Assembly (NCBI RefSeq): GCF_903645315.1 | Contig: NZ_CAHJXL010000001.1 | Span: 124,001-188,000, forward strand | DNA from: Victivallis sp. Marseille-Q1083 | Lineage (GTDB): Bacteria; Verrucomicrobiota; Lentisphaeria; Victivallales; Victivallaceae | Length of the DNA: 64,000 nt | Reading direction: 5' to 3' | Shown: one piece after another, positions 1 to 64,000 of the stretch | Numbering within the stretch: position 1 is the first letter of the stretch | Layout of the letters: every line of letters begins with the position of its first letter | The notes under the pieces: model-generated | Databases searched by the model: none | Seen by the model: the letters and a program-made list of their open reading frames with translations, nothing else | What the model was told of the DNA's origin: nothing | Program-made: the position numbers and the translations under genes

Positions 1-693
1 GGCAAACCAATCCGGCTGGAACCGCGGCATTTTTTCCAATTTGCCGCGTTCCGCTTCATAAATCAACTTGCCGGCCCGGTTGTAGTGCCGGCGGCAATAC
101 AGGATATTATCCTCCCGGCCGACCCAGAAATCCCGGATGAACGGACGCCGTTTGTTGAATTCACTGCCGGCATTTTCCACTTCATTAAGCGGAACTTGCG
201 ACATCGACGCCACCAGAATCGTATCATCCGGATCGGTCACCGTGATCCGGTAGCAGGGAATACTGCGGTAACTGTCCTCGGTTGCGGTAAATCGACAATC
301 GTAAAATTCCGCCTTATTCAACGGCGTTTCCATCACTTCCGGCCGGGCCAGAATCAAAACCTCGTGAATAGCCGCGGCTACGCCGTCGATGATGCCGTAC
401 TGGCCGGAATCATTCTGAATGTAAGTCTCCTTCAAGTGCCCTTGCTCATAGAATTCCAGCCGCTGGCGCGTTTGACCATCCGGGTCAACTTGGCGAAAAT
501 ATTTCGCCGTCAGCGCCGGATTGTGGAGATCCAGCCGCTCCACTTCGGCAATATAGGAAAATTGCGGCGAAACCGCAAAGGATTTCGCCAGCAGGGCCTT
601 GCCGTCCGGCTCTCCGGCAGTTTCTCCCCGGCCGGCAGCCATCAGCAAAAGGACCGTCACCATGCCGCAAAATAATTTCAGCGTCCCGATCAT
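1..693 (-). CDS. secreted protein, possibly LolA-like, 3' end outside window
   Basis: The open frame runs from an ATG at 693 leftward to position 1 without a stop (231 residues visible), so the C-terminus lies outside the window. The N-terminus has a hydrophobic stretch (about residues 8-20) ending at a small-residue site before GETAGE, consistent with a signal peptide. The rest reads as a beta-rich soluble protein with alternating polar and aromatic residues, and vaguely resembles periplasmic LolA/outer-membrane lipoprotein-sorting proteins; that assignment is a guess. A purine-rich site containing GGAG precedes the ATG. It starts 24 bp after the stop of the upstream minus-strand gene, so it is probably co-transcribed with the two small genes to its right. 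The opposite-strand frame over the same DNA looks like a shadow. Confidence 0.6.
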   Translation of the reverse strand, partial: MIGTLKLFCGMVTVLLLMAAGRGETAGEPDGKALLAKSFAVSPQFSYIAEVERLDLHNPALTAKYFRQVDPDGQTRQRLEFYEQGHLKETYIQNDSGQYGIIDGVAAAIHEVLILARPEVMETPLNKAEFYDCRFTATEDSYRSIPCYRITVTDPDDTILVASMSQVPLNEVENAGSEFNKRRPFIRDFWVGREDNILYCRRHYNRAGKLIYEAERGKLEKMPRFQPDWFA

Positions 694-717
694 ATTTCCC
701 CGCTCCGTCCTGTCAAT

Positions 718-1191
718 CTAACGTTTGATCATCACATACCAATCCACGCCGCGGGCAACCACCTGTCCATCTTCGCCGTTATAGCGAAAGACGACATCCC
801 GGCAAACCCCGTCAAGAGTCGTCTGTAATGTATAGAGGTTCGGAGGTATTTCCAAAGATTCCTCCTTTTCAGCGCCTTTCATATATATCTGGCTGTCCGC
901 TTTATCTCCTCGCCACAACGAAACACAAAAACCAAAATGATCCCGTATCTTTATAGGGGAAGAATTCGTCACATCCGACAAAGATATACTCATCGGCAGA
1001 GTATACTCCGCTCTTTCTGCAACCAACGTTAAATACGGCTTACCTAAAGTAAGGTCCTCCCATCCAGAACACCATTTATTTTCAGATTCGTTCCCCACTG
1101 GATAATAGTATAGGCCAACGCTCATACCAATACCAGCAATTAAAGCAAGAATAAATCCAAGCCATAGTTTTGAATTTTTTATGAATTTCAT
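718..1191 (-). CDS. hypothetical membrane-anchored protein
   Basis: 157 residues. A lysine-rich N-terminus is followed by one hydrophobic segment (about residues 10-30, ending in GLYYYP), so the protein is either membrane-anchored with a periplasmic body or secreted. The remainder contains several cysteines and a C-terminal strand-like segment but no motif I recognise. Its base composition is clearly more AT-rich than the GC-rich genes around it, as is that of its neighbour at 1258-1758, which suggests recent acquisition or weak constraint. It lies in the same direction as, and 24 bp upstream of, the partial gene at 1-693. Function unknown. Confidence 0.6.
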   Translation of the reverse strand: MKFIKNSKLWLGFILALIAGIGMSVGLYYYPVGNESENKWCSGWEDLTLGKPYLTLVAERAEYTLPMSISLSDVTNSSPIKIRDHFGFCVSLWRGDKADSQIYMKGAEKEESLEIPPNLYTLQTTLDGVCRDVVFRYNGEDGQVVARGVDWYVMIKR

Positions 1192-1257
1192 TCAGCTATC
1201 CTGAAACGAATAAGTAATACTATTTTTTACAAAACAAAAAACATGTATTTCAACAAC

Positions 1258-1758
1258 TCACTCAATATTATGAGTTGTACATGGAATATATTTCGGCTCT
1301 GGCCAGCGGCGTTCACAAGCATATGTCGATTTGATTGTTTGAGGTGCTCCAACCTTATTGCCCTTTTCATCATACTCTTGTCTATATCTATAAACAACAA
1401 CTACTTCTCTTTCCAAAAAGTTTGAGTAAGATCCATAACCAGTTTTATTATGAGGAGAAAAATCTAATCCAGGCACACTAACAGGCTCCTGATAAACCTG
1501 CTGCCAAGTATTAGGACCAATCAAACGCCAATGTAACTGAATTGCCATATCTTCAATGCTTGTTGCAAAAGAAACGCTTTTATTTACCGTGTAGTGCGGA
1601 TATCCACACCGACAATAAGCAATATCGCTCATCGCCCTTTTGACTACTTCAAGCTCACCATCAAATTCTCTAAAATAATGTCCATTCTCCGCAAATACGC
1701 CAAAACAACCTGCACACCAGATAATCAGAATGAGCAAACCAGAAAATTGCTTTTTCAT
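1258..1758 (-). CDS. hypothetical secreted protein
   Basis: 166 residues. The start has a G-rich ribosome site (GGGGGG about 5 nt upstream of the ATG). The N-terminus is a clear signal peptide: MKKQ, a hydrophobic core, and a likely cleavage site after GVFA before ENGHY. The mature protein has a CRCGYPHY cluster and ends in a polar tail with CERRW and PCTTHN, so disulfides are possible. No family was recognised. The DNA is AT-rich compared with the rest of the window. It is probably the first gene of a three-gene minus-strand operon (this gene, 718-1191, 1-693), served by the promoter candidate at 1876-1904. Confidence 0.6.
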   Translation of the reverse strand: MKKQFSGLLILIIWCAGCFGVFAENGHYFREFDGELEVVKRAMSDIAYCRCGYPHYTVNKSVSFATSIEDMAIQLHWRLIGPNTWQQVYQEPVSVPGLDFSPHNKTGYGSYSNFLEREVVVVYRYRQEYDEKGNKVGAPQTIKSTYACERRWPEPKYIPCTTHNIE

Positions 1759-2100
1759 AAAAGCCCCCCTTTTTTTAATCAGTTAACAAAATGGACAACG
1801 ATAACTAGAAAATATATCAACATATATTTCTATTTTCATTTTTAAAAAGGGAATCATGAATTAATATTTTATAGAACGATAGCATTTTACTTTAAATTTG
1901 TCAAGTATATTATTTTCAATTATACAATATTTTTAATATTTTTTTAATTTACAGATAAATCTCCAAACCAGACACAATTTTCCGCAGCCCGTCTTATCCC
2001 AAGCCGCCCGTCGTCAGCCTTATTGGGTATAACTGTTACCGGCTTAATTAAGTTTGCCGACTAAAATCGAAACAAATATTTTACGGACAGTTCCCGGCAA
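1759..2100. other. AT-rich intergenic region
   Basis: 342 bp between two minus-strand genes. It is strongly AT-rich, with runs of T and A, and carries no frame I can support. It holds the promoter candidate for the secreted-protein operon. The part near 1980-2100 is closer to genomic composition and is the 3' flank of the AraC gene. No convincing terminator hairpin was seen. Confidence 0.6.
1876..1904 (-). promoter_or_regulatory. sigma70-type promoter candidate for the 1258-1758 operon
   Basis: On the minus strand TTGACA (1899-1904) is followed after exactly 17 bp by TATCGT (1876-1881). The -35 is perfect and the -10 matches 4 of 6. It lies about 120 bp upstream of the start at 1758 in AT-rich DNA, where chance matches are more likely, so this is a candidate only. 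Confidence 0.4.
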
Positions 2101-2904
2101 CTAGATTTTGAATTCCAGCCGGTAACGCAACGGCGAAAGCAACCGGTGCTTCTTGAACCAGCGGGAAAAATAAAATTCATCCTGAAAACCGCATTGCCCG
2201 GCAATCGAACGAATCTGTTCATCGCTGTGCAGCAACAGCTCGGCGGCCCGCATCAGTCGGCATTCCTGCAAATATTGTCCCGGCGAATCGCCGTGGCATT
2301 CCCGGAAAACGCGCCGGAAATGCGAATAGGAAACCGCCAGACGTTGCGCCTCCCGCTCGAAGTTCCAGTCAAGTTCCGGCCGGCGGCGAATGGCGGCGGC
2401 CAGTTGATTCAATGCCGCCAGCAGATGACAATTCACCTGGATATGCCTGACCGGCTGTTCCCGGAGCTGCAGCAGCAAATCCTCCAGCAGCAGCACTGAG
2501 CGGGCATAGCGCGACGCGCCACGGGCAAGACAGCCCTGCAATTGAAGCATCGCCGCATAAAAGCGTTCGGAATTGACGACCGGAATCAATCGGCCCGGCG
2601 GCTCCGGCGGCAACAGCCCGGAGGCGAGATAACGTTCGACGCGCGGTCCGGAAAAACAGACGAAAACATGGTGCCGCGTCTCCCCCGGCAGCGGGCCGTA
2701 ATTGAATTTGGCTCCCGGCATCGACAGGAACGCCGCCGGCCCTTCGAACATGGTTTCCGGGCCCTCGCCGACCCGCAACCGCAACCGGCCGGCGTGGGTA
2801 TACTGGATGCCGTAATAGCCTTCGAAAAAACGGTCGACGACCGATTGACCGCAATTTTCAATATTGCCGTAAGTGATGAATTTGACGCCGTCAAAATAGT
2901 TCAT
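2101..2904 (-). CDS. AraC-family transcriptional regulator of the adjacent hexuronate operon
   Basis: 267 residues from the chosen ATG at 2904. An upstream in-frame ATG at 2976 exists but lies inside the divergent promoter region. The N-terminal half resembles a cupin-type AraC ligand-binding domain (GYYGIQYTHAGRLRL, then FLSMPGAKFNYGP). The C-terminal about 100 residues contain two helix-turn-helix motifs: VSYSHFRRVFRECHG for the first, and IRSIAGQCGFQDEFYFSRWFKK for the second, the latter matching the classic AraC signature. It is divergent from the five-gene uronate operon at 3014-7785, which is the usual arrangement of a local activator and its target. The inducer is inferred to be an intermediate of hexuronate or glycoside breakdown. 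Confidence 0.88.
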   Translation of the reverse strand: MNYFDGVKFITYGNIENCGQSVVDRFFEGYYGIQYTHAGRLRLRVGEGPETMFEGPAAFLSMPGAKFNYGPLPGETRHHVFVCFSGPRVERYLASGLLPPEPPGRLIPVVNSERFYAAMLQLQGCLARGASRYARSVLLLEDLLLQLREQPVRHIQVNCHLLAALNQLAAAIRRRPELDWNFEREAQRLAVSYSHFRRVFRECHGDSPGQYLQECRLMRAAELLLHSDEQIRSIAGQCGFQDEFYFSRWFKKHRLLSPLRYRLEFKI

Positions 2905-2941
2905 GATCAAAAAATCTATTTTTTTGCCCGGAAACTCTATG

Positions 2942-2970
2942 TTTAAACGAATTGAAATATCATATATTAT
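2942..2970 (+). promoter_or_regulatory. promoter candidate for the hexuronate operon
   Basis: TTTAAA (2942-2947), a 17-bp spacer, then TATTAT (2965-2970), about 45 bp upstream of the start at 3014 and within the divergent gap to the AraC gene. The weak -35 fits a promoter that depends on an activator. No clear AraC operator repeat was seen. Confidence 0.35.
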
Positions 2971-3013
2971 AAGCAAAGATTACCATTTCAACAGCGAAAG
3001 CGAGGTATTTGTG

Positions 3014-3775
3014 ATGAAAATCGGCGTGGCAGACTACGGCATGACCGTCTGGGACGGCGGCCTATACGACATTGAGCAGCGGCTGGATATGCTCAAGGCG
3101 ATCGGTTTCGACGGCACGGAACGGCTTGAAGTCATCGATGCAGCCGACGCAATTTACAAGGCGGCCCGCTACCGCAAGCGCGGCATGGATTTTGCGACCT
3201 GCCGCAGCTTAAATGTGCAAACCGGCCTGGAATTCAGTGCGGCACTCGGCTGCCGCTACATCTGGCTGACCAACGGAGAAAACGGCCGGGATACCGATTG
3301 GGATGTTTTCTGCCGGCGGGCGGAGGCGTTGATTCGCTGCAGTTCCGCCTACGGCCTGCGTGCCGCCATCCACAACCACCTCGGACAGCGGGTCCAGAAT
3401 CAGGCGGAATTAATCGATTTCCTCGAACGCTGTCCGCAGGCCGGATTGCTGCTCGACGTCGGCCATCTGCTCGGCGCCGGCGGCGATTGCCTGGAAATCA
3501 TCCGTCGTTACGCCGACCGGCTGGTCGCCGTACATTTCAAAGACATTTTCCTCAAAGATGCGTCCATCGGCCTGGAAAGCTGGACGGAGCGCCTGCGTTT
3601 CACCGAACTGGGCGGCGGCAATGCCGGACTCGATTTCCAACCGATCGCCGACGAATTGCGCCGGGCCGGCTTCGACGGCTGGGTTTTCATCGAACAGGAC
3701 ACCCACAACGCCGATATGGCACGCGAACTGCAAATCAGCTTCAACTATCTGAAAACTCTGGGATTGGCGAACTGA
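3014..3775 (+). CDS. sugar phosphate isomerase/epimerase-type TIM-barrel protein
   Basis: 253 residues from the ATG at 3014 (MKIGVADYGM), preceded by a GAGG-type site. A longer in-frame extension starting at 2903 would run through the promoter and is rejected. The protein has the xylose-isomerase-like/AP-endonuclease-2 fold signature: AIHNHLGQ (metal-ligand histidine region), LLLDVGHLLGAGG, VHFKDIF and a C-terminal WVFIEQD, which together form the usual divalent-metal site. It is the first gene of a five-gene operon ending in uxuA and is followed 3 bp later by a Gfo/Idh/MocA oxidoreductase. Members act as keto-sugar epimerases or isomerases, or as lyases on 3-keto-glycosides; which applies here cannot be read from sequence alone. 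No signal peptide, so cytoplasmic. Confidence 0.85.
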   Translation: MKIGVADYGMTVWDGGLYDIEQRLDMLKAIGFDGTERLEVIDAADAIYKAARYRKRGMDFATCRSLNVQTGLEFSAALGCRYIWLTNGENGRDTDWDVFCRRAEALIRCSSAYGLRAAIHNHLGQRVQNQAELIDFLERCPQAGLLLDVGHLLGAGGDCLEIIRRYADRLVAVHFKDIFLKDASIGLESWTERLRFTELGGGNAGLDFQPIADELRRAGFDGWVFIEQDTHNADMARELQISFNYLKTLGLAN

Positions 3776-3778
3776 ATC

Positions 3779-4837
3779 ATGAAAAACAAAATCAAAGTCG
3801 GCCTCTGGGGACTCGGCCGCGCCGGCTGGAACATGCACTGCGAAGAAATTGCCAAATTCAACGACGAATTCGAACTGGTCGCCGGCTGCGACCTGCTGCC
3901 GGACCGCTGCCGGGAATTCGAAGAGCGTTACCGGCGACCGGCTTATCCCGCTGAACAGGCATTTCTGAACGACAGCGAAATTGAACTGGTGTCGATCGCC
4001 ACCTATTCGCAGGATCACGTCAAAGACACCCGGCTGGCGCTGGAACACGGCAAGCTGGTTTTTCTGGAAAAACCGGTCGCCCTTTCAGTTGCCGAAGGCG
4101 AGGAGCTCCGCCGGCTCGACCGGCAGTATCCGAACCGTCTGTTCATCCGCCAGAACCGCCGGTTCGAAGCGGCCTTCCAGCACGTGCTGGAAATCATGCG
4201 CCGCGGCATTCTCGGCAACGTTTATGAAATCAAACTGTGCCGGCACAACTTCATGCGCCGCGACGACTGGCAGACGCTGGTCAATTGCGGCGGCGGTCAG
4301 TTGAACAACTGGGGACCGCACCTGATCGACCACGGCTTGCGCTTTCTGGAGTCGCCGTGTGTCGAAATCCACAGTGATTTGAAATTGATCGCCGCTTGCG
4401 GCGACGCCGAGGATCATCTCAAAATTCTGCTGAAAGGAGCCAATGGGCGGGTCATCGACATTGAAATTTCCGGCGGCGTCGCCATCCCCGGCGATGTTTA
4501 CCAGGTTTACGGCACCCGCGGCACGCTGGTCAGCCGCGACGAAAAGGAACTCGTGCTCAAATATCTCGATCCGGCGGTGACACTGCCCGCCCTCCGGCCG
4601 CATGCCGGCAGCCCGGCGCGCAACAGCGGCTACGGCAATCCCGGTGAATTGAAATGGCTCGAAGAGACCATCCCCACCCGGCCGTCCAACGGGTACGATA
4701 TGTCGGACATCTATCATTATCTTTATCTGGCGCTTCGGGAAAATCAACCGTTCCCGGTCACCCTGGAGGAAGCACTGGAAGTGGTCCGCGTCACCGCCGA
4801 AGTCAAACGGCAATCCGCCGTCGAAAGGATGCGCTGA
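3779..4837 (+). CDS. Gfo/Idh/MocA-family NAD(P)-dependent oxidoreductase
   Basis: 352 residues. The N-terminal Rossmann domain starts with VGLWGLGRAGWNMHCE (dinucleotide-binding GxGxxG-like). The family motif EKPVAL, with the conserved Lys-Pro, follows near residue 99. The C-terminal alpha/beta domain contains GGGQLNNWGPHLIDHGLRF, carrying the conserved Asp and His expected in the active site. Members oxidise or reduce sugar hydroxyls, often at C3, using tightly bound NAD. It sits between two TIM-barrel epimerase-like proteins in one operon (3 bp from the first; the second begins at the base after its stop). That pairing is typical of oxidation-based sugar epimerisation or glycoside elimination. 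Cytoplasmic; substrate unknown, probably a hexuronide or uronate derivative. Confidence 0.88.
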   Translation: MKNKIKVGLWGLGRAGWNMHCEEIAKFNDEFELVAGCDLLPDRCREFEERYRRPAYPAEQAFLNDSEIELVSIATYSQDHVKDTRLALEHGKLVFLEKPVALSVAEGEELRRLDRQYPNRLFIRQNRRFEAAFQHVLEIMRRGILGNVYEIKLCRHNFMRRDDWQTLVNCGGGQLNNWGPHLIDHGLRFLESPCVEIHSDLKLIAACGDAEDHLKILLKGANGRVIDIEISGGVAIPGDVYQVYGTRGTLVSRDEKELVLKYLDPAVTLPALRPHAGSPARNSGYGNPGELKWLEETIPTRPSNGYDMSDIYHYLYLALRENQPFPVTLEEALEVVRVTAEVKRQSAVERMR

Positions 4838-5737
4838 ATGTATTACAGCGGATTTGCCGATGAGGCCGCCCGGGATATCGCCGGCCAGATCGCCGTCACC
4901 CGCCGGCTGGGCTGGACGGCGATTGAAGCCCGGCGCCTCAACGGCCGGAACATCACCGAAATCGACGAGGCTGAATTCGACGCGGTCGAAGCGGCGCTCG
5001 CCGCCGCCGGCGTCACGATCAACTGTTTCGGCAGCGAGGTGGCGAATTGGAACAGCGACCCGTTCAAGGAAACGGATTTCGAACGTTCGCTGGCGATGCT
5101 GCGCCGGGCGGCGGTACGGATGAAGCGGCTCGGCACCCGGTTGTTGCGCGGCATGAGTTTCGCCATGCAGAAAACCCGCGATCCGTTCGATCCGGCAGTG
5201 GAGCGGCAGGTGTTCGCCAAGGTGCGCAAACTGGTCGATTTCTGCGAAGCGCACGATCTGGTCTATCTGCACGAAAACTGCATGAACTACGGCGGACAGT
5301 CGCATGAGCACGCTTTGAAACTTTTCGACGCGATCGACTCGCCGCATTTTCAACTGCTGTTCGATACCGGCAACCCGGTTTTCACGCCGCGACGGCTCGG
5401 TTCGCCGCCCTATCCGCGGCAATCCAGTTGGGAATTTTATACCGGCATCCGTGATTTCATCGGTTATGTCCATATCAAGGACTGCCGCTTCGTCGCCGAC
5501 ACCGACGGTCTTTTTCCCGTGGCCGAATTCACCTTCCCGGGCGAAGGCGATGGTGAAATCGAACGAATCGTCGCCGACCTGCTGGCGCGCGGTTATGACG
5601 GCTGCTTTTCGATCGAGCCGCATCTGGCCGGCGTCTTCCACCAGACGGCCGACGGCCGGAACAATGACGAGGCGGCCGCCCTCTATGTCGCCTACGGCAA
5701 AAAACTGATGGAATTGATCGACCGGGTGAAATCATGA
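4838..5737 (+). CDS. second sugar phosphate isomerase/epimerase-type TIM-barrel protein
   Basis: 299 residues; the ATG directly follows the stop of the oxidoreductase gene, indicating translational coupling. Xylose-isomerase-like metal-site segments are visible: YLHENCMNYGG, LLFDTGNPVF, GYVHIKDCRF and CFSIEPHLAG (Glu, Asp, His, Glu in the expected order). It is not a close copy of the TIM barrel at 3014, so the operon carries two distinct members of the superfamily. Two non-identical barrels plus one Gfo/Idh/MocA enzyme suggest two steps, for example elimination or hydration plus isomerisation of a 3-keto intermediate. Its stop overlaps the next start by 4 bp. No signal peptide. Confidence 0.85.
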   Translation: MYYSGFADEAARDIAGQIAVTRRLGWTAIEARRLNGRNITEIDEAEFDAVEAALAAAGVTINCFGSEVANWNSDPFKETDFERSLAMLRRAAVRMKRLGTRLLRGMSFAMQKTRDPFDPAVERQVFAKVRKLVDFCEAHDLVYLHENCMNYGGQSHEHALKLFDAIDSPHFQLLFDTGNPVFTPRRLGSPPYPRQSSWEFYTGIRDFIGYVHIKDCRFVADTDGLFPVAEFTFPGEGDGEIERIVADLLARGYDGCFSIEPHLAGVFHQTADGRNNDEAAALYVAYGKKLMELIDRVKS

Positions 5738-6537
5738 ACCGTTTATTCGATTTAGCCGACAAAGTCGTCGTCCTGACCGGCGCCGGCGGGGTACTCGCCG
5801 GCGCGCTCGTCGATTATCTGCTGGAGCAGCGCGTCCGGCTCGTCGCGCTGGTGCGCCGGCCGGCAACGCTGGAACGGCTGCGAAACCGTTATCCCGATCT
5901 CGAGCTCGAACTGGCCGATGTATTGGATGGAGAGGCATTGTCGCGCAGTTGCGACCGGCTGCTCGACCGCTACGGCCGGCTCGACGGGCTGATCAACGCC
6001 GCCGGCGGCAATCAGCCCGGCGCGGTCATCCGGCCGGACCAGACGATTTTCGATGTCGATTTAGCGGCTTACGATTCGGTGTTGAAACTCAATCTGCAGG
6101 GAACGCTGCTGCCGACGAAAATTTTTGTCAAGGCGATGCTGGCCGCCGGCAAAGGCAGTATCGTCAACTTCTCCAGCATGGCGGCCTCCCAGCCGTTAAG
6201 TCAGGTACTCGGCTACGGCAACGCCAAAGCGGCGGTCGACAATTTGACCCGCGCGCTGGCAGTCGAACTGGCCGCCAAGTTCGGTTCCGCCATCCGGGTC
6301 AACGCGATTGCGCCGGGGTTTTTCATCGGCAACCAGAACCGGACGCTGCTGCTCAACGACGACGGCAGCTATACCGACCGCGGCCGCAGGGTCATCGCCA
6401 AAACCCCGCTGGGCCGGTTCGGCGAAGCCGGTGAAATCTGCGGCTGCGTCCATTATCTGCTCAGCGACGCCGCTTCGTTCGTCACCGGCGCCATCCTTCC
6501 GGTCGACGGCGGCTTTTCCGCCAGCGCCGGCGTCTGA
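5734..6537 (+). CDS. SDR oxidoreductase, probable D-mannonate/fructuronate oxidoreductase
   Basis: 267 residues; the start overlaps the previous stop in an ATGA arrangement. It is a classical short-chain dehydrogenase: the nucleotide motif TGAGGVLAGAL near residue 15, INAAGGNQPGA, the catalytic Ser in VNFSSMAA and the YGNAK (YxxxK) pair, and the C-terminal VTGAILPVDGGF. The GGVL form of the glycine motif and the NQPGA segment are typical of SDRs that sit beside uxuA and interconvert D-fructuronate and D-mannonate. Its position immediately before uxuA supports that role. Alternative: a gluconate 5-dehydrogenase-like activity. Cytoplasmic. Confidence 0.8.
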   Translation: MNRLFDLADKVVVLTGAGGVLAGALVDYLLEQRVRLVALVRRPATLERLRNRYPDLELELADVLDGEALSRSCDRLLDRYGRLDGLINAAGGNQPGAVIRPDQTIFDVDLAAYDSVLKLNLQGTLLPTKIFVKAMLAAGKGSIVNFSSMAASQPLSQVLGYGNAKAAVDNLTRALAVELAAKFGSAIRVNAIAPGFFIGNQNRTLLLNDDGSYTDRGRRVIAKTPLGRFGEAGEICGCVHYLLSDAASFVTGAILPVDGGFSASAGV

Positions 6538-6573
6538 ACGCCGTCTTTCATCAACTTCAGGAGATCAGCCAAA

Positions 6574-7785
6574 TTGTTCATGACCGAATCTTTCCGCTGG
6601 TACGGACCGGATGACCCGGTTCCGCTGGCCGCCATTCGTCAAACCGGCGCCAAAGGCGTCGTCAGCGCACTCCACGAGCTGCCGTACGGCGCCGTCTGGC
6701 CGCTGGAACAAATCGAAAACCGCCGGCAGCAAATCGCCCGGCACGGCCTGATTTGGAATGTCGTCGAAAGCTTGCCGGTCCACGAGGATATCAAAGCGGG
6801 CCGCGGCAATCTTGCCGGATTGTTCGACTGCTACCGGCAATCAATCCGCCATCTCGGTCGCTGCGGCATCCGGGTCATCACCTATAATTTCATGCCGGTA
6901 CTCGACTGGGTTCGCACCGATCTGGCCTATCGGCTGCCGGACGGTTCGCAGACGCTGTTCTACCACCATCGCGAATTCGCCGCATTCGAACTGTTCCTGC
7001 TGCGGCGGCCGAATGCCGAAGCGGACTACAGCGAAGCGGAATTTCAGGCGGCCAAACGCTATTTCGAGCAACTGACCGGCGACCAGCAACAGCAGTTGGC
7101 GGCGAATATCGTCGATCATCTGCCCGGCTGGCGCGGTACGACGCTGGAGGAGGTCCGGGCGAAATTGCGGCGCTGTCAAACGCTCGACCGCGCCGGGCTG
7201 CAAGCCAATCTGCAACGCTTTCTTGAATCGGTCATTCCGGCGGCCGAAGAAGCCGGTTGCACGCTGGTCATCCATCCCGACGATCCGCCCCGCCCGATTC
7301 TCGGGCTGCCGCGCATCTGCGGCAACGGCGAGGATATCGCCGCCATCCTGGCCATGGTCGACTCGCCGGCCAACGCGCTTTGCTTCTGCGCCGGCAGCCT
7401 GAGTGCCAATCCAGCCAACGATGTTGCCGCTTTATTCCGCCGTTTTGCCGATCGCGTCGGCTTTCTGCACCTGCGCAGCACCCGGACTGACGCTGAAGGC
7501 AATTTCTACGAGGCCAATCACCTGGAAGGCAATGTCGATATGTTCGCATTGGTCAAAGCGGTCGTCGCCGAACAATTGCGCCGCCGCCGGGCCGGGCGCG
7601 ATGACTGGCGCATCCCGTTCCGGCCGGATCACGGCCACGTCATGCTCGACGACCTGGCGAAACCGCCCTGCCCCAATCCCGGTTACAGCGTCATCGGCCG
7701 GATGAAGGGGCTGGCCGAATTGCGCGGACTGGAATTCGGCATCGTCAAAGCCCTCTATCCGGAAGCAATTCCTTATCTGGACTGA
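6574..7785 (+). CDS. uxuA: mannonate dehydratase UxuA
   Basis: 403 residues from a TTG at 6574; the alternative ATG at 6580 gives MTESFRWYG. The AGGAG site at 6559-6563 is 10 nt from the TTG and 16 nt from the ATG, so the TTG is slightly favoured. The sequence carries the UxuA hallmarks: FRWYGPDDPV, GVVSALHELPYG, WNVVESLPVHEDIK, ITYNFMPVLDW, VIHPDDPPRPILGLPRI, a metal-site segment VGFLHLRST, and FRPDHGHVMLDDL. It dehydrates D-mannonate to 2-keto-3-deoxygluconate in hexuronate breakdown. Last gene of the 3014-7785 operon. KDG kinase and KDPG aldolase are not in the window. UxuB's job is probably done by the preceding SDR. Confidence 0.95.
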   Translation: MFMTESFRWYGPDDPVPLAAIRQTGAKGVVSALHELPYGAVWPLEQIENRRQQIARHGLIWNVVESLPVHEDIKAGRGNLAGLFDCYRQSIRHLGRCGIRVITYNFMPVLDWVRTDLAYRLPDGSQTLFYHHREFAAFELFLLRRPNAEADYSEAEFQAAKRYFEQLTGDQQQQLAANIVDHLPGWRGTTLEEVRAKLRRCQTLDRAGLQANLQRFLESVIPAAEEAGCTLVIHPDDPPRPILGLPRICGNGEDIAAILAMVDSPANALCFCAGSLSANPANDVAALFRRFADRVGFLHLRSTRTDAEGNFYEANHLEGNVDMFALVKAVVAEQLRRRRAGRDDWRIPFRPDHGHVMLDDLAKPPCPNPGYSVIGRMKGLAELRGLEFGIVKALYPEAIPYLD

Positions 7786-7849
7786 AAGGCGACTTTCCGC
7801 CATGCGATTCCGCCGGCCGGTCAATCGGAACCCGCCGTTGGTTGGCCGT

Positions 7850-7878
7850 TTGCTTTTTCTTCACTGCCGGATTAAATT
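7850..7878 (+). promoter_or_regulatory. promoter candidate for the membrane-fusion protein
   Basis: TTGCTT (7850-7855), a 17-bp spacer, then TAAATT (7873-7878), about 38 bp before the ATG at 7917. It suggests the gene is transcribed separately from uxuA. Confidence 0.4.
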
Positions 7879-7916
7879 AAAGCTGAAGAGAGTAATTAAA
7901 ACCGGAAGGAGAAAAG

Positions 7917-9317
7917 ATGAAAACATTCATTTCCGCATTGCTGCTGGCCACCGCCGCCGGCGGGCCGCTGCTGGCGACTCAACCGCAAATAACCAAATTC
8001 AAACTGGTGCCGGACGAATCGGCGGCGGCTTTTTATGACGGGACGGTGGAATATGCCAGAACGGCGGTCATTTCATTCGAGTCGCCGGGCCATTTGACTT
8101 TCGTCGCCCCGGTGGGCCGTTACGTTGTCGGAGAAGTGCTCGACTCCGACGGCAATATCGTCGCGCCCGGCGGTTTGCTGGCGCAGCAGGATCTGAAAAT
8201 TCCTCAAGCCGATGTCGATATCGCCGAAGTGATGCTCAAACGGGCCGACGCGGTATTGGAGGACAGCGAATTGAACTATAAACGCGACAAGGACCTGGCG
8301 GAAAAAAGTGCGGTCAGCATCCGGGAATTCCAGGAAACGCAGATGCTCTACACGACGGCGATCCGGGACAAGAGCAAAGCGGAATTGGAACTGGAGCGGG
8401 CCAAGCGCGTTCTCGAAACCTGCACCCGCTATTCGCCCTTCAACGCGGTCGTGACGGAAACCTATCTGTCGGTGGGCGGTTCGGCCGATACCGGCGATCC
8501 GGTCCTGAAGATCAGCATGATCGACCCGATCCGGGTCCGATTCAGTCTGCCGCCGGAAGCCCGTCTCAAGCTCAATGACGCCGCCCGCATTCTGGTTTAT
8601 CCTGTCGGCACGGACGAGCCGGCCGTCGGCTGGCTGGAACAACCGGTGCTCTCCACTTCGGCGATGTTCTGCTACGTCGACAATCCGCGCAGCGCCGGAT
8701 ATGTGCTGATGCCGGACGGGACGCAACTGCCTTCGGTCGACGCCCTCAACCCGGTGCGCGCCATCGCGGCCAAACAAGCCGCCGCCCCGCTGTGGGCGGC
8801 CGAAGAAACGGTACATCATGATGACAAAGGCCATTTCGTCTGGCGTTTGAATCCGCCGGAACCGCAGCCGGACGGACGGACGGACGGTTCCGAGGTCTTC
8901 ACGCTGGAGCGGGTGGAGGTCGAATTGGCCGATTTGCAAATAAGGTATGGTTACATGCTGCTGCGCGGGTTAAAAGCCGGATCCGCGTTGAAGGACGGCG
9001 ATCTGCTGGCCGGCGATGTACCGGAGGATGCCGTCAGCGGCACCACGGTGATTTATCGCCAGAAATTCCATCCTTTCCAAGTCGGGGACAAGGTGAAAGT
9101 CCGACTGGACGAAGCGCAAAACGCCCATAAATTTTCCATCCCGGCCGCCGCACTGCATAAAAACCAGGACAACGCCGGCAGGTACGTTATGGTCGAACAA
9201 CAGGGTACTCCCCGGCAAATTCCGGTCACCGTGCTCGGCTGGGAACGCCAGAACGCCTGGATATTCTCTCCCGATTTGACCGTCGGGATGGAATTGCTGC
9301 TGGAGTCCCGGCCGTAA
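7917..9317 (+). CDS. periplasmic adaptor (HlyD/RND-type membrane-fusion protein), orphan
   Basis: 466 residues; GGAAGGAG precedes the ATG. A signal peptide occupies residues 1-20 (MKTF, hydrophobic core, LLA before TQP). The order of elements is that of a membrane-fusion protein: a lipoyl-like half-motif (VVGEVLDSDGNIVAPGGLL, about 75-93), a coiled-coil hairpin rich in Lys/Glu/Ala (about 100-165), the second half-motif (AVVTETYLSVGGSADTGDPV, about 180-200), then beta-barrel domains. Such adaptors link an inner-membrane pump to an outer-membrane channel. No pump or TolC-like gene is adjacent, so it is an orphan here. Anything odd: a tetranucleotide repeat in the coding sequence at 8869-8887, and an inserted region (about 230-330) longer than in typical adaptors. 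Confidence 0.75.
   Translation: MKTFISALLLATAAGGPLLATQPQITKFKLVPDESAAAFYDGTVEYARTAVISFESPGHLTFVAPVGRYVVGEVLDSDGNIVAPGGLLAQQDLKIPQADVDIAEVMLKRADAVLEDSELNYKRDKDLAEKSAVSIREFQETQMLYTTAIRDKSKAELELERAKRVLETCTRYSPFNAVVTETYLSVGGSADTGDPVLKISMIDPIRVRFSLPPEARLKLNDAARILVYPVGTDEPAVGWLEQPVLSTSAMFCYVDNPRSAGYVLMPDGTQLPSVDALNPVRAIAAKQAAAPLWAAEETVHHDDKGHFVWRLNPPEPQPDGRTDGSEVFTLERVEVELADLQIRYGYMLLRGLKAGSALKDGDLLAGDVPEDAVSGTTVIYRQKFHPFQVGDKVKVRLDEAQNAHKFSIPAAALHKNQDNAGRYVMVEQQGTPRQIPVTVLGWERQNAWIFSPDLTVGMELLLESRP
8869..8887. repeat. tetranucleotide tandem repeat (CGGA, nearly 5 units) inside a coding region
   Basis: Four full CGGA units plus CGG, read in frame as Pro-Asp-Gly-Arg-Thr-Asp-Gly within the membrane-fusion protein. 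Loss or gain of a 4-bp unit would shift the frame, so it could act as a slippage site. The copy number is low, so activity is uncertain. Confidence 0.6.
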
Positions 9318-9443
9318 ACGTTCTGCGGCGCTTCACCGCCGGTAAAGAAGGCGGCGGTACCGTCAAAAACTTCCGCCGGCGCACCAGGAAAAAGCGGTGA
9401 AAACCGTCTGGACGAAGCGGCCGACCACCCAACCTGTCACGCC

Positions 9444-9776
9444 TCAAGCCTGCAGGTCATCGGCCGAATCACCGGCAGTGGCGGCGTCCTGCTCCAACTG
9501 CCGCAGCAACAGCTCTGCCGGGGTCAGATATTTTTTCCGGTTATTGCACTCCTTGCAACAGGCCACCACATTGCCGCGCGTCGATTTGCCGCCGCGCACC
9601 ACCGGGACGATATGGTCCATCGTCAACGCTTCCGGCGGGAATTTCCGGCGGCAATAGTAACAGACACCGCGCGCCAACTGCTCCTTCCACCAGTTCGACT
9701 GCCGCAATTCGCGCGCCTTGCGGCGCTCCCTGGCGATGTGCTTTTCATCGCGGTCGATCTCAATCCACTCGCTCAT
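9444..9776 (-). CDS. small HNH endonuclease-family protein
   Basis: 110 residues. A basic helical N-terminus (KHIARERRKARELR) precedes a complete HNH module: CYYC (zinc pair), the LTMDHIVPVVRGG core with its His, the Asn in TRGNVVACC, and a second CKECN zinc pair. Freestanding proteins of this size act as DNA nicking or cutting enzymes in repair, restriction or mobile elements; the specific job is unknown. It lies 21 bp downstream of mutL in the same direction, at the end of the 13498-9444 cluster, so co-expression with mismatch repair is plausible. It could also be an unrelated housekeeping HNH protein such as those common in Planctomycetes-Verrucomicrobia genomes. Confidence 0.85.
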   Translation of the reverse strand: MSEWIEIDRDEKHIARERRKARELRQSNWWKEQLARGVCYYCRRKFPPEALTMDHIVPVVRGGKSTRGNVVACCKECNNRKKYLTPAELLLRQLEQDAATAGDSADDLQA

Positions 9777-9797
9777 TGTTCATGTCGTCCTTCTCTG

Positions 9798-11642
9798 TCA
9801 ACGCCGGCCGAACCGCCGTTCCAGTTCGGCATAGGTCAACGCAATCATCGTCGGCCGGCCGTGCGGGCAGACATCCGGCCGCTCGCAGCAATTCAACTGC
9901 CGCAGCAGCGCTTCCATCTCTTCCCGGGTCAACCGGTCGTGCGCCTTCACCGCCGCCTTGCAGGCCGCCCGGGCGATCCCTTCCATCACCGAACGCCGGT
10001 TCAACGTGCCGTTCGTCGTCAAATCACCAAACAAATCGGCCAGAAAGCTCTTGGCGTCCACCTGCCCCAGCACCGCCGGCAGCGCATTGACCATCACCGT
10101 ATTGCTGCTCAGTTCATCCAGTTCGAAGCCCAGTTCGGCAAAATAACCTCGATTTTTCATCAAAAACGCCGTCGCCTGCCGTCCCAATTCCACCGGAATC
10201 GGCAGCAGCAGCCGTTGGGAAGCAGCCTGACGCTCAGCGTTCTGGCGCAACAATTTCTCGAACAGGACCCGTTCGTGCGCCGCATGCTGATCGATGATCA
10301 GCAGCGTCCGCTGCCGGGTCGCCAGCAGATAGGTGTCATCGACCGCACCGATGATATGATACTCCTCCGCCGGATCGTCCGCCGTTTTGAAATTGACCGG
10401 ACAATACGGCTCGCCGGGCGGCTCCGGCTCCGGTTCCGCCGTCGGTTTCAAGGCGACCGCCAGCGGCGTCGGCGGCCGGTCGGTCAACAGCGACAAACTG
10501 GTCGGTTCCGGCGACACCAGCGGTTCGGGCGGCAAATAATCGTCGTGCAACGGCAGCGGCTGCTGCTCCGGCGCATCCACTTCGTAGCCGATTTCGGCAG
10601 CCTGAACCACCGCATGCATCGGAATCTGGCCGTTGAGTTCCATCTGCGGCATCGGCGCATTGCCCAACGCGCTGCGCACCGCCGCAGTGATCACCCGGCT
10701 GACGACGTAATCCCGCCGGAAACGGATCTCCCGCTTGGCGGGATGGACGTTGATATCGAATTCTCCGGCATCCAGACGCAGAAACAGCAAAGCCGGTGCG
10801 AAACGGTTGCGGTCCGCCAGCGTATCGTAGCCGTCGCGCAAAGCCCGGTATACCGCCGGCGCGTCGACCGGACGGCCGTTGACAAACGTCCGCTGTTCGC
10901 GGCGCGAACTGCGGGTCACCCCCGGCATCGCGACAAAGCCGGTGACCGCAATGCCGTCCTGGCTGTAGGCCACCGGCAGCATCTGCTCGACATAACTGCG
11001 GCCGAAGAAACTTTGCAGCCGGGTCCGGATATCGGCATCGCCGGGCGAATTGAAAATCGGCCGCTGGTCCATCGTCAGCTCGAAAGCGACCCCGGGATGC
11101 GCCAGCGCCGCAGTCAACACCACCTCCTGGATATAGCTGTCCTCGGTGGCCGGACTGCGCAAAAATTTGCGGCGGGCCGGCGTGTTGAAAAATAAATCGC
11201 GAACCCGAAACTCGGTCCCGGCCGCACAGCCGACCGGGGCGGAATGGATGATTTTACCGCCCTGGACCTCCACTTCCGTCCCGTAGGGGTCTTCTTTCCG
11301 GCGGGTTTTCAACCGGAAGCGCGACACCGAAGCGATGCTCGGCAACGCTTCGCCGCGAAACCCGAGCGTCTGAATGCGTTCGATGTCGGCGGCGGTTCTG
11401 ATCTTGCTGGTGCCGTGCACCTCCAGGCAAAGCAGCGCATCGTCGCTGTCCATGCCGCAGCCGTCGTCGGTCACCGCAATCAATTTCGTCCCGGCCTTTT
11501 CAGTCACCACGGCAATATGCGCCGCGCCGGCGTCAATCGCGTTTTCAAGCAATTCCTTGACGACCGAAGCCGGCCGCTCGATCACCTCGCCGGCCGCGAT
11601 CCGGTTGCTGATTTCATCGGGCAGGATCTGAATCTGGCTCAT
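9798..11642 (-). CDS. mutL: DNA mismatch repair protein MutL, endonuclease type
   Basis: 614 residues from the ATG at 11642 (MSQIQILPDEI). An upstream in-frame ATG at 11732 would add 30 residues overlapping the TPR gene and is rejected. The N-terminal GHKL ATPase is intact: ENAIDAGA, TDDGCGM, the GFRGEAL loop and GTEVEV. A proline-rich linker (about residues 335-425) leads to the C-terminal dimerisation domain. That domain carries the metal-binding endonuclease motif DQHAAHERVLFE (DQHAx2Ex4E) and the accessory ACKAAVKA and CPHGRP motifs. This MutL should therefore nick DNA itself, as in bacteria without MutH. The start lies inside the upstream TPR gene (29-bp overlap), and a small HNH gene follows 21 bp downstream. 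Confidence 0.97.
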   Translation of the reverse strand: MSQIQILPDEISNRIAAGEVIERPASVVKELLENAIDAGAAHIAVVTEKAGTKLIAVTDDGCGMDSDDALLCLEVHGTSKIRTAADIERIQTLGFRGEALPSIASVSRFRLKTRRKEDPYGTEVEVQGGKIIHSAPVGCAAGTEFRVRDLFFNTPARRKFLRSPATEDSYIQEVVLTAALAHPGVAFELTMDQRPIFNSPGDADIRTRLQSFFGRSYVEQMLPVAYSQDGIAVTGFVAMPGVTRSSRREQRTFVNGRPVDAPAVYRALRDGYDTLADRNRFAPALLFLRLDAGEFDINVHPAKREIRFRRDYVVSRVITAAVRSALGNAPMPQMELNGQIPMHAVVQAAEIGYEVDAPEQQPLPLHDDYLPPEPLVSPEPTSLSLLTDRPPTPLAVALKPTAEPEPEPPGEPYCPVNFKTADDPAEEYHIIGAVDDTYLLATRQRTLLIIDQHAAHERVLFEKLLRQNAERQAASQRLLLPIPVELGRQATAFLMKNRGYFAELGFELDELSSNTVMVNALPAVLGQVDAKSFLADLFGDLTTNGTLNRRSVMEGIARAACKAAVKAHDRLTREEMEALLRQLNCCERPDVCPHGRPTMIALTYAELERRFGRR

Positions 11643-12499
11643 CGGAGTCTTCCGGTTGTTCGGCGGACTGTCCCGAGGGACCCTCGCCGGTTGCCGGCGC
11701 CGGCTCCACGCCAGCGCCATCGTTATCGTCATCGGGTTCCGGCATCTCCCGGACCGGCGCCGAAGTATTTTCCATCAGGGCGTCCAACGTCCAGGTCGTG
11801 TTGTCGTTCTGCTTGCGGCCGCGCAATTCGGCCAGCAACCGCTGAAATTCCGGCTCGTTCCGGATGGAATCGAAGCAGGAATCCTCCGCCACCGTCACTG
11901 CCCGCTCTCCCAGCGTCCAGCTCGCCATCCGGAAAAAAGAGAGTGCTTTTTCCTTGTCCTTCAACAAAGCGTAGGTGCCGGCCAGGTTCAAAGCGATCAC
12001 CGGCGACTCCGGATCGCCGCGCAGCGCCAGATTCAGCTCCCGTACCGCTTCCTCGTATTTGCCCTGCCTGGCCAGCGCCTGGCCGAGATTGTTCAGCGCC
12101 GCCGGGTTGCGCGGCTCCAGCTTGACCAGCCGCCGGAAATAGGATTCCGCCTCCGGATATTTGCCCTGGGTGTAGCAGATATTGCCCATCATCGCCAGCG
12201 CCTGGGTGTTGTCCGGATCGAAAACCAGCACCGTGCTCAACTGCCCGGCCGCCGCCACCAGGTCGGAACGCCGCATGAAAAAGACCGCCCGCGACACCAT
12301 TTGCTGCAACTCCTGCTGGTCCGGCGCCTTCAACGGCACCCCGGGCTCGGCGGTCCGGGTCCGGCTGCCGAGCAGCGTACCGGAGTGCGGCCAGTAGGCG
12401 TATTCCTCCGGCCCGTTCAAATAATAGACCAGCACGATGGTCAGGATGACGATCACCACCAGCACCAGCAACAACGCCGTCAACTGACGGCTGAGAAAT

Positions 12500-12519
<20 letters not shown>
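11614..12519 (-). CDS. TPR-repeat membrane protein
   Basis: 301 residues from the ATG at 12519; an alternative in-frame ATG at 12537 adds six residues. A single strongly hydrophobic segment (about residues 13-35, ALLLVLVVIVILTIVLVYYL) anchors the protein. Three or four tetratricopeptide repeats follow (about 75-200), seen in the repeated pattern of Ala-Leu, Gly-x-x-Tyr and Asn-x-x-Ala spaced by 34 residues: PDNTQALAMMGNICYTQGKY, PRNPAALNNLGQALARQGKY, PESPVIALNLAGTYALLKDK. The C-terminal about 60 residues are acidic and disordered (Asp/Glu/Pro-rich). It overlaps the OppD-like gene by 20 bp at its start and mutL by 29 bp at its end, implying coupled translation. Probably a scaffold for envelope protein complexes; partner unknown. 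Confidence 0.85.
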
Positions 12520-13498
<979 letters not shown>

Positions 13499-13784
13499 CC
13501 ATTTTCCCGTAATCGCATTAACAATAATATTTCTGAATATACACCGGTAAATCGCAATATTCCAGAATCAAAAGACAAAAAGTCGCCTCCCCGGTTGCGT
13601 CCGCCCCGGCCGACAGCGACGATTTTTGGCCATTTTCCCTTTGCCGCTTCTGCGGGAGAAGATTTTTTCGGCGCTTTTCCTGCCGATTTGCAATTTGAAT
13701 TGTGGAAATGGCCGCGAAGCGCTTTATATTAAAAATCGAAAAGCAAGGCAAAAAATTCAACAGAAATTAAGGTTCACGATCTCT
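13499..13784. other. divergent intergenic region between the ABC ATPase and ketosynthase genes
   Basis: 286 bp containing start signals for both directions. A TATATT at 13725-13730 with a weak TTGTGG 19 bp upstream could serve the plus strand. Nothing convincing was found for the minus strand. Two short overlapping frames were dismissed because they lack family similarity and ribosome sites. Confidence 0.5.
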
Positions 13785-15014
13785 ATGGAAAAAGTCTTTG
13801 TTACCGGACGGGGGTTGATTACTCCGCTTGGCAACGGCAAAGCGGAAAATGAAGCAAGTCTCCGCTGCGGCAAAAGCGGCCTTGTCCATATTCCCGACTG
13901 GGCCGAGCTCAATTTGGATTGTACGGTCGCCGGCAAGGCCGCGCCGTTTGAAGTTCATCCGCTGCTGGACCGCAAGCGGCTGCGCTTCTGTCCGCCCGGA
14001 GCGGTGATGTCGGTCAACGCGGTGGCCGAGGCGCTGGCCGAAGCCGGAATTGCCCTCGAGGAAATTCCGGCATTGCGCATCGCCGTCGTCGCCGGAGTCG
14101 CCGGCAGCTACTTTTATGAAATTTTCTCCAATGCCAATGCCTACAACAATTCCAGGCGCATTCGCGATGTGTCGCCTTATGTCGTACCCCGGGTCATGCC
14201 TTCTTCGGTCGTCTCGAATTTGTCGCTGGTCTTCGGCTGTCACGGCGAAACCTATGACGTCAGCGCCGCCTGCGCCAGCGGCGCGCTGGCCGTCATCGTC
14301 GCCACCCGCCTCATCCGTTCCGGCGAATACGACATCGTCATCGCCGGCGGGTCAGAACAGCTCGACTGGGTGGAATGCCTCGGTTTTTGCGCCATCAAGG
14401 CGTTGAGCAAACATTTCAACGCGACGCCGGAACGGGCCAGCCGGCCGTTCGACCGCGACCGCGACGGTTTCGTTCTGGCCGAGGGGGCCGGTTACGTCGT
14501 CCTCGAATCGGCCGGCAGCGTCAAGCGCCGCGGCGTCCGGCCGATCACCGAAATCGCCGGCATCGCCGCCAACAGCAACGCTTCCGACATGGTCGTGCCC
14601 GACCGGGCCGCCAGCGAACAGGTCATGCTGCAGGCGATCCACCAGGCCGGCCTCAAGCCGCAGGATATCGGCTATGTGAATACCCACGGCACCGCCACTC
14701 CAGTCGGCGACCCGATCGAAATGGCGGCGTTGAAAAACGTCTTCGGCAGCCGTATCGCCATCAATTCGACGAAATCGCAAACCGGCCACATGATCGGCGC
14801 CACCGGCGCCGTGGAGATCATCTTCACGTCGCTGATGCTGGAAAAGCATTTCCTCTCCCCGTCGATCAATCTGGAGCAGCCGGACGACAATTTCGACTGG
14901 GCGGATCTGGTGCGCGCCCCGCGCGAAGGCGTCGCCATCCGCCACGCGCTCAGCAACAGCTTCGCGTTCGGCGGTTCCAACGCCTGCGTCATTTTAAGCG
15001 ATTGCGGCAATTAG
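13785..15014 (+). CDS. fabF: beta-ketoacyl-ACP synthase (FabF/FabB family)
   Basis: 409 residues from the ATG at 13785 (MEKVFVTGRGLITPLG), with an AAGG site upstream; a longer in-frame start at 13626 is rejected. The thiolase-fold ketosynthase has the complete C-H-H triad: Cys163 in VSAACASG, His301 in NTHGTATPVGDP and His335 in KSQTGHMIGATG, with Lys330. The C-terminal glycine-rich NSFAFGGSNACVIL loop is also present. It condenses malonyl-ACP with acyl-ACP in type II fatty acid synthesis. The MPSSVVSNLSLVFGCHG segment is somewhat closer to FabB-type enzymes, and a ketosynthase of a secondary pathway cannot be excluded. Its stop is one base from the lipA start, so the two are coupled. Confidence 0.9.
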   Translation: MEKVFVTGRGLITPLGNGKAENEASLRCGKSGLVHIPDWAELNLDCTVAGKAAPFEVHPLLDRKRLRFCPPGAVMSVNAVAEALAEAGIALEEIPALRIAVVAGVAGSYFYEIFSNANAYNNSRRIRDVSPYVVPRVMPSSVVSNLSLVFGCHGETYDVSAACASGALAVIVATRLIRSGEYDIVIAGGSEQLDWVECLGFCAIKALSKHFNATPERASRPFDRDRDGFVLAEGAGYVVLESAGSVKRRGVRPITEIAGIAANSNASDMVVPDRAASEQVMLQAIHQAGLKPQDIGYVNTHGTATPVGDPIEMAALKNVFGSRIAINSTKSQTGHMIGATGAVEIIFTSLMLEKHFLSPSINLEQPDDNFDWADLVRAPREGVAIRHALSNSFAFGGSNACVILSDCGN

Positions 15015-15015
15015 C

Positions 15016-15903
15016 ATGCCGGATGTCATCGTTTCGCCGGGCGCCAGAGCCAAACTGCCGCCGTGGCTGCGGATCGGAATCGCCACCGGCGGCGGACGCG
15101 GCGAAACCAATGCGCTGCTGGCCGAATTAAAACTCAATACGGTCTGCTCCAGCGCCCGCTGTCCCAATCTGGGCGAATGTTTTCACCGCCGCAACGCCAC
15201 GTTTCTGATCCTCGGCGACGCCTGTACGCGCAATTGCCGTTTCTGCGCGGTGCCGCATGCCACGCATCCGGCTCCGCCGGATCCGGCGGAGCCGGAACGC
15301 ATCGCCGAAGCGGTCCGCCGGCTGAACCTGCAGTATGTCGTCATCACCTGCGTCACCCGCGACGATCTGCCGGACGGCGGCGCCGGACACTTCGTCCGGG
15401 TCATCGAAGCCATCCGCGACGCGGTGCCGGCCGCCGGCATTGAAGTCCTGACCAGTGATTTTCAGGGCGATCTCGCCGCGCTGCGAACCGTATTGGCAGC
15501 CCGGCCGAATGTTTTCAACCACAACATCGAAACGGTCGAGCGGCTCTCCGCCGCCATCCGCGGCCGTGCCGGTTACCGGCGTTCGCTGATGGTGCTGCGG
15601 GAAGCCACCCGGCTGGCCGACGGCGCCGGGCCGGTCAAATCCGGCTTGATGGTCGGCCTCGGCGAAACCGATGACGAAGTAACCGCCACCTTGCATGACC
15701 TGCGCGCTTCCGGCGTGACCTTGCTGACCATCGGCCAGTATCTGCCGCCGAGTTCCTCGCACTGGCCGCTGGCGCGTTACGTCGCTCCGGAAAAATTCAT
15801 TCAATGGAAAAATCTGGCGCTGCAACTCGGTTTCCGGGCCGTCGCCGCCGCGCCGCTGGTGCGCAGCTCCTACCGGGCCGGCGAACTGGCGGCCACACCT
15901 TGA
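15016..15903 (+). CDS. lipA: lipoyl synthase LipA
   Basis: 295 residues. It holds both iron-sulfur sites: the auxiliary cluster at Cys44, Cys49 and Cys55 (CSSARCPNLGEC) and the radical-SAM CxxxCxxC at Cys70, Cys74 and Cys77 (CTRNCRFC). The C-terminal RSSYRAGE contains the RSSY serine expected to ligate the auxiliary cluster. VTRDDLPDGGA, FNHNIETV and KSGLMVGLGETDDEV are further LipA hallmarks. The enzyme inserts two sulfurs into protein-bound octanoyl groups to give lipoyl cofactor. It begins one base after the ketosynthase stop, linking octanoyl-ACP supply and lipoylation. No lipB is in the window. Confidence 0.98.
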   Translation: MPDVIVSPGARAKLPPWLRIGIATGGGRGETNALLAELKLNTVCSSARCPNLGECFHRRNATFLILGDACTRNCRFCAVPHATHPAPPDPAEPERIAEAVRRLNLQYVVITCVTRDDLPDGGAGHFVRVIEAIRDAVPAAGIEVLTSDFQGDLAALRTVLAARPNVFNHNIETVERLSAAIRGRAGYRRSLMVLREATRLADGAGPVKSGLMVGLGETDDEVTATLHDLRASGVTLLTIGQYLPPSSSHWPLARYVAPEKFIQWKNLALQLGFRAVAAAPLVRSSYRAGELAATP

Positions 15904-15952
15904 CGTCCGGCCGCCGGCCAACCGAAAGCTCACAGGGGGACTACGAAATTCC

Positions 15953-17452
15953 ATGGAAAATACGTTACAGCTTGATGACAACGCAAAAATCTTCCTGTAT
16001 TGCGGCATCGGCCTTTACATTCTGGTGATCGTTTTCATCGGCTACATTGCCGGCAAACGGGTCAAGGGCATGGGAGACTTCCTGGTGGCCGGCCGCCGTC
16101 TGCCGCTGTGGATGGCGACCGCGACGCTGCTGGCCACCTGGTTCGGCGCCGGTTCCAGCATGGGCGTCGCCAGCACGGTTTATTCCGACGGCATCGGCGG
16201 CGTCATCGCCGACCCGTTCGCAGCGGCGCTCAGTCTGATCCTGGCCGGTATTTTCATCGTCGGCAAGCTGCGCCATCTGCGTCTGCTCACCGTCACCGAA
16301 ATCATTGAGCGGAAATACGGCAAATGGGCAGGCGTCTACGCCTCCTGCTGGCTGATTCCGGTTTACATCGGCTGGCTGGGCGCCCAGGTGCTCGGCATCG
16401 GCACTATCCTGAAGATGCTGTTCGATCTGCCGATTTCCTATGGCACCCTGATCGGCGCCGGCCTGGTGCTCGGCTATACGATTGCCGGCGGCATGTGGGC
16501 GGTAACCCTGACCGACGTCGTCCAGGTCAGTTTGATCATCCTCGGGCTGCTGATGATCGTACCCGGCGCCATCGAACAGGCCGGCGGCTTCGACACCATT
16601 TTCGCCGGCGTGCCGGAGGCGCATTTGTCGCTGCTGCCGCACTGCTCTTCCTTCCAGGATTGGATTTACTACATCGGCCAATGGTGCATCATGGGCCTGG
16701 GCTGCATGGTCGGCCAGGATTTGATTCAGCGGTCGCTCTCCAGCCGGACGGAAAAAATCGCCACCGTCAGCGCCATCCTGGCCGGCGTCGGTTACCTCGG
16801 CATCGCCGTCGTGCCGCTGACCATCGGCTTCGCCGCCCGGCTGGTGCTGCCGGAACTGCAGGACACCAACATGCTGCTGCCGCTGATGGCCGGCAGAGTG
16901 CTCCATCCGATCGTTTTCACCATTTTCCTCAGCGCTTTGCTGTCGGCAATCATGAGTTCGGCCGACAGTTCGCTGCTGGCGGCCTCTTCGCTGATCACCA
17001 ACAATATCATCCGGCCGTTCCGGCCGCATTTGAACGAACGCGACCTGCTGCAGCTGACCCGGGTGTTCACGCTGATGGTGACGATCGTCGCGCTGCTGGC
17101 GGCCTTGCAGGTGCAGAGCATCTATTCGCTGATGATCAACTGCTGGGCCTCCCAACTGGTCATCGTCTTTCTGCCGGTCGTCGCGGCCCTGTACCTGAAA
17201 AAAGCCGGGCCGCGCAATTGCTGGAGCGGCATGCTGGCGGCGACGGCGGTCTGGTTCGGCGCCCTGTTCTATCTGCTGACCTTCACCGCCGACGGCATCG
17301 TGCCGCCGCTGCGCTGGGCGATGAGTGACCGGGTGATGACCATCGCATCGATGTACGGTTTTCTGGCCGGCGTATTCGGGTTCCTGGCCAGTTATCTGGT
17401 GGATCGCTGGAGCAAACATATTTCTAGTCCGGAGTTGGAAGCAAATGAATAA
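15953..17452 (+). CDS. sodium/solute symporter (SSS family)
   Basis: 499 residues with about 13 hydrophobic segments spread over the whole length, an outward N-terminus, and the SSS core features KRVKGMGDFLVAGRRLP, ATWFGAGSSMG and ALLSAIMSSADSSLLAASSL (the Ser-rich sodium-site segment). These carriers import sugars, amino acids, pantothenate or similar solutes driven by sodium. The substrate is not evident. The nearby GH35 enzyme lacks a signal peptide, so import of a galactoside by this carrier would make functional sense, but that is inference from gene order only. It overlaps the next gene by 8 bp. Confidence 0.93.
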   Translation: MENTLQLDDNAKIFLYCGIGLYILVIVFIGYIAGKRVKGMGDFLVAGRRLPLWMATATLLATWFGAGSSMGVASTVYSDGIGGVIADPFAAALSLILAGIFIVGKLRHLRLLTVTEIIERKYGKWAGVYASCWLIPVYIGWLGAQVLGIGTILKMLFDLPISYGTLIGAGLVLGYTIAGGMWAVTLTDVVQVSLIILGLLMIVPGAIEQAGGFDTIFAGVPEAHLSLLPHCSSFQDWIYYIGQWCIMGLGCMVGQDLIQRSLSSRTEKIATVSAILAGVGYLGIAVVPLTIGFAARLVLPELQDTNMLLPLMAGRVLHPIVFTIFLSALLSAIMSSADSSLLAASSLITNNIIRPFRPHLNERDLLQLTRVFTLMVTIVALLAALQVQSIYSLMINCWASQLVIVFLPVVAALYLKKAGPRNCWSGMLAATAVWFGALFYLLTFTADGIVPPLRWAMSDRVMTIASMYGFLAGVFGFLASYLVDRWSKHISSPELEANE

Positions 17453-18071
17453 AATTCTCCCGTCGGCCGACCTCAACGCGGCAGTTGCCGCCTGCCGGGA
17501 CGCCTTGATGACGCCCGGCGCGGTCGTCCTGGTGCCGACCGAAACGGTCTACGGCTTGATTTGCCGCTGGGACGACCAGGCGGCAATCGACCGCATCTAC
17601 GAATTGAAAGACCGCGACCGCAGCAAACTGTTGGCGATGTTCGCGCGCGATTGCCGGATGGCGCAGCAATACGGTCTGTTGCCGAATCCGCGCCTCGAAC
17701 GGCTGGTCCGGCATTTCTGTCCGGGACCGTTGACGGTCATCGGCCGAACCGCCGCCGGCGGTACCTTGGGGCTCCGTTTCCCCGACCATCCGCTGATTCT
17801 GGCGCTGTTGCGGGAAATCGATTTCCCGCTGGCGTCGACCAGCGCCAACCGGTCGGGCCGGCCGAATGCGCTGACCGTGGAACAGGCGCTTGAAGAGCTG
17901 ACCGGCGACGTGACGCTGGCCGTCGACGGCGGACCGATCGCCGCCGACGCGTTGGCCTCGACCGTCGTCAGCCTGGTCGACGGCTGCAAGATCCTGCGGC
18001 CCGGACCGATCGCCGAAGCGGAACTGGCCAAAGTCCTGGCGGAAGCTTCCGCCGGCTCCATCGAACGATAA
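17445..18071 (+). CDS. tsaC: L-threonylcarbamoyladenylate synthase (TsaC/YrdC type)
   Basis: 208 residues, only the YrdC domain without the C-terminal Sua5 domain. Visible motifs are VPTETVYGLICR, the KDRDRSKLL loop, CPGPLTVIGR, LGLRFPDHP and ASTSANRSG, which form the ATP/threonine-binding cavity. It makes threonylcarbamoyl-AMP for t6A37 of ANN-decoding tRNAs in the cytoplasm. The KDRDRSKLL loop departs from the more usual KxR sequence with KPL, which is a small variation. It overlaps the end of the symporter gene by 8 bp and lies 41 bp before the GH35 gene. The link with its neighbours seems accidental. Confidence 0.93.
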   Translation: MNKILPSADLNAAVAACRDALMTPGAVVLVPTETVYGLICRWDDQAAIDRIYELKDRDRSKLLAMFARDCRMAQQYGLLPNPRLERLVRHFCPGPLTVIGRTAAGGTLGLRFPDHPLILALLREIDFPLASTSANRSGRPNALTVEQALEELTGDVTLAVDGGPIAADALASTVVSLVDGCKILRPGPIAEAELAKVLAEASAGSIER

Positions 18072-18112
18072 AACAACCAAATTCCAAGTTTAACCAATCA
18101 TCAGGAGAAACC

Positions 18113-19864
18113 ATGCCGAACGTAAGTTATGAACCGGGCGCTTTGTTGATCGACGGGAAAAAAACGCAAATCATCTCCGGAACGATCCATTATTTCCGGG
18201 TGCCGCGCGAACTCTGGCGCGACCGGCTGCAAAAAGCCAAACAGTGCGGTTTGAACAGCATTGAGACCTACTTCTGCTGGAATTTGCATGAGCCGGCGGA
18301 AGGAGTCTGGGATTTCAGCGGCAATCTGGATTTCGAAGCTTTTCTCGAAGAAGTGGCCGCGCTCGGTCTGTACGCCATCGTCCGGCCGGGACCGTATATC
18401 TGCGCCGAGTGGGACAACGGCGGCCTGCCGCCCTACCTGTCGACCAAGCCGAATATCCGGTTCCGCTGCCTGAACGAACCGTACCTGGCGGCCCTGACGC
18501 GTTATTACGAACAAGTCCTGCCGCGGCTGGTCAAACTGCAGCATACCCACGGCGGTCCGGTGATCGCCGTCCAGCTTGAAAACGAATACGGCAGCTACGG
18601 CCAGGATAAGGACTACCTGCGTTATATCCGGAAACTGCACCTCGACGCCGGCATCGACGTCGTATTGTTCACCTCCGACGGCGCCGGCGATTTCTTCATG
18701 CAGGGCGGCACGCTGCCGGAGTGCATGATGACGTTGAACTTCGGCAGCAAGGGACCGGATAATTTCGCCATCGGCCACACCTTCCGCCAGGACGGCCCGG
18801 ACTTCTGCATGGAGTTCTGGAACGGCTGGTTCGACCACTGGGGCGAAGAGCACCACACCCGTGACGCCGCCGACGCGGCGCAAGCCCTCGATGAAATGCT
18901 GCGCGCCGGCGCTTCGGTCAATTTTTACATGTTCCACGGCGGTACCAACTTCGGCTTCACCAACGGTGCAAACTGCCTGTCCGAAAAAGGTTTCGAACCG
19001 ACCGTAACCAGTTATGATTACGACGCGGCGTTGACCGAAGCCGGCGATCCGAGTCCGAAATTTTTCGCCTTCCAGGAGGTGATCAGAAAATACCGGCCGG
19101 ATGCGGAATTCGGCACTCCGGCCCCGTCCCGGAAACTGGCTTACGGCAAAGTGAAACTGGCCGAAAGCGCCGCGTTGTTCGACAACCTCGACCGGCTGAC
19201 CGCCCGGCACCGCACCGCCATGCCGGAGACGATGGAATATTTCGGACAGAACTTCGGCTTCATCCACTATCGCCATTTCCAGCCCGGCCCGCTGGCCGAA
19301 AACGATCTGACGCTGCCGCGGGTCCACGACCGGGCCATCATCTTCATCGACGGCCAGTACCGGGCGACGCTGTACCGCAACGAGGAACGGCAGTCGATCA
19401 GGCTGACGGTTCCGCCGGAAGGCTGCCTGATCGACATCCTGGTCGAAAACATGGGCCGCACCAATTACGGTCCGCTGGTCGGCAAAGATCAGAAAGGGCT
19501 GCCGGACGGCGCGTTGTTCTGGCTGCAGGCGATGGCCGGCTGGGACACCTGGGCGCTGGAATTGAACGACCTGACCAACTTGAAATTCGGTCCGTTCCGG
19601 CAGGCGGCCAATCAGCCGGCCTTCCACCGCGGTTATTTCGAGGTCGCCGAAGCGGCCGATACCTTCCTCGAATTTCCGGGGATCAAAGGCGTTGCCTACG
19701 TCAACGGCCGCAACCTCGGCAGATACTGGAACATCGGACCGGGCAATACGCTGTATGTCCCGGGCGTCTGGCTGAAACCCGGACGCAATGAACTGATCGT
19801 TTTCGAACTGCACGAACTCAACGGCGGGGAAGCCACCCTGACCGACGCGCCGAACCTCGGTTGA
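18113..19864 (+). CDS. GH35 beta-galactosidase
   Basis: 583 residues; AGGAG lies just upstream of the ATG. The N-terminal TIM barrel has the family signatures IHYFRVPRELWRDRL, RPGPYICAEWDNGGLP and FHGGTNFGFTNGA. The proton donor is probably Glu158 (QLENEYG) and the nucleophile Glu234 (CMEFWNGWF). Two beta-sandwich domains follow, with the last ending in WLKPGRNELIVFELHEL, as in bacterial and animal GH35 enzymes. It hydrolyses terminal beta-galactosides. There is no signal peptide, so it is cytoplasmic and relies on importers. It is in the same transcriptional direction as the sodium symporter. A perfect 15-bp hairpin follows the stop. Confidence 0.95.
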   Translation: MPNVSYEPGALLIDGKKTQIISGTIHYFRVPRELWRDRLQKAKQCGLNSIETYFCWNLHEPAEGVWDFSGNLDFEAFLEEVAALGLYAIVRPGPYICAEWDNGGLPPYLSTKPNIRFRCLNEPYLAALTRYYEQVLPRLVKLQHTHGGPVIAVQLENEYGSYGQDKDYLRYIRKLHLDAGIDVVLFTSDGAGDFFMQGGTLPECMMTLNFGSKGPDNFAIGHTFRQDGPDFCMEFWNGWFDHWGEEHHTRDAADAAQALDEMLRAGASVNFYMFHGGTNFGFTNGANCLSEKGFEPTVTSYDYDAALTEAGDPSPKFFAFQEVIRKYRPDAEFGTPAPSRKLAYGKVKLAESAALFDNLDRLTARHRTAMPETMEYFGQNFGFIHYRHFQPGPLAENDLTLPRVHDRAIIFIDGQYRATLYRNEERQSIRLTVPPEGCLIDILVENMGRTNYGPLVGKDQKGLPDGALFWLQAMAGWDTWALELNDLTNLKFGPFRQAANQPAFHRGYFEVAEAADTFLEFPGIKGVAYVNGRNLGRYWNIGPGNTLYVPGVWLKPGRNELIVFELHELNGGEATLTDAPNLG

Positions 19865-19872
19865 TTCCATCC

Positions 19873-19910
19873 GCTTCAGCCGTTCCGTTTTGAAGCGGAA
19901 CGGCTGAAGC
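19873..19910 (+). terminator. hairpin downstream of the GH35 gene
   Basis: A perfect 15-bp inverted repeat (19873-19887 with 19896-19910) and an 8-nt loop follow the GH35 stop by about 8 bp. No T-run follows, so it may be a transcript-stabilising or weak termination element rather than an intrinsic terminator. Confidence 0.5.
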
Positions 19911-19931
19911 GTTCAGAGGAAAGCACTCCCG

Positions 19932-21077
19932 ATGAAAGTACATAATCCGTCGCCCGCTTCACCGACGCAACTGCTGCAGCAGTTGCAGCGTTACATTTTT
20001 CAACACGACAATACGCCGCTCACGCCCGAGCAGTGGCAGTTGCTGTCGCCGTCGATCGCCGCGTACGGGCTGGAACGATTTTTTTATTACTATGCCAATT
20101 CCTCGCTGCCGGAAGCCTTGCGGACTCCGTTCCAGACCGCTTATCAATTTCAGGCGTTTCAGGCGTTGAAGCAGGAACACGCCTTGAAACAGCTTAAACC
20201 TCTGTTTCAGCAGCCCCGGATCCGTTTCTGCCCGTTGAAAGGCGTCGACCGGGCCTACCGCCTCTATCCGGCTCCGGCCTTGCGGCCGATGGGCGACATC
20301 GACTTATTGATTCATCCGGAGGATTGCCAGGCCGCGCGCGCCGTCCTGGCGGAAGCCGGCTGGCAGGCGGAATACGATTACGCCCACCAGCACCATTATT
20401 CGGTCATCCTCAAAGACGGCATCGCGCTGGAAATTCATTTTCGGCTGCCGCGTTTCATCGCCGCCGACATGCTGCAGGTATGGGCCCTGCTGCTCCCGGT
20501 CGACAGCACGGAACACCGGCTGCCGCCGGAATTGAATCTGCTATTGCTGTTCAATCATGCCGGAGGCCATCATTGGCAGAACGGCCGACGGCTGCTGCTG
20601 GACACCGGCTTTCTGCTCTCCCGGCAGCCGGTCGACTGGCCAAAACTCACACAACTGGCGGCACAGTTCCGGGTTTTCACGCCGGAGCTGCTTTTCGCGG
20701 CATTCCCCGATTTTTATCCGGCGGAATACCGGCCGCCGGCCGGCGCCATCGCTCCGGAGCTGGCCGCCGATTTCCGGCAACTGGTGTTGCACGGCGTCGC
20801 CTTTGCCTCCCGTCCGCATGAACTGCTGATGAGCCAGCCGGACCGTTTCTCGCCGGCGTGGTGGCGGAAGCGGATTGCCGGGCTGCGCCCGCTCTGCACC
20901 CGTTTCCGGCATCACATTCCGCCGGGGCACCGCGGACAGGTTTTCCGCTGTTACCTGAAAGACTGCGGCATCAAGCTGAAATATTTCTGGCGTTTTCTCT
21001 CCGGCAGCAAAGATCCCGTCCTGCGCCAATACCTCAAACGGCAAAAACGGATCGCCGACTATCTGTCCCGGCATTGA
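19932..21077 (+). CDS. uncharacterised nucleotidyltransferase-family protein (NTP_transf_5 type)
   Basis: 381 residues. The core nucleotidyltransferase pattern is visible: CPLKGVDRAYRLYP, then PMGDIDLLIHPED (the DxD metal pair) and a second acidic strand LKDGIALEIHFRLP. That is the layout of the uncharacterised nucleotidyltransferase family often found near polysaccharide genes. The C-terminal half is helical and basic (GHRGQVFRCYLKDCGIKLKYFW). Substrate unknown. It is the last gene of the plus-strand run, separated from the GH35 gene by the hairpin. It faces the hybrid-kinase operon across 98 bp. Confidence 0.7.
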   Translation: MKVHNPSPASPTQLLQQLQRYIFQHDNTPLTPEQWQLLSPSIAAYGLERFFYYYANSSLPEALRTPFQTAYQFQAFQALKQEHALKQLKPLFQQPRIRFCPLKGVDRAYRLYPAPALRPMGDIDLLIHPEDCQAARAVLAEAGWQAEYDYAHQHHYSVILKDGIALEIHFRLPRFIAADMLQVWALLLPVDSTEHRLPPELNLLLLFNHAGGHHWQNGRRLLLDTGFLLSRQPVDWPKLTQLAAQFRVFTPELLFAAFPDFYPAEYRPPAGAIAPELAADFRQLVLHGVAFASRPHELLMSQPDRFSPAWWRKRIAGLRPLCTRFRHHIPPGHRGQVFRCYLKDCGIKLKYFWRFLSGSKDPVLRQYLKRQKRIADYLSRH

Positions 21078-21134
21078 CCGTCAAACGCCCCGGATGGACC
21101 GGCGGCAGGCCGGCGGAACGGTCGCGGGAAGCCA

Positions 21135-21151
21135 AACGGCCTGCGGCCGTT
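21135..21151. terminator. short hairpin between convergent genes
   Basis: A 7-bp stem with a 3-nt loop (21135-21141 with 21145-21151) lies in the 98-bp gap between the nucleotidyltransferase and hybrid-kinase ends. No T-run is present on either side, so intrinsic termination is doubtful. Confidence 0.3.
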
Positions 21152-21175
21152 GAATCGGCGATCTATCGGATGATA

Positions 21176-24100
21176 CTACGGCTGGACCGGCTTCCAGGCG
21201 CGTTCCAGCATCTCCCGCAGGGAGACCAGGGTGATCGGCTTCAACAGCAAATCGGTGAATAGCTTCCGCTCCTCCGCGGAAATCTGCACGTCGGCCGTCA
21301 CCGCCACCACCGGAATTTGTTTCCATTCGGCATCGGCCGCCAGTCGCCGCACCAGTTCGCTGCCGCTCATGCCGGGCATCCACAGGTCGGTCAAAATGAT
21401 GCCGGGCCGTTCGGTTTCCAGAATCCGCAACGCCTCCGCCCCGGATTCGGCAAAAATGCAATCGACTCCCAGGCGTTTCAACATCGCCCCGAGAATCCGG
21501 AGATTCATCGCCACATCGTCGACCAACAACGCCCGCCCGGAACCATGCAACGCCGCCTGTTCCGTCGAAAGCGTCCCGGCCCGGTCGGATGATATTTGCT
21601 GGAACTCCATTGCTTTCAGGCAAATCGTAAAGGCCGAACCTTTGCCCGGTTCGCTTGCCACTTCGATTTCGCCGCCCATTTTTTCGGCCAGCCGCTGGGA
21701 AATGACCAGGCCCAGGCCGGTGCCCTCGATATCCCGGACATGATGCTGCTTGAACGGAATGAAAAGCTCCCGAACCGCTTCCGGCGCCATCCCCGGACCG
21801 GTGTCGCGGATCGTCAACTTCAAATCTCCCCTGCCCTCGCCGGCAACTTGAAATTCGGCGACAAACTCCACACCGCCGGCCTGGGTGAATTTGAACGCAT
21901 TGCCGAGAATATTCACCAGCACCTGCCGCAAACGTTTACGGTCGAATTTCAGCAGTTGCGGCATATCCGGTTGAATGGTCAAGCGGAACTGCAGATTCTT
22001 GCTTTTCGCCGACAAGGTGAAAATTTTGCCGATGCCGTCGAGAAATTCCTTCATGTTCAGAAATTCCGGCACGATATCCATCTTCTCCGCTTCCAGCTTC
22101 GAGAGATCCAGGATATCGTTGATCAACTCCAGCAGCGCGTTGCCGGCTTCGTGAATCGCTTCCAGCGCCTCTTCGCGTTCGCCCTCTTCCCAATTGGAGC
22201 TTTTCAGCAACTCGCTGAAACCGATCACCGCATTCAACGGCGTCCGCAATTCATGGCTCATCGTCGCCAGGAAAAAGCTTTTCGCCCGATCCGCCGCCTG
22301 CGCCGCCCGCATGGCGATTTCCAATTGCCGCTTGCCCTCGTTGATTTCCGTCATATCGATGGCGCTTTCCAGAACATGGGTGATCTTCCCGTTGCGGTCG
22401 CGGATCGGCGTCGCGGTAACCAGGCATTCATGCCCGTAGGTATCGATCTCATGGGTCTGCGGCTCACCGGATTCCAGCACGTTCCGGACCGGACAATATT
22501 CCGGCCGCGCCGGAACGCCACACAGACTCTCATAACACGGCCTGGACAGCATTTCTTCCGGCGTCTGCTGCGACAATGCCGCCGCCGCCGGATTGCTGCG
22601 GATCAACCGTCCCTGGTTGTCGAACAGACAGACCGGCACCGGCATCGTATTCAGGATGATCCGATTTTGACGGTCGAGCGCCTCCAGGGCTTCGCGCTGC
22701 AACTGATGCTCTTTGGCCAAAGCGGTGATTCTGGCGGCGGAACGCATGATGCTCAAGTCCAAATCGGAAATATCACGCCGCGCCCGGATGAACCCGACAC
22801 CCAAAATGCCGTACAACTTTTTTCCTACCCAGACCGGCACGCACATCAACGTCTTGCAGCCGGGTTCCCGCAATACCTCCGCGTATTCCGAATTCCGGAT
22901 ATCCGGAATCGTCAGCAATTCGTCATTCAAAAAACGGTCGTACCACTTCAGAAACTGCTGATAAAAACGACTGTCCCGAATCGTCCGCAAAGAAGAAACG
23001 CCTTCGTTGAGCCACTCGTGATTGAAACGGTACGTCCGGCCCAACTCCTCAAAAACGCCGAAATAGGCCCGGTCGCTGTCAAGCTGCGTCGCAATGATCC
23101 GCAGAATTTCATCGACATTGCGGTCGAAATCCTCTTCCAGGACGATCTGGGAAAGACAGGCGTTGATAATCCGTTCGTTGACGACGTAATTGTTCAGAGA
23201 ACGGATCAGATTCTGCCGCTCCTCCTCCAAAGCCACATTGTCGGAAACATCCTGCAGCATACCGATGCAGATGCCGGCGTCGTACCGTTCGCGCATGATC
23301 ACCAGCCGGTAGCTGCGCCGCTCGCCGGTCGCCTCGGAACGGCAGATCATCTCCAGCACATCCTGTTCTCCGGCAATCAGTTTCCGCCACAGTTCGCCAA
23401 AGGCCCGGCGGTCTCCGGTCGTCAGCCAGCCGTCCAACGGCCGCCACTGGCCGGGATCACCGGCCAGCCCGATCTCCCGGTTGCCGCCGATGATCTTGAT
23501 TTCAGCGGCCGGCGCCCCGACGAAATAAGTAATCCTGGCCAGATCGGCCACCCGGCTCAACAGCAAATTCTGCGTCGCCAACTGGCGGGCCTGTTCTTTC
23601 TGAATCGAAATATCATGGGCGATTTCCAGCACGAAAATCAAGTTGCCATCCCGGTCGACCACCGGCTGGGTGACCACCGTATACTGATGGCCGTGTCCTT
23701 CGAATTCTATCTGGACCGCCGTATTTTCCGCCACGGTACGCCGCATCGGGCACCACTGCGGCGGCTCTTCAAAACCGCAGAGCATCCGGTAGCATTTGCG
23801 GCCGATCAGCTCATCCTCCGTCAAGCCGGTCGATTCACAGGTGCTCGGATTGACCGCGATGATGTTGTGATCGAGATCGAACAACATCACCGGCATCGCC
23901 ACGTTGTCGAAAATCTGCCGGTGAAGCGAAGCCCGGTCGGCAATCTCCTTCAAACGGCGTTCCCGCTCCCAGGCCAGCAAATACAAATTGCAGGCATTGC
24001 GCACCCGGGTGAAATCGGCCTCGGCGAACTGATGATCGCCGCGGATAAAATCCAGCACGGCAAATCCGACCAGCCGCGCCTGCCAGGACATTCCGCCGAT

Positions 24101-25432
24101 CAACAGCGAACGGATGCCGAACGAGCGGGCCCGCTCCGCCAACTTTTCCACGCCGGCCGGCGGCTTCGCGGTATCTTCGATCAAAATTTCCGATTGCGTT
24201 TCCAGCAGCGCCCGCAAATTGCCGTACTCCTCTTTGCGCAGATCCTGCAACTGCGACTTCAACGACGGCAAACCCTCGCGAATCCATTCGTGGGTGTTGC
24301 GGAACGTATCGGCCGCCTCGTTCAGCAGAAAAATACTGCAACGGTCCGCCGCCGATTTTTCACCGAGCTCCCGAAGGAAAAACGCGATGGAGGCATCGAT
24401 ATCATCCGAACCGGCAATCATTTCCAGGCAACGGTTGACGCTCCGTTCGTCCCGGATATGGGCATCCAACTGACAGACTTTTTCGGCCAATTCCCGTTCC
24501 AGAAGGCGTTCATGAGTCACATCGATCCCGATACCGAGAATCATCCGGCGCCCATCAGGCCGGACCAACAGCTTTTTCAGGACTTTGATGTGCATTTCCC
24601 TGCCGTTGCTGGCCGGAAGCGTCTCAATGCCGTCGTAATCAAGCCCGGAACCAATCATGGCCAGGTCCTGCCGATGAAATTCCGCCGCCGCCCCGCCGAA
24701 CAGGTCATCATCGGTCAGACCGAGGCAGGAGGAATCAGCCGGATCGAAAGCCGAATGATAATTCCCGTTCACCAGGCGGTAGCGGAAGTCGCCTTCCGCC
24801 TCTTTGACGAACACATAGCCCGGCAACTGTTCCAGAATGTCCTGCAGCATCAAACGGGCCTCCCGTTCCGCCGCCACGGCCGCATTCTGCTCGGTAATTT
24901 CCAGCAGGCAGCCCCAGAAGCCATCCCACTCTCCAGAAGCGGCGGCCGGTTGAATCTGCAATTTGAAACTGCGGCGCCGGCCGGCCAGCTCCGCCTGAAA
25001 AACCAGCGAGGCCGGCTCGGTTGCGCCGCTAGCCAGCCGCTCCCAGAGAGCGCGGACGCTGTCCCGGTCCTCCGGAACGGCCCAGGAGGCGATCGGCTGC
25101 GGCACCCCATGCCGGAACGGCCAGAAATCGGGATATTCCCAAGGCCCGGCTAAATTTCCCCGCCGATCACAGTGAAAGTAAAAAATTCCAACCGCGCGCC
25201 CCAATGCCTGCTGCAATTGCAGGTGTCGCCGAATCGCCTCCCGCCGTTTTTTCCCGGCTCGACAGGCAACCAGCACGACGCCGGCAAGGCCGGCCAGCCC
25301 GACCAGCCAGCCCAGCCACATCACGACGCCCTCGCCTTGTACCGTCCCGGCCGGAGCGGCCATCGCTGCGCTCCAGCAACTCACCAAGAAAACGATCAGG
25401 AAAATACGCCAACCTGTTTTACCGGCAATCAT
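21176..25432 (-). CDS. hybrid sensor histidine kinase with PAS/GAF array
   Basis: 1418 residues. Two hydrophobic segments lie at the N-terminus (about 9-26, signal-like; about 38-57), with only a very short periplasmic loop and no sensor domain, unlike its three paralogues here. Then PAS domains (about 65-310), a GAF-like domain (about 335-495), further PAS domains (about 505-745), a second GAF (about 760-920) and a last PAS. The kinase core has the H-box MSHELRTPLNAV with His1060, an N-box VLVNILGNAFKFT, and G1/G2 boxes DTGPGMAP and GTGLGLVIS. A C-terminal receiver has Asp1349 (LTDLWMPGMSG) and Lys1398. Two PAS domains carry the CYxxxC...CP motif. It is second in an operon with the kinase 23 bp upstream. 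Confidence 0.92.
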   Translation of the reverse strand: MIAGKTGWRIFLIVFLVSCWSAAMAAPAGTVQGEGVVMWLGWLVGLAGLAGVVLVACRAGKKRREAIRRHLQLQQALGRAVGIFYFHCDRRGNLAGPWEYPDFWPFRHGVPQPIASWAVPEDRDSVRALWERLASGATEPASLVFQAELAGRRRSFKLQIQPAAASGEWDGFWGCLLEITEQNAAVAAEREARLMLQDILEQLPGYVFVKEAEGDFRYRLVNGNYHSAFDPADSSCLGLTDDDLFGGAAAEFHRQDLAMIGSGLDYDGIETLPASNGREMHIKVLKKLLVRPDGRRMILGIGIDVTHERLLERELAEKVCQLDAHIRDERSVNRCLEMIAGSDDIDASIAFFLRELGEKSAADRCSIFLLNEAADTFRNTHEWIREGLPSLKSQLQDLRKEEYGNLRALLETQSEILIEDTAKPPAGVEKLAERARSFGIRSLLIGGMSWQARLVGFAVLDFIRGDHQFAEADFTRVRNACNLYLLAWERERRLKEIADRASLHRQIFDNVAMPVMLFDLDHNIIAVNPSTCESTGLTEDELIGRKCYRMLCGFEEPPQWCPMRRTVAENTAVQIEFEGHGHQYTVVTQPVVDRDGNLIFVLEIAHDISIQKEQARQLATQNLLLSRVADLARITYFVGAPAAEIKIIGGNREIGLAGDPGQWRPLDGWLTTGDRRAFGELWRKLIAGEQDVLEMICRSEATGERRSYRLVIMRERYDAGICIGMLQDVSDNVALEEERQNLIRSLNNYVVNERIINACLSQIVLEEDFDRNVDEILRIIATQLDSDRAYFGVFEELGRTYRFNHEWLNEGVSSLRTIRDSRFYQQFLKWYDRFLNDELLTIPDIRNSEYAEVLREPGCKTLMCVPVWVGKKLYGILGVGFIRARRDISDLDLSIMRSAARITALAKEHQLQREALEALDRQNRIILNTMPVPVCLFDNQGRLIRSNPAAAALSQQTPEEMLSRPCYESLCGVPARPEYCPVRNVLESGEPQTHEIDTYGHECLVTATPIRDRNGKITHVLESAIDMTEINEGKRQLEIAMRAAQAADRAKSFFLATMSHELRTPLNAVIGFSELLKSSNWEEGEREEALEAIHEAGNALLELINDILDLSKLEAEKMDIVPEFLNMKEFLDGIGKIFTLSAKSKNLQFRLTIQPDMPQLLKFDRKRLRQVLVNILGNAFKFTQAGGVEFVAEFQVAGEGRGDLKLTIRDTGPGMAPEAVRELFIPFKQHHVRDIEGTGLGLVISQRLAEKMGGEIEVASEPGKGSAFTICLKAMEFQQISSDRAGTLSTEQAALHGSGRALLVDDVAMNLRILGAMLKRLGVDCIFAESGAEALRILETERPGIILTDLWMPGMSGSELVRRLAADAEWKQIPVVAVTADVQISAEERKLFTDLLLKPITLVSLREMLERAWKPVQP

Positions 25433-25455
25433 GATTCCATCCTACCTGCATCACA

Positions 25456-28400
25456 TCATTTCCGCTGCAAAATATCGTTCAACATCTTCTGCAAACTTTC
25501 CACCGTAATCGGTTTCAGCAATACGGCACGAAACACGTCCGAATCCTCAAGCCCGCCCTGGGCATCGGCCGTCACCGCCACCACCGGCAAACCGGAGGTC
25601 GACGGCTGGCGCGCCAGCCGCCGCGCCAGTTCACTGCCGTTCATCCCCGGCATCCAGAGGTCAGTCAACACCAGATCGCAGTCCGGCTGCCGCTGCAGCA
25701 ATCGCAAGGCCTCTTCCCCGGAACCGGCCAACCGACTCCGGATGCCCAGTTTTTTCAACATGGCTTCCAGCACCTTCAAATTCATCGGCACGTCGTCGAC
25801 CAGCAGCACGTCGCATGGTCCGGACACCCGGAATTTTCCGGGTTCCGCGGAAGCCGCCGGCAAACGCAGCGGCCCGGTCGAATCATACTTCACCTCCGGG
25901 ATTCGAACCGTGAACACACTCCCGACTTCCGGCGTGCTTTTCACTTCGATCCGTCCGCCCATCTTCTGAACCAGCCGCCGAGAAATCGCCAGCCCCAGCC
26001 CGGAACCTTCATAGACCCGGTTGCCCCGCGTCGCCCCCTCCTGGATAAACGGTTCGAAAATTTTCCGGATGTTCTGCGGCGTAATGCCGATGCCGGTATC
26101 CGCCACCTGAACCGTCAGCGTCCCCCAGTCCCGGCCGGATTCCGGCACGAAATCCACCCGGACGTCCACCTGGCCGGACGGCGTAAATTTGATCGCGTTG
26201 CCGATCAGGTTCAGCAGCACCTGGCGCAAGCGCAACTGATCCAGGTACAACAGCGGACGGACGGTGCACTCCACCCGCAGCGCGAGCTGTTTTTCCTGGG
26301 CCTTCAATTTGAATACCGCCGCAATTTCTTCGGTCAAAAGCATCACATCCGTCCGGGCAACGGCCATATTCAACTGATCCGCCTCCAGGCGCGACAAATC
26401 CAGCACATCGTTGATCAAATTCAACAATGCATTGCCGGCGAAATTGATCGAACGCAGATATTCCCGCTGCTCCGCCGGCGCCACATCGCCCTGCTGCAAC
26501 AGCTCGCTGAAACCGATCACGGCATTCAGCGGCGTCCGCAGTTCGTGACTGACCGTCGCCAGGAAAAAACTCTTGGCCCGGTCGGCCGCCTGCGCTTTTT
26601 CCATCGCCAGTTGAAGCGCTTCCTTCTGCCGGGTCAGCTCGGTGATATCCACTTCCGATTTCAATACATACCTCAGCCGCCCCTGCCGGTCCAGCAGCGG
26701 CTGAGCGGTGACAATACACCGGCGGCCGGAAATTTCGGTCTCGGTCGAATGCGACGCCCGATCCAGCAGCGTCTGCCGCATCGGGCACCACTCCGGCGGT
26801 TCCGGATTGCGGCAGACCAGCTCATAGCATTTATGCCCGACCAGCTTCCGCGCCGATTGGCCGACCAGCTTCGCCATGCTGGGATTGGCGGTGATAATCT
26901 CGAAATTCAGACTGAGAATCACAATCGGCACCGCAATATTTTCGACAATCTGCCGCTGCAAAGCGACGCTGTCGGCAATCTGATTCAATCGCTGCTGCCG
27001 TTCGCGCGCCAGCCAGAAAAGGTTTACGATACTGTGGACCGTATGGATATCACAATCGGTAAAAACCCGCTGCTTTCTGACGAAATCCAATCCGACATAA
27101 CCGTAAAGCCGCCCGTCGATCCAGATCCCGCCGACCAACAGCGAACGGATGCTCTGGCGGGACAGGAATTCCGCTTCCGGCTCCAGGCCAACCGGCGGAT
27201 GCGCAATATCCGGGATGACAATTTCACGCCGCGCCAGCAGCAGCCGTTTCCAGTTCGGCAACTGCGTCATGTCCACATTCTGCAGATTGGCGATCTCCGG
27301 TTCGATCCCCTCCCGCACCCATTCGTAAATATTATCCGAACGGTCCAGATCCCCATCGCGATACCGGAAAATATAGGAACGGTCGGCGCCGGCATTTTCG
27401 CCGATAATCCGCAACATATCATCGATCGCCCGGTCGAAATCATCTTCCAGCGTAATCCGGGTCAGCGACTCATTGACGATGCGCTCGCTGTCGATGTAAT
27501 TGTTCAACGTTTCAATCGTCCGCCGCTGCTCCTGCTCCAACCGGTATTGGTGTGAAATATCGATTCCCATGCCGATCAGAAGCCGGCTGCCGTCCGAACG
27601 GCGGATCATATCCTTGATGGTCCGGACGATGAACCGCTGCCGGCGGGCATTGGTGAAAACTTCCTGAATATCCAGTCTCCGGCCGGAGGCAATCACCTGC
27701 CGGTCATCCGCCGCCAGCCGCTGTCTCGCCTCCTCGTCGGCCGGAAAGATATCCCGGTCGAAATGACCGATGATCCGCTCCCGCGGCAGGCCGGTCACTT
27801 CCTCCAGCTTCCGGTTTCCCATGATGTAACGGCAATCGTCCTCGACATCCTTGACGAACAGATACCCCGGCAAATGGTTGATTATCGTTTCCAGCAACTG
27901 CAGATTGTCGCGGTAACGGAATTCATTTTCCCGGGCCCGGGTAACGTCCTGGATGATTCCAAAGAATTCCAGCCGGCCGCTGTTCTCATTTTTCGACGCC
28001 TCCACCCGCATTTCAAAATATCCCCGCCGCTCGCCGCGCCCCGCCGCATAGACCAAATTCAACGTGGAAATTTCGCCGGCGCGCAACCGCCGCCAGCCGG
28101 TCTGAAAAGCCTCCAGATCTTCCGGCGCGATCCACTCTTCCGCCGGCAACGGTCTGCCGTCTTTTTCTCCCCAATAACAGTTCCGCTCAAAACCGACTCC
28201 GATATCCGAGGCGCTGCCGTCATAACGAAAATAGATGAACTGTGCCAACTTCGACGCATTGTTCAAAATCACGCTGTTCATCCGCAGCCGATCCCGTTTT
28301 TCATATTCGTCGGTCACATCGCGAAATACCAGGACGCCGCCGCCGATCGAACCATCCGCTTCCCGGATCGGCGCCGCGCTGTCCGCGATATGCCGGCAAC

Positions 28401-30135
28401 TGCCGTCCCGGGAGATCAAATCGGTATGGTTGGCAAGCTCGACGACCGAACCGGTCGCCAACGCTCTCTTCAACGGCGACTCAACGCTCGAACCGTCCAG
28501 GTAACTGACGATCTGAAAAACTTCATCCAGTTTTTTCCCCCGGGCCTCATCCGGCGCAACGCCGGTCAGCCGGGCCGCCACCGGATTGATCAGCGTGATC
28601 CGCTCCTCACAGTCGGTGGCGATAACGCCGTCGCCGATCGACTCCAGCGTCAAACGAAAACGCTCGGCCAGCTGCGCCGCAGTCCGATGCAACTTATGCA
28701 ATTCAGTCACATCTCCGGATATCCACATGACCGCCCGGGTACGAAACGGATTGACCGCCGGCAGCAGCACAAATTCGACGTGGCGGCGCCGTCCTTCCGC
28801 TTCATAATCCATTTCCTGCTTCCGGCCGGAATCGAACGTCCGGTCGACGGCGGCGGCAAAAGCGTCTTTCAACGCCTCGGGCAACTGGTCGACCCGCCGG
28901 AATGTTTTTCCCCACACGCCGTCCATCAGCTCCGCTCCATGGGCGTAAAGCACCTCCTGTTGCCGGTTCACGACAACCAGGCGCAACGGCAGATTGGCAA
29001 ACATCGCCCGCAGTTTCTGCTCCGTGCGGCGCCGGTAAAGCAAATTGGCCACCCAGATCAGCAGCAAAGCGATCACCGCCAACGCCCCGAAAGCCAATTC
29101 ATGCTGGTAACGGGTCAAAAAATTCGGCGGCATATGAAGCAGTTCCGCTTCCGGCGGCACCCGATCCAAGGCGATTCCTTCCCGAAGCAGGGCTGGATAA
29201 TCCAACTCCATCCGAACCGGCCCCGCCTGCACCGGAAGGTCACCGGCATTTTCACCCGTCAGGATCCGGAAGGCCAACCGTCCCGCCTGCGCCCCCTGTT
29301 CCCGGCCAACCGCCACGAGACCGCCGAGCGCGCCCAGCTCCAGATAGCAGTCGTATTTGCCGAAAATCGCCGCCCGGCTCGCTTGCCTGATCCGCGGCAG
29401 AACGGTATAACTGTTTTCCGGCTCCGGCTCCCGGCTGGAACTCCAGGAATGAAAAAAGATCAGCGCATCCGCCGGCAATTTGCTTACCGCTTGGAGCATG
29501 TCTTCGGTGGTATATTCTGTCCCCCGCAGGCAGGTGAATCCGATTGGAATATCTTCCGGAATGTTGGCGGCAAGCAACTTCTCCTGCCTCCGCCCATCGG
29601 CGGAAGCCTCGGTGATCAACACCAATTGCCGCGCTTCCGGCTTCAAACGCAATCCCAGCCGAATGTTGTCGTACAAATTCATCGGCGTTTCGATGCCGGT
29701 AACCGGCAGTCCGGCCGGAATCCGCTCCGTCAGATTGCCGTGATAAGCGCTGATCAGCAGCGGCGTTCGGCCATCCGGCTTCAACCGCCCCTCCAGAAAC
29801 AGATCGGCGGCGGCGTTGTTGCTGGCGATGATCAGATCATAACAGGTGGAATCCAGTTTGGTCTGCAGGGCGGCAATGTCGGACGCGGCAACGCTGATGC
29901 CGGGCTGGTAGCGCACGCCGAATTCATAGCTTTCATAATTGACCATCAAGTCTTTTTCTCGCAGGAAAGCCTGTATGCCGCTGCGCAAATCTTCCGTCCA
30001 GACATCGGCGGCGGAGTGGGAATCGACCAGCAGAACGCGTTTCACCCGACCGGCCGAAGTTTCTTCCGCCGCCCCGGCAGCCAGCGCCAGACAAAATAGT
30101 CCGATCACCAGCCAGCCATATTTCCACCCGCTCAT
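25456..30135 (-). CDS. hybrid sensor histidine kinase with periplasmic ABC-substrate-binding-like sensor
   Basis: 1559 residues from the ATG at 30135. Other in-frame ATGs (30156, 30183, 30273) lie upstream; I chose 30135 because the distance to the conserved VKRVLL strand then matches the paralogue at 39302. Order: signal peptide (1-23), a periplasmic domain resembling ABC_sub_bind proteins (about 30-330; CYDLIIASNNAAADLF, ELGALGGLVAVG), one membrane helix (about 350-372), PAS domains, a GAF (about 930-1060), the Cys-motif PAS, then HisKA with His1197, HATPase (DTGIGITP, GSGLGLAIS) and a receiver with Asp1492. It should sense a small solute in the periplasm or via the PAS/GAF array. It has no output domain. 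First gene of a two-kinase operon behind the promoter at 30436-30464. Confidence 0.92.
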   Translation of the reverse strand: MSGWKYGWLVIGLFCLALAAGAAEETSAGRVKRVLLVDSHSAADVWTEDLRSGIQAFLREKDLMVNYESYEFGVRYQPGISVAASDIAALQTKLDSTCYDLIIASNNAAADLFLEGRLKPDGRTPLLISAYHGNLTERIPAGLPVTGIETPMNLYDNIRLGLRLKPEARQLVLITEASADGRRQEKLLAANIPEDIPIGFTCLRGTEYTTEDMLQAVSKLPADALIFFHSWSSSREPEPENSYTVLPRIRQASRAAIFGKYDCYLELGALGGLVAVGREQGAQAGRLAFRILTGENAGDLPVQAGPVRMELDYPALLREGIALDRVPPEAELLHMPPNFLTRYQHELAFGALAVIALLLIWVANLLYRRRTEQKLRAMFANLPLRLVVVNRQQEVLYAHGAELMDGVWGKTFRRVDQLPEALKDAFAAAVDRTFDSGRKQEMDYEAEGRRRHVEFVLLPAVNPFRTRAVMWISGDVTELHKLHRTAAQLAERFRLTLESIGDGVIATDCEERITLINPVAARLTGVAPDEARGKKLDEVFQIVSYLDGSSVESPLKRALATGSVVELANHTDLISRDGSCRHIADSAAPIREADGSIGGGVLVFRDVTDEYEKRDRLRMNSVILNNASKLAQFIYFRYDGSASDIGVGFERNCYWGEKDGRPLPAEEWIAPEDLEAFQTGWRRLRAGEISTLNLVYAAGRGERRGYFEMRVEASKNENSGRLEFFGIIQDVTRARENEFRYRDNLQLLETIINHLPGYLFVKDVEDDCRYIMGNRKLEEVTGLPRERIIGHFDRDIFPADEEARQRLAADDRQVIASGRRLDIQEVFTNARRQRFIVRTIKDMIRRSDGSRLLIGMGIDISHQYRLEQEQRRTIETLNNYIDSERIVNESLTRITLEDDFDRAIDDMLRIIGENAGADRSYIFRYRDGDLDRSDNIYEWVREGIEPEIANLQNVDMTQLPNWKRLLLARREIVIPDIAHPPVGLEPEAEFLSRQSIRSLLVGGIWIDGRLYGYVGLDFVRKQRVFTDCDIHTVHSIVNLFWLARERQQRLNQIADSVALQRQIVENIAVPIVILSLNFEIITANPSMAKLVGQSARKLVGHKCYELVCRNPEPPEWCPMRQTLLDRASHSTETEISGRRCIVTAQPLLDRQGRLRYVLKSEVDITELTRQKEALQLAMEKAQAADRAKSFFLATVSHELRTPLNAVIGFSELLQQGDVAPAEQREYLRSINFAGNALLNLINDVLDLSRLEADQLNMAVARTDVMLLTEEIAAVFKLKAQEKQLALRVECTVRPLLYLDQLRLRQVLLNLIGNAIKFTPSGQVDVRVDFVPESGRDWGTLTVQVADTGIGITPQNIRKIFEPFIQEGATRGNRVYEGSGLGLAISRRLVQKMGGRIEVKSTPEVGSVFTVRIPEVKYDSTGPLRLPAASAEPGKFRVSGPCDVLLVDDVPMNLKVLEAMLKKLGIRSRLAGSGEEALRLLQRQPDCDLVLTDLWMPGMNGSELARRLARQPSTSGLPVVAVTADAQGGLEDSDVFRAVLLKPITVESLQKMLNDILQRK

Positions 30136-30435
30136 CACTTTTTTCCGCCGCCACATTACGCCCAACTCCGCCACGTGATCCATCCGCTTCTCCAACGCCT
30201 TCAATTCTGCAATTCCTCTGGTCTCAAAATCATTCAGAAAACAACCAAACCAAACGAAAGACAATGCGAACACTCAAAAAGAGAAAGAGGAAAGCAAAAA
30301 AATAATTCTATTTCCGCTCCCGCCATCCAACTGTTTCATTTTCCGGAATCAATTCTGTTTCTGATACTGCCGCACCAACAACATTGTCTTACCGATTCCT
30401 TCATAGTTAGTTGGCAAAAATAGAATTTCCTTTAA

Positions 30436-30464
30436 TAAATAGCACATTTACAATAATTTGTCAA
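30436..30464 (-). promoter_or_regulatory. sigma70-type promoter for the two-kinase operon
   Basis: On the minus strand TTGACA (30459-30464) is followed by a 17-bp spacer and TATTTA (30436-30441). It lies immediately downstream of a strong terminator and about 300 bp upstream of the kinase start, implying a long 5' leader. Confidence 0.65.
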
Positions 30465-30477
30465 GGGAAATACCACC

Positions 30478-30537
30478 AAAAAAAACGCCGATTCCGTTCC
30501 ACATTTCACCAGGCAGGGAAAAACGGAACGAATCGGC
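30478..30537 (-). terminator. intrinsic terminator of the glycosidase-like gene
   Basis: An imperfect 13-14-bp inverted repeat (30487-30500 with 30525-30537, one bulge) reads on the minus strand as a GC-rich hairpin followed directly by eight T (30478-30485). It lies 60 bp after the stop at 30597. This is the cleanest Rho-independent terminator seen in the window. Confidence 0.8.
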
Positions 30538-30596
30538 CCGAAACCGAATGATCGGCCGGAAACAATGTCGACAAAAACCGGGCACGCGGTGATACT

Positions 30597-32558
30597 TCAG
30601 CGGCTGTCGACGCGCAAAATCAGACATTCATAGCACTCCAGCGTCTGCGGGATCCGCAACTGCGGCGCGGCCCACTCGAACGGCAGGGCTTCCCACGTTC
30701 CGGCAGGCGAAAGTTTTTCGACGCTGACCGGCTCCGTCCCGCAGCGAACGCCGATTTCAGGCATGGCGTCAAAACTCAGGTTGAAGATCCCCAGCAGCGC
30801 CGAACCATCCCGCCTCCGGCGCCATAAAAGCGTCGCGGGCTGTTCCGCCGTCAACGCCCACGGCGTAAGAACCTCTTCTCCTTCCAGCCAGTCGAGGATA
30901 TCGAGCAGCCATCGCTTGCGTTCTTCGGTAAGAAGCCACAGACTTTCCGCCAGGTGAAATGAAGTTACGCATACCCGGCCGCCCAGGGGATTCACCGAAA
31001 GAACGGTTCCCGGCGACACCACGGTGCAATCCGGGGATCCGGCAAATGCCGAATAGCACAACTCGGTGAATATCTCCGAGGCCTCATCCGTCCGGCGCAA
31101 AAACGGCATTTCCGGGGAGTTCGCCAGCGGAATCAAGCTTCCGTCGTCCGTGCGCACTTCCAGATTGAAGGTAAAATCGCCCTTTTCAGCCGTCACCCCC
31201 ATCAGCCCGGCAAAGCCGCGTCCGGTCAATGCGACGGCGGCCGGCCCATCGATCAGGAGTTTCCGCCGAAACATCGCCGTCAAATCGGCATCGGTCAGCC
31301 GGGCAACCGATTCTTCGCCCGCCAGAGTATAAACGGCATCCGCGGAACAATCCAGCGAACAACGGAACGGAATACCGAAAAAGCCGAAGATCACATTCCC
31401 CCAGTTCCGATCGGGAATCGGCCGCTCGTTCGGACTGTCGGGATGCCATTGCCGGAATATCGTATGGCACGGAATGACTGCTCCGCAGAGCTCCGAATCG
31501 TTTGTTGCCACAGCGAGCGCCTGATAAAAGCCCGCGTGTTCCGCCAGAATATCGGTGTAATTCCGGGAAATCGGCACTCTGCCCCGATGCGCATTCACAT
31601 ACCACAATTTCGCCCCGTCCAAACCGGAGAGGATGCTCGAACAAAGCTTGGCATGCATACTGCGGGCCGCCCGGCTGTAGAGAGTATGCAGACAAGTGTC
31701 CGATTCATCGAGCAGGAAATGGTCCGGCCAGAACTCGCGAAGCGACTGCGTATGGATGATGTTGTACGGCAATTCCTTCGGTGAAGATTCCATATAGCCG
31801 GCGTTGGCGATGCGCATCACCGGACGGCTTCCCTTTGCCGCGACCGCCGCGGCGGCAGCTCCGTTGAAATGCAACTCATTGCCCGGCATGCAACTGCCGG
31901 CGGCAATCGACGGATCTACCGAATCGAGCGCTTCACGAATCAATGTCATCACCCCGTTGACGGTATCCTGCCGAAGCCGTTCGTATTGTTCGAAGATCAT
32001 TTCCCCCGGCTGCGAAATCTGCACCGCCTTCCGGTATTGTTCGGAGGAGAAATCGCAGCCGGAGCGCCGGTTGAACTCCGCGGTATGCAATTCGCAGAAA
32101 CATTCAGCCCGCGGTGAAAACGCCCGGATATCATCATCTCCCAGCACAAATACCGGCTTCTCCCGCGCCAGCAACGCCACCAGATCGAAAATGTATTGGC
32201 GGAACCGGCTATCCAGCGGACAGTAGCGCACCTTATCTCCATCGATGTTGACCGTCCTGGTCCAGCACTCCTCCTCCCGGTCGACCCGCGGCCAATGCCC
32301 CAGGATACTCTGCAGCAAAACCCCCAGCCGAATCCCGGACCCTTCGAGTGCCTGCCGGAGTTTCCGATAACTTGCCGCCGCGTATTCCACCTTGCGCCAG
32401 GCGGGCAATCCTTCCGGATGCAGTGTAAGGCTATAGAGAATCTCGTCAATCCCGGTGCGGTCGCGAAATTCGATCATATCGCAAGCCAATTGCGCTTCGC
32501 GTCCCGGAGCAAACGGCGCCACGTTGAAAAAACGGAATCTTTTTTTACTTTCGCTCAT
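30597..32558 (-). CDS. putative glycoside hydrolase-like TIM-barrel protein
   Basis: 653 residues from the ATG at 32558 (MSESKKRF), which has an AAAGG site 8 nt upstream; the ATG at 32564 is too close to it. No signal peptide. The first about 400 residues look like a barrel of the GH-A type (RFFNVAPFAPG, IDEILYSLTLHPEG, VFVLGDDDI, FLLDESDTCLH, GAKLWYVNAHRG). The rest is probably a Rossmann-like beta/alpha region and a beta-sandwich (VTSFHLAESLWLLTEERKRWL, LLGIFNLSFDAMPEIG). The layout recalls GH42-type beta-galactosidases, but I see no family signature that settles it. Possible carboxylates are Asp/Glu in the DDDIRAF and LLDESD segments. It sits 28 bp after the transporter gene in the same direction and probably hydrolyses what that carrier imports. 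Confidence 0.6.
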   Translation of the reverse strand: MSESKKRFRFFNVAPFAPGREAQLACDMIEFRDRTGIDEILYSLTLHPEGLPAWRKVEYAAASYRKLRQALEGSGIRLGVLLQSILGHWPRVDREEECWTRTVNIDGDKVRYCPLDSRFRQYIFDLVALLAREKPVFVLGDDDIRAFSPRAECFCELHTAEFNRRSGCDFSSEQYRKAVQISQPGEMIFEQYERLRQDTVNGVMTLIREALDSVDPSIAAGSCMPGNELHFNGAAAAAVAAKGSRPVMRIANAGYMESSPKELPYNIIHTQSLREFWPDHFLLDESDTCLHTLYSRAARSMHAKLCSSILSGLDGAKLWYVNAHRGRVPISRNYTDILAEHAGFYQALAVATNDSELCGAVIPCHTIFRQWHPDSPNERPIPDRNWGNVIFGFFGIPFRCSLDCSADAVYTLAGEESVARLTDADLTAMFRRKLLIDGPAAVALTGRGFAGLMGVTAEKGDFTFNLEVRTDDGSLIPLANSPEMPFLRRTDEASEIFTELCYSAFAGSPDCTVVSPGTVLSVNPLGGRVCVTSFHLAESLWLLTEERKRWLLDILDWLEGEEVLTPWALTAEQPATLLWRRRRDGSALLGIFNLSFDAMPEIGVRCGTEPVSVEKLSPAGTWEALPFEWAAPQLRIPQTLECYECLILRVDSR

Positions 32559-32586
32559 TTTCATCGCCTTTCTCTAACTCTTTTTT

Positions 32587-33507
32587 TTAGATTGAATTGC
32601 AACAGATTCCAACAATGCCGGCAAGACAGCAGATCACTGCAACGACTTGGAGCACACTGGTTTTCTCACGAAGAATCAAAATGCTGTAAAGCGCAAACCC
32701 GATGATGCACGAACCGACCAGCAACGGCACGGAAACCGCACCGGCCCCCGCCCGCGCCAGCGCATCCATGCCGGGATAAAACAGAGTAGCGGCAAACACC
32801 AATGAAAAAAACTGCAGCGAAAACACATAAATCCACAATGCTTTCATCCGCATCATACCGAGAATTTCCCGATACCGCTCGCGATTCATGCCATAGAGCA
32901 ATCCCGCCAGTGCTGCGACGAACGTTCCGGTCCCGGCGGCGCCGAGCCGTACCAAGCTGGAAACCGTCCGCGCCGCCGGAAAATACGACGGCAACGTCGT
33001 GCAATTCTGTTGAATGCCCGCCAGCAGAAAGGCGGCAAACGCCAACAAACGCCAACGCCCCGTCCGATTGACCGTATTGTCCTTTGCCAGCCCGAACAAC
33101 ACCAGAGCAACCAGAATCAACCCTAGCCCGGCAGCGCGGCAAACCGTCAGCTTCTCACCGAAAAAGACGATTCCGGTCAGGAACGGAAAAATCATCGCCG
33201 ATTGAACCATCGTCCACACCACCCCGTTCGGCCCCAGTTGCATCGCACGCGACATCAGGTGCAGCAACCAGTAATTCAACACGCCCCCGGCCAGATACGC
33301 CAGGCAGGTCAGCATCTCAGCCATGCCGCCGACGGCATCTGTTTTCGTAAACGTCAATATTGCAAGGCTGGCAAAAATCGCCACTGCCGCGCCGCAAAAA
33401 AGGATTAACCCGGGATCAATTTGCCGCCGGGGCGCCTGCCCCATGACGATTCCGACAACCGTCCAGCTCAACCCGACCAGCGTCAGGGCAATCATTCCAA
33501 AGATCAT
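32587..33507 (-). CDS. DMT-superfamily (EamA-like) transporter
   Basis: 306 residues from the ATG at 33507, which has a GGGAGGGGGG site; the longer start at 33549 is rejected. About ten hydrophobic helices arranged as two fivefold halves, each with the short loops typical of drug/metabolite transporters. The second half begins near residue 155 (RWRLLAFAAFLLAGIQQN). The C-terminus has the EamA-like LREKTSVLQVVAVICCLAGIVG. It would export or import a small metabolite or sugar through the inner membrane; substrate unknown. It is the first gene of a two-gene operon with the glycosidase-like gene and is divergent from an AraC regulator across a symmetrical promoter region. Confidence 0.8.
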   Translation of the reverse strand: MIFGMIALTLVGLSWTVVGIVMGQAPRRQIDPGLILFCGAAVAIFASLAILTFTKTDAVGGMAEMLTCLAYLAGGVLNYWLLHLMSRAMQLGPNGVVWTMVQSAMIFPFLTGIVFFGEKLTVCRAAGLGLILVALVLFGLAKDNTVNRTGRWRLLAFAAFLLAGIQQNCTTLPSYFPAARTVSSLVRLGAAGTGTFVAALAGLLYGMNRERYREILGMMRMKALWIYVFSLQFFSLVFAATLFYPGMDALARAGAGAVSVPLLVGSCIIGFALYSILILREKTSVLQVVAVICCLAGIVGICCNSI

Positions 33508-33599
33508 CTTTCCCCCCTCCCGCCGCAGCATTCCGTTCGCAACTCGCACCGCAGCCGGAAACGCTTGACCATTGCCATCGCCATATCCGATTCCTTTCG

Positions 33600-33639
33600 A
33601 TTGACTTTTTATTTTTATAATTTTATATTATAAGTCAAT
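33600..33639. promoter_or_regulatory. symmetrical divergent promoter between the DMT operon and the AraC gene
   Basis: Plus strand: TTGACT (33601-33606), a 17-bp spacer, TATATT (33624-33629). On the minus strand the sequence at 33633-33638 also reads TTGACT, giving a mirrored -35. The two outer octamers (33600-33607 and 33632-33639) form an inverted repeat. The whole block is AT-rich. A further inverted repeat, TGTCAC at 33665-33670 and GTGACA at 33685-33690, could be an operator. Confidence 0.5.
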
Positions 33640-33710
33640 AATTCCGATTACCAACCGAATATGATGTCACTTATTACAGTTTTCGTGACAAAAGAAGAGA
33701 AGCATTTCAT

Positions 33711-34526
33711 ATGGAGAAAAAAGTATTCGATCTGAAGCCGATTCCCCGGCTGTTGCACAAACCGGTCCGGATCGACGAGCTCGGCTGGATGCCCGACCAT
33801 CTCTTTTGGAACCGGCACCGGAAACTGGCGGTGCCCCATGTCTGTTTCACGCTGAGCCGCAATCCGGGAGCGCCGGTCACGATAATCGACGGAATCCGCC
33901 AGGAAGACGATCTGCCGGCGCCGTACTTCAGCCTGCTCCGTCACGGCACGACATTGCATACCATCCGGGCAGTACGGCATGACGAACTATTTTTCACCCT
34001 TGCCCCGGCATGTTACGACCGGCTGCTGGAACATCATCCGCTACCGGGACACTTCACGATGAATCCGCATATCGAAAAAATCCTGGCGGAAATACTGGAA
34101 AGCCTGAACCACCTGTTCGTTCCCGGCACCGCCGACCGACTCGACGATCTGTTCATCCGGCTGCTCAGCGAAGCTTCGATCGGAGTGGCGATGAAAACGG
34201 AGGGACAGTCCGATCCGGTGATCGACGAACTGGTTTCCTATCTTTCGGCGAATTTTACCCGGCCGCTCAGCGTGGATGAAGTCTGTCACCGCTTCAATCT
34301 CGGACGCCGGACCTTTTACCGGAAATGGAAACGGAAGTTTCCGGACACTACGCCGGCAGCCTTCCTGCTGGCCAAGCGACTCCACCTGGCCGCCAACCTA
34401 TTGCAGACGACCCGGATGGGCGTACAGGAAATTGCCCAATGCTGCGGGTTCGGCAATCTGCTGTACTTCACCCAGTGCTTCAACCGCGCATTCGGCTCTC
34501 CCCCGACCATCTATCGCCGGCAATAG
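33711..34526 (+). CDS. AraC-family transcriptional regulator
   Basis: 271 residues; a purine-rich site precedes the ATG. The N-terminal half is a beta-rich sensing domain without an obvious signature. The C-terminal 100 residues contain two helix-turn-helix units: SVDEVCHRFNLGRRTFYRKWKR and MGVQEIAQCCGFGNLLYFTQCFNRAFG, the second matching the AraC consensus. It is divergent from the DMT transporter/glycosidase-like operon and is the likely regulator of it. It converges with the DUF4434 gene, with a hairpin between them. Confidence 0.88.
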   Translation: MEKKVFDLKPIPRLLHKPVRIDELGWMPDHLFWNRHRKLAVPHVCFTLSRNPGAPVTIIDGIRQEDDLPAPYFSLLRHGTTLHTIRAVRHDELFFTLAPACYDRLLEHHPLPGHFTMNPHIEKILAEILESLNHLFVPGTADRLDDLFIRLLSEASIGVAMKTEGQSDPVIDELVSYLSANFTRPLSVDEVCHRFNLGRRTFYRKWKRKFPDTTPAAFLLAKRLHLAANLLQTTRMGVQEIAQCCGFGNLLYFTQCFNRAFGSPPTIYRRQ

Positions 34527-34529
34527 CCC

Positions 34530-34553
34530 GGCGGCCGGATCACTCCGGCCGCC
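34530..34553. terminator. hairpin between convergent AraC and DUF4434 genes
   Basis: A 9-bp GC-rich inverted repeat (34530-34538 with 34545-34553) with a 6-nt loop in the 46-bp gap. No T-run is seen on either strand, so it may only be a weak, two-way terminator. Confidence 0.45.
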
Positions 34554-34572
34554 TCCTCAAATAGCCAATCCG

Positions 34573-35634
34573 TCATTTCCGGCCGGCCAACACCGCGTCC
34601 CGGTACAATTGATAGGTCTCGTACAACGTCCTGGCCCGTTCGCCGCCGACCGGCACCGGATGGCCCGGATGGTGCATCAGGCCCGGATACTGGTAGATAA
34701 TCTGCTTGTCGACGTAACGCGCCGTCAGCTCCAATTGAGCGGTAACCCTGGACAGCTCGGTCGGGATCAATTCCTTGCGGTGATCGAATTCCCAGATTTC
34801 CAGGTCGTTCCACAACGCGGTGCGGCCGCGTTTGCGAGTGTAGAAATTCCAATAGTTGATATCCGGCGCCTCCGGCGCAAACCAGCCGTCGTGAATGAAT
34901 TTCAACTGCTCGAACAGGAACGGCAGCCGGTCCAGCGACCGAAAGCGGTCGGCCCGGGCATAACGGCCGAAGATGTCCGGTTCCACCCCGAGGCCAACCG
35001 TATCCTGATAGGCGATGATGTCGACATCGATTTCCTGCAGCGTCGTACTGCACAGCGGCCGGTCGGCATTCGGCGCGATCATGATCGGACAATCGGCGAT
35101 GGCGCGAACGGCCGGGACGATCCGCCGCAGACTGTCCCGGCCCGAAGCGCAGCCCGGCGGATATTCATAGGTCCAGTACCAGCCGCCGAAACACTTCCGC
35201 GCGCCGTAACGCTCGTACAGCTCGGCCGCCGCGATCTTCGCCAGTTCGATCGCCTGCTCGGTCTGCAGAAACGGATCCGGCCAATGCATCGCATAGATGC
35301 TGAAAATTACCGTCATGCCCAATTTTTCCGCCTCGTCGATCACCTCGTCATAGAGCAGCGGCCTGGATTCCATCCAGTCCGGCACCGGCCAGCGCCGGCT
35401 CGGATAATAGGCTCTGGTGTCGTCGAGGCCGCCGCGGGCGTCGGCGCACTGCTGGAATACCAGCGTATCGATGCCGATCGCCGCCATGTCGTTGACCATC
35501 TGCCGCCAGTGGTCCGGCGACAGGCTGCGCAGTTCCGCTTGAAACCGGGTTCCCTCCCGGTCGTCCCAGTGGTCCAGTTCGACAAACGTGCCGGTAATCA
35601 ATCGAGAGTTGTCCGGATGGAAATGAGGGGTCAT
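34573..35634 (-). CDS. DUF4434-like TIM-barrel protein
   Basis: 353 residues with an AAGGAG site before the ATG. The start ITGTFVELDHWDD, then WRQMVNDMAAIGIDTLVFQQ, the GMTVIFSIYAMHW strand and the FGGWYWTYEY segment match the DUF4434 family, a (beta/alpha)8 fold related to glycoside hydrolases. IMIAPNADRP and VDIIAYQDTVGLG follow the pattern of that family. The activity is unknown. No signal peptide is seen. It is on the same strand as the URO-D-like gene, 136 bp downstream of it, so the two may be co-expressed. Confidence 0.75.
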   Translation of the reverse strand: MTPHFHPDNSRLITGTFVELDHWDDREGTRFQAELRSLSPDHWRQMVNDMAAIGIDTLVFQQCADARGGLDDTRAYYPSRRWPVPDWMESRPLLYDEVIDEAEKLGMTVIFSIYAMHWPDPFLQTEQAIELAKIAAAELYERYGARKCFGGWYWTYEYPPGCASGRDSLRRIVPAVRAIADCPIMIAPNADRPLCSTTLQEIDVDIIAYQDTVGLGVEPDIFGRYARADRFRSLDRLPFLFEQLKFIHDGWFAPEAPDINYWNFYTRKRGRTALWNDLEIWEFDHRKELIPTELSRVTAQLELTARYVDKQIIYQYPGLMHHPGHPVPVGGERARTLYETYQLYRDAVLAGRK

Positions 35635-35769
35635 TCACGTTCTCCTTATGTGCAATATTTCAATCATTTCATCCCAAGCGGCAATCAGCCGCCGAAAGAT
35701 AAATTAACACCGCTCCGCCCGCTGTCAAGCCGGCATTGAAAATGGTTTTCCGCCCCCGAACGCAACGCT

Positions 35770-36840
35770 TCAAAACCGGAATTCGCGGCAGGCGGCCACA
35801 TAGGCTTCCATATTCTCCCACGGCACTTCCGGCTCGACCAGATGGGTCGGCGCCGCCAGCAAGCCGCCCTGCGGACCGGCAATCCGCAGATTGCGCTGCA
35901 CGACGTCATAGACCTCTTCCGGCGTTCCCTTCGGCAGCGTCGTCTGAGTGCCGAGCGTTCCCCAAAATGAAAGGCGGTCGCCGAACCGCCGGTGAATTTC
36001 GGCGAAATCCATGCACTCCGGCTGGACCGGATTGAGAATATCGATGCCGACTTCGAGCAAATCGTCGATGAACGGCAATACAAAACCGCAGGAGTGATAA
36101 CTGATCAACACGTCCGGGTTGATCTCCTTCGCCGCCGCAATCACCCGCTGCAAGCGCGGCTTCAGCCATTTGCGGTACAATTCCAGCGACATCATCGGCG
36201 TACTCTGCATGCCGATGTCATCACCGAGGTGAATGTGGTCAACACCGGCTCCGGCATAAACAGCGCTGCGCTTCACCGCCAGCTCGGTAATCCTGTCGAA
36301 CAGGAAATAAGCGCCCGGTTCATCCGTCAGCATATCCATCATCAGATTTTCCATGCCCCGCAGATACCAGCCGGTCTCCCAGATGGTCACCGCCATATAA
36401 GCGGTCGCCGCCAGGCCGCGGCGCTGGATGGCGGCCACCTCCGCTTTCAACGCCTCGCCGGCCGTCACCTCCGGAAACGGAAACTGTTCGAACTCCTCCA
36501 GGCGGGAAAATTTTTCCATCGGATGATACATCCGGGTCATATGCATCGACTCCGGCGTCGGTTCGTGTCCGATGCCGAAGCGGTCGAACCAGGTCCCCGG
36601 CAGAAATTCGTACCCCAGATAAAACTTTTCGCGCCAGGCGCTGAAAGGCTGGACGAACAATTCGGTCGTCACCGCCCGCCACGGAAATTGAAACACTTCT
36701 TCATAACTGCGGTCCGCACCGTATTTCGCCTGAAATTTTTCGACCATCGCCGGACACAAATCGAATTGAACCGGAACGAATTCAAACCCTTCCCGCCGCC
36801 ACAGTCGCCGCAAATTTTCTCTCGGAGTGAGCGTTGCCAT
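35770..36840 (-). CDS. uroporphyrinogen decarboxylase-fold (URO-D/MtaA-like) protein
   Basis: 356 residues from the ATG at 36840 (MATLTPRENL), which has a GAGGCGG site; the start at 36873 is rejected. The C-terminal half has the family pattern: ISYHSCGFVLPFIDDLLEVG, then ILNPVQPECMDF, the SFWGTLGTQTTLPKGTPEEV loop and LLAAPTHLVEPEVPWENM. The conserved HSCG and ECMD suggest a metal site of the methyltransferase type rather than haem synthesis. DHIHLGDDIGMQ supplies other conserved polar residues. Such proteins are often paralogous and may act as methyltransferases; no corrinoid protein is nearby. Located between the PLD-like gene (63 bp upstream) and the DUF4434 gene. Confidence 0.82.
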   Translation of the reverse strand: MATLTPRENLRRLWRREGFEFVPVQFDLCPAMVEKFQAKYGADRSYEEVFQFPWRAVTTELFVQPFSAWREKFYLGYEFLPGTWFDRFGIGHEPTPESMHMTRMYHPMEKFSRLEEFEQFPFPEVTAGEALKAEVAAIQRRGLAATAYMAVTIWETGWYLRGMENLMMDMLTDEPGAYFLFDRITELAVKRSAVYAGAGVDHIHLGDDIGMQSTPMMSLELYRKWLKPRLQRVIAAAKEINPDVLISYHSCGFVLPFIDDLLEVGIDILNPVQPECMDFAEIHRRFGDRLSFWGTLGTQTTLPKGTPEEVYDVVQRNLRIAGPQGGLLAAPTHLVEPEVPWENMEAYVAACREFRF

Positions 36841-36903
36841 TTTACCGCCTCTGGTTGATTTTTTATCGCGCAAAACGAATTTTGCCGTATTTCAAACGAT
36901 TGA

Positions 36904-37440
36904 TCAATCCGCCGCCAGCGGACAATCGCTGCAATATTCCCGCCGGCCGCAGGACGCGCAGAACTCTCCGCGCCAGACTTCATCGAATTGTTCCGCCAGC
37001 GGCAGAATCAGTTCCGGCCGGTCGGTCAGCACGCCGTTTTCGAAATTTCGCCGCGCCGACGCCTTGGCACCCATGCCGGCGCCGGTCAAATTGGCGCTGC
37101 CGAAATACGCTTTCACGCCGTCGACGATGACGCACTTGAAATGCACCCGGGGACACAGCACCCGCTCCAATCCCTCCCACAACCCGGGAAAACGGTCGAA
37201 ATCCCGCCGGAACGCCGGACCGGGCTCCCTGGCGTGAATCAACCGGATTTCAACCCCGCGCTGCAGCAGGCCGGCCAGAACTTCCAGAAAAGGCACCATT
37301 TTGCCGCGGCGCAAGCCGCTTTGTTCCACATACATATCCTTGAGGTCGGCGGTAGCGATCCACAGCCGCCCGGCGCACTGCGGCACCAGGTCGCGAATCA
37401 CTTTTTCATAGATGGCACGGTTGCTGACAAATTCAATCAT
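36904..37440 (-). CDS. single-HKD phospholipase D-like protein with cysteine cluster
   Basis: 178 residues from the ATG at 37440, with a GGAG site 4 nt upstream. The PLD-like core is RVHFKCVIVDGVKAYFGSAN (HxKx4D plus the SxN). Only one HKD copy is present, so it would act as a dimer or as part of a larger assembly. A C-terminal Cys-rich tail (FCASCGRREYCSDCPLA) probably binds zinc or an iron-sulfur cluster. Family members are phospholipases or DNA nucleases; the short size and zinc-like tail favour a nuclease role. It lies upstream of the URO-D-like gene on the same strand, but a functional link is not obvious. Confidence 0.75.
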   Translation of the reverse strand: MIEFVSNRAIYEKVIRDLVPQCAGRLWIATADLKDMYVEQSGLRRGKMVPFLEVLAGLLQRGVEIRLIHAREPGPAFRRDFDRFPGLWEGLERVLCPRVHFKCVIVDGVKAYFGSANLTGAGMGAKASARRNFENGVLTDRPELILPLAEQFDEVWRGEFCASCGRREYCSDCPLAAD

Positions 37441-37907
37441 AGTTCTCCATCCGCCTGCCGCATGACGGCCCAACGGGCCTTCCCGGCTTCCAGAGAGAAC
37501 AATTTACTTCCCGGAATCCGGAAAGCAAATCGCCATCCCGCCATTTAGCTTGAAAGTTTCATGCAATATTCAGGCCAAAGCTCAGGCGGCGTTGAGCAAG
37601 GAGGAAAGAGCTGTTGAAAATACAAGTGTTTTATTTCCCGATCAAGGGCAAATCACCAGTCTCGGTCCGAAATACAATTGGAATCATGCCAATCACCGGG
37701 AGGTTTTATGGCATCTGATCGGCCGAATGCTTTTGTTGGGCCGCAATGCAGGAAGCAGACAAGTTCATGAAGCAAATCCAACGAACGGAGCCCGCAACTC
37801 GACAAATAAATTCGTTTCCAATTCAAAATCACCAAAGCAACAAGGAAAACAGGCCATCAAGCTATTGCTCCCGTCCGGGAAGTGGCCGCCGTCGCGCCGG
37901 AAGCCTT
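37441..37907. other. intergenic region with no supported gene
   Basis: 467 bp between the PLD-like gene and the LacI gene (both minus). Several overlapping frames occur on both strands (for example 37550-37999 plus and 37653-37835 minus), but none has a recognisable product or consistent composition, and one overlaps the end of the LacI gene. The region may be a degraded gene or regulatory DNA. It should contain the promoter of the PLD/URO-D/DUF4434 genes, which I could not locate. Confidence 0.5.
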
Positions 37908-38972
37908 TCAATTACTTTGCCGATATGAAATCGGAGTTAATTCCAGACAGGTGTGTTTCGGAATTTCTTCCACATTTTTCTGCGAAAGCTGAAGCGTGAT
38001 TTCCGCAGCTTTCACTCCAATCGCCCGGGTACTGTATTGATAGATGGTCATGCTGCCGAACCAGCGGGGAAATTCCTCCGCAGGACCGACGGCCCCCAGA
38101 GACGGTTGAAGATTGCGGTATAATTCCAGCGTTTCCGTCCCGCAAATCGTATCGACGTGAAGCCGTCCGCAATCGCCGACCAACTTGACCAGTTTGGACA
38201 TGCAGTGAAGCAGGAGAACATAATGACTGCACCAGAGACCTTCAACCTCCTGTAACTGTTCAAACGGAATGGAGGCAAAACCTTCGGACCAGAACAGCAG
38301 CTCCTTGATATCCGCGTCCGGAATGCCGTTTGCCCGCAGCGTTTCCCGGTAGCCGCGCGACATCTCGCGGTACATGAAATTGCTGTAAAGCGACTGGACG
38401 ATCCCGAATTTGCGGCACCCGTTTTTCAACTGGCGCCGGGCCGCCCGCTGACCGGTTTCATAATCACGAAAGCCGACATGGTAAAACTCCTGAATGTCGG
38501 AGCCGCCGTAGAGCGTGATCACCGGCGGGTATTGGGAATGTTTTTTCAGCACTTCACGAATATGCCGCGTCGAATAATTTGCCTCCTTCTGGCGCGCCGG
38601 GATATACAGAACTGTCCCGGCATTATAGATCAACATTTTTTCAAAGGCGTCCGCTTCGGAATCCGGCGTGGCGTCGCAGGTGAGAACCGTCAGGTGTTTT
38701 TCGTGCATATCCAGCGTATGGGCTATCCCGTATAAAAGCGGTTCCGTCAGCAACGGCATCCAACCGCCGATGATGAGTCCAAGACAATTGGACGTTTTCG
38801 AATGGAGAGCCTGGGCATAATAGTTGACCTGAAAACCGACTTCGACAGCCTTGGCGCGAATCTGTTCATACGTCGCCCTGCTGGTCCGCGATTTTTCCAA
38901 CGGCTGGTTCAGAACGCGGGAAACGGTGGAGTGCGCGACGCCGCAGAGTGCGGCAAATTCCCGAATATTCAT
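37908..38972 (-). CDS. LacI-family transcriptional regulator
   Basis: 354 residues from the ATG at 38972 (MNIREFAALCGVAHSTV), with a GAAGGGA site upstream; an extended start at 39038 is rejected. The N-terminal helix-turn-helix has AALCGVAHSTVSRVLNQP, and a hinge region follows (about residues 45-60). The periplasmic-binding-like effector domain begins at CLGLIIGGWMPLL. It is divergent from the hybrid kinase at 39302 across 329 bp, so it may control that kinase and itself. An inverted repeat at 39011-39036 is a candidate operator. Confidence 0.88.
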   Translation of the reverse strand: MNIREFAALCGVAHSTVSRVLNQPLEKSRTSRATYEQIRAKAVEVGFQVNYYAQALHSKTSNCLGLIIGGWMPLLTEPLLYGIAHTLDMHEKHLTVLTCDATPDSEADAFEKMLIYNAGTVLYIPARQKEANYSTRHIREVLKKHSQYPPVITLYGGSDIQEFYHVGFRDYETGQRAARRQLKNGCRKFGIVQSLYSNFMYREMSRGYRETLRANGIPDADIKELLFWSEGFASIPFEQLQEVEGLWCSHYVLLLHCMSKLVKLVGDCGRLHVDTICGTETLELYRNLQPSLGAVGPAEEFPRWFGSMTIYQYSTRAIGVKAAEITLQLSQKNVEEIPKHTCLELTPISYRQSN

Positions 38973-39010
38973 TGTTTTTTGATCCCTTCGGTTAAACCAT
39001 AGTGTCGATC

Positions 39011-39036
39011 GGGGAAAAAGCAATCCTGTTTTCCCC
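39011..39036. promoter_or_regulatory. inverted repeat, candidate LacI operator
   Basis: An 8-bp inverted repeat, GGGGAAAA (39011-39018) with TTTTCCCC (39029-39036), separated by 10 bp, lies about 40 bp upstream of the LacI start. LacI-family operators are usually tighter palindromes, so this is low confidence. Confidence 0.3.
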
Positions 39037-39125
39037 ATTGAAATAAGGATAATTTATTTTTAGCGAGCCTGATCGTAAATATATCATGCCTGAAGCGAAT
39101 CTGAGACTCTTTGCTTTTATTTTTC

Positions 39126-39154
39126 TTGACAATGATGAACGTTTACGGTATAGT
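39126..39154 (+). promoter_or_regulatory. sigma70-type promoter for the hybrid kinase
   Basis: TTGACA (39126-39131), exactly 17 bp, then TATAGT (39149-39154): near-consensus. It is about 150 bp upstream of the start at 39302. Confidence 0.75.
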
Positions 39155-39301
39155 ATAGGGTGACTTGTCATATATAACAAAGGGACTTTTCCGTTAATAT
39201 GTTGAACAACAAAAGGATTGCCCATGAGGGATAGTTGCAGTTCATGCAACGCGGCAACAAGAACAGTCCTCCTTTTGCAATCAGTTTCCGGAAGAATACC
39301 G

Positions 39302-42300
39302 ATGAAAAATCATTTTCAATTATGTCCTCGTTTGTTTTTTCTGCTTATCCTGTTCCTATTCCCGTCTCCGCTTTTACAGGCGAACGGCGTGAAACGCGTG
39401 CTGCAGGTGGAGTCGTATTCGGCCATCGATTCATGGACGGATCAGTCCACCCGGATGTTCCGGGAAACCCTGACCCAGGCCGGCATCGGGGCCAACTATG
39501 AAATTTTTTCGTTCGGCGTCCGCTTTCAGCCCGGTATGAATCCCTGTATGGGCGATGTCAGGGCGCTTCAGGCCAAACTGGATTTACATCCCTACGACCT
39601 GATCGTCGTCTACAACAACGCCGCCGCGGATCTGTTCCTCAACGGACAGCTCAAACTCCCGGAAGGCACTCCGCTCCTGCTGGAAAGTTACCTCGGCGAA
39701 CCGCCGCAGGAGTTGAAGCAGAAGTTGAACATGACGGCGGTTCTGGCCGCGCGCCATCCTTATGAAAGCGCCAAGCTCGGGCTGCGGCTGCTTCCCGATA
39801 CCCGGCATATCGTCGTGCTGGTCGACGCCACCGCCGACGGACGCCGGCAGCGAGAACTTCTGAGTGAAATTCCCGAAGAGATCACCCGGAAAATCACCAT
39901 CATCGACGGGACGGAATATTCCACCGCCGAAATGATGAAAAAGGTCAGCGGACTGCCGCCCCACACGCTGCTGATTTTTCACTCCTGGGGGTCGTCCCGC
40001 GATGAAACCCCGGCGAACAGCTATACCACCTTGCCGCGTATCAACCAGATTTTTCCGGGCATGATTCTCGGTCGTTACGACACCTACATGCCGCTGGGCA
40101 GCGACGGCGGTTCGGTTGCCGTCAGCACGGAGCTGGGCGCCCAGACCGGAGCGGTGGCGGTGCGGATTCTGAACGGCGAAGCGGCGGCGGCAATTCCATA
40201 TGCGTATTCCCACCTGCATCCCCGGCTCGATTACCGGGCGATCCGGGAATTCGGCATTCCCGCCGGCCGCATTCCGGCGGAAACGAAAATCATGAACACC
40301 CCGCCTGACTTTTTGATCCGCTACCGGGTGGAACTGGCGGCGGGCGGCGGCATGCTGTTTCTGGCTCTCACCGGCTTGATCGCCGCACTGCTGTACCGCC
40401 GCCGGGAACACCGGAAAGCGACGGCCTTATTCAGAAATTTGCCGTTGCGGATTTTCATTTTCGACCGGCAGGAACGGATTCTGTATTCGCACATTCCACA
40501 GCCGGTCGCGGGGGGAGTCGACGAGTCGCTGACCCGCCTGGAGCAGATCACCATTCCGGCGGTCAGGGAGAAAATCCGGCTTGCGATCCGGCAGGCGTTC
40601 GCCGGCAGAGAAAAGGTTCACCTGGATTTTGAAGCCGGCGGACAATGCCGCCACGATGAATTCCAGCGCCTTTCCGGGCATAATCCATTCCACACCGACG
40701 TGGTGATGTGCATTTCCGCCGACGTGACCGAGCTGCATGAGGCGCACCGGGAAACCGCCCGGCTGGCCGAACGGTTCCGGCTGACGCTGGAATCCATCGG
40801 CGACGGCGTGGTCGCCACCGACGCCCTGGGGCATGTGACGCTGCTGAATCCGGTCGCGGCAAAGCTGACCGGCTATTCACCGGAAGAGGCGGAAGGAAAA
40901 AAACTGGACGAAATTTTCAATATCGTCAGTTATCTCGACGAAAGCAAAGTGGAATCCCCGCTGGCCAGAGCGCTCGCCACCGGCCAGACCGTGGAGCTGG
41001 CCAATCATACCGACCTGATCGCCAAAGACGGCAGCCGGCTGCACATCGCCGACTGCGCGTCGCCGATCCGGGACGAGGCGAACCGTATCACCGGCGGCGT
41101 GCTGGTATTCCGCGATGTAACCGAGGAGTACGAAAAACGCGACCGGCTGCGCATGAACAGCGCGATTCTGGAAATGGTGAAACAGGTCGCCCGCGTTGAC
41201 TATTTCCGCTGCACCGCCGCCGGCACGATCCTGCTTCCGATTTCGGCGGAATACTGGCCGCGCCGGGACGGGAAGCCGGTGCTTCCGGCGGAATGGATTG
41301 CCAAGGACGATCTTGACGGATTTCTGCGGGATTGGCACCGGCTGCTGGCCGGCGAAGTCGACGAACTGGCCGTCTCCTTTGCCGCCGGAACTCCGCAGCG
41401 TTATTTCGAATTACGGGCGGTCAAATCGGTGAATGAAATTTCCGGGCGGCGGGAGTACTGCGGCGTGATTCAGGACATCACCCACAGCCGCGAAAACGAA
41501 CGGCAGACGCGCGACAGCCTGCGGCTGCTGACCAATATCATGGACAATCTGCCCGGCTACATCTTCGTCAAAAACGCCGCCGACAACTTCCGGTACGTGA
41601 TGTGCAACCGCCGCTTCGGCGAAATGATCGGCGTTGACAGCGAGCGGATTCCAGGCAGTTTCGACCGGGATATTTTCCCGGCGGACGAAGCCGCGGCCCG
41701 GAAATTCCATGACGACGACCAGGCGATCATCAACTCGACCGAAAAACTGAATATCCGGGAGCGTTTCCTTTCTACCTCCGGTGAATCGCTGATGGTTCAG
41801 ACAGTGAAGAATACGCTGGTCCAGTCGGACGGCACCAAGCTCCTGATCGGCATGGGTGTGGATGTTTCGCGCGAATATGAACTCGAACAGCAGCAGAAGC
41901 GGACCATCGAATCGCTCGATTATGCGACCCGCTGCGAACGGATCATCAACCAGTCGCTGAGCATGATCACCGTGGAGTCGGATTTCAACCGGGCCGTCAA
42001 TGAAATGCTCCGGATCATCGGCGAGAATGCCGACGCGGACCGGGCTTATATTTTCCTCTATACCGGAAACGGCCGGGATATTTCCAATGAGTATGAATGG
42101 GTCAGATCAGAAACTGATACGCAGAAAGAGCTGCTGCAGAATATGAGCATGAGCGATTTTCCGTTATGGGAAAAAATGCTGCTGGAAAAACGGGAACTCG
42201 TGGTCGAGGATATGTCGTCTCCGCCGCCCCTGCTGGCGGAGGAACTCGCCCGATTGGCTTTTCAGAAAATCAAGTCCCTGCTGGTCAGCGGCATCTGGTG

Positions 42301-43960
42301 GGACGGGCAATTGATCGGTTTCGTCGGCTTGGATTACACCCGCCATCCCCACGAATTCAGCGACACCTCGGTTCATACCGTAAAAAGCATCGCCAATCTG
42401 TTTCTGCTGGCCCGCGAGCGCGCCGCGCAGCTTGAGCGGATCGCGGATACCGCTTCGATGCAAAGGCAGATCGTCAACAATATTTCGATTCCGATTTTCA
42501 TGTTCGACCTTGATTACAATGTCGCGATGGTCAACTCGGCGACCTGCGCGGGTACAGACCGGCCGGCGGAGGAACTGATCGGGAAAAAATGCTACCACGT
42601 CAGTTGCGGTCACGACGCGCCGCCGGACTTCTGCCCGTTCGAACGGGTGAAACAAACCGGCCAGCCGGCTCATTTCGACTTCAAAAATCCCAACGGACAT
42701 ACTTACATGATCTCATTCCAGCCGCTCTTCGATCGGAACGGCAAGGTGATCAACCTGCTCGAAACCGCGGTCGATGTCACCGAACTTTACCAGCAGAAGG
42801 AAGAGCTCCGGCGGGCGATGGAACAGGCGATGGCAGCCGACCGGGCCAAGAGCTACTTCCTCGCCACCATGAGCCATGAATTGCGGACGCCGCTGAATGC
42901 GGTGCTCGGCTTCTCCGAACTGCTACAGGGTGGCGATGTCAGCCAGGAGGATCAGCTCGACTATCTGCGTTCGATCAATTGCGCCGGTTCGGCGCTGCTG
43001 AATCTGATCAACGACGTGCTGGATTTATCCAAACTGGAGGCCGACCAGATGAACATCACCCCGGTCCGGACCGATCTGCCGAAACTGGCGGAAGAGATCG
43101 TTGCGGTGTTTCAACTGAAGGCGAAACAGAAAAATATTGCACTGGTCTCGCAATTGAGCGGAACTCGGTGTCCGGTCTATGTGGACCACCTGAGAATCCG
43201 GCAGATCCTGCTCAATCTGGTCGGCAACGCAATCAAATTCACCCACCAGGGCCAGGTGACCGTCACCATTGATTTCCGGCCCGCCGCTGCCGGCGGCACC
43301 GGTGAATTGAGCATCCTGGTGGCGGATACCGGCATCGGCATCGCCCAAGAACAGTTGAGAAAAATTTTCGACCCGTTCTTCCAGGCCGAAGGGACGCGCG
43401 GCAACCGGGTTTACGAGGGTTCCGGACTGGGCTTGGCAATCTCCATGCGGCTCGCACAGCGTATGGGCGGCACCATCGAAGCGGCCAGCGAACCGGGCCG
43501 CGGCAGCGCCTTTACGGTCAGATTGAAGGATGTCCGGTATGACCGGGTGGAGAGCGGCGACGCCGTCACCAGGCAGAACCAGATTCTCTGGCTGTTGTCG
43601 GAACACCTGCGGGTACTGCTGGTCGACGATGTGCCGATGAACCTGAAGGTGCTGCAGGCGATGCTGCGGAAATTGGGCATCGAAAGCGTTTGCGCCGAAT
43701 CCGGCGTCAAAGCGTTGGAAATTCTCGAAAAGGATCAGAATTTCAAATTCATTCTGACCGATCTGTGGATGCCGGAAATGAGCGGAGAAGAATTGCTCGG
43801 AAAAATCAGGATGGACCGGCGTTTCGACGAAATGTCGGTCGTCGCGGTCACTGCCGACGCCGAAGCCCGGAATAACGCCGATTTCAATGCGGTGTTGCTG
43901 AAACCGATCACGCTGGACAAAGTTCTGCAAATTCTCGCAATCGTTCAAAATCGTTTTTGA
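39302..43960 (+). CDS. hybrid sensor histidine kinase with periplasmic ABC-substrate-binding-like sensor
   Basis: 1552 residues from the ATG at 39302 (MKNHFQLCPR), which has GGAAG 9 nt upstream and starts a clean signal peptide; an upstream frame start at 39218 is rejected. Architecture matches the kinase at 25456: periplasmic substrate-binding-like domain (about 28-330), one membrane helix (about 340-365), PAS domains (about 380-890), a GAF (about 920-1070), the Cys-motif PAS (KCYHVSC...FCP, about 1098-1116), HisKA with His1192 (MSHELRTPLNAV), HATPase (DTGIGIAQ, GSGLGLAIS) and a receiver with Asp1487 (LTDLWMPEMSG). No DNA-binding output. A LacI regulator is divergent; the tRNA cluster faces its end. 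The ligand is probably a small solute related to sugar supply, by analogy only. Confidence 0.92.
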   Translation: MKNHFQLCPRLFFLLILFLFPSPLLQANGVKRVLQVESYSAIDSWTDQSTRMFRETLTQAGIGANYEIFSFGVRFQPGMNPCMGDVRALQAKLDLHPYDLIVVYNNAAADLFLNGQLKLPEGTPLLLESYLGEPPQELKQKLNMTAVLAARHPYESAKLGLRLLPDTRHIVVLVDATADGRRQRELLSEIPEEITRKITIIDGTEYSTAEMMKKVSGLPPHTLLIFHSWGSSRDETPANSYTTLPRINQIFPGMILGRYDTYMPLGSDGGSVAVSTELGAQTGAVAVRILNGEAAAAIPYAYSHLHPRLDYRAIREFGIPAGRIPAETKIMNTPPDFLIRYRVELAAGGGMLFLALTGLIAALLYRRREHRKATALFRNLPLRIFIFDRQERILYSHIPQPVAGGVDESLTRLEQITIPAVREKIRLAIRQAFAGREKVHLDFEAGGQCRHDEFQRLSGHNPFHTDVVMCISADVTELHEAHRETARLAERFRLTLESIGDGVVATDALGHVTLLNPVAAKLTGYSPEEAEGKKLDEIFNIVSYLDESKVESPLARALATGQTVELANHTDLIAKDGSRLHIADCASPIRDEANRITGGVLVFRDVTEEYEKRDRLRMNSAILEMVKQVARVDYFRCTAAGTILLPISAEYWPRRDGKPVLPAEWIAKDDLDGFLRDWHRLLAGEVDELAVSFAAGTPQRYFELRAVKSVNEISGRREYCGVIQDITHSRENERQTRDSLRLLTNIMDNLPGYIFVKNAADNFRYVMCNRRFGEMIGVDSERIPGSFDRDIFPADEAAARKFHDDDQAIINSTEKLNIRERFLSTSGESLMVQTVKNTLVQSDGTKLLIGMGVDVSREYELEQQQKRTIESLDYATRCERIINQSLSMITVESDFNRAVNEMLRIIGENADADRAYIFLYTGNGRDISNEYEWVRSETDTQKELLQNMSMSDFPLWEKMLLEKRELVVEDMSSPPPLLAEELARLAFQKIKSLLVSGIWWDGQLIGFVGLDYTRHPHEFSDTSVHTVKSIANLFLLARERAAQLERIADTASMQRQIVNNISIPIFMFDLDYNVAMVNSATCAGTDRPAEELIGKKCYHVSCGHDAPPDFCPFERVKQTGQPAHFDFKNPNGHTYMISFQPLFDRNGKVINLLETAVDVTELYQQKEELRRAMEQAMAADRAKSYFLATMSHELRTPLNAVLGFSELLQGGDVSQEDQLDYLRSINCAGSALLNLINDVLDLSKLEADQMNITPVRTDLPKLAEEIVAVFQLKAKQKNIALVSQLSGTRCPVYVDHLRIRQILLNLVGNAIKFTHQGQVTVTIDFRPAAAGGTGELSILVADTGIGIAQEQLRKIFDPFFQAEGTRGNRVYEGSGLGLAISMRLAQRMGGTIEAASEPGRGSAFTVRLKDVRYDRVESGDAVTRQNQILWLLSEHLRVLLVDDVPMNLKVLQAMLRKLGIESVCAESGVKALEILEKDQNFKFILTDLWMPEMSGEELLGKIRMDRRFDEMSVVAVTADAEARNNADFNAVLLKPITLDKVLQILAIVQNRF

Positions 43961-44021
43961 CTTCCCGCGATATTACCAGCGGGAAACTCAACCGGGAACA
44001 ATACGAAAAATCGCAGAATAC

Positions 44022-44041
44022 TTGCCGCGCCGGCGCGGCAA
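44022..44041. repeat. perfect 20-bp palindrome
   Basis: TTGCCGCGCC directly abuts its own reverse complement GGCGCGGCAA. It lies between the kinase and the tRNA cluster. It could be an extrusion element, a protein-binding site or part of a terminator; no T-run is present. Confidence 0.6.
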
Positions 44042-44058
44042 TGTGAGCATGAGTTGCC

Positions 44059-44083
44059 TTCCGCAATTTTGTATGTTGCGGAA
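44059..44083. repeat. 8-bp inverted repeat / hairpin
   Basis: TTCCGCAA (44059-44066) pairs with TTGCGGAA (44076-44083) across a 9-nt loop. It precedes the small frame at 44110 and may mark a transcript end, but lacks a T-run. Confidence 0.4.
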
Positions 44084-44109
44084 AACGGCTGTAAAAGGAG
44101 GCCCTGTCT

Positions 44110-44166
44110 ATGGGAACCGGCATCCCCCTTCTCCCTGATGCGATTGGCAATCCGGTTGTGATTTGA
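44110..44166 (+). CDS. candidate 18-residue small ORF
   Basis: An ATG at 44110 opens an 18-codon frame (MGTGIPLLPDAIGNPVVI) ending in TGA. A near-perfect Shine-Dalgarno, AAAAGGAGG, lies 8 nt upstream at 44093-44101. The frame is too short for any family call and could be chance; the strong ribosome site is the only support. Confidence 0.25.
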   Translation: MGTGIPLLPDAIGNPVVI

Positions 44167-44244
44167 CAGAGAAAACTTGTCTTGATAGCTTCTCATGCAA
44201 GGCAATATGAATTGCGGCAAATAGCTCCAATCGGCAAGTAAAAA

Positions 44245-44331
<87 letters not shown>

Positions 44332-44337
44332 ACAAAA

Positions 44338-44422
44338 TGGTGGTGGGAGATGGATTCGAACCATCGAAGGTGTAACCAGCAGATTTACAGTCTGCCCCCT
44401 TTGGCCGCTCGGGAATCCCACC
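44338..44422 (-). tRNA. tRNA-Tyr (anticodon GTA), copy 1
   Basis: 85 nt with encoded CCA. Acceptor GGTGGGA/TCCCACC, long variable arm and anticodon stem-loop CAGACTGTAAATCTG, giving GTA. Identical to the copy at 44456-44540; the two are 33 bp apart. Confidence 0.95.
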
Positions 44423-44455
44423 GGAAAACGCATCAATCTTTCCGAAAGAAAAAAA

Positions 44456-44540
44456 TGGTGGTGGGAGATGGATTCGAACCATCGAAGGTGTAACCAGCAG
44501 ATTTACAGTCTGCCCCCTTTGGCCGCTCGGGAATCCCACC
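44456..44540 (-). tRNA. tRNA-Tyr (anticodon GTA), copy 2
   Basis: Exact copy of the gene at 44338-44422, including the encoded CCA, within a tandem minus-strand array. Confidence 0.95.
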
Positions 44541-44549
44541 GGAATAATC

Positions 44550-44623
44550 TGGAGCGGGTAAGGGGAGTCGAACCCCTATAACCAGCTTGGAAGGCTGGTG
44601 CACAGCCGTTATGCCATACCCGC
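44550..44623 (-). tRNA. tRNA-Gly (anticodon TCC)
   Basis: 74 nt with encoded CCA. Acceptor GCGGGTA/TACCCGC, anticodon stem CCAGC/GCTGG with loop CTTCCAA, giving TCC (reads GGA/GGG). Lies between tRNA-Tyr and the second tRNA-Leu. Confidence 0.95.
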
Positions 44624-44674
44624 GGCAAAACTCGAAAATGATCGATACAGAATAAACAACCGCAGGAATCTGAA

Positions 44675-44761
<87 letters not shown>

Positions 44762-44792
44762 ACAAAAGCTATCAGCTCGTTGCATGTTTTCT

Positions 44793-44820
44793 AAAATACG
44801 ATATTTTTCCCACTTTGCAA
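44793..44820 (-). promoter_or_regulatory. promoter candidate for the tRNA array
   Basis: Minus strand: TTGCAA (44815-44820), 16 bp, TATTTT (44793-44798), about 32 bp before the first tRNA-Leu. No other promoter is seen within the array, so all five tRNAs are probably one transcript. Confidence 0.4.
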
Positions 44821-44880
44821 ATCGGGAAGGGAAAAAAAAATCAAAAAAAAAGTGGAAAAAGAGTTGTAAAAAACTTGGAG

Positions 44881-44910
44881 TTGACGCTAAAAAGCATTAT
44901 CGTATATGAT
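44881..44910 (+). promoter_or_regulatory. promoter candidate for recJ
   Basis: TTGACG (44881-44886) followed by TATATG (44903-44908, 16-bp spacer) or TATGAT (44905-44910, 18-bp spacer), about 30 bp before the start. A-rich tracts at 44830-44870 could act as an upstream element. Confidence 0.5.
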
Positions 44911-44939
44911 GAAATATTAAACGTTAGGAAGTAAGGTTA

Positions 44940-46649
44940 ATGGGCGTAAAAAAATGGAAGTCGTCCTGTCAAAATCTTGAGACTGGTGTTGACCATCTGA
45001 TGCGTCAGTTGTCGCTGCCGCATCCGATCGCGCTTTACTTTGCCGCTCGCGGTGTCAAGGAAAGTGCGGTAGTCGACTTTTTAAACCCAAAATTGGCAGG
45101 GTTCAGTGATCCCTATCGGTTTCCCGGCATCAGAGATGCCGCGCGCCGGTTGTGGGACGCAATTTTCAGCAAGGAGCCGATCCTCATCCACGGCGACTAC
45201 GACACCGACGGCATTACCGCCACCGCGTTGCTGTCGCTGGTTCTGCGCGGCAACGGCGCGATCGTGCACTCATTCATCCCGCATCGTTTCGACGATGGCT
45301 ATGGCTTCACGCCGGAATCGCTTCAGAAGGCATTGAGCACGATCGGCAGTTGCAAGGTATTGGTGACGGTGGACTGCGGCATCACCAGTTGCGACGCGGT
45401 AGCCGATGCGGTCAACCTGGGCATCGACACGATCATCACCGACCATCACGAAGCCGGTCCGGAGCTGCCGAAGGCGCTGGCGGTGATCAATCCGAAAATT
45501 TATCCGGAGCTCGAAGACCTGCAGGTGCTTTCCGGCGCCGGCGTCGCCTTCAAGCTGTCGCATGCCTTCATCAAATATGGCCGGGAAAATAATCTGGGCG
45601 GCTTCAACACCCGGTTGGAGGATGTGCTGGATTATGTCGCGCTGGGCACGGTGGCCGACATCGTGCCGCTGCTCGGCGAAAACCGCATCATGGTCAAATA
45701 CGGCATCGAAATCCTGAAAAAACAGTTCCGCCCCGGCATCCGGGCGCTGATCGAGAGTTCGCGCTTGCACAATGACCTGGCGCCGTCGGACATCACTTTC
45801 AAACTGGCGCCGCGCATCAATGCCGCCGGCCGGGTCGGCGACGCCAATATCGCGATGAGCCTCCTGGAGTCGGAAAATATCGTCGAAGCCTATCAGTTCG
45901 CCTCCCGGCTCGAAGAGTACAACCGGATCCGCCAGGAGAAGGAACAGGAAATTTACCAGGAAGCCAAGGCCCGCATCGAAGCCAGCGGCCAGAGCGACAA
46001 TTATGCGCTGCTGGTGGCCGGCAGCAACTGGCATCAGGGGGTGATCGGCATCGTCGCCTCCCGCCTGGCCCGTGATTACAACCGGCCGACGATCGTGCTG
46101 ACGATTCAGGACGGTCAGGCTTACGGCTCCGGCCGCAGCATCGGTTCGCTGAATCTGGTCGAGGTGTTGAGCAAGACCAGCCATCTGCTGGACCGTTTCG
46201 GCGGTCATCCGATGGCGGTCGGCATCGGCCTGCAGGCGGAGCGGATTCCCGCTTTTCACGAAGCGCTGGAAAAATACGTGCGGGAGCAGTTGAACGCCGA
46301 GGATCTGGAAGAGTATATCGCCTACGACGGCGATACGGAGCTGGAAGAGGTCAATCCGGAATTCTTCCGGTATTTGAACCTGCTGGCGCCGTTCGGCCAC
46401 AGCAATCCGAAGCCGGTCTACCGGTTCAACGAACTGGAAGTGGTGAAATGCTACCCGGTCGGGCACCGACACACCCGCGGCCTGCTGCGCAACCGCAAGC
46501 AGGGGCAGATCGAATTCATCGCTTTCAACATGCTGCCGCAGGAATTCACCGGAAAAATGCTCGATGTGCTGGCGACGCCGCAGTTGAACAACTATTACAG
46601 CGTCAATCGGCCGCAGTTGAACATCATCGACGTCCAGAACAGTTACTGA
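44940..46649 (+). CDS. recJ: single-stranded-DNA exonuclease RecJ
   Basis: 569 residues; an AGGAAGTAAGG site precedes the ATG. DHH phosphoesterase motifs are complete: HGDYDTDG (Asp86, Asp88), TVDCGITS (Asp145) and TDHHEAG (168-172). LGTVADIVPL is another DHH-domain motif. The DHHA1 half carries PRINAAGR, HQGVIGIVASR, GSGRSIGSLN and GGHPMAVGIG. A C-terminal OB-type domain follows (about 460-569). It degrades single-stranded DNA 5' to 3' in recombination, base-excision and mismatch repair, metal-dependent and cytoplasmic. It is monocistronic: the tRNA array diverges upstream and a hairpin lies downstream. Confidence 0.97.
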   Translation: MGVKKWKSSCQNLETGVDHLMRQLSLPHPIALYFAARGVKESAVVDFLNPKLAGFSDPYRFPGIRDAARRLWDAIFSKEPILIHGDYDTDGITATALLSLVLRGNGAIVHSFIPHRFDDGYGFTPESLQKALSTIGSCKVLVTVDCGITSCDAVADAVNLGIDTIITDHHEAGPELPKALAVINPKIYPELEDLQVLSGAGVAFKLSHAFIKYGRENNLGGFNTRLEDVLDYVALGTVADIVPLLGENRIMVKYGIEILKKQFRPGIRALIESSRLHNDLAPSDITFKLAPRINAAGRVGDANIAMSLLESENIVEAYQFASRLEEYNRIRQEKEQEIYQEAKARIEASGQSDNYALLVAGSNWHQGVIGIVASRLARDYNRPTIVLTIQDGQAYGSGRSIGSLNLVEVLSKTSHLLDRFGGHPMAVGIGLQAERIPAFHEALEKYVREQLNAEDLEEYIAYDGDTELEEVNPEFFRYLNLLAPFGHSNPKPVYRFNELEVVKCYPVGHRHTRGLLRNRKQGQIEFIAFNMLPQEFTGKMLDVLATPQLNNYYSVNRPQLNIIDVQNSY

Positions 46650-46687
46650 GCTGATTCAGCAAGGCTGTCAGGCGCCGTTCAATGGAA

Positions 46688-46707
46688 AGCGCCGGTTTTC
46701 CGGCGCT
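46688..46707. terminator. hairpin between convergent recJ and ydbL
   Basis: An 8-bp GC-rich stem (46688-46695 with 46700-46707) with a TTTT tetraloop, 40 bp after the recJ stop. There is no following T-run on either strand, so termination is likely but not certain. Confidence 0.5.
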
Positions 46708-46785
46708 CCTCGACGACCGCTTCGCCCGCCGGGCCGCGTTCAAGTTACGTCCCGGCCCGGGGGCATGCGGCGCAAACTCTGCGGA

Positions 46786-47265
46786 TTACTTCTTTTTCGG
46801 GTCCGTCTTTTTGGCAGACCAGCCCCCCTTGGCGTCGCGGAACCATTCACCCTTCGGTGCGTCGTCGGCAATTTGCAGCGCCCGGCGCTGGCCAACCAAT
46901 GCCACCGTCGTCTGCTGGCTTTTGGCGATCGCCTGATAGACGGCCTGGCGGTCGCGATTTTCCTGCGCGATCAGCAGTTCCATCTGCGGCAGCGTCTTGG
47001 CGTCGATTTTCGCCGGATCGACCAGCGCCAGATAACCGTCGTAAGTCTCTCCGACCTGGCCGGATTTTTTCCACTTGACGACCTGGGACAGGCGCTGCTT
47101 CATCCGCTCCTTGATCGCCTGGCTGTTCATATCCTCCCTGGCCGTCGAAAACAATACGTTATTGGTTTCCCTGACCTCCTGCGGCAGCGCATAAAGCGTC
47201 CCGCCGCAGAACAGCAGCGTCAATGCGGCCCCGGCAATCAAGCGGCTGTAACCATGTCGTCTCAT
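46786..47265 (-). CDS. ydbL: YdbL family periplasmic protein (DUF1318)
   Basis: 159 residues. Signal peptide at 1-26 (MRRHGYSR, hydrophobic core, LYA before LPQ). The mature part has the YdbL pattern: a short helical region, GQVGETYDGYLALVD, then helices with LIAQENRDRQAVYQAIAKSQ and ALVGQRRALQIA. A C-terminal extension (DAPKGEWFRDAKGGWSAKK) is longer than usual. In enterobacteria YdbL is a periplasmic partner that keeps the lipoprotein YnbE from aggregating. It overlaps ynbE by 4 bp and closes the operon. Confidence 0.85.
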   Translation of the reverse strand: MRRHGYSRLIAGAALTLLFCGGTLYALPQEVRETNNVLFSTAREDMNSQAIKERMKQRLSQVVKWKKSGQVGETYDGYLALVDPAKIDAKTLPQMELLIAQENRDRQAVYQAIAKSQQTTVALVGQRRALQIADDAPKGEWFRDAKGGWSAKKTDPKKK

Positions 47266-47501
47266 TTGCTTCCTCCATCTGTTTCGGGTATTTCAATCGC
47301 TTCCTCATCCAGGTCGCCAAAGAAATCATCCAGCGCCCGATCGACCTTGATGTTGATGTCCAAGGTAATATGGATCGGTTTGATTTCAATGGGTTTGACA
47401 TCGACTTCGCTCTGCGTCTGGATCTGGTGGCTGCTCCAACAGCCGCCGACCACCAGCAGAACGCCGCCGAAAGCGCTCAACAGCAAAATTTTCCGGTTCA
47501 C
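47262..47501 (-). CDS. ynbE: YnbE-family outer-membrane lipoprotein
   Basis: 79 residues. A short hydrophobic leader ends in a lipobox-like VVGGC, so Cys21 is the likely acylated residue. The family core VKPIEIKPIHITLDINIKVD follows. A small acidic C-terminal tail (residues 56-79) is present. YnbE in E. coli works with YdbH as part of an intermembrane lipid-transport bridge. Its start overlaps the ydbH stop and its stop overlaps the ydbL start, each by 4 bp, so all three are translationally coupled. Confidence 0.88.
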   Translation of the reverse strand: MNRKILLLSAFGGVLLVVGGCWSSHQIQTQSEVDVKPIEIKPIHITLDINIKVDRALDDFFGDLDEEAIEIPETDGGSK

Positions 47502-50203
47502 TTCATCATCTCCGTCAGGTTTTGAAATTTCTGGTTGAATTTAATCAGTTTATTCAAAGGGATCCGGCTGTTGACATCCAGCCGAATGCCCTGAAACAGC
47601 GACCCAACCGTGTTGACCCGGACGAAACGTCCGGCCCGTTCGTCAAACCGGAACGGCAATATGCCGGCCGGCTTGCCATCCAGTTTCAACGCCACCGCCA
47701 GATCCTCATCGACCGCGGCAAATTCCAGTTTGGCCCACTGGTAATCGAACTTCTTCAACGCCTCCGCCGCCAAATCCAACTGGGTATATTCCGCCGTCCC
47801 CTCCGGCAGGCCGGCCAGCAACGGCTCCAACCCATCCAGCTCCAGATGGCTGGCGATGCCCGGCTCGGAATAGAGAAATCCCGGCTCGACCTGCAGCCCG
47901 CCGGAATCGAACGTGAACGGAATCCGGCCATACAGCGTCCCGTCGCCGGCCGCGCCGGCCACGCCCAGTTGGTTGATCAACCGCGCCAGATTCAGGTGGT
48001 CGCAGTACAGGGCCGCCCGCACCCGGGGATCCCGATAATGAAAACGCAGCGCATGCGTATAAACATTGCCATCGCAACATTTCAATTGCAAATTTTCCAG
48101 GAAGAAACTTTCCGATTCCAATTGAAAATCGACCAGGATATCATCAAACGTCCACCCGGCCGCTTTCACCTGCCGGCAGGTCAACCGCTGCGGCCGATTG
48201 CTGATCAACTGCGGCAACAATGGCAGCGACAGCGACAGTGCGACCCCGTCGGCGGCAATTCCCGGCCCGGGCAGATTCAGCGCACCGTCGGTCAATTGCA
48301 GCGACAGTTCCCCTTCGTTGTGCCCCAGCCCCCAGCAATACCGGCCGTTCAGCGCCAGACGGCCGCTCCATTGGCCGTCCGGCAGCCCCGGCAACAGCTC
48401 CCGGCACAGTCCGGCATCCGGCAGAGCCCAGGACGGCATGTCGATCTCCGCGTCGATTTGCAGCGCGGGGGCATATTGAAAAGTGCCGCGCTGCGTCAGC
48501 CGCCAACCGGGCAGCTGGCCGATCGTCGCCACGCCGTCGAACCGGAAACCGCCGGGCCGGGCTTGCAGCGCCACCGTCCAGTTGCCGGACTGCCAGTTGC
48601 GCCAGCCGACACGGTCGAACGTCACCGAACCGGTCATCGCTTCGCCATCGGCAACCGTTCGGGACAGCGAAGCGTTTACCGCCCCGACCGTCACCCCCAG
48701 CGGCCGCAGCCGCAAATCAGTCAATCCGCCGGCGAACCCGAACCGCTCCGGCACGCTCCCCTGCCCGGCCGCGCTGCCTTCCAGGCACAGATTGCCGGCG
48801 GTGATGCGACGGATGCCGGGCAACTGCCGCACCGCGAGCTGCGGCGAATCGACCGAGAGCGACAATCCGGCCTGCCAGTCGCCGGCTTGATAAGCCCCAG
48901 TCACCTCCACCCCGGAGGCGGCGATGTCAAGTTCCCCGGAATAACCGGCCACCCGCCAGCGATGCCGCAGCGCCGTATGCTGCTTCAGTGCCGCCCGCAC
49001 CTGCCAGGCCGGAGCCGGCCGGGCCAAATCTCCACTGACAGACAGCGTGGCGGCAAGTTCCGGGAATTCCGCCGACCGCATTTGCGCCGAAGCAGTCAAG
49101 GCCCGGCGGTCATGCGGCAGACGCACTGCAAAGTCGGATTCCAACGGCAGCGGCCACCGCTCCAGGCAGAGCATTTCCGCGTTCAGCCGGCCCTCCAGCA
49201 CAGTTTCCGTTTCCCCGGCCGCCAACCCGCCGGAAATTTCCGGCAACTGCAAACTGCCGTACGGCGAGGAAAACCGCCAGTTGCGCAGCGCCCAATCGAG
49301 CTGGCCGGGCTGGCCGGACAATTGCAGCTCCGCCGGCGCTTCACCGGCATTCCCAAGCCGGAAATCCCGCAACGCCAGCCGCAGAGCGGGAAAGCGGCAG
49401 ATGGCCTCCAGTTTTTCCGGCGCATAAACCAGTCCGCATTGAAAGGAGCCGCCGCCCTCCGGCGTCCAGTCGCCGAAACGCCCGAACAACTCCCGGTAAC
49501 GGGAAAGACGCAACTGTCCGGCGGCATTGACCTGCAGCTCCCGGCCGGCCGGCCGGTAGACAGCTTCGCCCCTCACCTGATCGGACATGCAGCGCAAATC
49601 GAAGCGCAAACGCCAACTGTCCTCCGATTGACCGGGCAGCCGCAGTTCGGCATTCAGCGGAATTTCAAACGCTTCGTCATCCCAGTGCAATTTCAGCGTG
49701 CAATATTCCAGCCGAATCTGCCGGACCCGCCAGCGGAAAGCACTCCCGGCTTCCGGCTCCGCCGGAGCGGCGGCGGAAAATCGCGTCATCAGCTCCGGAT
49801 ACAATCCCGGAATGCGCCACCGCCCCTGCTCATAACGCACCTGCAGCGCCGCTCCGACAATCCGGACGGCTTCGATGTCGAGCGTCCCCCCGGGCGACCA
49901 ATCGAAATTGACCTGCAGCGCCGGAATGCGCAGGACGGTTTCATTGCCGGTCAGAATTTCCACCTCGCCGAGATCCAGCCGGCTGAAACTCAATTGCCGG
50001 ACTTCACCGCGCAGCGCCTTGACGCCGAGCGCCACCGCCAGACGCGGCAAACCGTACCGCTCGATCCAGCCGGGCAGGCAGCAATAGACCAGAAAACAGC
50101 CGAACGCCAGAAACGCCATCCCCCATGGCAGCCAGCGCCCCCGGAGAATCCGCCGCCAGCCGGCAGAAAGTGCTTTGAGAAACCGTTTTATCATTCGTAT
50201 CAT
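47498..50203 (-). CDS. ydbH: YdbH-family (AsmA-like) intermembrane phospholipid transport protein
   Basis: 901 residues from the ATG at 50203; the ATG at 50194 is an alternative, and the longest frame starts at 50248. One N-terminal membrane helix (about 27-48, WLPWGMAFLAFGCFLVYCC) is followed by a very long run of beta-strand repeats. The C-terminal region matches YdbH-type AsmA-like proteins (LYGRIPFTFDSGGLQVEPGF, then RLDVNSRIPLNKLIKF at the end). In E. coli this class spans the periplasm as a hydrophobic groove moving phospholipids between membranes. It is upstream of ynbE and ydbL in the same operon. Its size is close to the E. coli protein. Confidence 0.85.
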   Translation of the reverse strand: MIRMIKRFLKALSAGWRRILRGRWLPWGMAFLAFGCFLVYCCLPGWIERYGLPRLAVALGVKALRGEVRQLSFSRLDLGEVEILTGNETVLRIPALQVNFDWSPGGTLDIEAVRIVGAALQVRYEQGRWRIPGLYPELMTRFSAAAPAEPEAGSAFRWRVRQIRLEYCTLKLHWDDEAFEIPLNAELRLPGQSEDSWRLRFDLRCMSDQVRGEAVYRPAGRELQVNAAGQLRLSRYRELFGRFGDWTPEGGGSFQCGLVYAPEKLEAICRFPALRLALRDFRLGNAGEAPAELQLSGQPGQLDWALRNWRFSSPYGSLQLPEISGGLAAGETETVLEGRLNAEMLCLERWPLPLESDFAVRLPHDRRALTASAQMRSAEFPELAATLSVSGDLARPAPAWQVRAALKQHTALRHRWRVAGYSGELDIAASGVEVTGAYQAGDWQAGLSLSVDSPQLAVRQLPGIRRITAGNLCLEGSAAGQGSVPERFGFAGGLTDLRLRPLGVTVGAVNASLSRTVADGEAMTGSVTFDRVGWRNWQSGNWTVALQARPGGFRFDGVATIGQLPGWRLTQRGTFQYAPALQIDAEIDMPSWALPDAGLCRELLPGLPDGQWSGRLALNGRYCWGLGHNEGELSLQLTDGALNLPGPGIAADGVALSLSLPLLPQLISNRPQRLTCRQVKAAGWTFDDILVDFQLESESFFLENLQLKCCDGNVYTHALRFHYRDPRVRAALYCDHLNLARLINQLGVAGAAGDGTLYGRIPFTFDSGGLQVEPGFLYSEPGIASHLELDGLEPLLAGLPEGTAEYTQLDLAAEALKKFDYQWAKLEFAAVDEDLAVALKLDGKPAGILPFRFDERAGRFVRVNTVGSLFQGIRLDVNSRIPLNKLIKFNQKFQNLTEMMK

Positions 50204-50238
50204 CCAACCGCCGGTTTCATACGCCGGACAGTTTCCAT

Positions 50239-50266
50239 ATACTAACATGAATCAAGCCGATTTCAA
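50239..50266 (-). promoter_or_regulatory. promoter candidate for the ydbH operon
   Basis: Minus strand: TTGAAA (50261-50266), 16 bp, TAGTAT (50239-50244), about 36 bp before the ydbH start at 50203. Confidence 0.4.
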
Positions 50267-50333
50267 TACCGGAAGCGAAAAAACAATCTGCGCCCGGCCG
50301 CCGTTTTATCTGGAAATTACGGGACAAAAAGAC

Positions 50334-50362
50334 TGGAAAAAACGGCATGGAAGTGCTATTTT
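50334..50362 (+). promoter_or_regulatory. promoter candidate for the CstA-family gene
   Basis: TGGAAA (50334-50339), 17 bp, TATTTT (50357-50362), about 39 bp before the start at 50401. Only moderate matches. Confidence 0.35.
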
Positions 50363-50400
50363 TATAAATCACTATTGCAAGTTTAAGCGAGGGAATGATC

Positions 50401-51840
50401 ATGTTGCTTTTCCTGTTCGGAATCATCTTGTTGATCGCCGGTTATTTTACTTACGGAAAATTCATCGAGCGGATTCTGGCTCCCGACCACCGGGACACCC
50501 CGGCCAAAATCCATCACGACGGCGTCGATTTCGTCGTGCTGCCGCACTGGAAAAATATGCTGATTCAACTGCTGAACATCGCCGGAATCGGACCGGTCAT
50601 CGGCGTCATCCTCGGCATCAAATTCGGCGCGATCACCTTTTTGATCATTCCCGTCGGCAACGTCATCGGCGGCGCGGTGCACGATTTTCTCTCCGGCATG
50701 ATGTCGCTGCGGCACGACGGCGCCAATTTGCCGAAGCTGATCCGGATGACGCTCGGTGAAATTTATTACCATTTTTTCTCGATTTTCGTCATCATTCTGC
50801 TGCTGCTGGTGGTGGCGGTATTCATCAACATTCCGGCTCAATTGATCGACGGGCTGAATCCGACGATCCATATTTTCTGGCTGGCGGTCGGCGCAATTTT
50901 CCTGTATTACATCATCGCGACGCTGTTCCCGGTCGATAAAATCATCGGTTCGGTTTATCCATTTTTCGGCGCCTTGCTGCTGATTGGTACGCTGATGATT
51001 TTTGCCGTCCTGCTCGGGGAAGGCTTTCAACGGCCGGAGCTGCTGACCGAATCGGCGTCCTTCAAAGCGGGAATGATCAAGGAACCGATCATCCCGGTGC
51101 TGTTCGTCACCATCGCCTGCGGCATCATTTCCGGTTTTCACGCCACCCAGTCGCCGATCATCGCCCGGACGATGGAATCGGAATACCAGGGGCGTTCCTC
51201 CTTTTACGGCATGATGATCGTCGAAGGCGTCATCGCGATGATCTGGGCGGCCGCCGGCATGGCGATTTACAACCTTTTCCCGTCCATGATGCAGAACAAT
51301 CCGACCTCGGTTCTGCTGAAAATCACCGACTATTTCCTGGGCTCCCAAATGGGAACCGTCACCGTGATCGGAGTCATCGTCCTGGCGATTACTTCCGGCG
51401 ATACGGCGATGCGCAGCATGCGGCTCAGCCTGGCGGAAATGTGCGGCATCAGCCAGAAATCGTTCAGCAAACGCCTGATGATCTGCCTGCCGCTGATCGC
51501 CATCGTCTGCGGACTGCTGGCCTGGTCGAACATCAGCGCCAAAACGTTCGGCCAGTTGTGGAACTACTTCGCCTGGGGCAACCAGGTGCTGGCGGCCTCC
51601 ACGCTGATGGCAGCGACGGTCTGGCTGGTCATGCAGCGCAAGGCCGGCTGGGTGGCGGTCATCCCCGGCATGTTCATGACCTTCATCGTCGTCAGCTATA
51701 TCCTGTGGGTATCGCCGAAACACGGCGGACCGGTCGGCGTCGGACTGCCGCTGCAGATCGCCTACGCGATCGCCGGAGTCGTCTCGCTCGCTTTCGCCGT
51801 CTGGGCATACCGGCGCGGCCGCGGCAAACGATTGCAGTAA
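50401..51840 (+). CDS. cstA: carbon starvation protein CstA family (peptide/pyruvate carrier)
   Basis: 479 residues from the ATG at 50401 (MLLFLFGIILLIAGYFTYGKFIE), which has a GAGGGA site 6 nt upstream; the ATG at 50395 is too close to that site. More than ten membrane helices. The conserved CstA N-terminal block is visible: GIGPVIGVILGIKFG, then GAVHDFLSGMMSLRHDG, and FHATQSPIIARTMESE in the middle. It is shorter than E. coli CstA (about 700 residues), as many related proteins are. Members take up pyruvate or peptides during nutrient limitation. It is divergent from ydbH and converges with the amidohydrolase gene, 9 bp away. Confidence 0.9.
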   Translation: MLLFLFGIILLIAGYFTYGKFIERILAPDHRDTPAKIHHDGVDFVVLPHWKNMLIQLLNIAGIGPVIGVILGIKFGAITFLIIPVGNVIGGAVHDFLSGMMSLRHDGANLPKLIRMTLGEIYYHFFSIFVIILLLLVVAVFINIPAQLIDGLNPTIHIFWLAVGAIFLYYIIATLFPVDKIIGSVYPFFGALLLIGTLMIFAVLLGEGFQRPELLTESASFKAGMIKEPIIPVLFVTIACGIISGFHATQSPIIARTMESEYQGRSSFYGMMIVEGVIAMIWAAAGMAIYNLFPSMMQNNPTSVLLKITDYFLGSQMGTVTVIGVIVLAITSGDTAMRSMRLSLAEMCGISQKSFSKRLMICLPLIAIVCGLLAWSNISAKTFGQLWNYFAWGNQVLAASTLMAATVWLVMQRKAGWVAVIPGMFMTFIVVSYILWVSPKHGGPVGVGLPLQIAYAIAGVVSLAFAVWAYRRGRGKRLQ

Positions 51841-51849
51841 CCGCGGGCG

Positions 51850-52731
51850 TCACTCCTCCGGCAAAGCGTCCAGTTTCCGGTAGATGCGCCTGGCATTGCG
51901 GTAAAAGACCGACTCGTGATGCCGGGCCGGAATCACCCGCCGCAGCAGTTCTACATAGTTGTAAAGGTTGACCAGCGGCCAATCGGAGCCGTACATGACC
52001 TTTTCATAATCGGACAGATAAGCCAGCCAGCAGCGAAGCTGATCGAGATAAGCGCGATAGGTTTCGCAGAACGATTCGATGTCAAAATGGCCGGTCGCCA
52101 GCCCGGACAAATCGGCGAAAACATTCGGATTCTTGGCCAGAACTTCAGTGGCATCCACCAGCCAGGGATTGCCGTAATGGGCCATGACGAAGGTGGTCTG
52201 CGGAAATTTGACCGCCACGGCGTCGACCTGCAACGGGTGGGAATATTTCACCAGCGCCCGGCTGCTGGCGGTATCGCCGGTATGGAAGACGACCGGCACA
52301 TCGTAAACCGCCGCCAACTCATAGAACGAATAATAGAGTTCGTCATCCGGATAGAAATAATTGTAACCCGGATACAGCTTGATGCCGACACAGGCCGGAC
52401 AGCGCAGATGGCGTTCGAAATCGGCGAGCGAAGCGGTGACATTCCGCGGCGTCAGCGTGGCGCTATCCACCCCGCAGCAGTAAGCGACAAACGACGGCTG
52501 GTTGTAATCGACGACATCCACCGGGCCGGCCAGGTCCGGTCCCAACGCATGGCTGATACCGTCGTCCGGCGTCTTGCCCCCCGACCCCATGACCACAGTG
52601 CGGACGATCTGCAGCTCCCGCAGCACCCGGCTCAGGTGGGGAACGGTATTTTCATGGCCGGCAGCGGCGGCGGTTTCATTGAAATGGTGAGAGGTGGAGA
52701 AGTGGATATGCGCATCGATTATTTTCATCAT
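51850..52731 (-). CDS. amidohydrolase family protein (amidohydrolase 2)
   Basis: 293 residues; GGAGG lies 5 nt before the ATG. A metal-dependent TIM-barrel hydrolase: the HxH pair at His8 and His10 (DAHIHF), a middle histidine in VVFHTGDTA, another in VMAHYGNPW, and the Asp in MYGSDWPLVN. The GIKLYPGYNYFYP and YRNARRIYRKL segments fit the amidohydrolase-2 group, whose members include decarboxylases and lactonases. No signal peptide. The substrate is unknown. It has its own promoter just upstream and is divergent from the deoC operon, so it may share its regulation. Confidence 0.85.
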   Translation of the reverse strand: MMKIIDAHIHFSTSHHFNETAAAAGHENTVPHLSRVLRELQIVRTVVMGSGGKTPDDGISHALGPDLAGPVDVVDYNQPSFVAYCCGVDSATLTPRNVTASLADFERHLRCPACVGIKLYPGYNYFYPDDELYYSFYELAAVYDVPVVFHTGDTASSRALVKYSHPLQVDAVAVKFPQTTFVMAHYGNPWLVDATEVLAKNPNVFADLSGLATGHFDIESFCETYRAYLDQLRCWLAYLSDYEKVMYGSDWPLVNLYNYVELLRRVIPARHHESVFYRNARRIYRKLDALPEE

Positions 52732-52756
52732 GAATTCCTCCGATCAATCTGAAAAT

Positions 52757-52785
52757 ACAATACCGCCGGAGAACAAACAATGCAA
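52757..52785 (-). promoter_or_regulatory. promoter candidate for the amidohydrolase gene
   Basis: Minus strand: TTGCAT (52780-52785), a 17-bp spacer, TATTGT (52757-52762), about 25 bp upstream of the start at 52731. Confidence 0.55.
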
Positions 52786-53024
52786 ATAGACGCCCGGCCC
52801 AAAAGGCCGCAGGGGAAAAATTGTTTCCGCCGAAACGGAAAACAAGGCAGGAGGGCAAAAAAAACTGTAATACCGCCTCTGGCAAATGGGGCATTACCGT
52901 CCCGCGCTCCCGATCGCGAAAATTCCGGGGGGATCGAAAATCGGAAAAAACACCGCAACCGGGATTGCTTTTTAAACATTATAATGTTATAATGTATCAA
53001 ATCAACAATTCGAAGGTGGAAACG
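52786..53024. other. divergent control region of the deoC operon
   Basis: About 240 bp upstream of deoC. It holds the amidohydrolase leader edge, the deoC promoter and a perfect palindrome overlapping the promoter. An open frame starting at 52821 merely extends deoC through this region and is not supported: it lacks a ribosome site and family similarity. Confidence 0.55.
52965..52993 (+). promoter_or_regulatory. promoter of the deoC/glycyl-radical operon with overlapping operator
   Basis: TTGCTT (52965-52970), a 17-bp spacer, TATAAT (52988-52993). A perfect 14-bp palindrome, AACATTATAATGTT (52975-52988), fills the end of the spacer, and a second ATAATGT half-site follows at 52989-52995. The palindrome abuts the -10, as expected for a repressor site; the GntR protein encoded at the end of the operon is the natural candidate. 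Confidence 0.6.
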
Positions 53025-53699
53025 ATGGATTTACCGAATTTGCCGAAACTGATCGATCTGAGCTGTGTGAAAACCGACATCGTCATGGAAGATCTGCGCG
53101 CAATGGTGGCCCTGGCGAAAAAACACCGCTTCATCTGCTGTTTCGCCATGCCTTGCTACACCGCCTGGCTGATCGAGCAATTGAAGGACGATCAGGACAT
53201 CCAAGTCGGCGGAGCGGTCGGCTTTCCGTCCGGCGCCGACCTGACTGAAGCGAAAGTGCTGACGGCGGAACGTTTCGTCGCCGCCGGCTGCGGAGAACTG
53301 GACATGGTAATCAACGTCGGCGCACTGAAAAACCGGGATTATGCGATGGTGAGCCGCGACCTTGAGCAGGTGAAGGCGGCGGCCGGCGAACGCACCTTGA
53401 AGGTTATCCTCGAAGTGGCCTGCCTGACCGATGACGAAATCCGCAAAGGCAGTGAACTGGCCGTCCGGGCCGGCGCCGCCTACGTCAAAACCGGGACCGG
53501 CTGGGCCAAACAGCCGACCACGGTCGAACACATCGAACTGATCCGCGATACGATCGGCGACGACGCCAAAATCAAAGCCGCCGGCGGCATCCGGACGCTC
53601 CGGGATATCGAACGGATGGTCGCGGCCGGCTGTTCCCGTTTCGGAATCGGCATCAAATCGGCCAGAAATATTTTAAAGGAAGCTGGCCTGGAAGCATGA
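53025..53699 (+). CDS. deoC: deoxyribose-phosphate aldolase-family protein DeoC
   Basis: 224 residues from the ATG at 53025, with AAGGTGG 5 nt upstream. Class I aldolase residues are intact: Asp93 (ELDMVINVGALK), the Schiff-base Lys155 (AAYVKTGTGWA) and Lys184 (IKAAGGIRT). The start IDLSCVKTDIVMEDL and VGFPSGADLTEAKV fit the DeoC family. The normal reaction cleaves 2-deoxyribose-5-phosphate to glyceraldehyde-3-phosphate and acetaldehyde. The C-terminus (RFGIGIKSARNIL) departs from the usual RIGTSSG-type phosphate loop, so a different but related substrate is possible. First gene of the operon; its stop overlaps the kinase start by 4 bp. Confidence 0.93.
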   Translation: MDLPNLPKLIDLSCVKTDIVMEDLRAMVALAKKHRFICCFAMPCYTAWLIEQLKDDQDIQVGGAVGFPSGADLTEAKVLTAERFVAAGCGELDMVINVGALKNRDYAMVSRDLEQVKAAAGERTLKVILEVACLTDDEIRKGSELAVRAGAAYVKTGTGWAKQPTTVEHIELIRDTIGDDAKIKAAGGIRTLRDIERMVAAGCSRFGIGIKSARNILKEAGLEA

Positions 53700-55207
53700 A
53701 AAAAGCATTGACTTTCGATCTGGGCACCGGCAGTTTGAAGGCTTCGCTGTTCGATGAAAACGCCAACAATCTGGGTGAAACGGTGGTCGCCTATCCGACG
53801 TTCTGCAGCGCCGACGGCATTCGCCGGGAACAGAATCCGGAGACGTGGTGGCATGGGGTGCGCCAGGCAGTGCAAACGCTGTTGAAGGGACGGAACGACC
53901 TGGCGGAAATCGCCGGGATCGGCGTTTCGGGACACAGCCTCGGCGTCGTCGCGGTCGACGCCGACGGCAATCTGCTGAGCGACCGGACGCCGATCTGGTC
54001 GGATGCCAGGGCGACGGCCGAGGCCGAAGCCTTTTTTCAAACGGTGAACCGCCGCGCCTGGTATTACGATACCGGCTGCGGCTTTCCGCCGGAACTTTAT
54101 TCAATCTTCAAAATCGCCTGGTACCGCCGGCACCGGCCGGAATTATACGCCCGAACCCGTTACTTCCTCGGGACCAAGGATTACATCAACTTCAAACTGA
54201 CCGGCCGCATCGCCACCGATTTCTCCTACGCCTCCGGCAGCGGCCTGTACAGCCTGACTGACCGGCAATATGTGGAACGCTACAGCCTGGCGGCCGGCAT
54301 CGATCCGGCCAAACTGCCGGAACTGCGGCCTGCCGCCGCAAAGCTCGCCGACCTGAAACCGGAACTGGCGGCAGCCTGGGGACTGCCCGCCGCCGCCATC
54401 GTGGTTACCGGCGGCGTCGACAACGCCTGCATGGCGCTGGGAGCCGGTTGCTTCGAACCGAACGACGCCTATCTCTCGCTTGGCTCGTCAGCCTGGGTGG
54501 CCGCCTGCGCGGAACAGCCGACGCTGGATTACGACCGGCGGATCTATACCTTCCAGCACTGCGTCGACGGGATGTATCTGCCGGCCTCCGGCATCTTTTC
54601 GGCCGGCACTTCGCTGGAGTGGGCACTCGACAATTTGTTTTCGGAACTGCGCGCTCAGGACAGTCCGCTGGCGGCATTCGACCGGCTGGGCGCCCGCGCG
54701 CCGCCCCGCGCCCACGGCGTGCTTTTCTGCCCGGTGCTGGCCGGCGGTTCCGGTTCCGATGTCGCCACCGACCTGAAAGGCGGTTTCGCCAATCTTTCGC
54801 TGGGCATCGGCCGAGCGGAGCTGGCCCGCGCCGTGCTGGAGGGCATCGCCTGCGATTTGGAATTGTCGTTGCAGTTCCTGCAATCCAAGCTTCCGCTTTC
54901 CGCTCAATTGCCGGCGGTCGGCGGCGGCGCCAAAAGCGATTTATGGCTTGACATCTATGCCAATGTACTGGAAAAAGACATCCTGCGCTCCCGGATTTCC
55001 CGGGATGCGGTTTCACTCGGCGCCGCCGCGCTGGTCTTCCGGGCCGGCGGTCTCTGGCAAACCTATGACAAAATCAAAGCACTGCACCGTCAAACCGCGC
55101 CGATCCGCTGTCAATTGCCAAAGGCGACGGCCTATCGGGCGGTCAAGCAAAAATTTCACCAATTCTGCCGCCAGTTGGCGGCGCTGAATCGGCAAGGAGA
55201 GGAATGA
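53696..55207 (+). CDS. FGGY-family carbohydrate kinase
   Basis: 503 residues, starting within the deoC stop (ATGA). The actin-like kinase fold has the N-terminal phosphate-1 loop FDLGTGSLKASLFD, ISGH-type strand GIGVSGHSLG, PIWSDARA, the LGTKDYINFKLTG segment common to xylulokinase-like enzymes, and the catalytic-base motif TGGVDNACMALGAG with Asp242. The C-terminal ATP-site glycine motif is AVGGGAKSDLW. It phosphorylates a sugar or sugar alcohol with ATP. The specificity cannot be read; the neighbouring DeoC suggests a product cleavable by a deoxysugar-phosphate aldolase. It overlaps the next gene by 4 bp. Confidence 0.92.
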   Translation: MKKALTFDLGTGSLKASLFDENANNLGETVVAYPTFCSADGIRREQNPETWWHGVRQAVQTLLKGRNDLAEIAGIGVSGHSLGVVAVDADGNLLSDRTPIWSDARATAEAEAFFQTVNRRAWYYDTGCGFPPELYSIFKIAWYRRHRPELYARTRYFLGTKDYINFKLTGRIATDFSYASGSGLYSLTDRQYVERYSLAAGIDPAKLPELRPAAAKLADLKPELAAAWGLPAAAIVVTGGVDNACMALGAGCFEPNDAYLSLGSSAWVAACAEQPTLDYDRRIYTFQHCVDGMYLPASGIFSAGTSLEWALDNLFSELRAQDSPLAAFDRLGARAPPRAHGVLFCPVLAGGSGSDVATDLKGGFANLSLGIGRAELARAVLEGIACDLELSLQFLQSKLPLSAQLPAVGGGAKSDLWLDIYANVLEKDILRSRISRDAVSLGAAALVFRAGGLWQTYDKIKALHRQTAPIRCQLPKATAYRAVKQKFHQFCRQLAALNRQGEE

Positions 55208-56388
55208 TGGAGAATTTCGAATATTACAATCCGGTCAAAGTCGTTTTCGGCGCCGGAACTGTCCGGCAAATCGGTCAACATGCGGCGCTGTACGGAAAAA
55301 AAGCGCTGATCGCCACCTATCAAGATTGTTCTTTCTTTGCCGAAATCCTGGAAACGATCCATCGCGACCTCGCCGCAAACGGTGTAGCGTCGATCGATTA
55401 CCCGAACATCACCGCCAATCCGCTGCTGTCCCAGGCGGAACAAGGGGTGGCCGTCTGCCGGGCCGATAAGATCGACGTCATCATCGCGCTGGGCGGCGGC
55501 AGCGTCATGGATTGTGCGAAAATCATCGCCGCCGGCGTCAAATACCCGCATCCGCTGGAAAAAATGATCATGTTTTCCCACAGTTGCCCGAAGACGATCC
55601 CGCCCCGGCAGGCGTTGCCGACGGTGATGGTCCCGACCTTGCCGGGCACCGGCAGCGAGATGAATCCGACGGCGGTGATCACCGATGAGGCCACCGGCCG
55701 GAAATCCTACGTGTGGGAACCGTCCTGCCTCTATGCCAAAACGGCGTTGCTCGATCCCGATTTGACCGTCTCGCTGCCGCCGTACCAGACCGCCTGCGGC
55801 GCGTTCGACATCGTCGCCCACGTGCTGGAAGCCTATCTGAACGGCGATCCGGCCGTCAACCTTGAGCTGCAGGAGCGGATGCAGGAAGGCGTCGTCAAGG
55901 CGGTCCTGGCCGTCCTGCCGCAGGTATGGAGCAATCCCGGCGATGTCCAGGCCCGCGGCGTGATGATGTGGGCCGCCAGCATCGCGCTGAACGGCTGGCT
56001 GACCTCCGGCACTTTCACCTTCACGCCGATGCACCAGATGGGTCATGTCCTGAGCGCCCGTTACCATGCCGCGCACGGCGCGACGCTGGCTTGCATGATG
56101 CCGGCCTGGTTCCGTTATTTCGCCGGCCGGCCGGACAACGGCAAATATATCCAGATGGCCGAACGCCTGTTCGGCGCCTCCCTGCCGGAAGCGGCGGATC
56201 GGCTGGAAAAACGGATGCGGCAATACGGCATCCAAACCAGACTCTCCCAATTCGGCGTTCAGCCGGCGGAACTCGATGCTCTCACCGACATCGTCGTCGA
56301 AGTCAGTTTCGGACCGGATCATCGGTTGTCCGGTCACCCGCCAATGACCCGGCAGGACATCCGGGCCATCTATGAGCTGGCCCTGTAA
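55204..56388 (+). CDS. iron-containing alcohol dehydrogenase (YqhD-like group III)
   Basis: 394 residues. A Rossmann-like N-terminal domain has the GGGSVMDCAK nucleotide motif (residues 97-106). The metal ligands are in the canonical spacing: Asp202 and His206 (GAFDIVAHVLE), His277 (TPMHQMGH) and His291 (ARYHAAHG). TLPGTGSEMNPTAVI is the family signature. The close spacing resembles YqhD-type broad-specificity aldehyde reductases. In this operon it most likely reduces an aldehyde (for example acetaldehyde, propanal or lactaldehyde) with NAD(P)H. Its start overlaps the kinase stop; the glycyl radical enzyme starts 20 bp downstream. Confidence 0.95.
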   Translation: MMENFEYYNPVKVVFGAGTVRQIGQHAALYGKKALIATYQDCSFFAEILETIHRDLAANGVASIDYPNITANPLLSQAEQGVAVCRADKIDVIIALGGGSVMDCAKIIAAGVKYPHPLEKMIMFSHSCPKTIPPRQALPTVMVPTLPGTGSEMNPTAVITDEATGRKSYVWEPSCLYAKTALLDPDLTVSLPPYQTACGAFDIVAHVLEAYLNGDPAVNLELQERMQEGVVKAVLAVLPQVWSNPGDVQARGVMMWAASIALNGWLTSGTFTFTPMHQMGHVLSARYHAAHGATLACMMPAWFRYFAGRPDNGKYIQMAERLFGASLPEAADRLEKRMRQYGIQTRLSQFGVQPAELDALTDIVVEVSFGPDHRLSGHPPMTRQDIRAIYELAL

Positions 56389-56408
56389 AAACGAAGGAAT
56401 CGACCATC

Positions 56409-58439
56409 ATGCCCGAACCGTCATTTCAACAAATCCTGGACGGCACCTTGCAGGCCATCCGCGCACTGCCGACCATCGTTCCGGCGGCCGGCCGCCTTGC
56501 CGGCTTTCGCAATTTCCAATCGCCGGCAGCCCAACTGCTGAACCGTTACGACAACTTCCATTACTCCATGGGCGATGCTTTCTACCGTTACGGCGTCAGC
56601 GGCATCGCCGCCAAAGCCGCCGGCAATGTTTCACCGGACAAACCGGCCGCCGCCAATGAACTGCTGCGCGGCATCGCCTCGACCTATCGGGAGGTGGCCG
56701 CTTATTTTTCCCGCTATGGCCGGGCGGCAGCGGAAGCGGCGCACCGGGCGCCGGCGGCCGAACAAAGCCGTCTGCAGGCGATCGCCGACAATTTGAACTG
56801 CCTGGCCGCCCGACCGCCGCAATCGTTCGAACAGGCGCTCCAGCTCTTCTATCTGATGTGGAGCATCCGCGGCATGAACCGCTGCAGCTGCATCGGCCGG
56901 CTGGATGTCCGGCTGAAGCCCTTTTACGAGCAGGACAAGCAAGCCGGCCGGATTGATGCCGAAACCGCCTTTGCCCTAATCTGCGAGCTATGGGAGCACC
57001 TGAACGGCTGGGGCAGCGGCGACACGCTGATGAACGTTATGGTCGGCGGCAGCAATCCGGACGGCAGCGACGCATCGAGCGACCTGTCGAAACTGATGCT
57101 GGAAGCCTCGATCGCCGTCGGCAAAACCGAACCGCACCTCAACGTCCGCTGCCACCGGCAAATCCGGCCGGATGTCCTGGAGGCCGCCTGCCGGCTGCAG
57201 TATCTCGGTCACGGGCAGGCGACCATGTACAACGACGACGCCATCCTGCCGGCGATGCGCCGGGCCGGCATTCCGGAGGCCATCGCCGCCGACTACGCCA
57301 ACGACGGCTGCACCGAAATTATCTGGGACGGCCACGGCCGGATCGATTTCAATCACATCGACGCGGTGGCGGCGCTGGAACTGACGTTGTACAATGGCCG
57401 GCCCGCCCCCAACCCCCGCCGGGAAGAGGTCAAGTATTTCCACGCCGCCAATCCGAAAGGCCCGTATACCCCGGAAGTGGTCACCGGTTTTGCCAGCGGC
57501 GATGCCGGGCAATTCACCACTTATGAGGAGTTTTATCAGGCATTTCTCCGGCAATACCGGTTCCAGCTCCACTGCAAACTGGAAGAGTTGCGGGAATACG
57601 ACCGGCAGCGCCGGGCCGGCCAGTGGCACGGCCTGCCGTTTTTGAACGGCACCTATGAAGCCGTATTGACCAGCGGCGTCGATCTGCTGGACGACGGATT
57701 GCCGATGAACAGTTATATGGTGTTCACCGGATCGCTGCCGACCGTGGCGGACGGCCTGGCGGCGCTGAAACGGGTCGTCTATGAACAAAAACATTACACC
57801 ATCGCCCAACTCAAAGCCGCCCTGGAAGCCGATTTCGACGGCGCCGAAACCATGCGCCGGGAGCTGCTGGCGGCGCCGAAATTCGGCAATGACCTCGATG
57901 AAGTCGACTGCATCGCCGCCGGGCTGGTAAAGACGATTTGCGACGATTTCGATTCCTACCGACGCGATACCGGCTTTACCGTGTTTCCGGCGTTGATCGG
58001 CTGGCGTTTCGTCGAAGAGGCTTACGGAATCGGCGCCACGCCGGACGGCCGCAAATACAAAGAACCGATCGCCGAACATTACTGCGCCACTCCCGGACGG
58101 CTTCAAAAAGGCGTCACCGCCCTGATCAACTCGATCGCCAAGGCGCCGCTGGCGCGGGCGATCGGCGTGGCGGCCACCCATATTTCACTGCCGCGCAACT
58201 TCGCCGCCGGTCCGGAGGAAGGAGTCGCATTGCTGAAGTCGCTCAATGAGAGCTGCTTCCGGAAAGGGCTGACGCAATTCAACATCGCCATCTACGACAC
58301 CGAACAACTCCGAGACGCCCAGCGCCATCCGGAGCGCCACCGGGACCTGATCGTCCGCGTCTGGGGCTTCAGCGCCAAATTCGTCGAACTCAGCGAAGAG
58401 ATGCAGCAACATATCATCCAGCGCGTGATGCCGCGCTAA
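56409..58439 (+). CDS. short glycyl radical enzyme (pyruvate formate-lyase/diol dehydratase superfamily)
   Basis: 676 residues, well below the 780-850 usual for the family. The PFL-type core is recognisable: CIGRLDVRLKPFYEQD, GGSNPDGSDASSDLSKLM, GHGQATMYNDDAILPAM. The thiyl-radical site is Cys301 with Glu303 in NDGCTEIIWDG. The GCxE pattern matches dehydratase/lyase subtypes (GCVE) and not the CC of pyruvate formate-lyase. The C-terminal glycyl-radical loop VRVWGFSAKF places the radical Gly653 24 residues from the end. The extra N-terminal region of the classical enzymes is missing. It must be oxygen-sensitive and needs a radical-SAM activase, which is not in the window. Probable role: dehydration of a polyol or sugar in the same operon as deoC, kinase and aldehyde reductase. 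Confidence 0.9.
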   Translation: MPEPSFQQILDGTLQAIRALPTIVPAAGRLAGFRNFQSPAAQLLNRYDNFHYSMGDAFYRYGVSGIAAKAAGNVSPDKPAAANELLRGIASTYREVAAYFSRYGRAAAEAAHRAPAAEQSRLQAIADNLNCLAARPPQSFEQALQLFYLMWSIRGMNRCSCIGRLDVRLKPFYEQDKQAGRIDAETAFALICELWEHLNGWGSGDTLMNVMVGGSNPDGSDASSDLSKLMLEASIAVGKTEPHLNVRCHRQIRPDVLEAACRLQYLGHGQATMYNDDAILPAMRRAGIPEAIAADYANDGCTEIIWDGHGRIDFNHIDAVAALELTLYNGRPAPNPRREEVKYFHAANPKGPYTPEVVTGFASGDAGQFTTYEEFYQAFLRQYRFQLHCKLEELREYDRQRRAGQWHGLPFLNGTYEAVLTSGVDLLDDGLPMNSYMVFTGSLPTVADGLAALKRVVYEQKHYTIAQLKAALEADFDGAETMRRELLAAPKFGNDLDEVDCIAAGLVKTICDDFDSYRRDTGFTVFPALIGWRFVEEAYGIGATPDGRKYKEPIAEHYCATPGRLQKGVTALINSIAKAPLARAIGVAATHISLPRNFAAGPEEGVALLKSLNESCFRKGLTQFNIAIYDTEQLRDAQRHPERHRDLIVRVWGFSAKFVELSEEMQQHIIQRVMPR

Positions 58440-58462
58440 AGTCACCAAAAGGAATCGAACGA

Positions 58463-59173
58463 ATGTCAACCAATTATTTGTTTGTCTACAATACATTGAA
58501 AGAAAAAATCACCAACGGCGATTACCCGATCCAGTCGCTGCTGCCCGCCGAACCGGTGCTGGAAAAGATGTTCCATGTCAGCCGGATCACCATCCGCAAG
58601 GCGGTGGAGTTGCTCGCCGCCGACGGCCTGGTCCAGAAGCAGCGGGGCGTCGGTACGATCGTCTTAAATTACAAGGTCACCCAGAATCTCAATTATATCA
58701 CGTCGCTGACCGAAACTTTGACGAAAAACGGCTATGAAGTGACCATCCCGGCCATGTCGATCGCCGTCGTCAAGGCCGACGCCGCTCTCGCCGGCATCTT
58801 CAATGCCAAAGCCGGAACCGAACTGGCCAGGATCCGCCGCACGGTACTGGCCTCCGGCACGCCGCTCGGGCTGCTGGAAAACTACCTGCCATACGAACTG
58901 GTCGCGGGAATCGAACAATATGAAAACCGCTTCGTTTCGCTGTACCGGCTGCTGGAAGAGAAGTATTATATCACCCTCGAAATGGCCCAGGACCGCATTT
59001 TCGCCAAAAACGCCGACGCCGCCGAAGCGGCCCGGCTCGATATTCCGGAAGGCTTCGCGCTGGTCTGCGTCAAACGGAAATGTCTGCGCTATGGCCAATG
59101 CGTCTGCTACGATCTGCTGTCGCTGCGCCACGACATGTACGGCTTCGACATTACCCTCTACGGCCGGAGATGA
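58463..59173 (+). CDS. GntR/HutC-family transcriptional regulator
   Basis: 236 residues; AAAGGAATCG lies before the ATG. The N-terminal winged helix has YPIQSLLPAEPVLEKMFHVSRITIRKAVELL and the DGLVQKQRGVGTIV wing. The C-terminal UTRA-type effector domain starts near residue 85 (YITSLTETLTKNGYEV) and ends in CYDLLSLRHDMYGFDI, placing it in the HutC subfamily, which binds small metabolites, often sugar phosphates. Last gene of the operon, 23 bp after the radical enzyme. It is the candidate ligand of the palindrome at 52975-52988, giving negative autoregulation. Confidence 0.92.
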   Translation: MSTNYLFVYNTLKEKITNGDYPIQSLLPAEPVLEKMFHVSRITIRKAVELLAADGLVQKQRGVGTIVLNYKVTQNLNYITSLTETLTKNGYEVTIPAMSIAVVKADAALAGIFNAKAGTELARIRRTVLASGTPLGLLENYLPYELVAGIEQYENRFVSLYRLLEEKYYITLEMAQDRIFAKNADAAEAARLDIPEGFALVCVKRKCLRYGQCVCYDLLSLRHDMYGFDITLYGRR

Positions 59174-59205
59174 CCGGGTATTTCCATCCTCCGGCGGCGC
59201 GCCGC

Positions 59206-62200
59206 TCAGTTGTCCTCCAGCCCGGCAAACAAACTCTTGAGTTTTTCCAGTGAAACCGGTTTGAGCAATATCGCATCGAATTCCGACATATCGAAGTTAT
59301 TCTTCGCTTCAGTATCGGCGGTCACCGCCACCAGCTTCATTTTCCGCCAGGCCGATTCCCGGCGGATCCGCCGCGCCAGTTCGCCGCCGTCCATGCCCGG
59401 CATCCAGAGATCGGTGAGCAGCACATCCGCCACTTCCTGCCGCAACAGCTCCAACGCCTCCTTGCCGGAAACCGCCGAACGCACTTCCATCTTCAATTTC
59501 TTCAGCATCGCCGCCAATACCTTCAAGTTCATCGACACGTCGTCAACAACCAGAACCCGGCGGAACGTTGTACTACGCTCCGGTTCCGGCTCCGATTCCG
59601 GCGAAACCGGCCCCTGAACGTCGATCGCCACCCGGTCGAGACGCAACGAAAAATCACTGCCGCAATTGATCCGGCTTTCCAGCAGGATGACGCCGCCCAT
59701 TTTGCCCGCCAGCCGCTGGGAGATCGCCAGGCCCAGCCCGGTCCCTTCGTAAATACGGCTGTCCCGGGTCGACTCCTGCTGTACAAACGGCTGGAAGATT
59801 TTTTCCTGATATTCCCGGCTGACCCCGATGCCGGTATCCCGCACATGGATCAACAGAGTTCCCCAATCGGCGGCCCGGCGCTGAAATTCGACGACGATAT
59901 CGACGCTGCCGGCTTCGGTAAATTTGACCGCATTGCCGACCAGATTCAACAAAATCTGCCGCAAGCGCAAACTGTCCAGCTCCAGCAGCGGCAAATCCGC
60001 CGGACACTGCAGCGAAAACCGCAGTCCTTTCTGTTCGGTCCGGTGCCGGAAAATCGCATAAATTTCCTGCAGCAGTACCGCCAGGTCAGTCGGCTGCGGC
60101 ACAAGTTCAAGCTGGTCCGCTTCGATCTTCGACAAATCCAGCACGCCGTTGATCAGTTTCAGCAAAGCGCGGCCAGCCAAGTTGATCGACCGCAAATAAT
60201 CCTCCTGCTCCTGCCGCGGGATATCGCCCTCCTGCAGCAATTCACTGAAGCCGATCACCGCGTTCAGCGGCGTTCGCAATTCATGGCTCATCGTCGCCAG
60301 AAAATAACTCTTCGCCCGGTCGGCGTTGCGCGCATCCTGCAGCGCATCGGTCAGTTGACGCTGCACCTCGTTGAAATCGGTGACATCCACCAGCGTATTG
60401 AGCACATTGATCAGCTTGCCGTCCAGAAAGATCGGATAAGCCGACGACAGATAATCGCGTTCCTTGATCCGCAATTTCCGGACATGTTCCCGGTAATCCT
60501 GCAGCGACAGATGGACCGGGCAATTCGACAGATTGTCGTCACCGCAGAGGTAACCGAAACACGGCCGGGCGTAAACCTCCGCTTCCGGCAGGCCGGCAAT
60601 CTTCAATGCGGCGTTGTTGACCCGCTGCAGCCGCATCTCCGGATCGAAAAGCAAAATCGGAATCTTGATCGTATCCAGGATCAGCCGTTTCTCGTATTCG
60701 CTGCGCTCCAGTTTATCGCGATTGCGCTTGCGTTCCAGCACGATTTCGACGATATGGGCCGCCGCCCGGAACAACTGCGCATCCTGGTCGGAAAATTGGT
60801 GTCCCTGCCGTTCATAAGTCAAGCCCAGATGCCCCCAGAGCTTGCCGCCGCGACGGATGCCGACGCAGAATAACGAATAAATCTTTTCCTGCTGAAAATG
60901 ATCCGCCCAACTGCCGGTCTGGCTGATGGACTCCCCCTGCCGCAGATCCGGCACGATGAACAATTCGCCGCGCTGCATGCAGCGGAACCAGTCCTCGTCC
61001 TCCCGGATCGCCGGCCGCGGCAAATAATCGATCATCGACGGGATGCCCGGCTTATGCCATTCGACCACCGGAATCACCCGGTTCTGATCGTAATCGTACT
61101 GAAAGAGGTAGCAACGGTCGGCCGCCATCCGCGCCCCGACCGTGTCGAGCAGGTGCTGCAGGGCGCTGCTGTTGTCGTCATTGAGCACCACCGCCTCCAG
61201 ACTGGTATTCAACAGCCGCTCCTGCTCGGCATAGACTTTCAAATTCTCCATCAGCGTCTGCCGTTCCGCCTCCAAACGCTTTTCTTCGGTGACATCCAGA
61301 CTCAGCACCAGCAGCAATGCCCCGCCGTCCGGTCGCTCCACTTTGGTCAGCAGCGTATGCAGGTCGCAGACTCTGCCGTTCGGAAATTCGTAATGGTCGG
61401 CCACTTTCACGCTGCCGGAACGGCAGACTTCCAAATCATTGCGCCGGAATTGTTCGGCCTTATCCCGATAGCAAACCAGCTCATCCGCCCGCCGACCCAG
61501 CACTTCGGAGGCCGGAATGCCGGACAACTGCTCCGCCGCCCGGTTCCAGATGATGTAGCGGAAATCATTCTGGACATCCTTGGCGGCAATCATCGCCGGC
61601 AGATTGTCCATGATCGCCTGCAAAATGCTGTTGGTCGCCTTCAATTCCGCTTCGGCGGTAATTTCTCTCGACAGATCGATCGCCATGCCCAGCAGCAGAC
61701 GGTCTCCGTTGGCCTTGATCAGCAATTTCTTGACGACCTTGCCGATGCGTTTCACACCCTGCGTATCGACAAAGGTCTCCATCGCATCCAGCACCTTGCC
61801 GCTCCGGACCAACTCCAAATCCTCGGACCGGTACAGCTCGGCCCGTTTCCGGTCCGGCACAATCTCAAAGTCGGTTTTCCCCAGAATCTCCGCCAGCGGC
61901 CGCTGGAAAAGCTGCTCCTGCAGACGGTTGCAGATGACATACCGGAAACCGTTTTCCACTTCCTTGGCGAAAATATAGCACGGCAGGTTGTCCATCACCT
62001 CCTGCAGCAGCATGGCCGCATCAAGACGCTGCAATTCCGCTTCCCTGGCGGCGGTGATGTCCCGGATGATGCCGAAATATTTCACCCGCCCCTGCCCGGC
62101 GATTTCCACCGGCTTCACCATCATTTCGAAAAAGCGGCAATCCTTTCCCGTCTTGACCCGATAGGCAATCTCCAGTGATCGATCTTCCCCCTGCAGCAAC

Positions 62201-64000
62201 CGATGCCAGGCCGCCAGAAAATTCTGCCGGTCTTCCGGCGCCACCCATTCCTCGACCGTCATCCGCCGACCGTCACGCCATCCCCAATACTCCGGCTGCG
62301 GTTCGGCTTCCACCACGCAACCGTCGTCATATTGAAAATAAGTCATCTGCGCCACTTCGGCGGCCGCCTGCAGCATTTTATTCTGCAGCATAATCCGGTT
62401 ATGCTTCTCATATTCCTCACCGATATCGCGGAAAACCAGCACCGCCCCGGCAATCCGTTCCGCCGCCTCCCTGATCAGCGCCACGTTCTCGGCGATATGC
62501 CGCCGCGAACCGTCACGGGCCACCAGATCGGTCTGTCTCGGCCGGGCGGCGCCTTCCCCGTCCTGCAGAACCAGGCGCACCAGCGAAGGCACCGAAGCGC
62601 CATCGGTCGGATCAACGGTGCGAAAACAATCCGCCAATTTCCGGCCGAGCAATTTTTCCGACGGCAGGCCGGTCAGTTCGGCCGCCACCGGATTCGCCAG
62701 CGTGATCACTTCCTGCTCGTCGGTCGCGATCACCCCATCGCCGATCGACTCCAGCGTCAACCGGAAACGCTCCGCCAATGCCGCCATATTCACCTGCGCC
62801 GCATGCAAATCCTCGACATCGGTCGAAACCCACAAAGCGGTTTCAACGCCAAAAATATCCCTCGACAGCTTCAACAATTTAGCCTGCCGCCGCCGGCCCC
62901 GGCAATCGTATTCGATCGTCAACGGCTGTCCGGAGGCGAGCACCTGCCGGACCGGCTCCTGAAACGTATTGCGGATATCCGCCGGAAATTCCTGCAGCGT
63001 CCACGTCTCTGCGGCAAAATCGGGCGCCGCTTCATCGGTCACCTGCAGAAAATGAATCCGCCCTCTGGCATCCGCCGCCGCCACTCTGACCGGCAACGCC
63101 CTGAAAATCACCTGCAAACGGCGGGAATGCCGCTGCCGGCTGATGAGATGAAAGATGAAAACCAGCAAGGCGGCGATCAAAGCCGCCAAGCCGGAAGCGA
63201 TTTCCAGTTTATAACGCGACCAGAAAGAGCGCGGCGGGTGCAGGAGCAAGGTATCCGCCGGCAGCATTTCCGGCGTCAGATGATAACGCGCCAACAAATC
63301 GTAGTCGAAAACTGGCCGGCTCGCGCCGGTCGCCACCGGAATCCGCTCCGCCGCCTCCCCGTTCAACACCCGTTCCGCCAGCCGTGCGGCCTCGTAACCG
63401 TGCGCACCTCCCTCCACCATGACGCCGCCCGGAATCCCAGCCTCAAAGCCGCTGTCCTGGGTCATCAGGACCGACTTTGTCCGATTCTGAGCCATCTGTT
63501 CAAAAACCGAGCGAAGCAACTCCCGTCCCTCCGGCCGGCTCGAACGCCAGTTGTTGAAAACGACGAAAGAGTCGTCCGGCAGACCGGCAAGCTTCCGGAG
63601 CAGGTCCGCCGTCGTATCGTCGCGACCGTTGATCAATGTTATTTCCACCTCGGGCAACCGGACGGCGGCCAGTTGGTCCGCAGTGCTGCTGCCGTCGGTG
63701 ATCAACACGATATTGCGGGTCCGCGGCCAGAGCTGCAATCCCAGTTCGATGTTGCGCAGATTGACTTCCGGCATCGCCAGGCCGGTGACATTGCCCAGCG
63801 GCGGCCGGGCGGCGGCGCGAAAGCCGTGATAACCGCAGAAAACCAGCGGCAAATCAGCCGGCAAGGTCAACACCCGGTCGAAGAAAAGATCGGCCGCAGG
63901 GTTGCCGGCCGCCACAACCAGGTCGTAAGCGGCGCCGGACAACTGGCCGCGCAGCCTCCCGACCTCGCGGGCCGACGGCTCCAGACCGGGGGCATTCAAC
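59206..64000 (-). CDS. hybrid sensor histidine kinase, N-terminus outside window
   Basis: 1597 residues are visible. The frame is open to the window edge and its apparent first Met is only an internal TTG codon. Alignment by eye with the kinase at 39302 suggests about 85-90 N-terminal residues (signal peptide and first strands) are missing. The periplasmic substrate-binding-like domain (AYDLVVAAGNPAADLF, GGVMVEGGAHGYEAARLAERVLNGEA), one membrane helix, several PAS domains, a GAF (about 990-1150) and the Cys-motif PAS (PCFGYLCGDDNLSNCP) precede HisKA with visible-residue His1239. HATPase (DTGIGVSR, GTGLGLAIS) and a receiver (LTDLWMPGMDG) follow. It converges with the GntR regulator of the glycyl-radical operon and might sense that pathway's substrate. 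Confidence 0.9.
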   Translation of the reverse strand, partial: LNAPGLEPSAREVGRLRGQLSGAAYDLVVAAGNPAADLFFDRVLTLPADLPLVFCGYHGFRAAARPPLGNVTGLAMPEVNLRNIELGLQLWPRTRNIVLITDGSSTADQLAAVRLPEVEITLINGRDDTTADLLRKLAGLPDDSFVVFNNWRSSRPEGRELLRSVFEQMAQNRTKSVLMTQDSGFEAGIPGGVMVEGGAHGYEAARLAERVLNGEAAERIPVATGASRPVFDYDLLARYHLTPEMLPADTLLLHPPRSFWSRYKLEIASGLAALIAALLVFIFHLISRQRHSRRLQVIFRALPVRVAAADARGRIHFLQVTDEAAPDFAAETWTLQEFPADIRNTFQEPVRQVLASGQPLTIEYDCRGRRRQAKLLKLSRDIFGVETALWVSTDVEDLHAAQVNMAALAERFRLTLESIGDGVIATDEQEVITLANPVAAELTGLPSEKLLGRKLADCFRTVDPTDGASVPSLVRLVLQDGEGAARPRQTDLVARDGSRRHIAENVALIREAAERIAGAVLVFRDIGEEYEKHNRIMLQNKMLQAAAEVAQMTYFQYDDGCVVEAEPQPEYWGWRDGRRMTVEEWVAPEDRQNFLAAWHRLLQGEDRSLEIAYRVKTGKDCRFFEMMVKPVEIAGQGRVKYFGIIRDITAAREAELQRLDAAMLLQEVMDNLPCYIFAKEVENGFRYVICNRLQEQLFQRPLAEILGKTDFEIVPDRKRAELYRSEDLELVRSGKVLDAMETFVDTQGVKRIGKVVKKLLIKANGDRLLLGMAIDLSREITAEAELKATNSILQAIMDNLPAMIAAKDVQNDFRYIIWNRAAEQLSGIPASEVLGRRADELVCYRDKAEQFRRNDLEVCRSGSVKVADHYEFPNGRVCDLHTLLTKVERPDGGALLLVLSLDVTEEKRLEAERQTLMENLKVYAEQERLLNTSLEAVVLNDDNSSALQHLLDTVGARMAADRCYLFQYDYDQNRVIPVVEWHKPGIPSMIDYLPRPAIREDEDWFRCMQRGELFIVPDLRQGESISQTGSWADHFQQEKIYSLFCVGIRRGGKLWGHLGLTYERQGHQFSDQDAQLFRAAAHIVEIVLERKRNRDKLERSEYEKRLILDTIKIPILLFDPEMRLQRVNNAALKIAGLPEAEVYARPCFGYLCGDDNLSNCPVHLSLQDYREHVRKLRIKERDYLSSAYPIFLDGKLINVLNTLVDVTDFNEVQRQLTDALQDARNADRAKSYFLATMSHELRTPLNAVIGFSELLQEGDIPRQEQEDYLRSINLAGRALLKLINGVLDLSKIEADQLELVPQPTDLAVLLQEIYAIFRHRTEQKGLRFSLQCPADLPLLELDSLRLRQILLNLVGNAVKFTEAGSVDIVVEFQRRAADWGTLLIHVRDTGIGVSREYQEKIFQPFVQQESTRDSRIYEGTGLGLAISQRLAGKMGGVILLESRINCGSDFSLRLDRVAIDVQGPVSPESEPEPERSTTFRRVLVVDDVSMNLKVLAAMLKKLKMEVRSAVSGKEALELLRQEVADVLLTDLWMPGMDGGELARRIRRESAWRKMKLVAVTADTEAKNNFDMSEFDAILLKPVSLEKLKSLFAGLEDN

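Follow-up and report, generated by a model that had tools for sequence, protein, structure and literature searches.

The five genes at 53025-59173 of the window, i.e., the whole 64,000-nucleotide stretch of Victivallis sp. Marseille-Q1083 DNA analysed here, form one tight operon encoding, in order, a DeoC-family aldolase, an FGGY carbohydrate kinase, an iron-containing alcohol dehydrogenase (Fe-ADH), a glycyl radical enzyme (GRE) and a GntR/UTRA regulator. Our leading reading, to which we give slightly less than an even chance, is that this operon represents a kinase–aldolase–reductase fermentation module to which a glycyl radical eliminase was added in the source genome. More tentatively still, we propose a fermentation fed by radical chemistry, in which an orphan GRE may make a deoxy sugar or deoxyketose directly from a free alditol or anhydro-alditol with no initial dehydrogenase, and a new FGGY subfamily and a new DeoC clade may convert it to triose phosphate plus a second fragment, which would end up as ethanol or a diol after reduction, the whole being redox-balanced. 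A recurrent three-enzyme module in the phylum, together with a radical enzyme that may feed it, makes a short and testable hypothesis.

The geometry given in the first-pass annotation proved exact, with deoC overlapping the kinase gene and the kinase gene overlapping the Fe-ADH gene by 4 bp each, and with gaps of 20 bp between the Fe-ADH and GRE genes and of 23 bp between the GRE and GntR genes. The longest mechanical open reading frame of deoC begins at a TTG at 52821, and the ATG at 53025 is preceded by the ribosome-site-like GAAGGTGG. The GC3 of the five genes (0.73-0.78) matches that of four neighbouring ORFs (0.72-0.80), and thus they carry no mark of recent import. No transporter, isomerase or activase that would name a substrate lies within the operon. 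A single promoter had also been claimed; however, scanning for sigma-70 sites revealed no promoter-like pair ahead of deoC on the + strand. The scan gave 3 sites in 6.7 kb versus 2.0 in shuffles, and one of the three, at 53005-52978, is oriented opposite to the operon. The last gene (58463-59173, + strand) matches GntR and UTRA models and encodes a GntR/HutC-type protein with a UTRA ligand domain, probably the local regulator. Its candidate operator is a 14-bp perfect palindrome, AACATTATAATGTT, at 52975-52988 (no strand assigned), which contains a TATAAT and sits at the centre of an imperfect inverted repeat (15 nt) at 52970-53001. When the 293-base upstream region was shuffled 2000 times, 59 of the shuffles contained a palindrome of this length. 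Allowing at most one mismatch, this is the sole site of the pattern in the genome, but a control pattern gives 2 per strand, so the rarity of the operator is uninformative.

The proposed coupling of kinase, DeoC and Fe-ADH is borne out by other genomes, since this triad occurs in six including the source, the five others being from the same phylum; a kinase–aldolase–reductase fermentation is a sound reading. The five others, G237 (locus L113), G349 (L115), G412 (L116), G083 (L097) and G060 (L096, on a 3.3-kb contig), hold the triad with no GRE in the stretch examined. Kinase and DeoC are found together in five further records (L114, L118, L119, L100 and L101), and two of the three triad enzymes are also carried on rhizobial megaplasmids; gene positions in the high-GC loci L113 and L100 were taken from tblastn and GC3 and, for L100, also from the record annotation. 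Conservation of the gene set, on which the first-pass annotation had staked its reading, thus held for the triad but not for all five genes, as GRE plus triad was found in no other genome searched; this outcome counts against the GRE but not against the triad. The GREs encoded elsewhere in the triad genomes differ in kind from the operon GRE. Because both the triad and the kinase–DeoC pair recur with no GRE in the stretch examined, kinase and DeoC probably have a common intermediate. The GRE would then seem to have been added, and would act before the kinase and DeoC steps, after them, or outside them. Since the complete set is known from one genome, the link between GRE and triad may be accidental or local. 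At L118 and L119, an SDR gene and an IclR-type gene precede the DeoC and kinase genes, an arrangement that would be compatible as well with a conventional ketose pathway in which a polyol dehydrogenase acts first and no deoxy sugar is needed.

The aldolase gene (53025-53699, + strand, stop codon 53697-53699) encodes a class I enzyme of the DeoC family, scoring 188 bits on TIGR00126 against a cut-off of 117, and is the single DeoC match in the source genome at E<=1e-30. The alignment retains the Lys, Lys and Asp to which we assign the catalytic roles. However, the operon protein reads IDLS, KTGTGW and RFGIG where classical DeoC has DH[TA], KT[SC]TGF and R[LI]G[TV], and the classical motifs are absent from 11 of 11 kinase-linked rows and present in six of the seven others. 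In a tree of these 18 rows (the seven others being the rest of the loci from the DeoC search, from which three matches without a locus were excluded), the kinase-linked DeoCs form a separate clade with support 99/97; those scored gave 174-206 bits on the DeoC model, versus 229 and 273 for two classical ones. Cleavage of 2-deoxyribose 5-phosphate, as the first-pass annotation had it, is therefore not safe to assume for a separate clade with altered motifs.

The kinase (53696-55207, + strand; Pfam FGGY_N and FGGY_C) belongs to an unnamed subfamily. It falls below the cut-off of the XylB model TIGR01312 (300 of 380 bits) and far under those of FucK and RhaB, and its SGHSLG takes the place of the AGQMHG of E. 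coli XylB (2itm); SGHSL is present in all 13 aligned members of the subfamily. The Fe-ADH (55204-56388, + strand), assigned to its family by Pfam and carrying PMHQMGH and HGATL motifs, is of the YqhD/butanol-dehydrogenase-like type and is by sequence a probable aldehyde reductase. Its closest solved chains include NADH-dependent butanol dehydrogenases and YqhD, and its best NCBIfam model is that of YqhD, PRK15138, under whose cut-off it stays (185 of 645 bits). The column after the second strand is Asp in four of five sequences and Glu-Asn in that of L097; we take Asp at this position as a sign of NADH preference and give it little weight.

The GRE (56409-58439, + strand, 676 aa) scores 267.7 bits on the PFL-like domain (cut-off 24.3) and 57.9 bits on Gly_radical (cut-off 22.2), and both radical motifs are intact when read directly: GCTE, with Cys301 (57309-57311, + strand) and Glu303, and RVWGFSA, with Gly653 (58365-58367, + strand). 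The GCxE site pointed to in the first-pass annotation is thereby supported, the CXE element being described in excerpts of PMC8473560 and PMC7077986 as a conserved mark of GRE eliminases. None of the 12 named NCBIfam GRE models listed, covering HpsG, HpfG, CutC, HypD, formate acetyltransferases and arylacetate decarboxylases, passes its cut-off, the best being PFL2-3 with 261 of 678 bits, and the best relative shares 36% identity. In a tree of 61 of the 67 non-redundant ORFs (five rows shorter than 500 aa and one L056 row were dropped), the operon GRE sits alone on a branch of length 2.28, unsure in its placement and within no starred set, and joins no characterised clade among YbiW, PflD, CutC and the GRM3-type enzyme. 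The check on whether it would cluster with a characterised clade thus left it an orphan lineage; it shares 26% identity with YbiW and PflD and stays outside their clade. Viral contigs gave no match to any GRE pattern, and identities to the operon GRE were 27-36% among the five of 22 phage matches listed and 28-30% among the 25 of 135 plasmid matches listed.

Several other readings of the GRE gene were set aside. It is not a fragment, given that the open frame extends just 11 codons 5' of the ATG (687 vs 676 aa), that it starts 20 bp after the ADH stop and that GRE frames of 677-720 aa occur at L080, L081, L069, L058, L003, L006 and L007. The GRE at C1:636k has NDGCxE and one gap in common with it and is no sister paralogue, at 24% identity and not joined to it in the tree. 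On PF02901 the operon GRE (268 bits) scores much like GREs encoded at other places in G349, G412 and G368 (265-315 bits). These are not its orthologues: they share 27-28% identity with the operon GRE, which ranks 41st, 41st and 50th of 61 in their respective lists, and their surroundings contain no triad gene.

We compared the active site with glycerol dehydratase in alignments of 22-33% identity that are weakest toward the N-terminal end, where His51 (56559-56561, + strand), aligned to glycerol dehydratase His164, is located. His281, Ser282 and Asp447, which we take to be pocket positions of glycerol dehydratase, correspond to Arg, Cys and Asn in the operon GRE. In addition, 13 alignment columns (net 12 residues) are empty, including the Phe333 site of glycerol dehydratase (PMC7077986, in excerpt). 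With the Phe333 stretch absent and these three residues changed, a plain glycerol or propanediol dehydratase role appears unlikely from the alignment. A pocket unlike that of these dehydratases is as expected if the substrate differs.

We infer the pathway reactions, their order and the substrate as follows. Activated in trans by one of the genome's two canonical activases, the GRE would dehydrate or ring-open an unphosphorylated polyol or anhydro-polyol to a deoxy sugar or deoxyketose. The FGGY kinase would phosphorylate this product, and the aldolase of the DeoC clade would split the phosphate by retro-aldol cleavage, releasing triose phosphate together with a short-chain aldehyde or hydroxyketone. 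The Fe-ADH would then reduce that fragment, re-oxidising the NADH from triose phosphate, and the GntR/UTRA protein would sense the substrate or an intermediate and control the operon.

A close parallel is the E. coli 1,5-anhydroglucitol/anhydromannitol pathway (YbiW, PflD, FsaA/FsaB, GldA), which likewise uses a CXE GRE and a class I lysine aldolase followed by a reductase of the Fe-ADH fold, and whose aldolase and reductase steps were reportedly described by Ma et al. in 2024. According to excerpts of PMC12441222, YbiW and PflD open 1,5-anhydro-hexitol 6-phosphates to 1-deoxyfructose 6-phosphate. The E. coli ybiW-ybiY genes adjoin the aldolase gene fsaA, and a GRE working in series with an aldolase thus has precedent. 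However, phosphorylation in E. coli is by the PTS rather than an FGGY kinase, and the aldolase is of the FSA rather than the DeoC type. The B12-independent glycerol/1,2-propanediol dehydratases share the PFL-like domain, CXE and the first-strand-site His of the alignment with the operon GRE but differ in the pocket positions and one stretch, and a GRM3-type locus also encodes shell proteins, a phosphate propanoyltransferase and an activase, none of which the operon has. The fuculose and rhamnulose pathways also use an FGGY kinase, an aldolase and an Fe-ADH (FucO) as a unit; their aldolases, FucA and RhaD, are class II enzymes, in contrast to the DeoC-type class I enzyme here. Deoxyribose utilisation (DeoK, DeoC) similarly pairs a sugar kinase with DeoC, but its kinase has the PfkB fold rather than the FGGY fold, and the operon DeoC lies in a separate clade. 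In sugar-phosphate utilisation (SPU) microcompartments a DeoC-type aldolase likewise supplies an aldehyde (PMC8217296, in excerpt). That aldehyde is oxidised to acyl-CoA, whereas here it is presumably reduced. The BMC shell domain PF00936 gave 0 matches in the source genome, the same search being positive in E. coli and Synechococcus. As the first-pass annotation supposed, no described pathway with this gene set was found in the open-licence literature, as far as excerpts of it extend (PMC8217296, PMC12441222, PMC3543383, PMC11574389, PMC8473560 and PMC7077986).

Of the alternatives, we would take most seriously, although we consider it unlikely, that the GRE is just co-located in the operon or co-regulated and serves another pathway. 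GRE plus triad has indeed been seen in one genome only, and the host class is GRE-rich (24 Gly_radical matches in one genome), but the tight flanking of the GRE gene by the ADH and GntR genes and its GC3, which equals that of its neighbours, speak against mere cargo. The GRE could instead act last, the aldolase yielding glycolaldehyde or lactaldehyde, the Fe-ADH ethylene glycol or 1,2-propanediol, the GRE acetaldehyde or propanal, and the Fe-ADH reducing again. This order would account for the GRE being optional, and Fe-ADHs of the YqhD/butanol-dehydrogenase-like type do reduce aldehydes such as glycolaldehyde and lactaldehyde. Excerpts of PMC3543383 propose, for Pelobacter, both a GRE as 1,2-ethanediol dehydratase and a DeoC that makes glycolaldehyde from ribose. 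The changed pocket residues and the 13 empty columns, however, disfavour dehydration of 1,2-propanediol, the alternative raised earlier, and the source genome has no microcompartment shell gene, making this order quite unlikely in our estimation. GRE diol dehydratases can do without a shell.

The pentitol route of the first-pass annotation would be a special case of the polyol/anhydro-polyol explanation, with the GRE making a 2-deoxypentose, the kinase its 5-phosphate, DeoC glyceraldehyde 3-phosphate plus acetaldehyde, and the Fe-ADH ethanol. Such a route is redox balanced on paper and agrees with an aldolase that passes the DeoC cut-off, keeps the catalytic residues and is the only match of its family in the genome at E<=1e-30, but the replacement of the classical motifs throughout the kinase-linked clade and the lower scores of its tested members render it decidedly unlikely. 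The evidence is neutral on a pentitol as the substrate itself. Furthermore, deoxyribose kinase (DeoK) is a PfkB-family enzyme, and we know of no FGGY kinase that acts on a deoxyaldose. No more probable than the pentitol route is a kinase-first order, in which a polyol would be phosphorylated and the GRE would dehydrate the polyol phosphate to the DeoC substrate. The FGGY fold does take in polyol kinases, e.g., glycerol kinase, and for YbiW and PflD the substrates are anhydro-hexitols in phosphorylated form (PMC12441222, in excerpt). However, kinase and DeoC occur with no GRE in the stretch examined in 10 other records, and DeoC should accordingly take the product of the kinase without an intervening step.

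Identifying the substrate would give a name to the unassigned kinase subfamily, to a DeoC clade whose members are at present labelled deoxyribose-phosphate aldolases by default, and to one branch within a large set of GREs that lack an assignment. If the GRE does act on free polyols, the range of GRE dehydration, so far small diols and glycerol, would grow to include sugar alcohols.

No activase adjoins the operon GRE. The source genome has 7 GREs versus 2 canonical activases (at C2:231127 and C1:2591779, above the TIGR02494 cut-off), both away from the operon, and ten relatives, hand-picked among GRE holders, together yield 118 matches to Gly_radical (E<=1e-5) against 38 to activases (E<=1e-20). 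Because GREs outnumber activases in the source genome and in these relatives taken together, a missing neighbouring activase is not unusual. A weak activase match of 47 bits at C1:121202, 2.4 kb left of the window, was not counted, since its sequence resembles, as we judge it, an AmmeMemoRadiSam-type radical SAM protein. GRE and activase numbers are near parity in two relatives, G129 (3 to 3) and G191 (7 to 6).

Re-reading of the gene coordinates bore out the five genes, overlaps and gaps of the first-pass annotation, and the operon is real: on the forward strand lie deoC (53025–53699), an FGGY kinase (53696–55207), an iron alcohol dehydrogenase, Fe-ADH (55204–56388), a glycyl radical enzyme, GRE (56409–58439), and a GntR/UTRA regulator (58463–59173). 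Their family-level names are backed by both Pfam and NCBIfam. Only DeoC exceeds the cut-off of a specific NCBIfam model (TIGR00126, 188 vs. 117 bits), whereas the kinase (XylB, 300 vs. 380), the Fe-ADH (PRK15138/YqhD, 185 vs. 645), the GRE (PFL2-3, 261 vs. 678) and the regulator (PhnF, 111.5 vs. 156.8) fall below the cut-off of their best model. The single promoter proposed earlier was not recovered, as no sigma-70-like pair was found on the forward strand upstream of deoC; a perfect 14-bp palindrome at 52975–52988 (59/2000 shuffles) is a candidate operator. We do not count to the operon an upstream amidohydrolase on the opposite strand (51850–52731), nor a downstream candidate sensor-kinase-like ORF on the reverse strand (59206–63999; > 1597 aa), which has a receiver-like C-terminus, judged from sequence, and runs off the window. 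At 50395–51840 lies a CstA-family gene (481 aa), shorter than the PRK15015 CstA model (701 positions).

The kinase has matches at E ≤ 1e-60 in 3 of 197 genomes of the class (the window's own, G060 and G083) and at E ≤ 1e-85 in 10 of 387 genomes drawn from the phylum, the window's included. Among the 13 loci of its subfamily, window included, DeoC adjoins the kinase in 11, and kinase, DeoC and Fe-ADH occur together (the triad) in 6. The triad has the window's gene order in G237 (identities of 59% for DeoC, 47% for the kinase and 55% for Fe-ADH), the order ADH-DeoC-kinase in G349, G412 and G083, and in G060 lies on a 3.3-kb contig with the ADH open at the contig edge. A kinase-DeoC pair with no Fe-ADH visible occurs in G225 and G335, both of whose contigs stop just past the kinase, in G368, and on the rhizobial megaplasmids of Sinorhizobium meliloti Ak57 (pSymB) and Shinella oryzae; in G252 and G381 the kinase has no DeoC within the stretch examined.

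Several neighborhoods deserve mention. Upstream of kinase and DeoC in G335 (locus L118, 5481–7091) and G368 (L119, 11859–13536) lie an SDR and an IclR-type gene, families scored for the G335 pair only. In the pSymB locus (L100, 3542–13527), near a sugar ABC transporter, kinase and DeoC form the end of a series of genes with the annotations SDR, glycerol dehydrogenase, D-threitol dehydrogenase, glucose-6-phosphate isomerase, KDPG-type aldolase, shikimate dehydrogenase, phosphoglycerate dehydrogenase, MBL-fold hydrolase and SIS-domain protein, a pathway without assignment that could point to the substrate. In G083 (L097, 3465–12169), flgK, an FlgG-like gene and flgL precede the triad, with an opposite-strand ORF of 163 aa in between, and a 381-aa protein matching no Pfam or NCBIfam model follows.

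The five-gene set did not recur: tblastn (E ≤ 1e-3) found a GRE in 0 of the 12 other kinase loci, five of which hold the triad, four of these (in G237, G349, G412 and G083) with flanks of at least 4 kb on both sides. Some GRE lies elsewhere in 8 of 10 other phylum genomes with the kinase, scoring 675–727 bits on PF02901 in six kinase genomes vs. 268 for the window GRE. Those of G349, G412 and G368 score 265–315 bits and are 27–28% identical to the window GRE, being at least as close to many other GREs as to it. These three (L133, L134 and L135) carry the C-terminal motif R[GV]WGWSGYF, lack GCxE among the leading GCxx motifs listed for them (PGCGMD, VGCLDT), and perhaps represent a further GRE group without assignment. 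Because the other kinase loci and genomes carry no GRE of the window's kind, the triad exists without it. The interesting part is thus narrower than the first-pass annotation proposed: an orphan GRE that in a single genome is joined to a conserved, uncharacterised kinase-aldolase-reductase module.

The window GRE (676 aa) contains GCTE (Cys301, Glu303) and RVWGFSA (Gly653). Its closest relative in the 197 class genomes is 36% identical over residues 75–673 by profile alignment (33% by BLASTP, 30% across the whole alignment), and the best other GRE in the 387 phylum genomes 35%; exact short patterns, which are insensitive, retrieved five relatives at 26–30% from contigs of 84,980 species. A phylogeny of 61 GREs shows the enzyme as a lone branch (length 2.28), its position unsure among long branches and within no starred set. 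Relative to glycerol dehydratase it lacks the first 113–119 residues, as the offsets between His51 and His164 and between query 83 and chain 202 show. It shares the first-strand histidine, His51 aligning with His164, a site that our alignment equates with Asp216 of CutC and His160 of HypD, as named in the part of PMC8473560 consulted. His281, Ser282 and Asp447 of glycerol dehydratase (numbering verified by counting along 1r8w) align with Arg, Cys and Asn, and the Phe333 site falls within 13 empty columns (net 12 residues), a Trp adjoining the gap. Since GCTE and RVWGFSA are kept and pocket positions changed, the enzyme is by motif an eliminase, and its sequence counts against its being simply a glycerol or propanediol dehydratase.

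SGHSL[GA] is common to all 13 kinases, in place of AGQMHG in E. coli XylB (2itm) and SGQAHG in a xylulokinase on the same Sinorhizobium plasmid; this replacement of the xylulokinase motif suggests a subfamily with its own substrate site. Fe-ADH keeps GGGSxMD, PMHQMGH and HGATL. Common to all 11 DeoCs linked to the kinase are [IM]D[LIV]S, KTGTGW and RFGI[GN]. A branch supported at 99/97 separates them from the seven non-linked DeoCs, two of which are long branches. Six of these seven, the other DeoCs of the class, carry DH[TA], KT[SC]TGF and R[LI]G[TV]. The exception, L094 of G074, is divergent, has neither motif set and adjoins a distinct FGGY kinase that shares 24% identity with the window's, perhaps a further kinase-aldolase pairing. 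Linked members tested score 174–206 bits on the DeoC model and two classical DeoCs 229 and 273, all above the 117-bit cut-off. The catalytic Lys, Lys and Asp, whose roles we take to be those in E. coli DERA, are kept in the alignment. Given the differences in motifs, tree place and score, "deoxyribose-phosphate aldolase" is right as a family label and unsafe as an activity. The window DeoC may nevertheless have a housekeeping deoxyribose role, since it is the genome's sole match at E ≤ 1e-30.

As kinase and DeoC recur side by side where no GRE of the window's kind is present, the kinase product should be the DeoC substrate, and the GRE step should precede the kinase, follow the reductase or lie elsewhere. 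The Arg, Cys and Asn changes and the missing Phe333 stretch argue against a late step in which the GRE dehydrates a small diol; the first-pass annotation's alternative, with 1,2-propanediol, is one such case. We favour, by analogy, a GRE that would supply the kinase by dehydrating or ring-opening a polyol-like compound, given both the pocket and an E. coli precedent: in the anhydro-hexitol pathway, as described in the part of PMC12441222 consulted, a GRE feeds an aldolase, the serial arrangement that we propose for the window operon. In E. coli, ybiW-ybiY adjoin fsaA. For a GRE feeding the kinase, both the pentitol to 2-deoxypentose conversion proposed earlier and an anhydro-polyol to 1-deoxyketose conversion are possible.

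No GRE activase adjoins the operon. The genome has seven GRE genes, which give nine matches because two of them are split, and two activases above the TIGR02494 cut-off, each adjoining a different GRE from that of the window. Ten related genomes, chosen among GRE holders, gave 118 Gly_radical vs. 38 activase matches (24 to 4 in G017, 3 to 3 in G129). As GREs thus outnumber activases, activation in trans is plausible. Many genomes of the class likewise have more GREs than canonical activases. Another compact GRE of the window's genome (L046, 7098–11222; C1:636k) carries NDGCWE and has AraC-type regulators on both flanks (two neighbors scanned).
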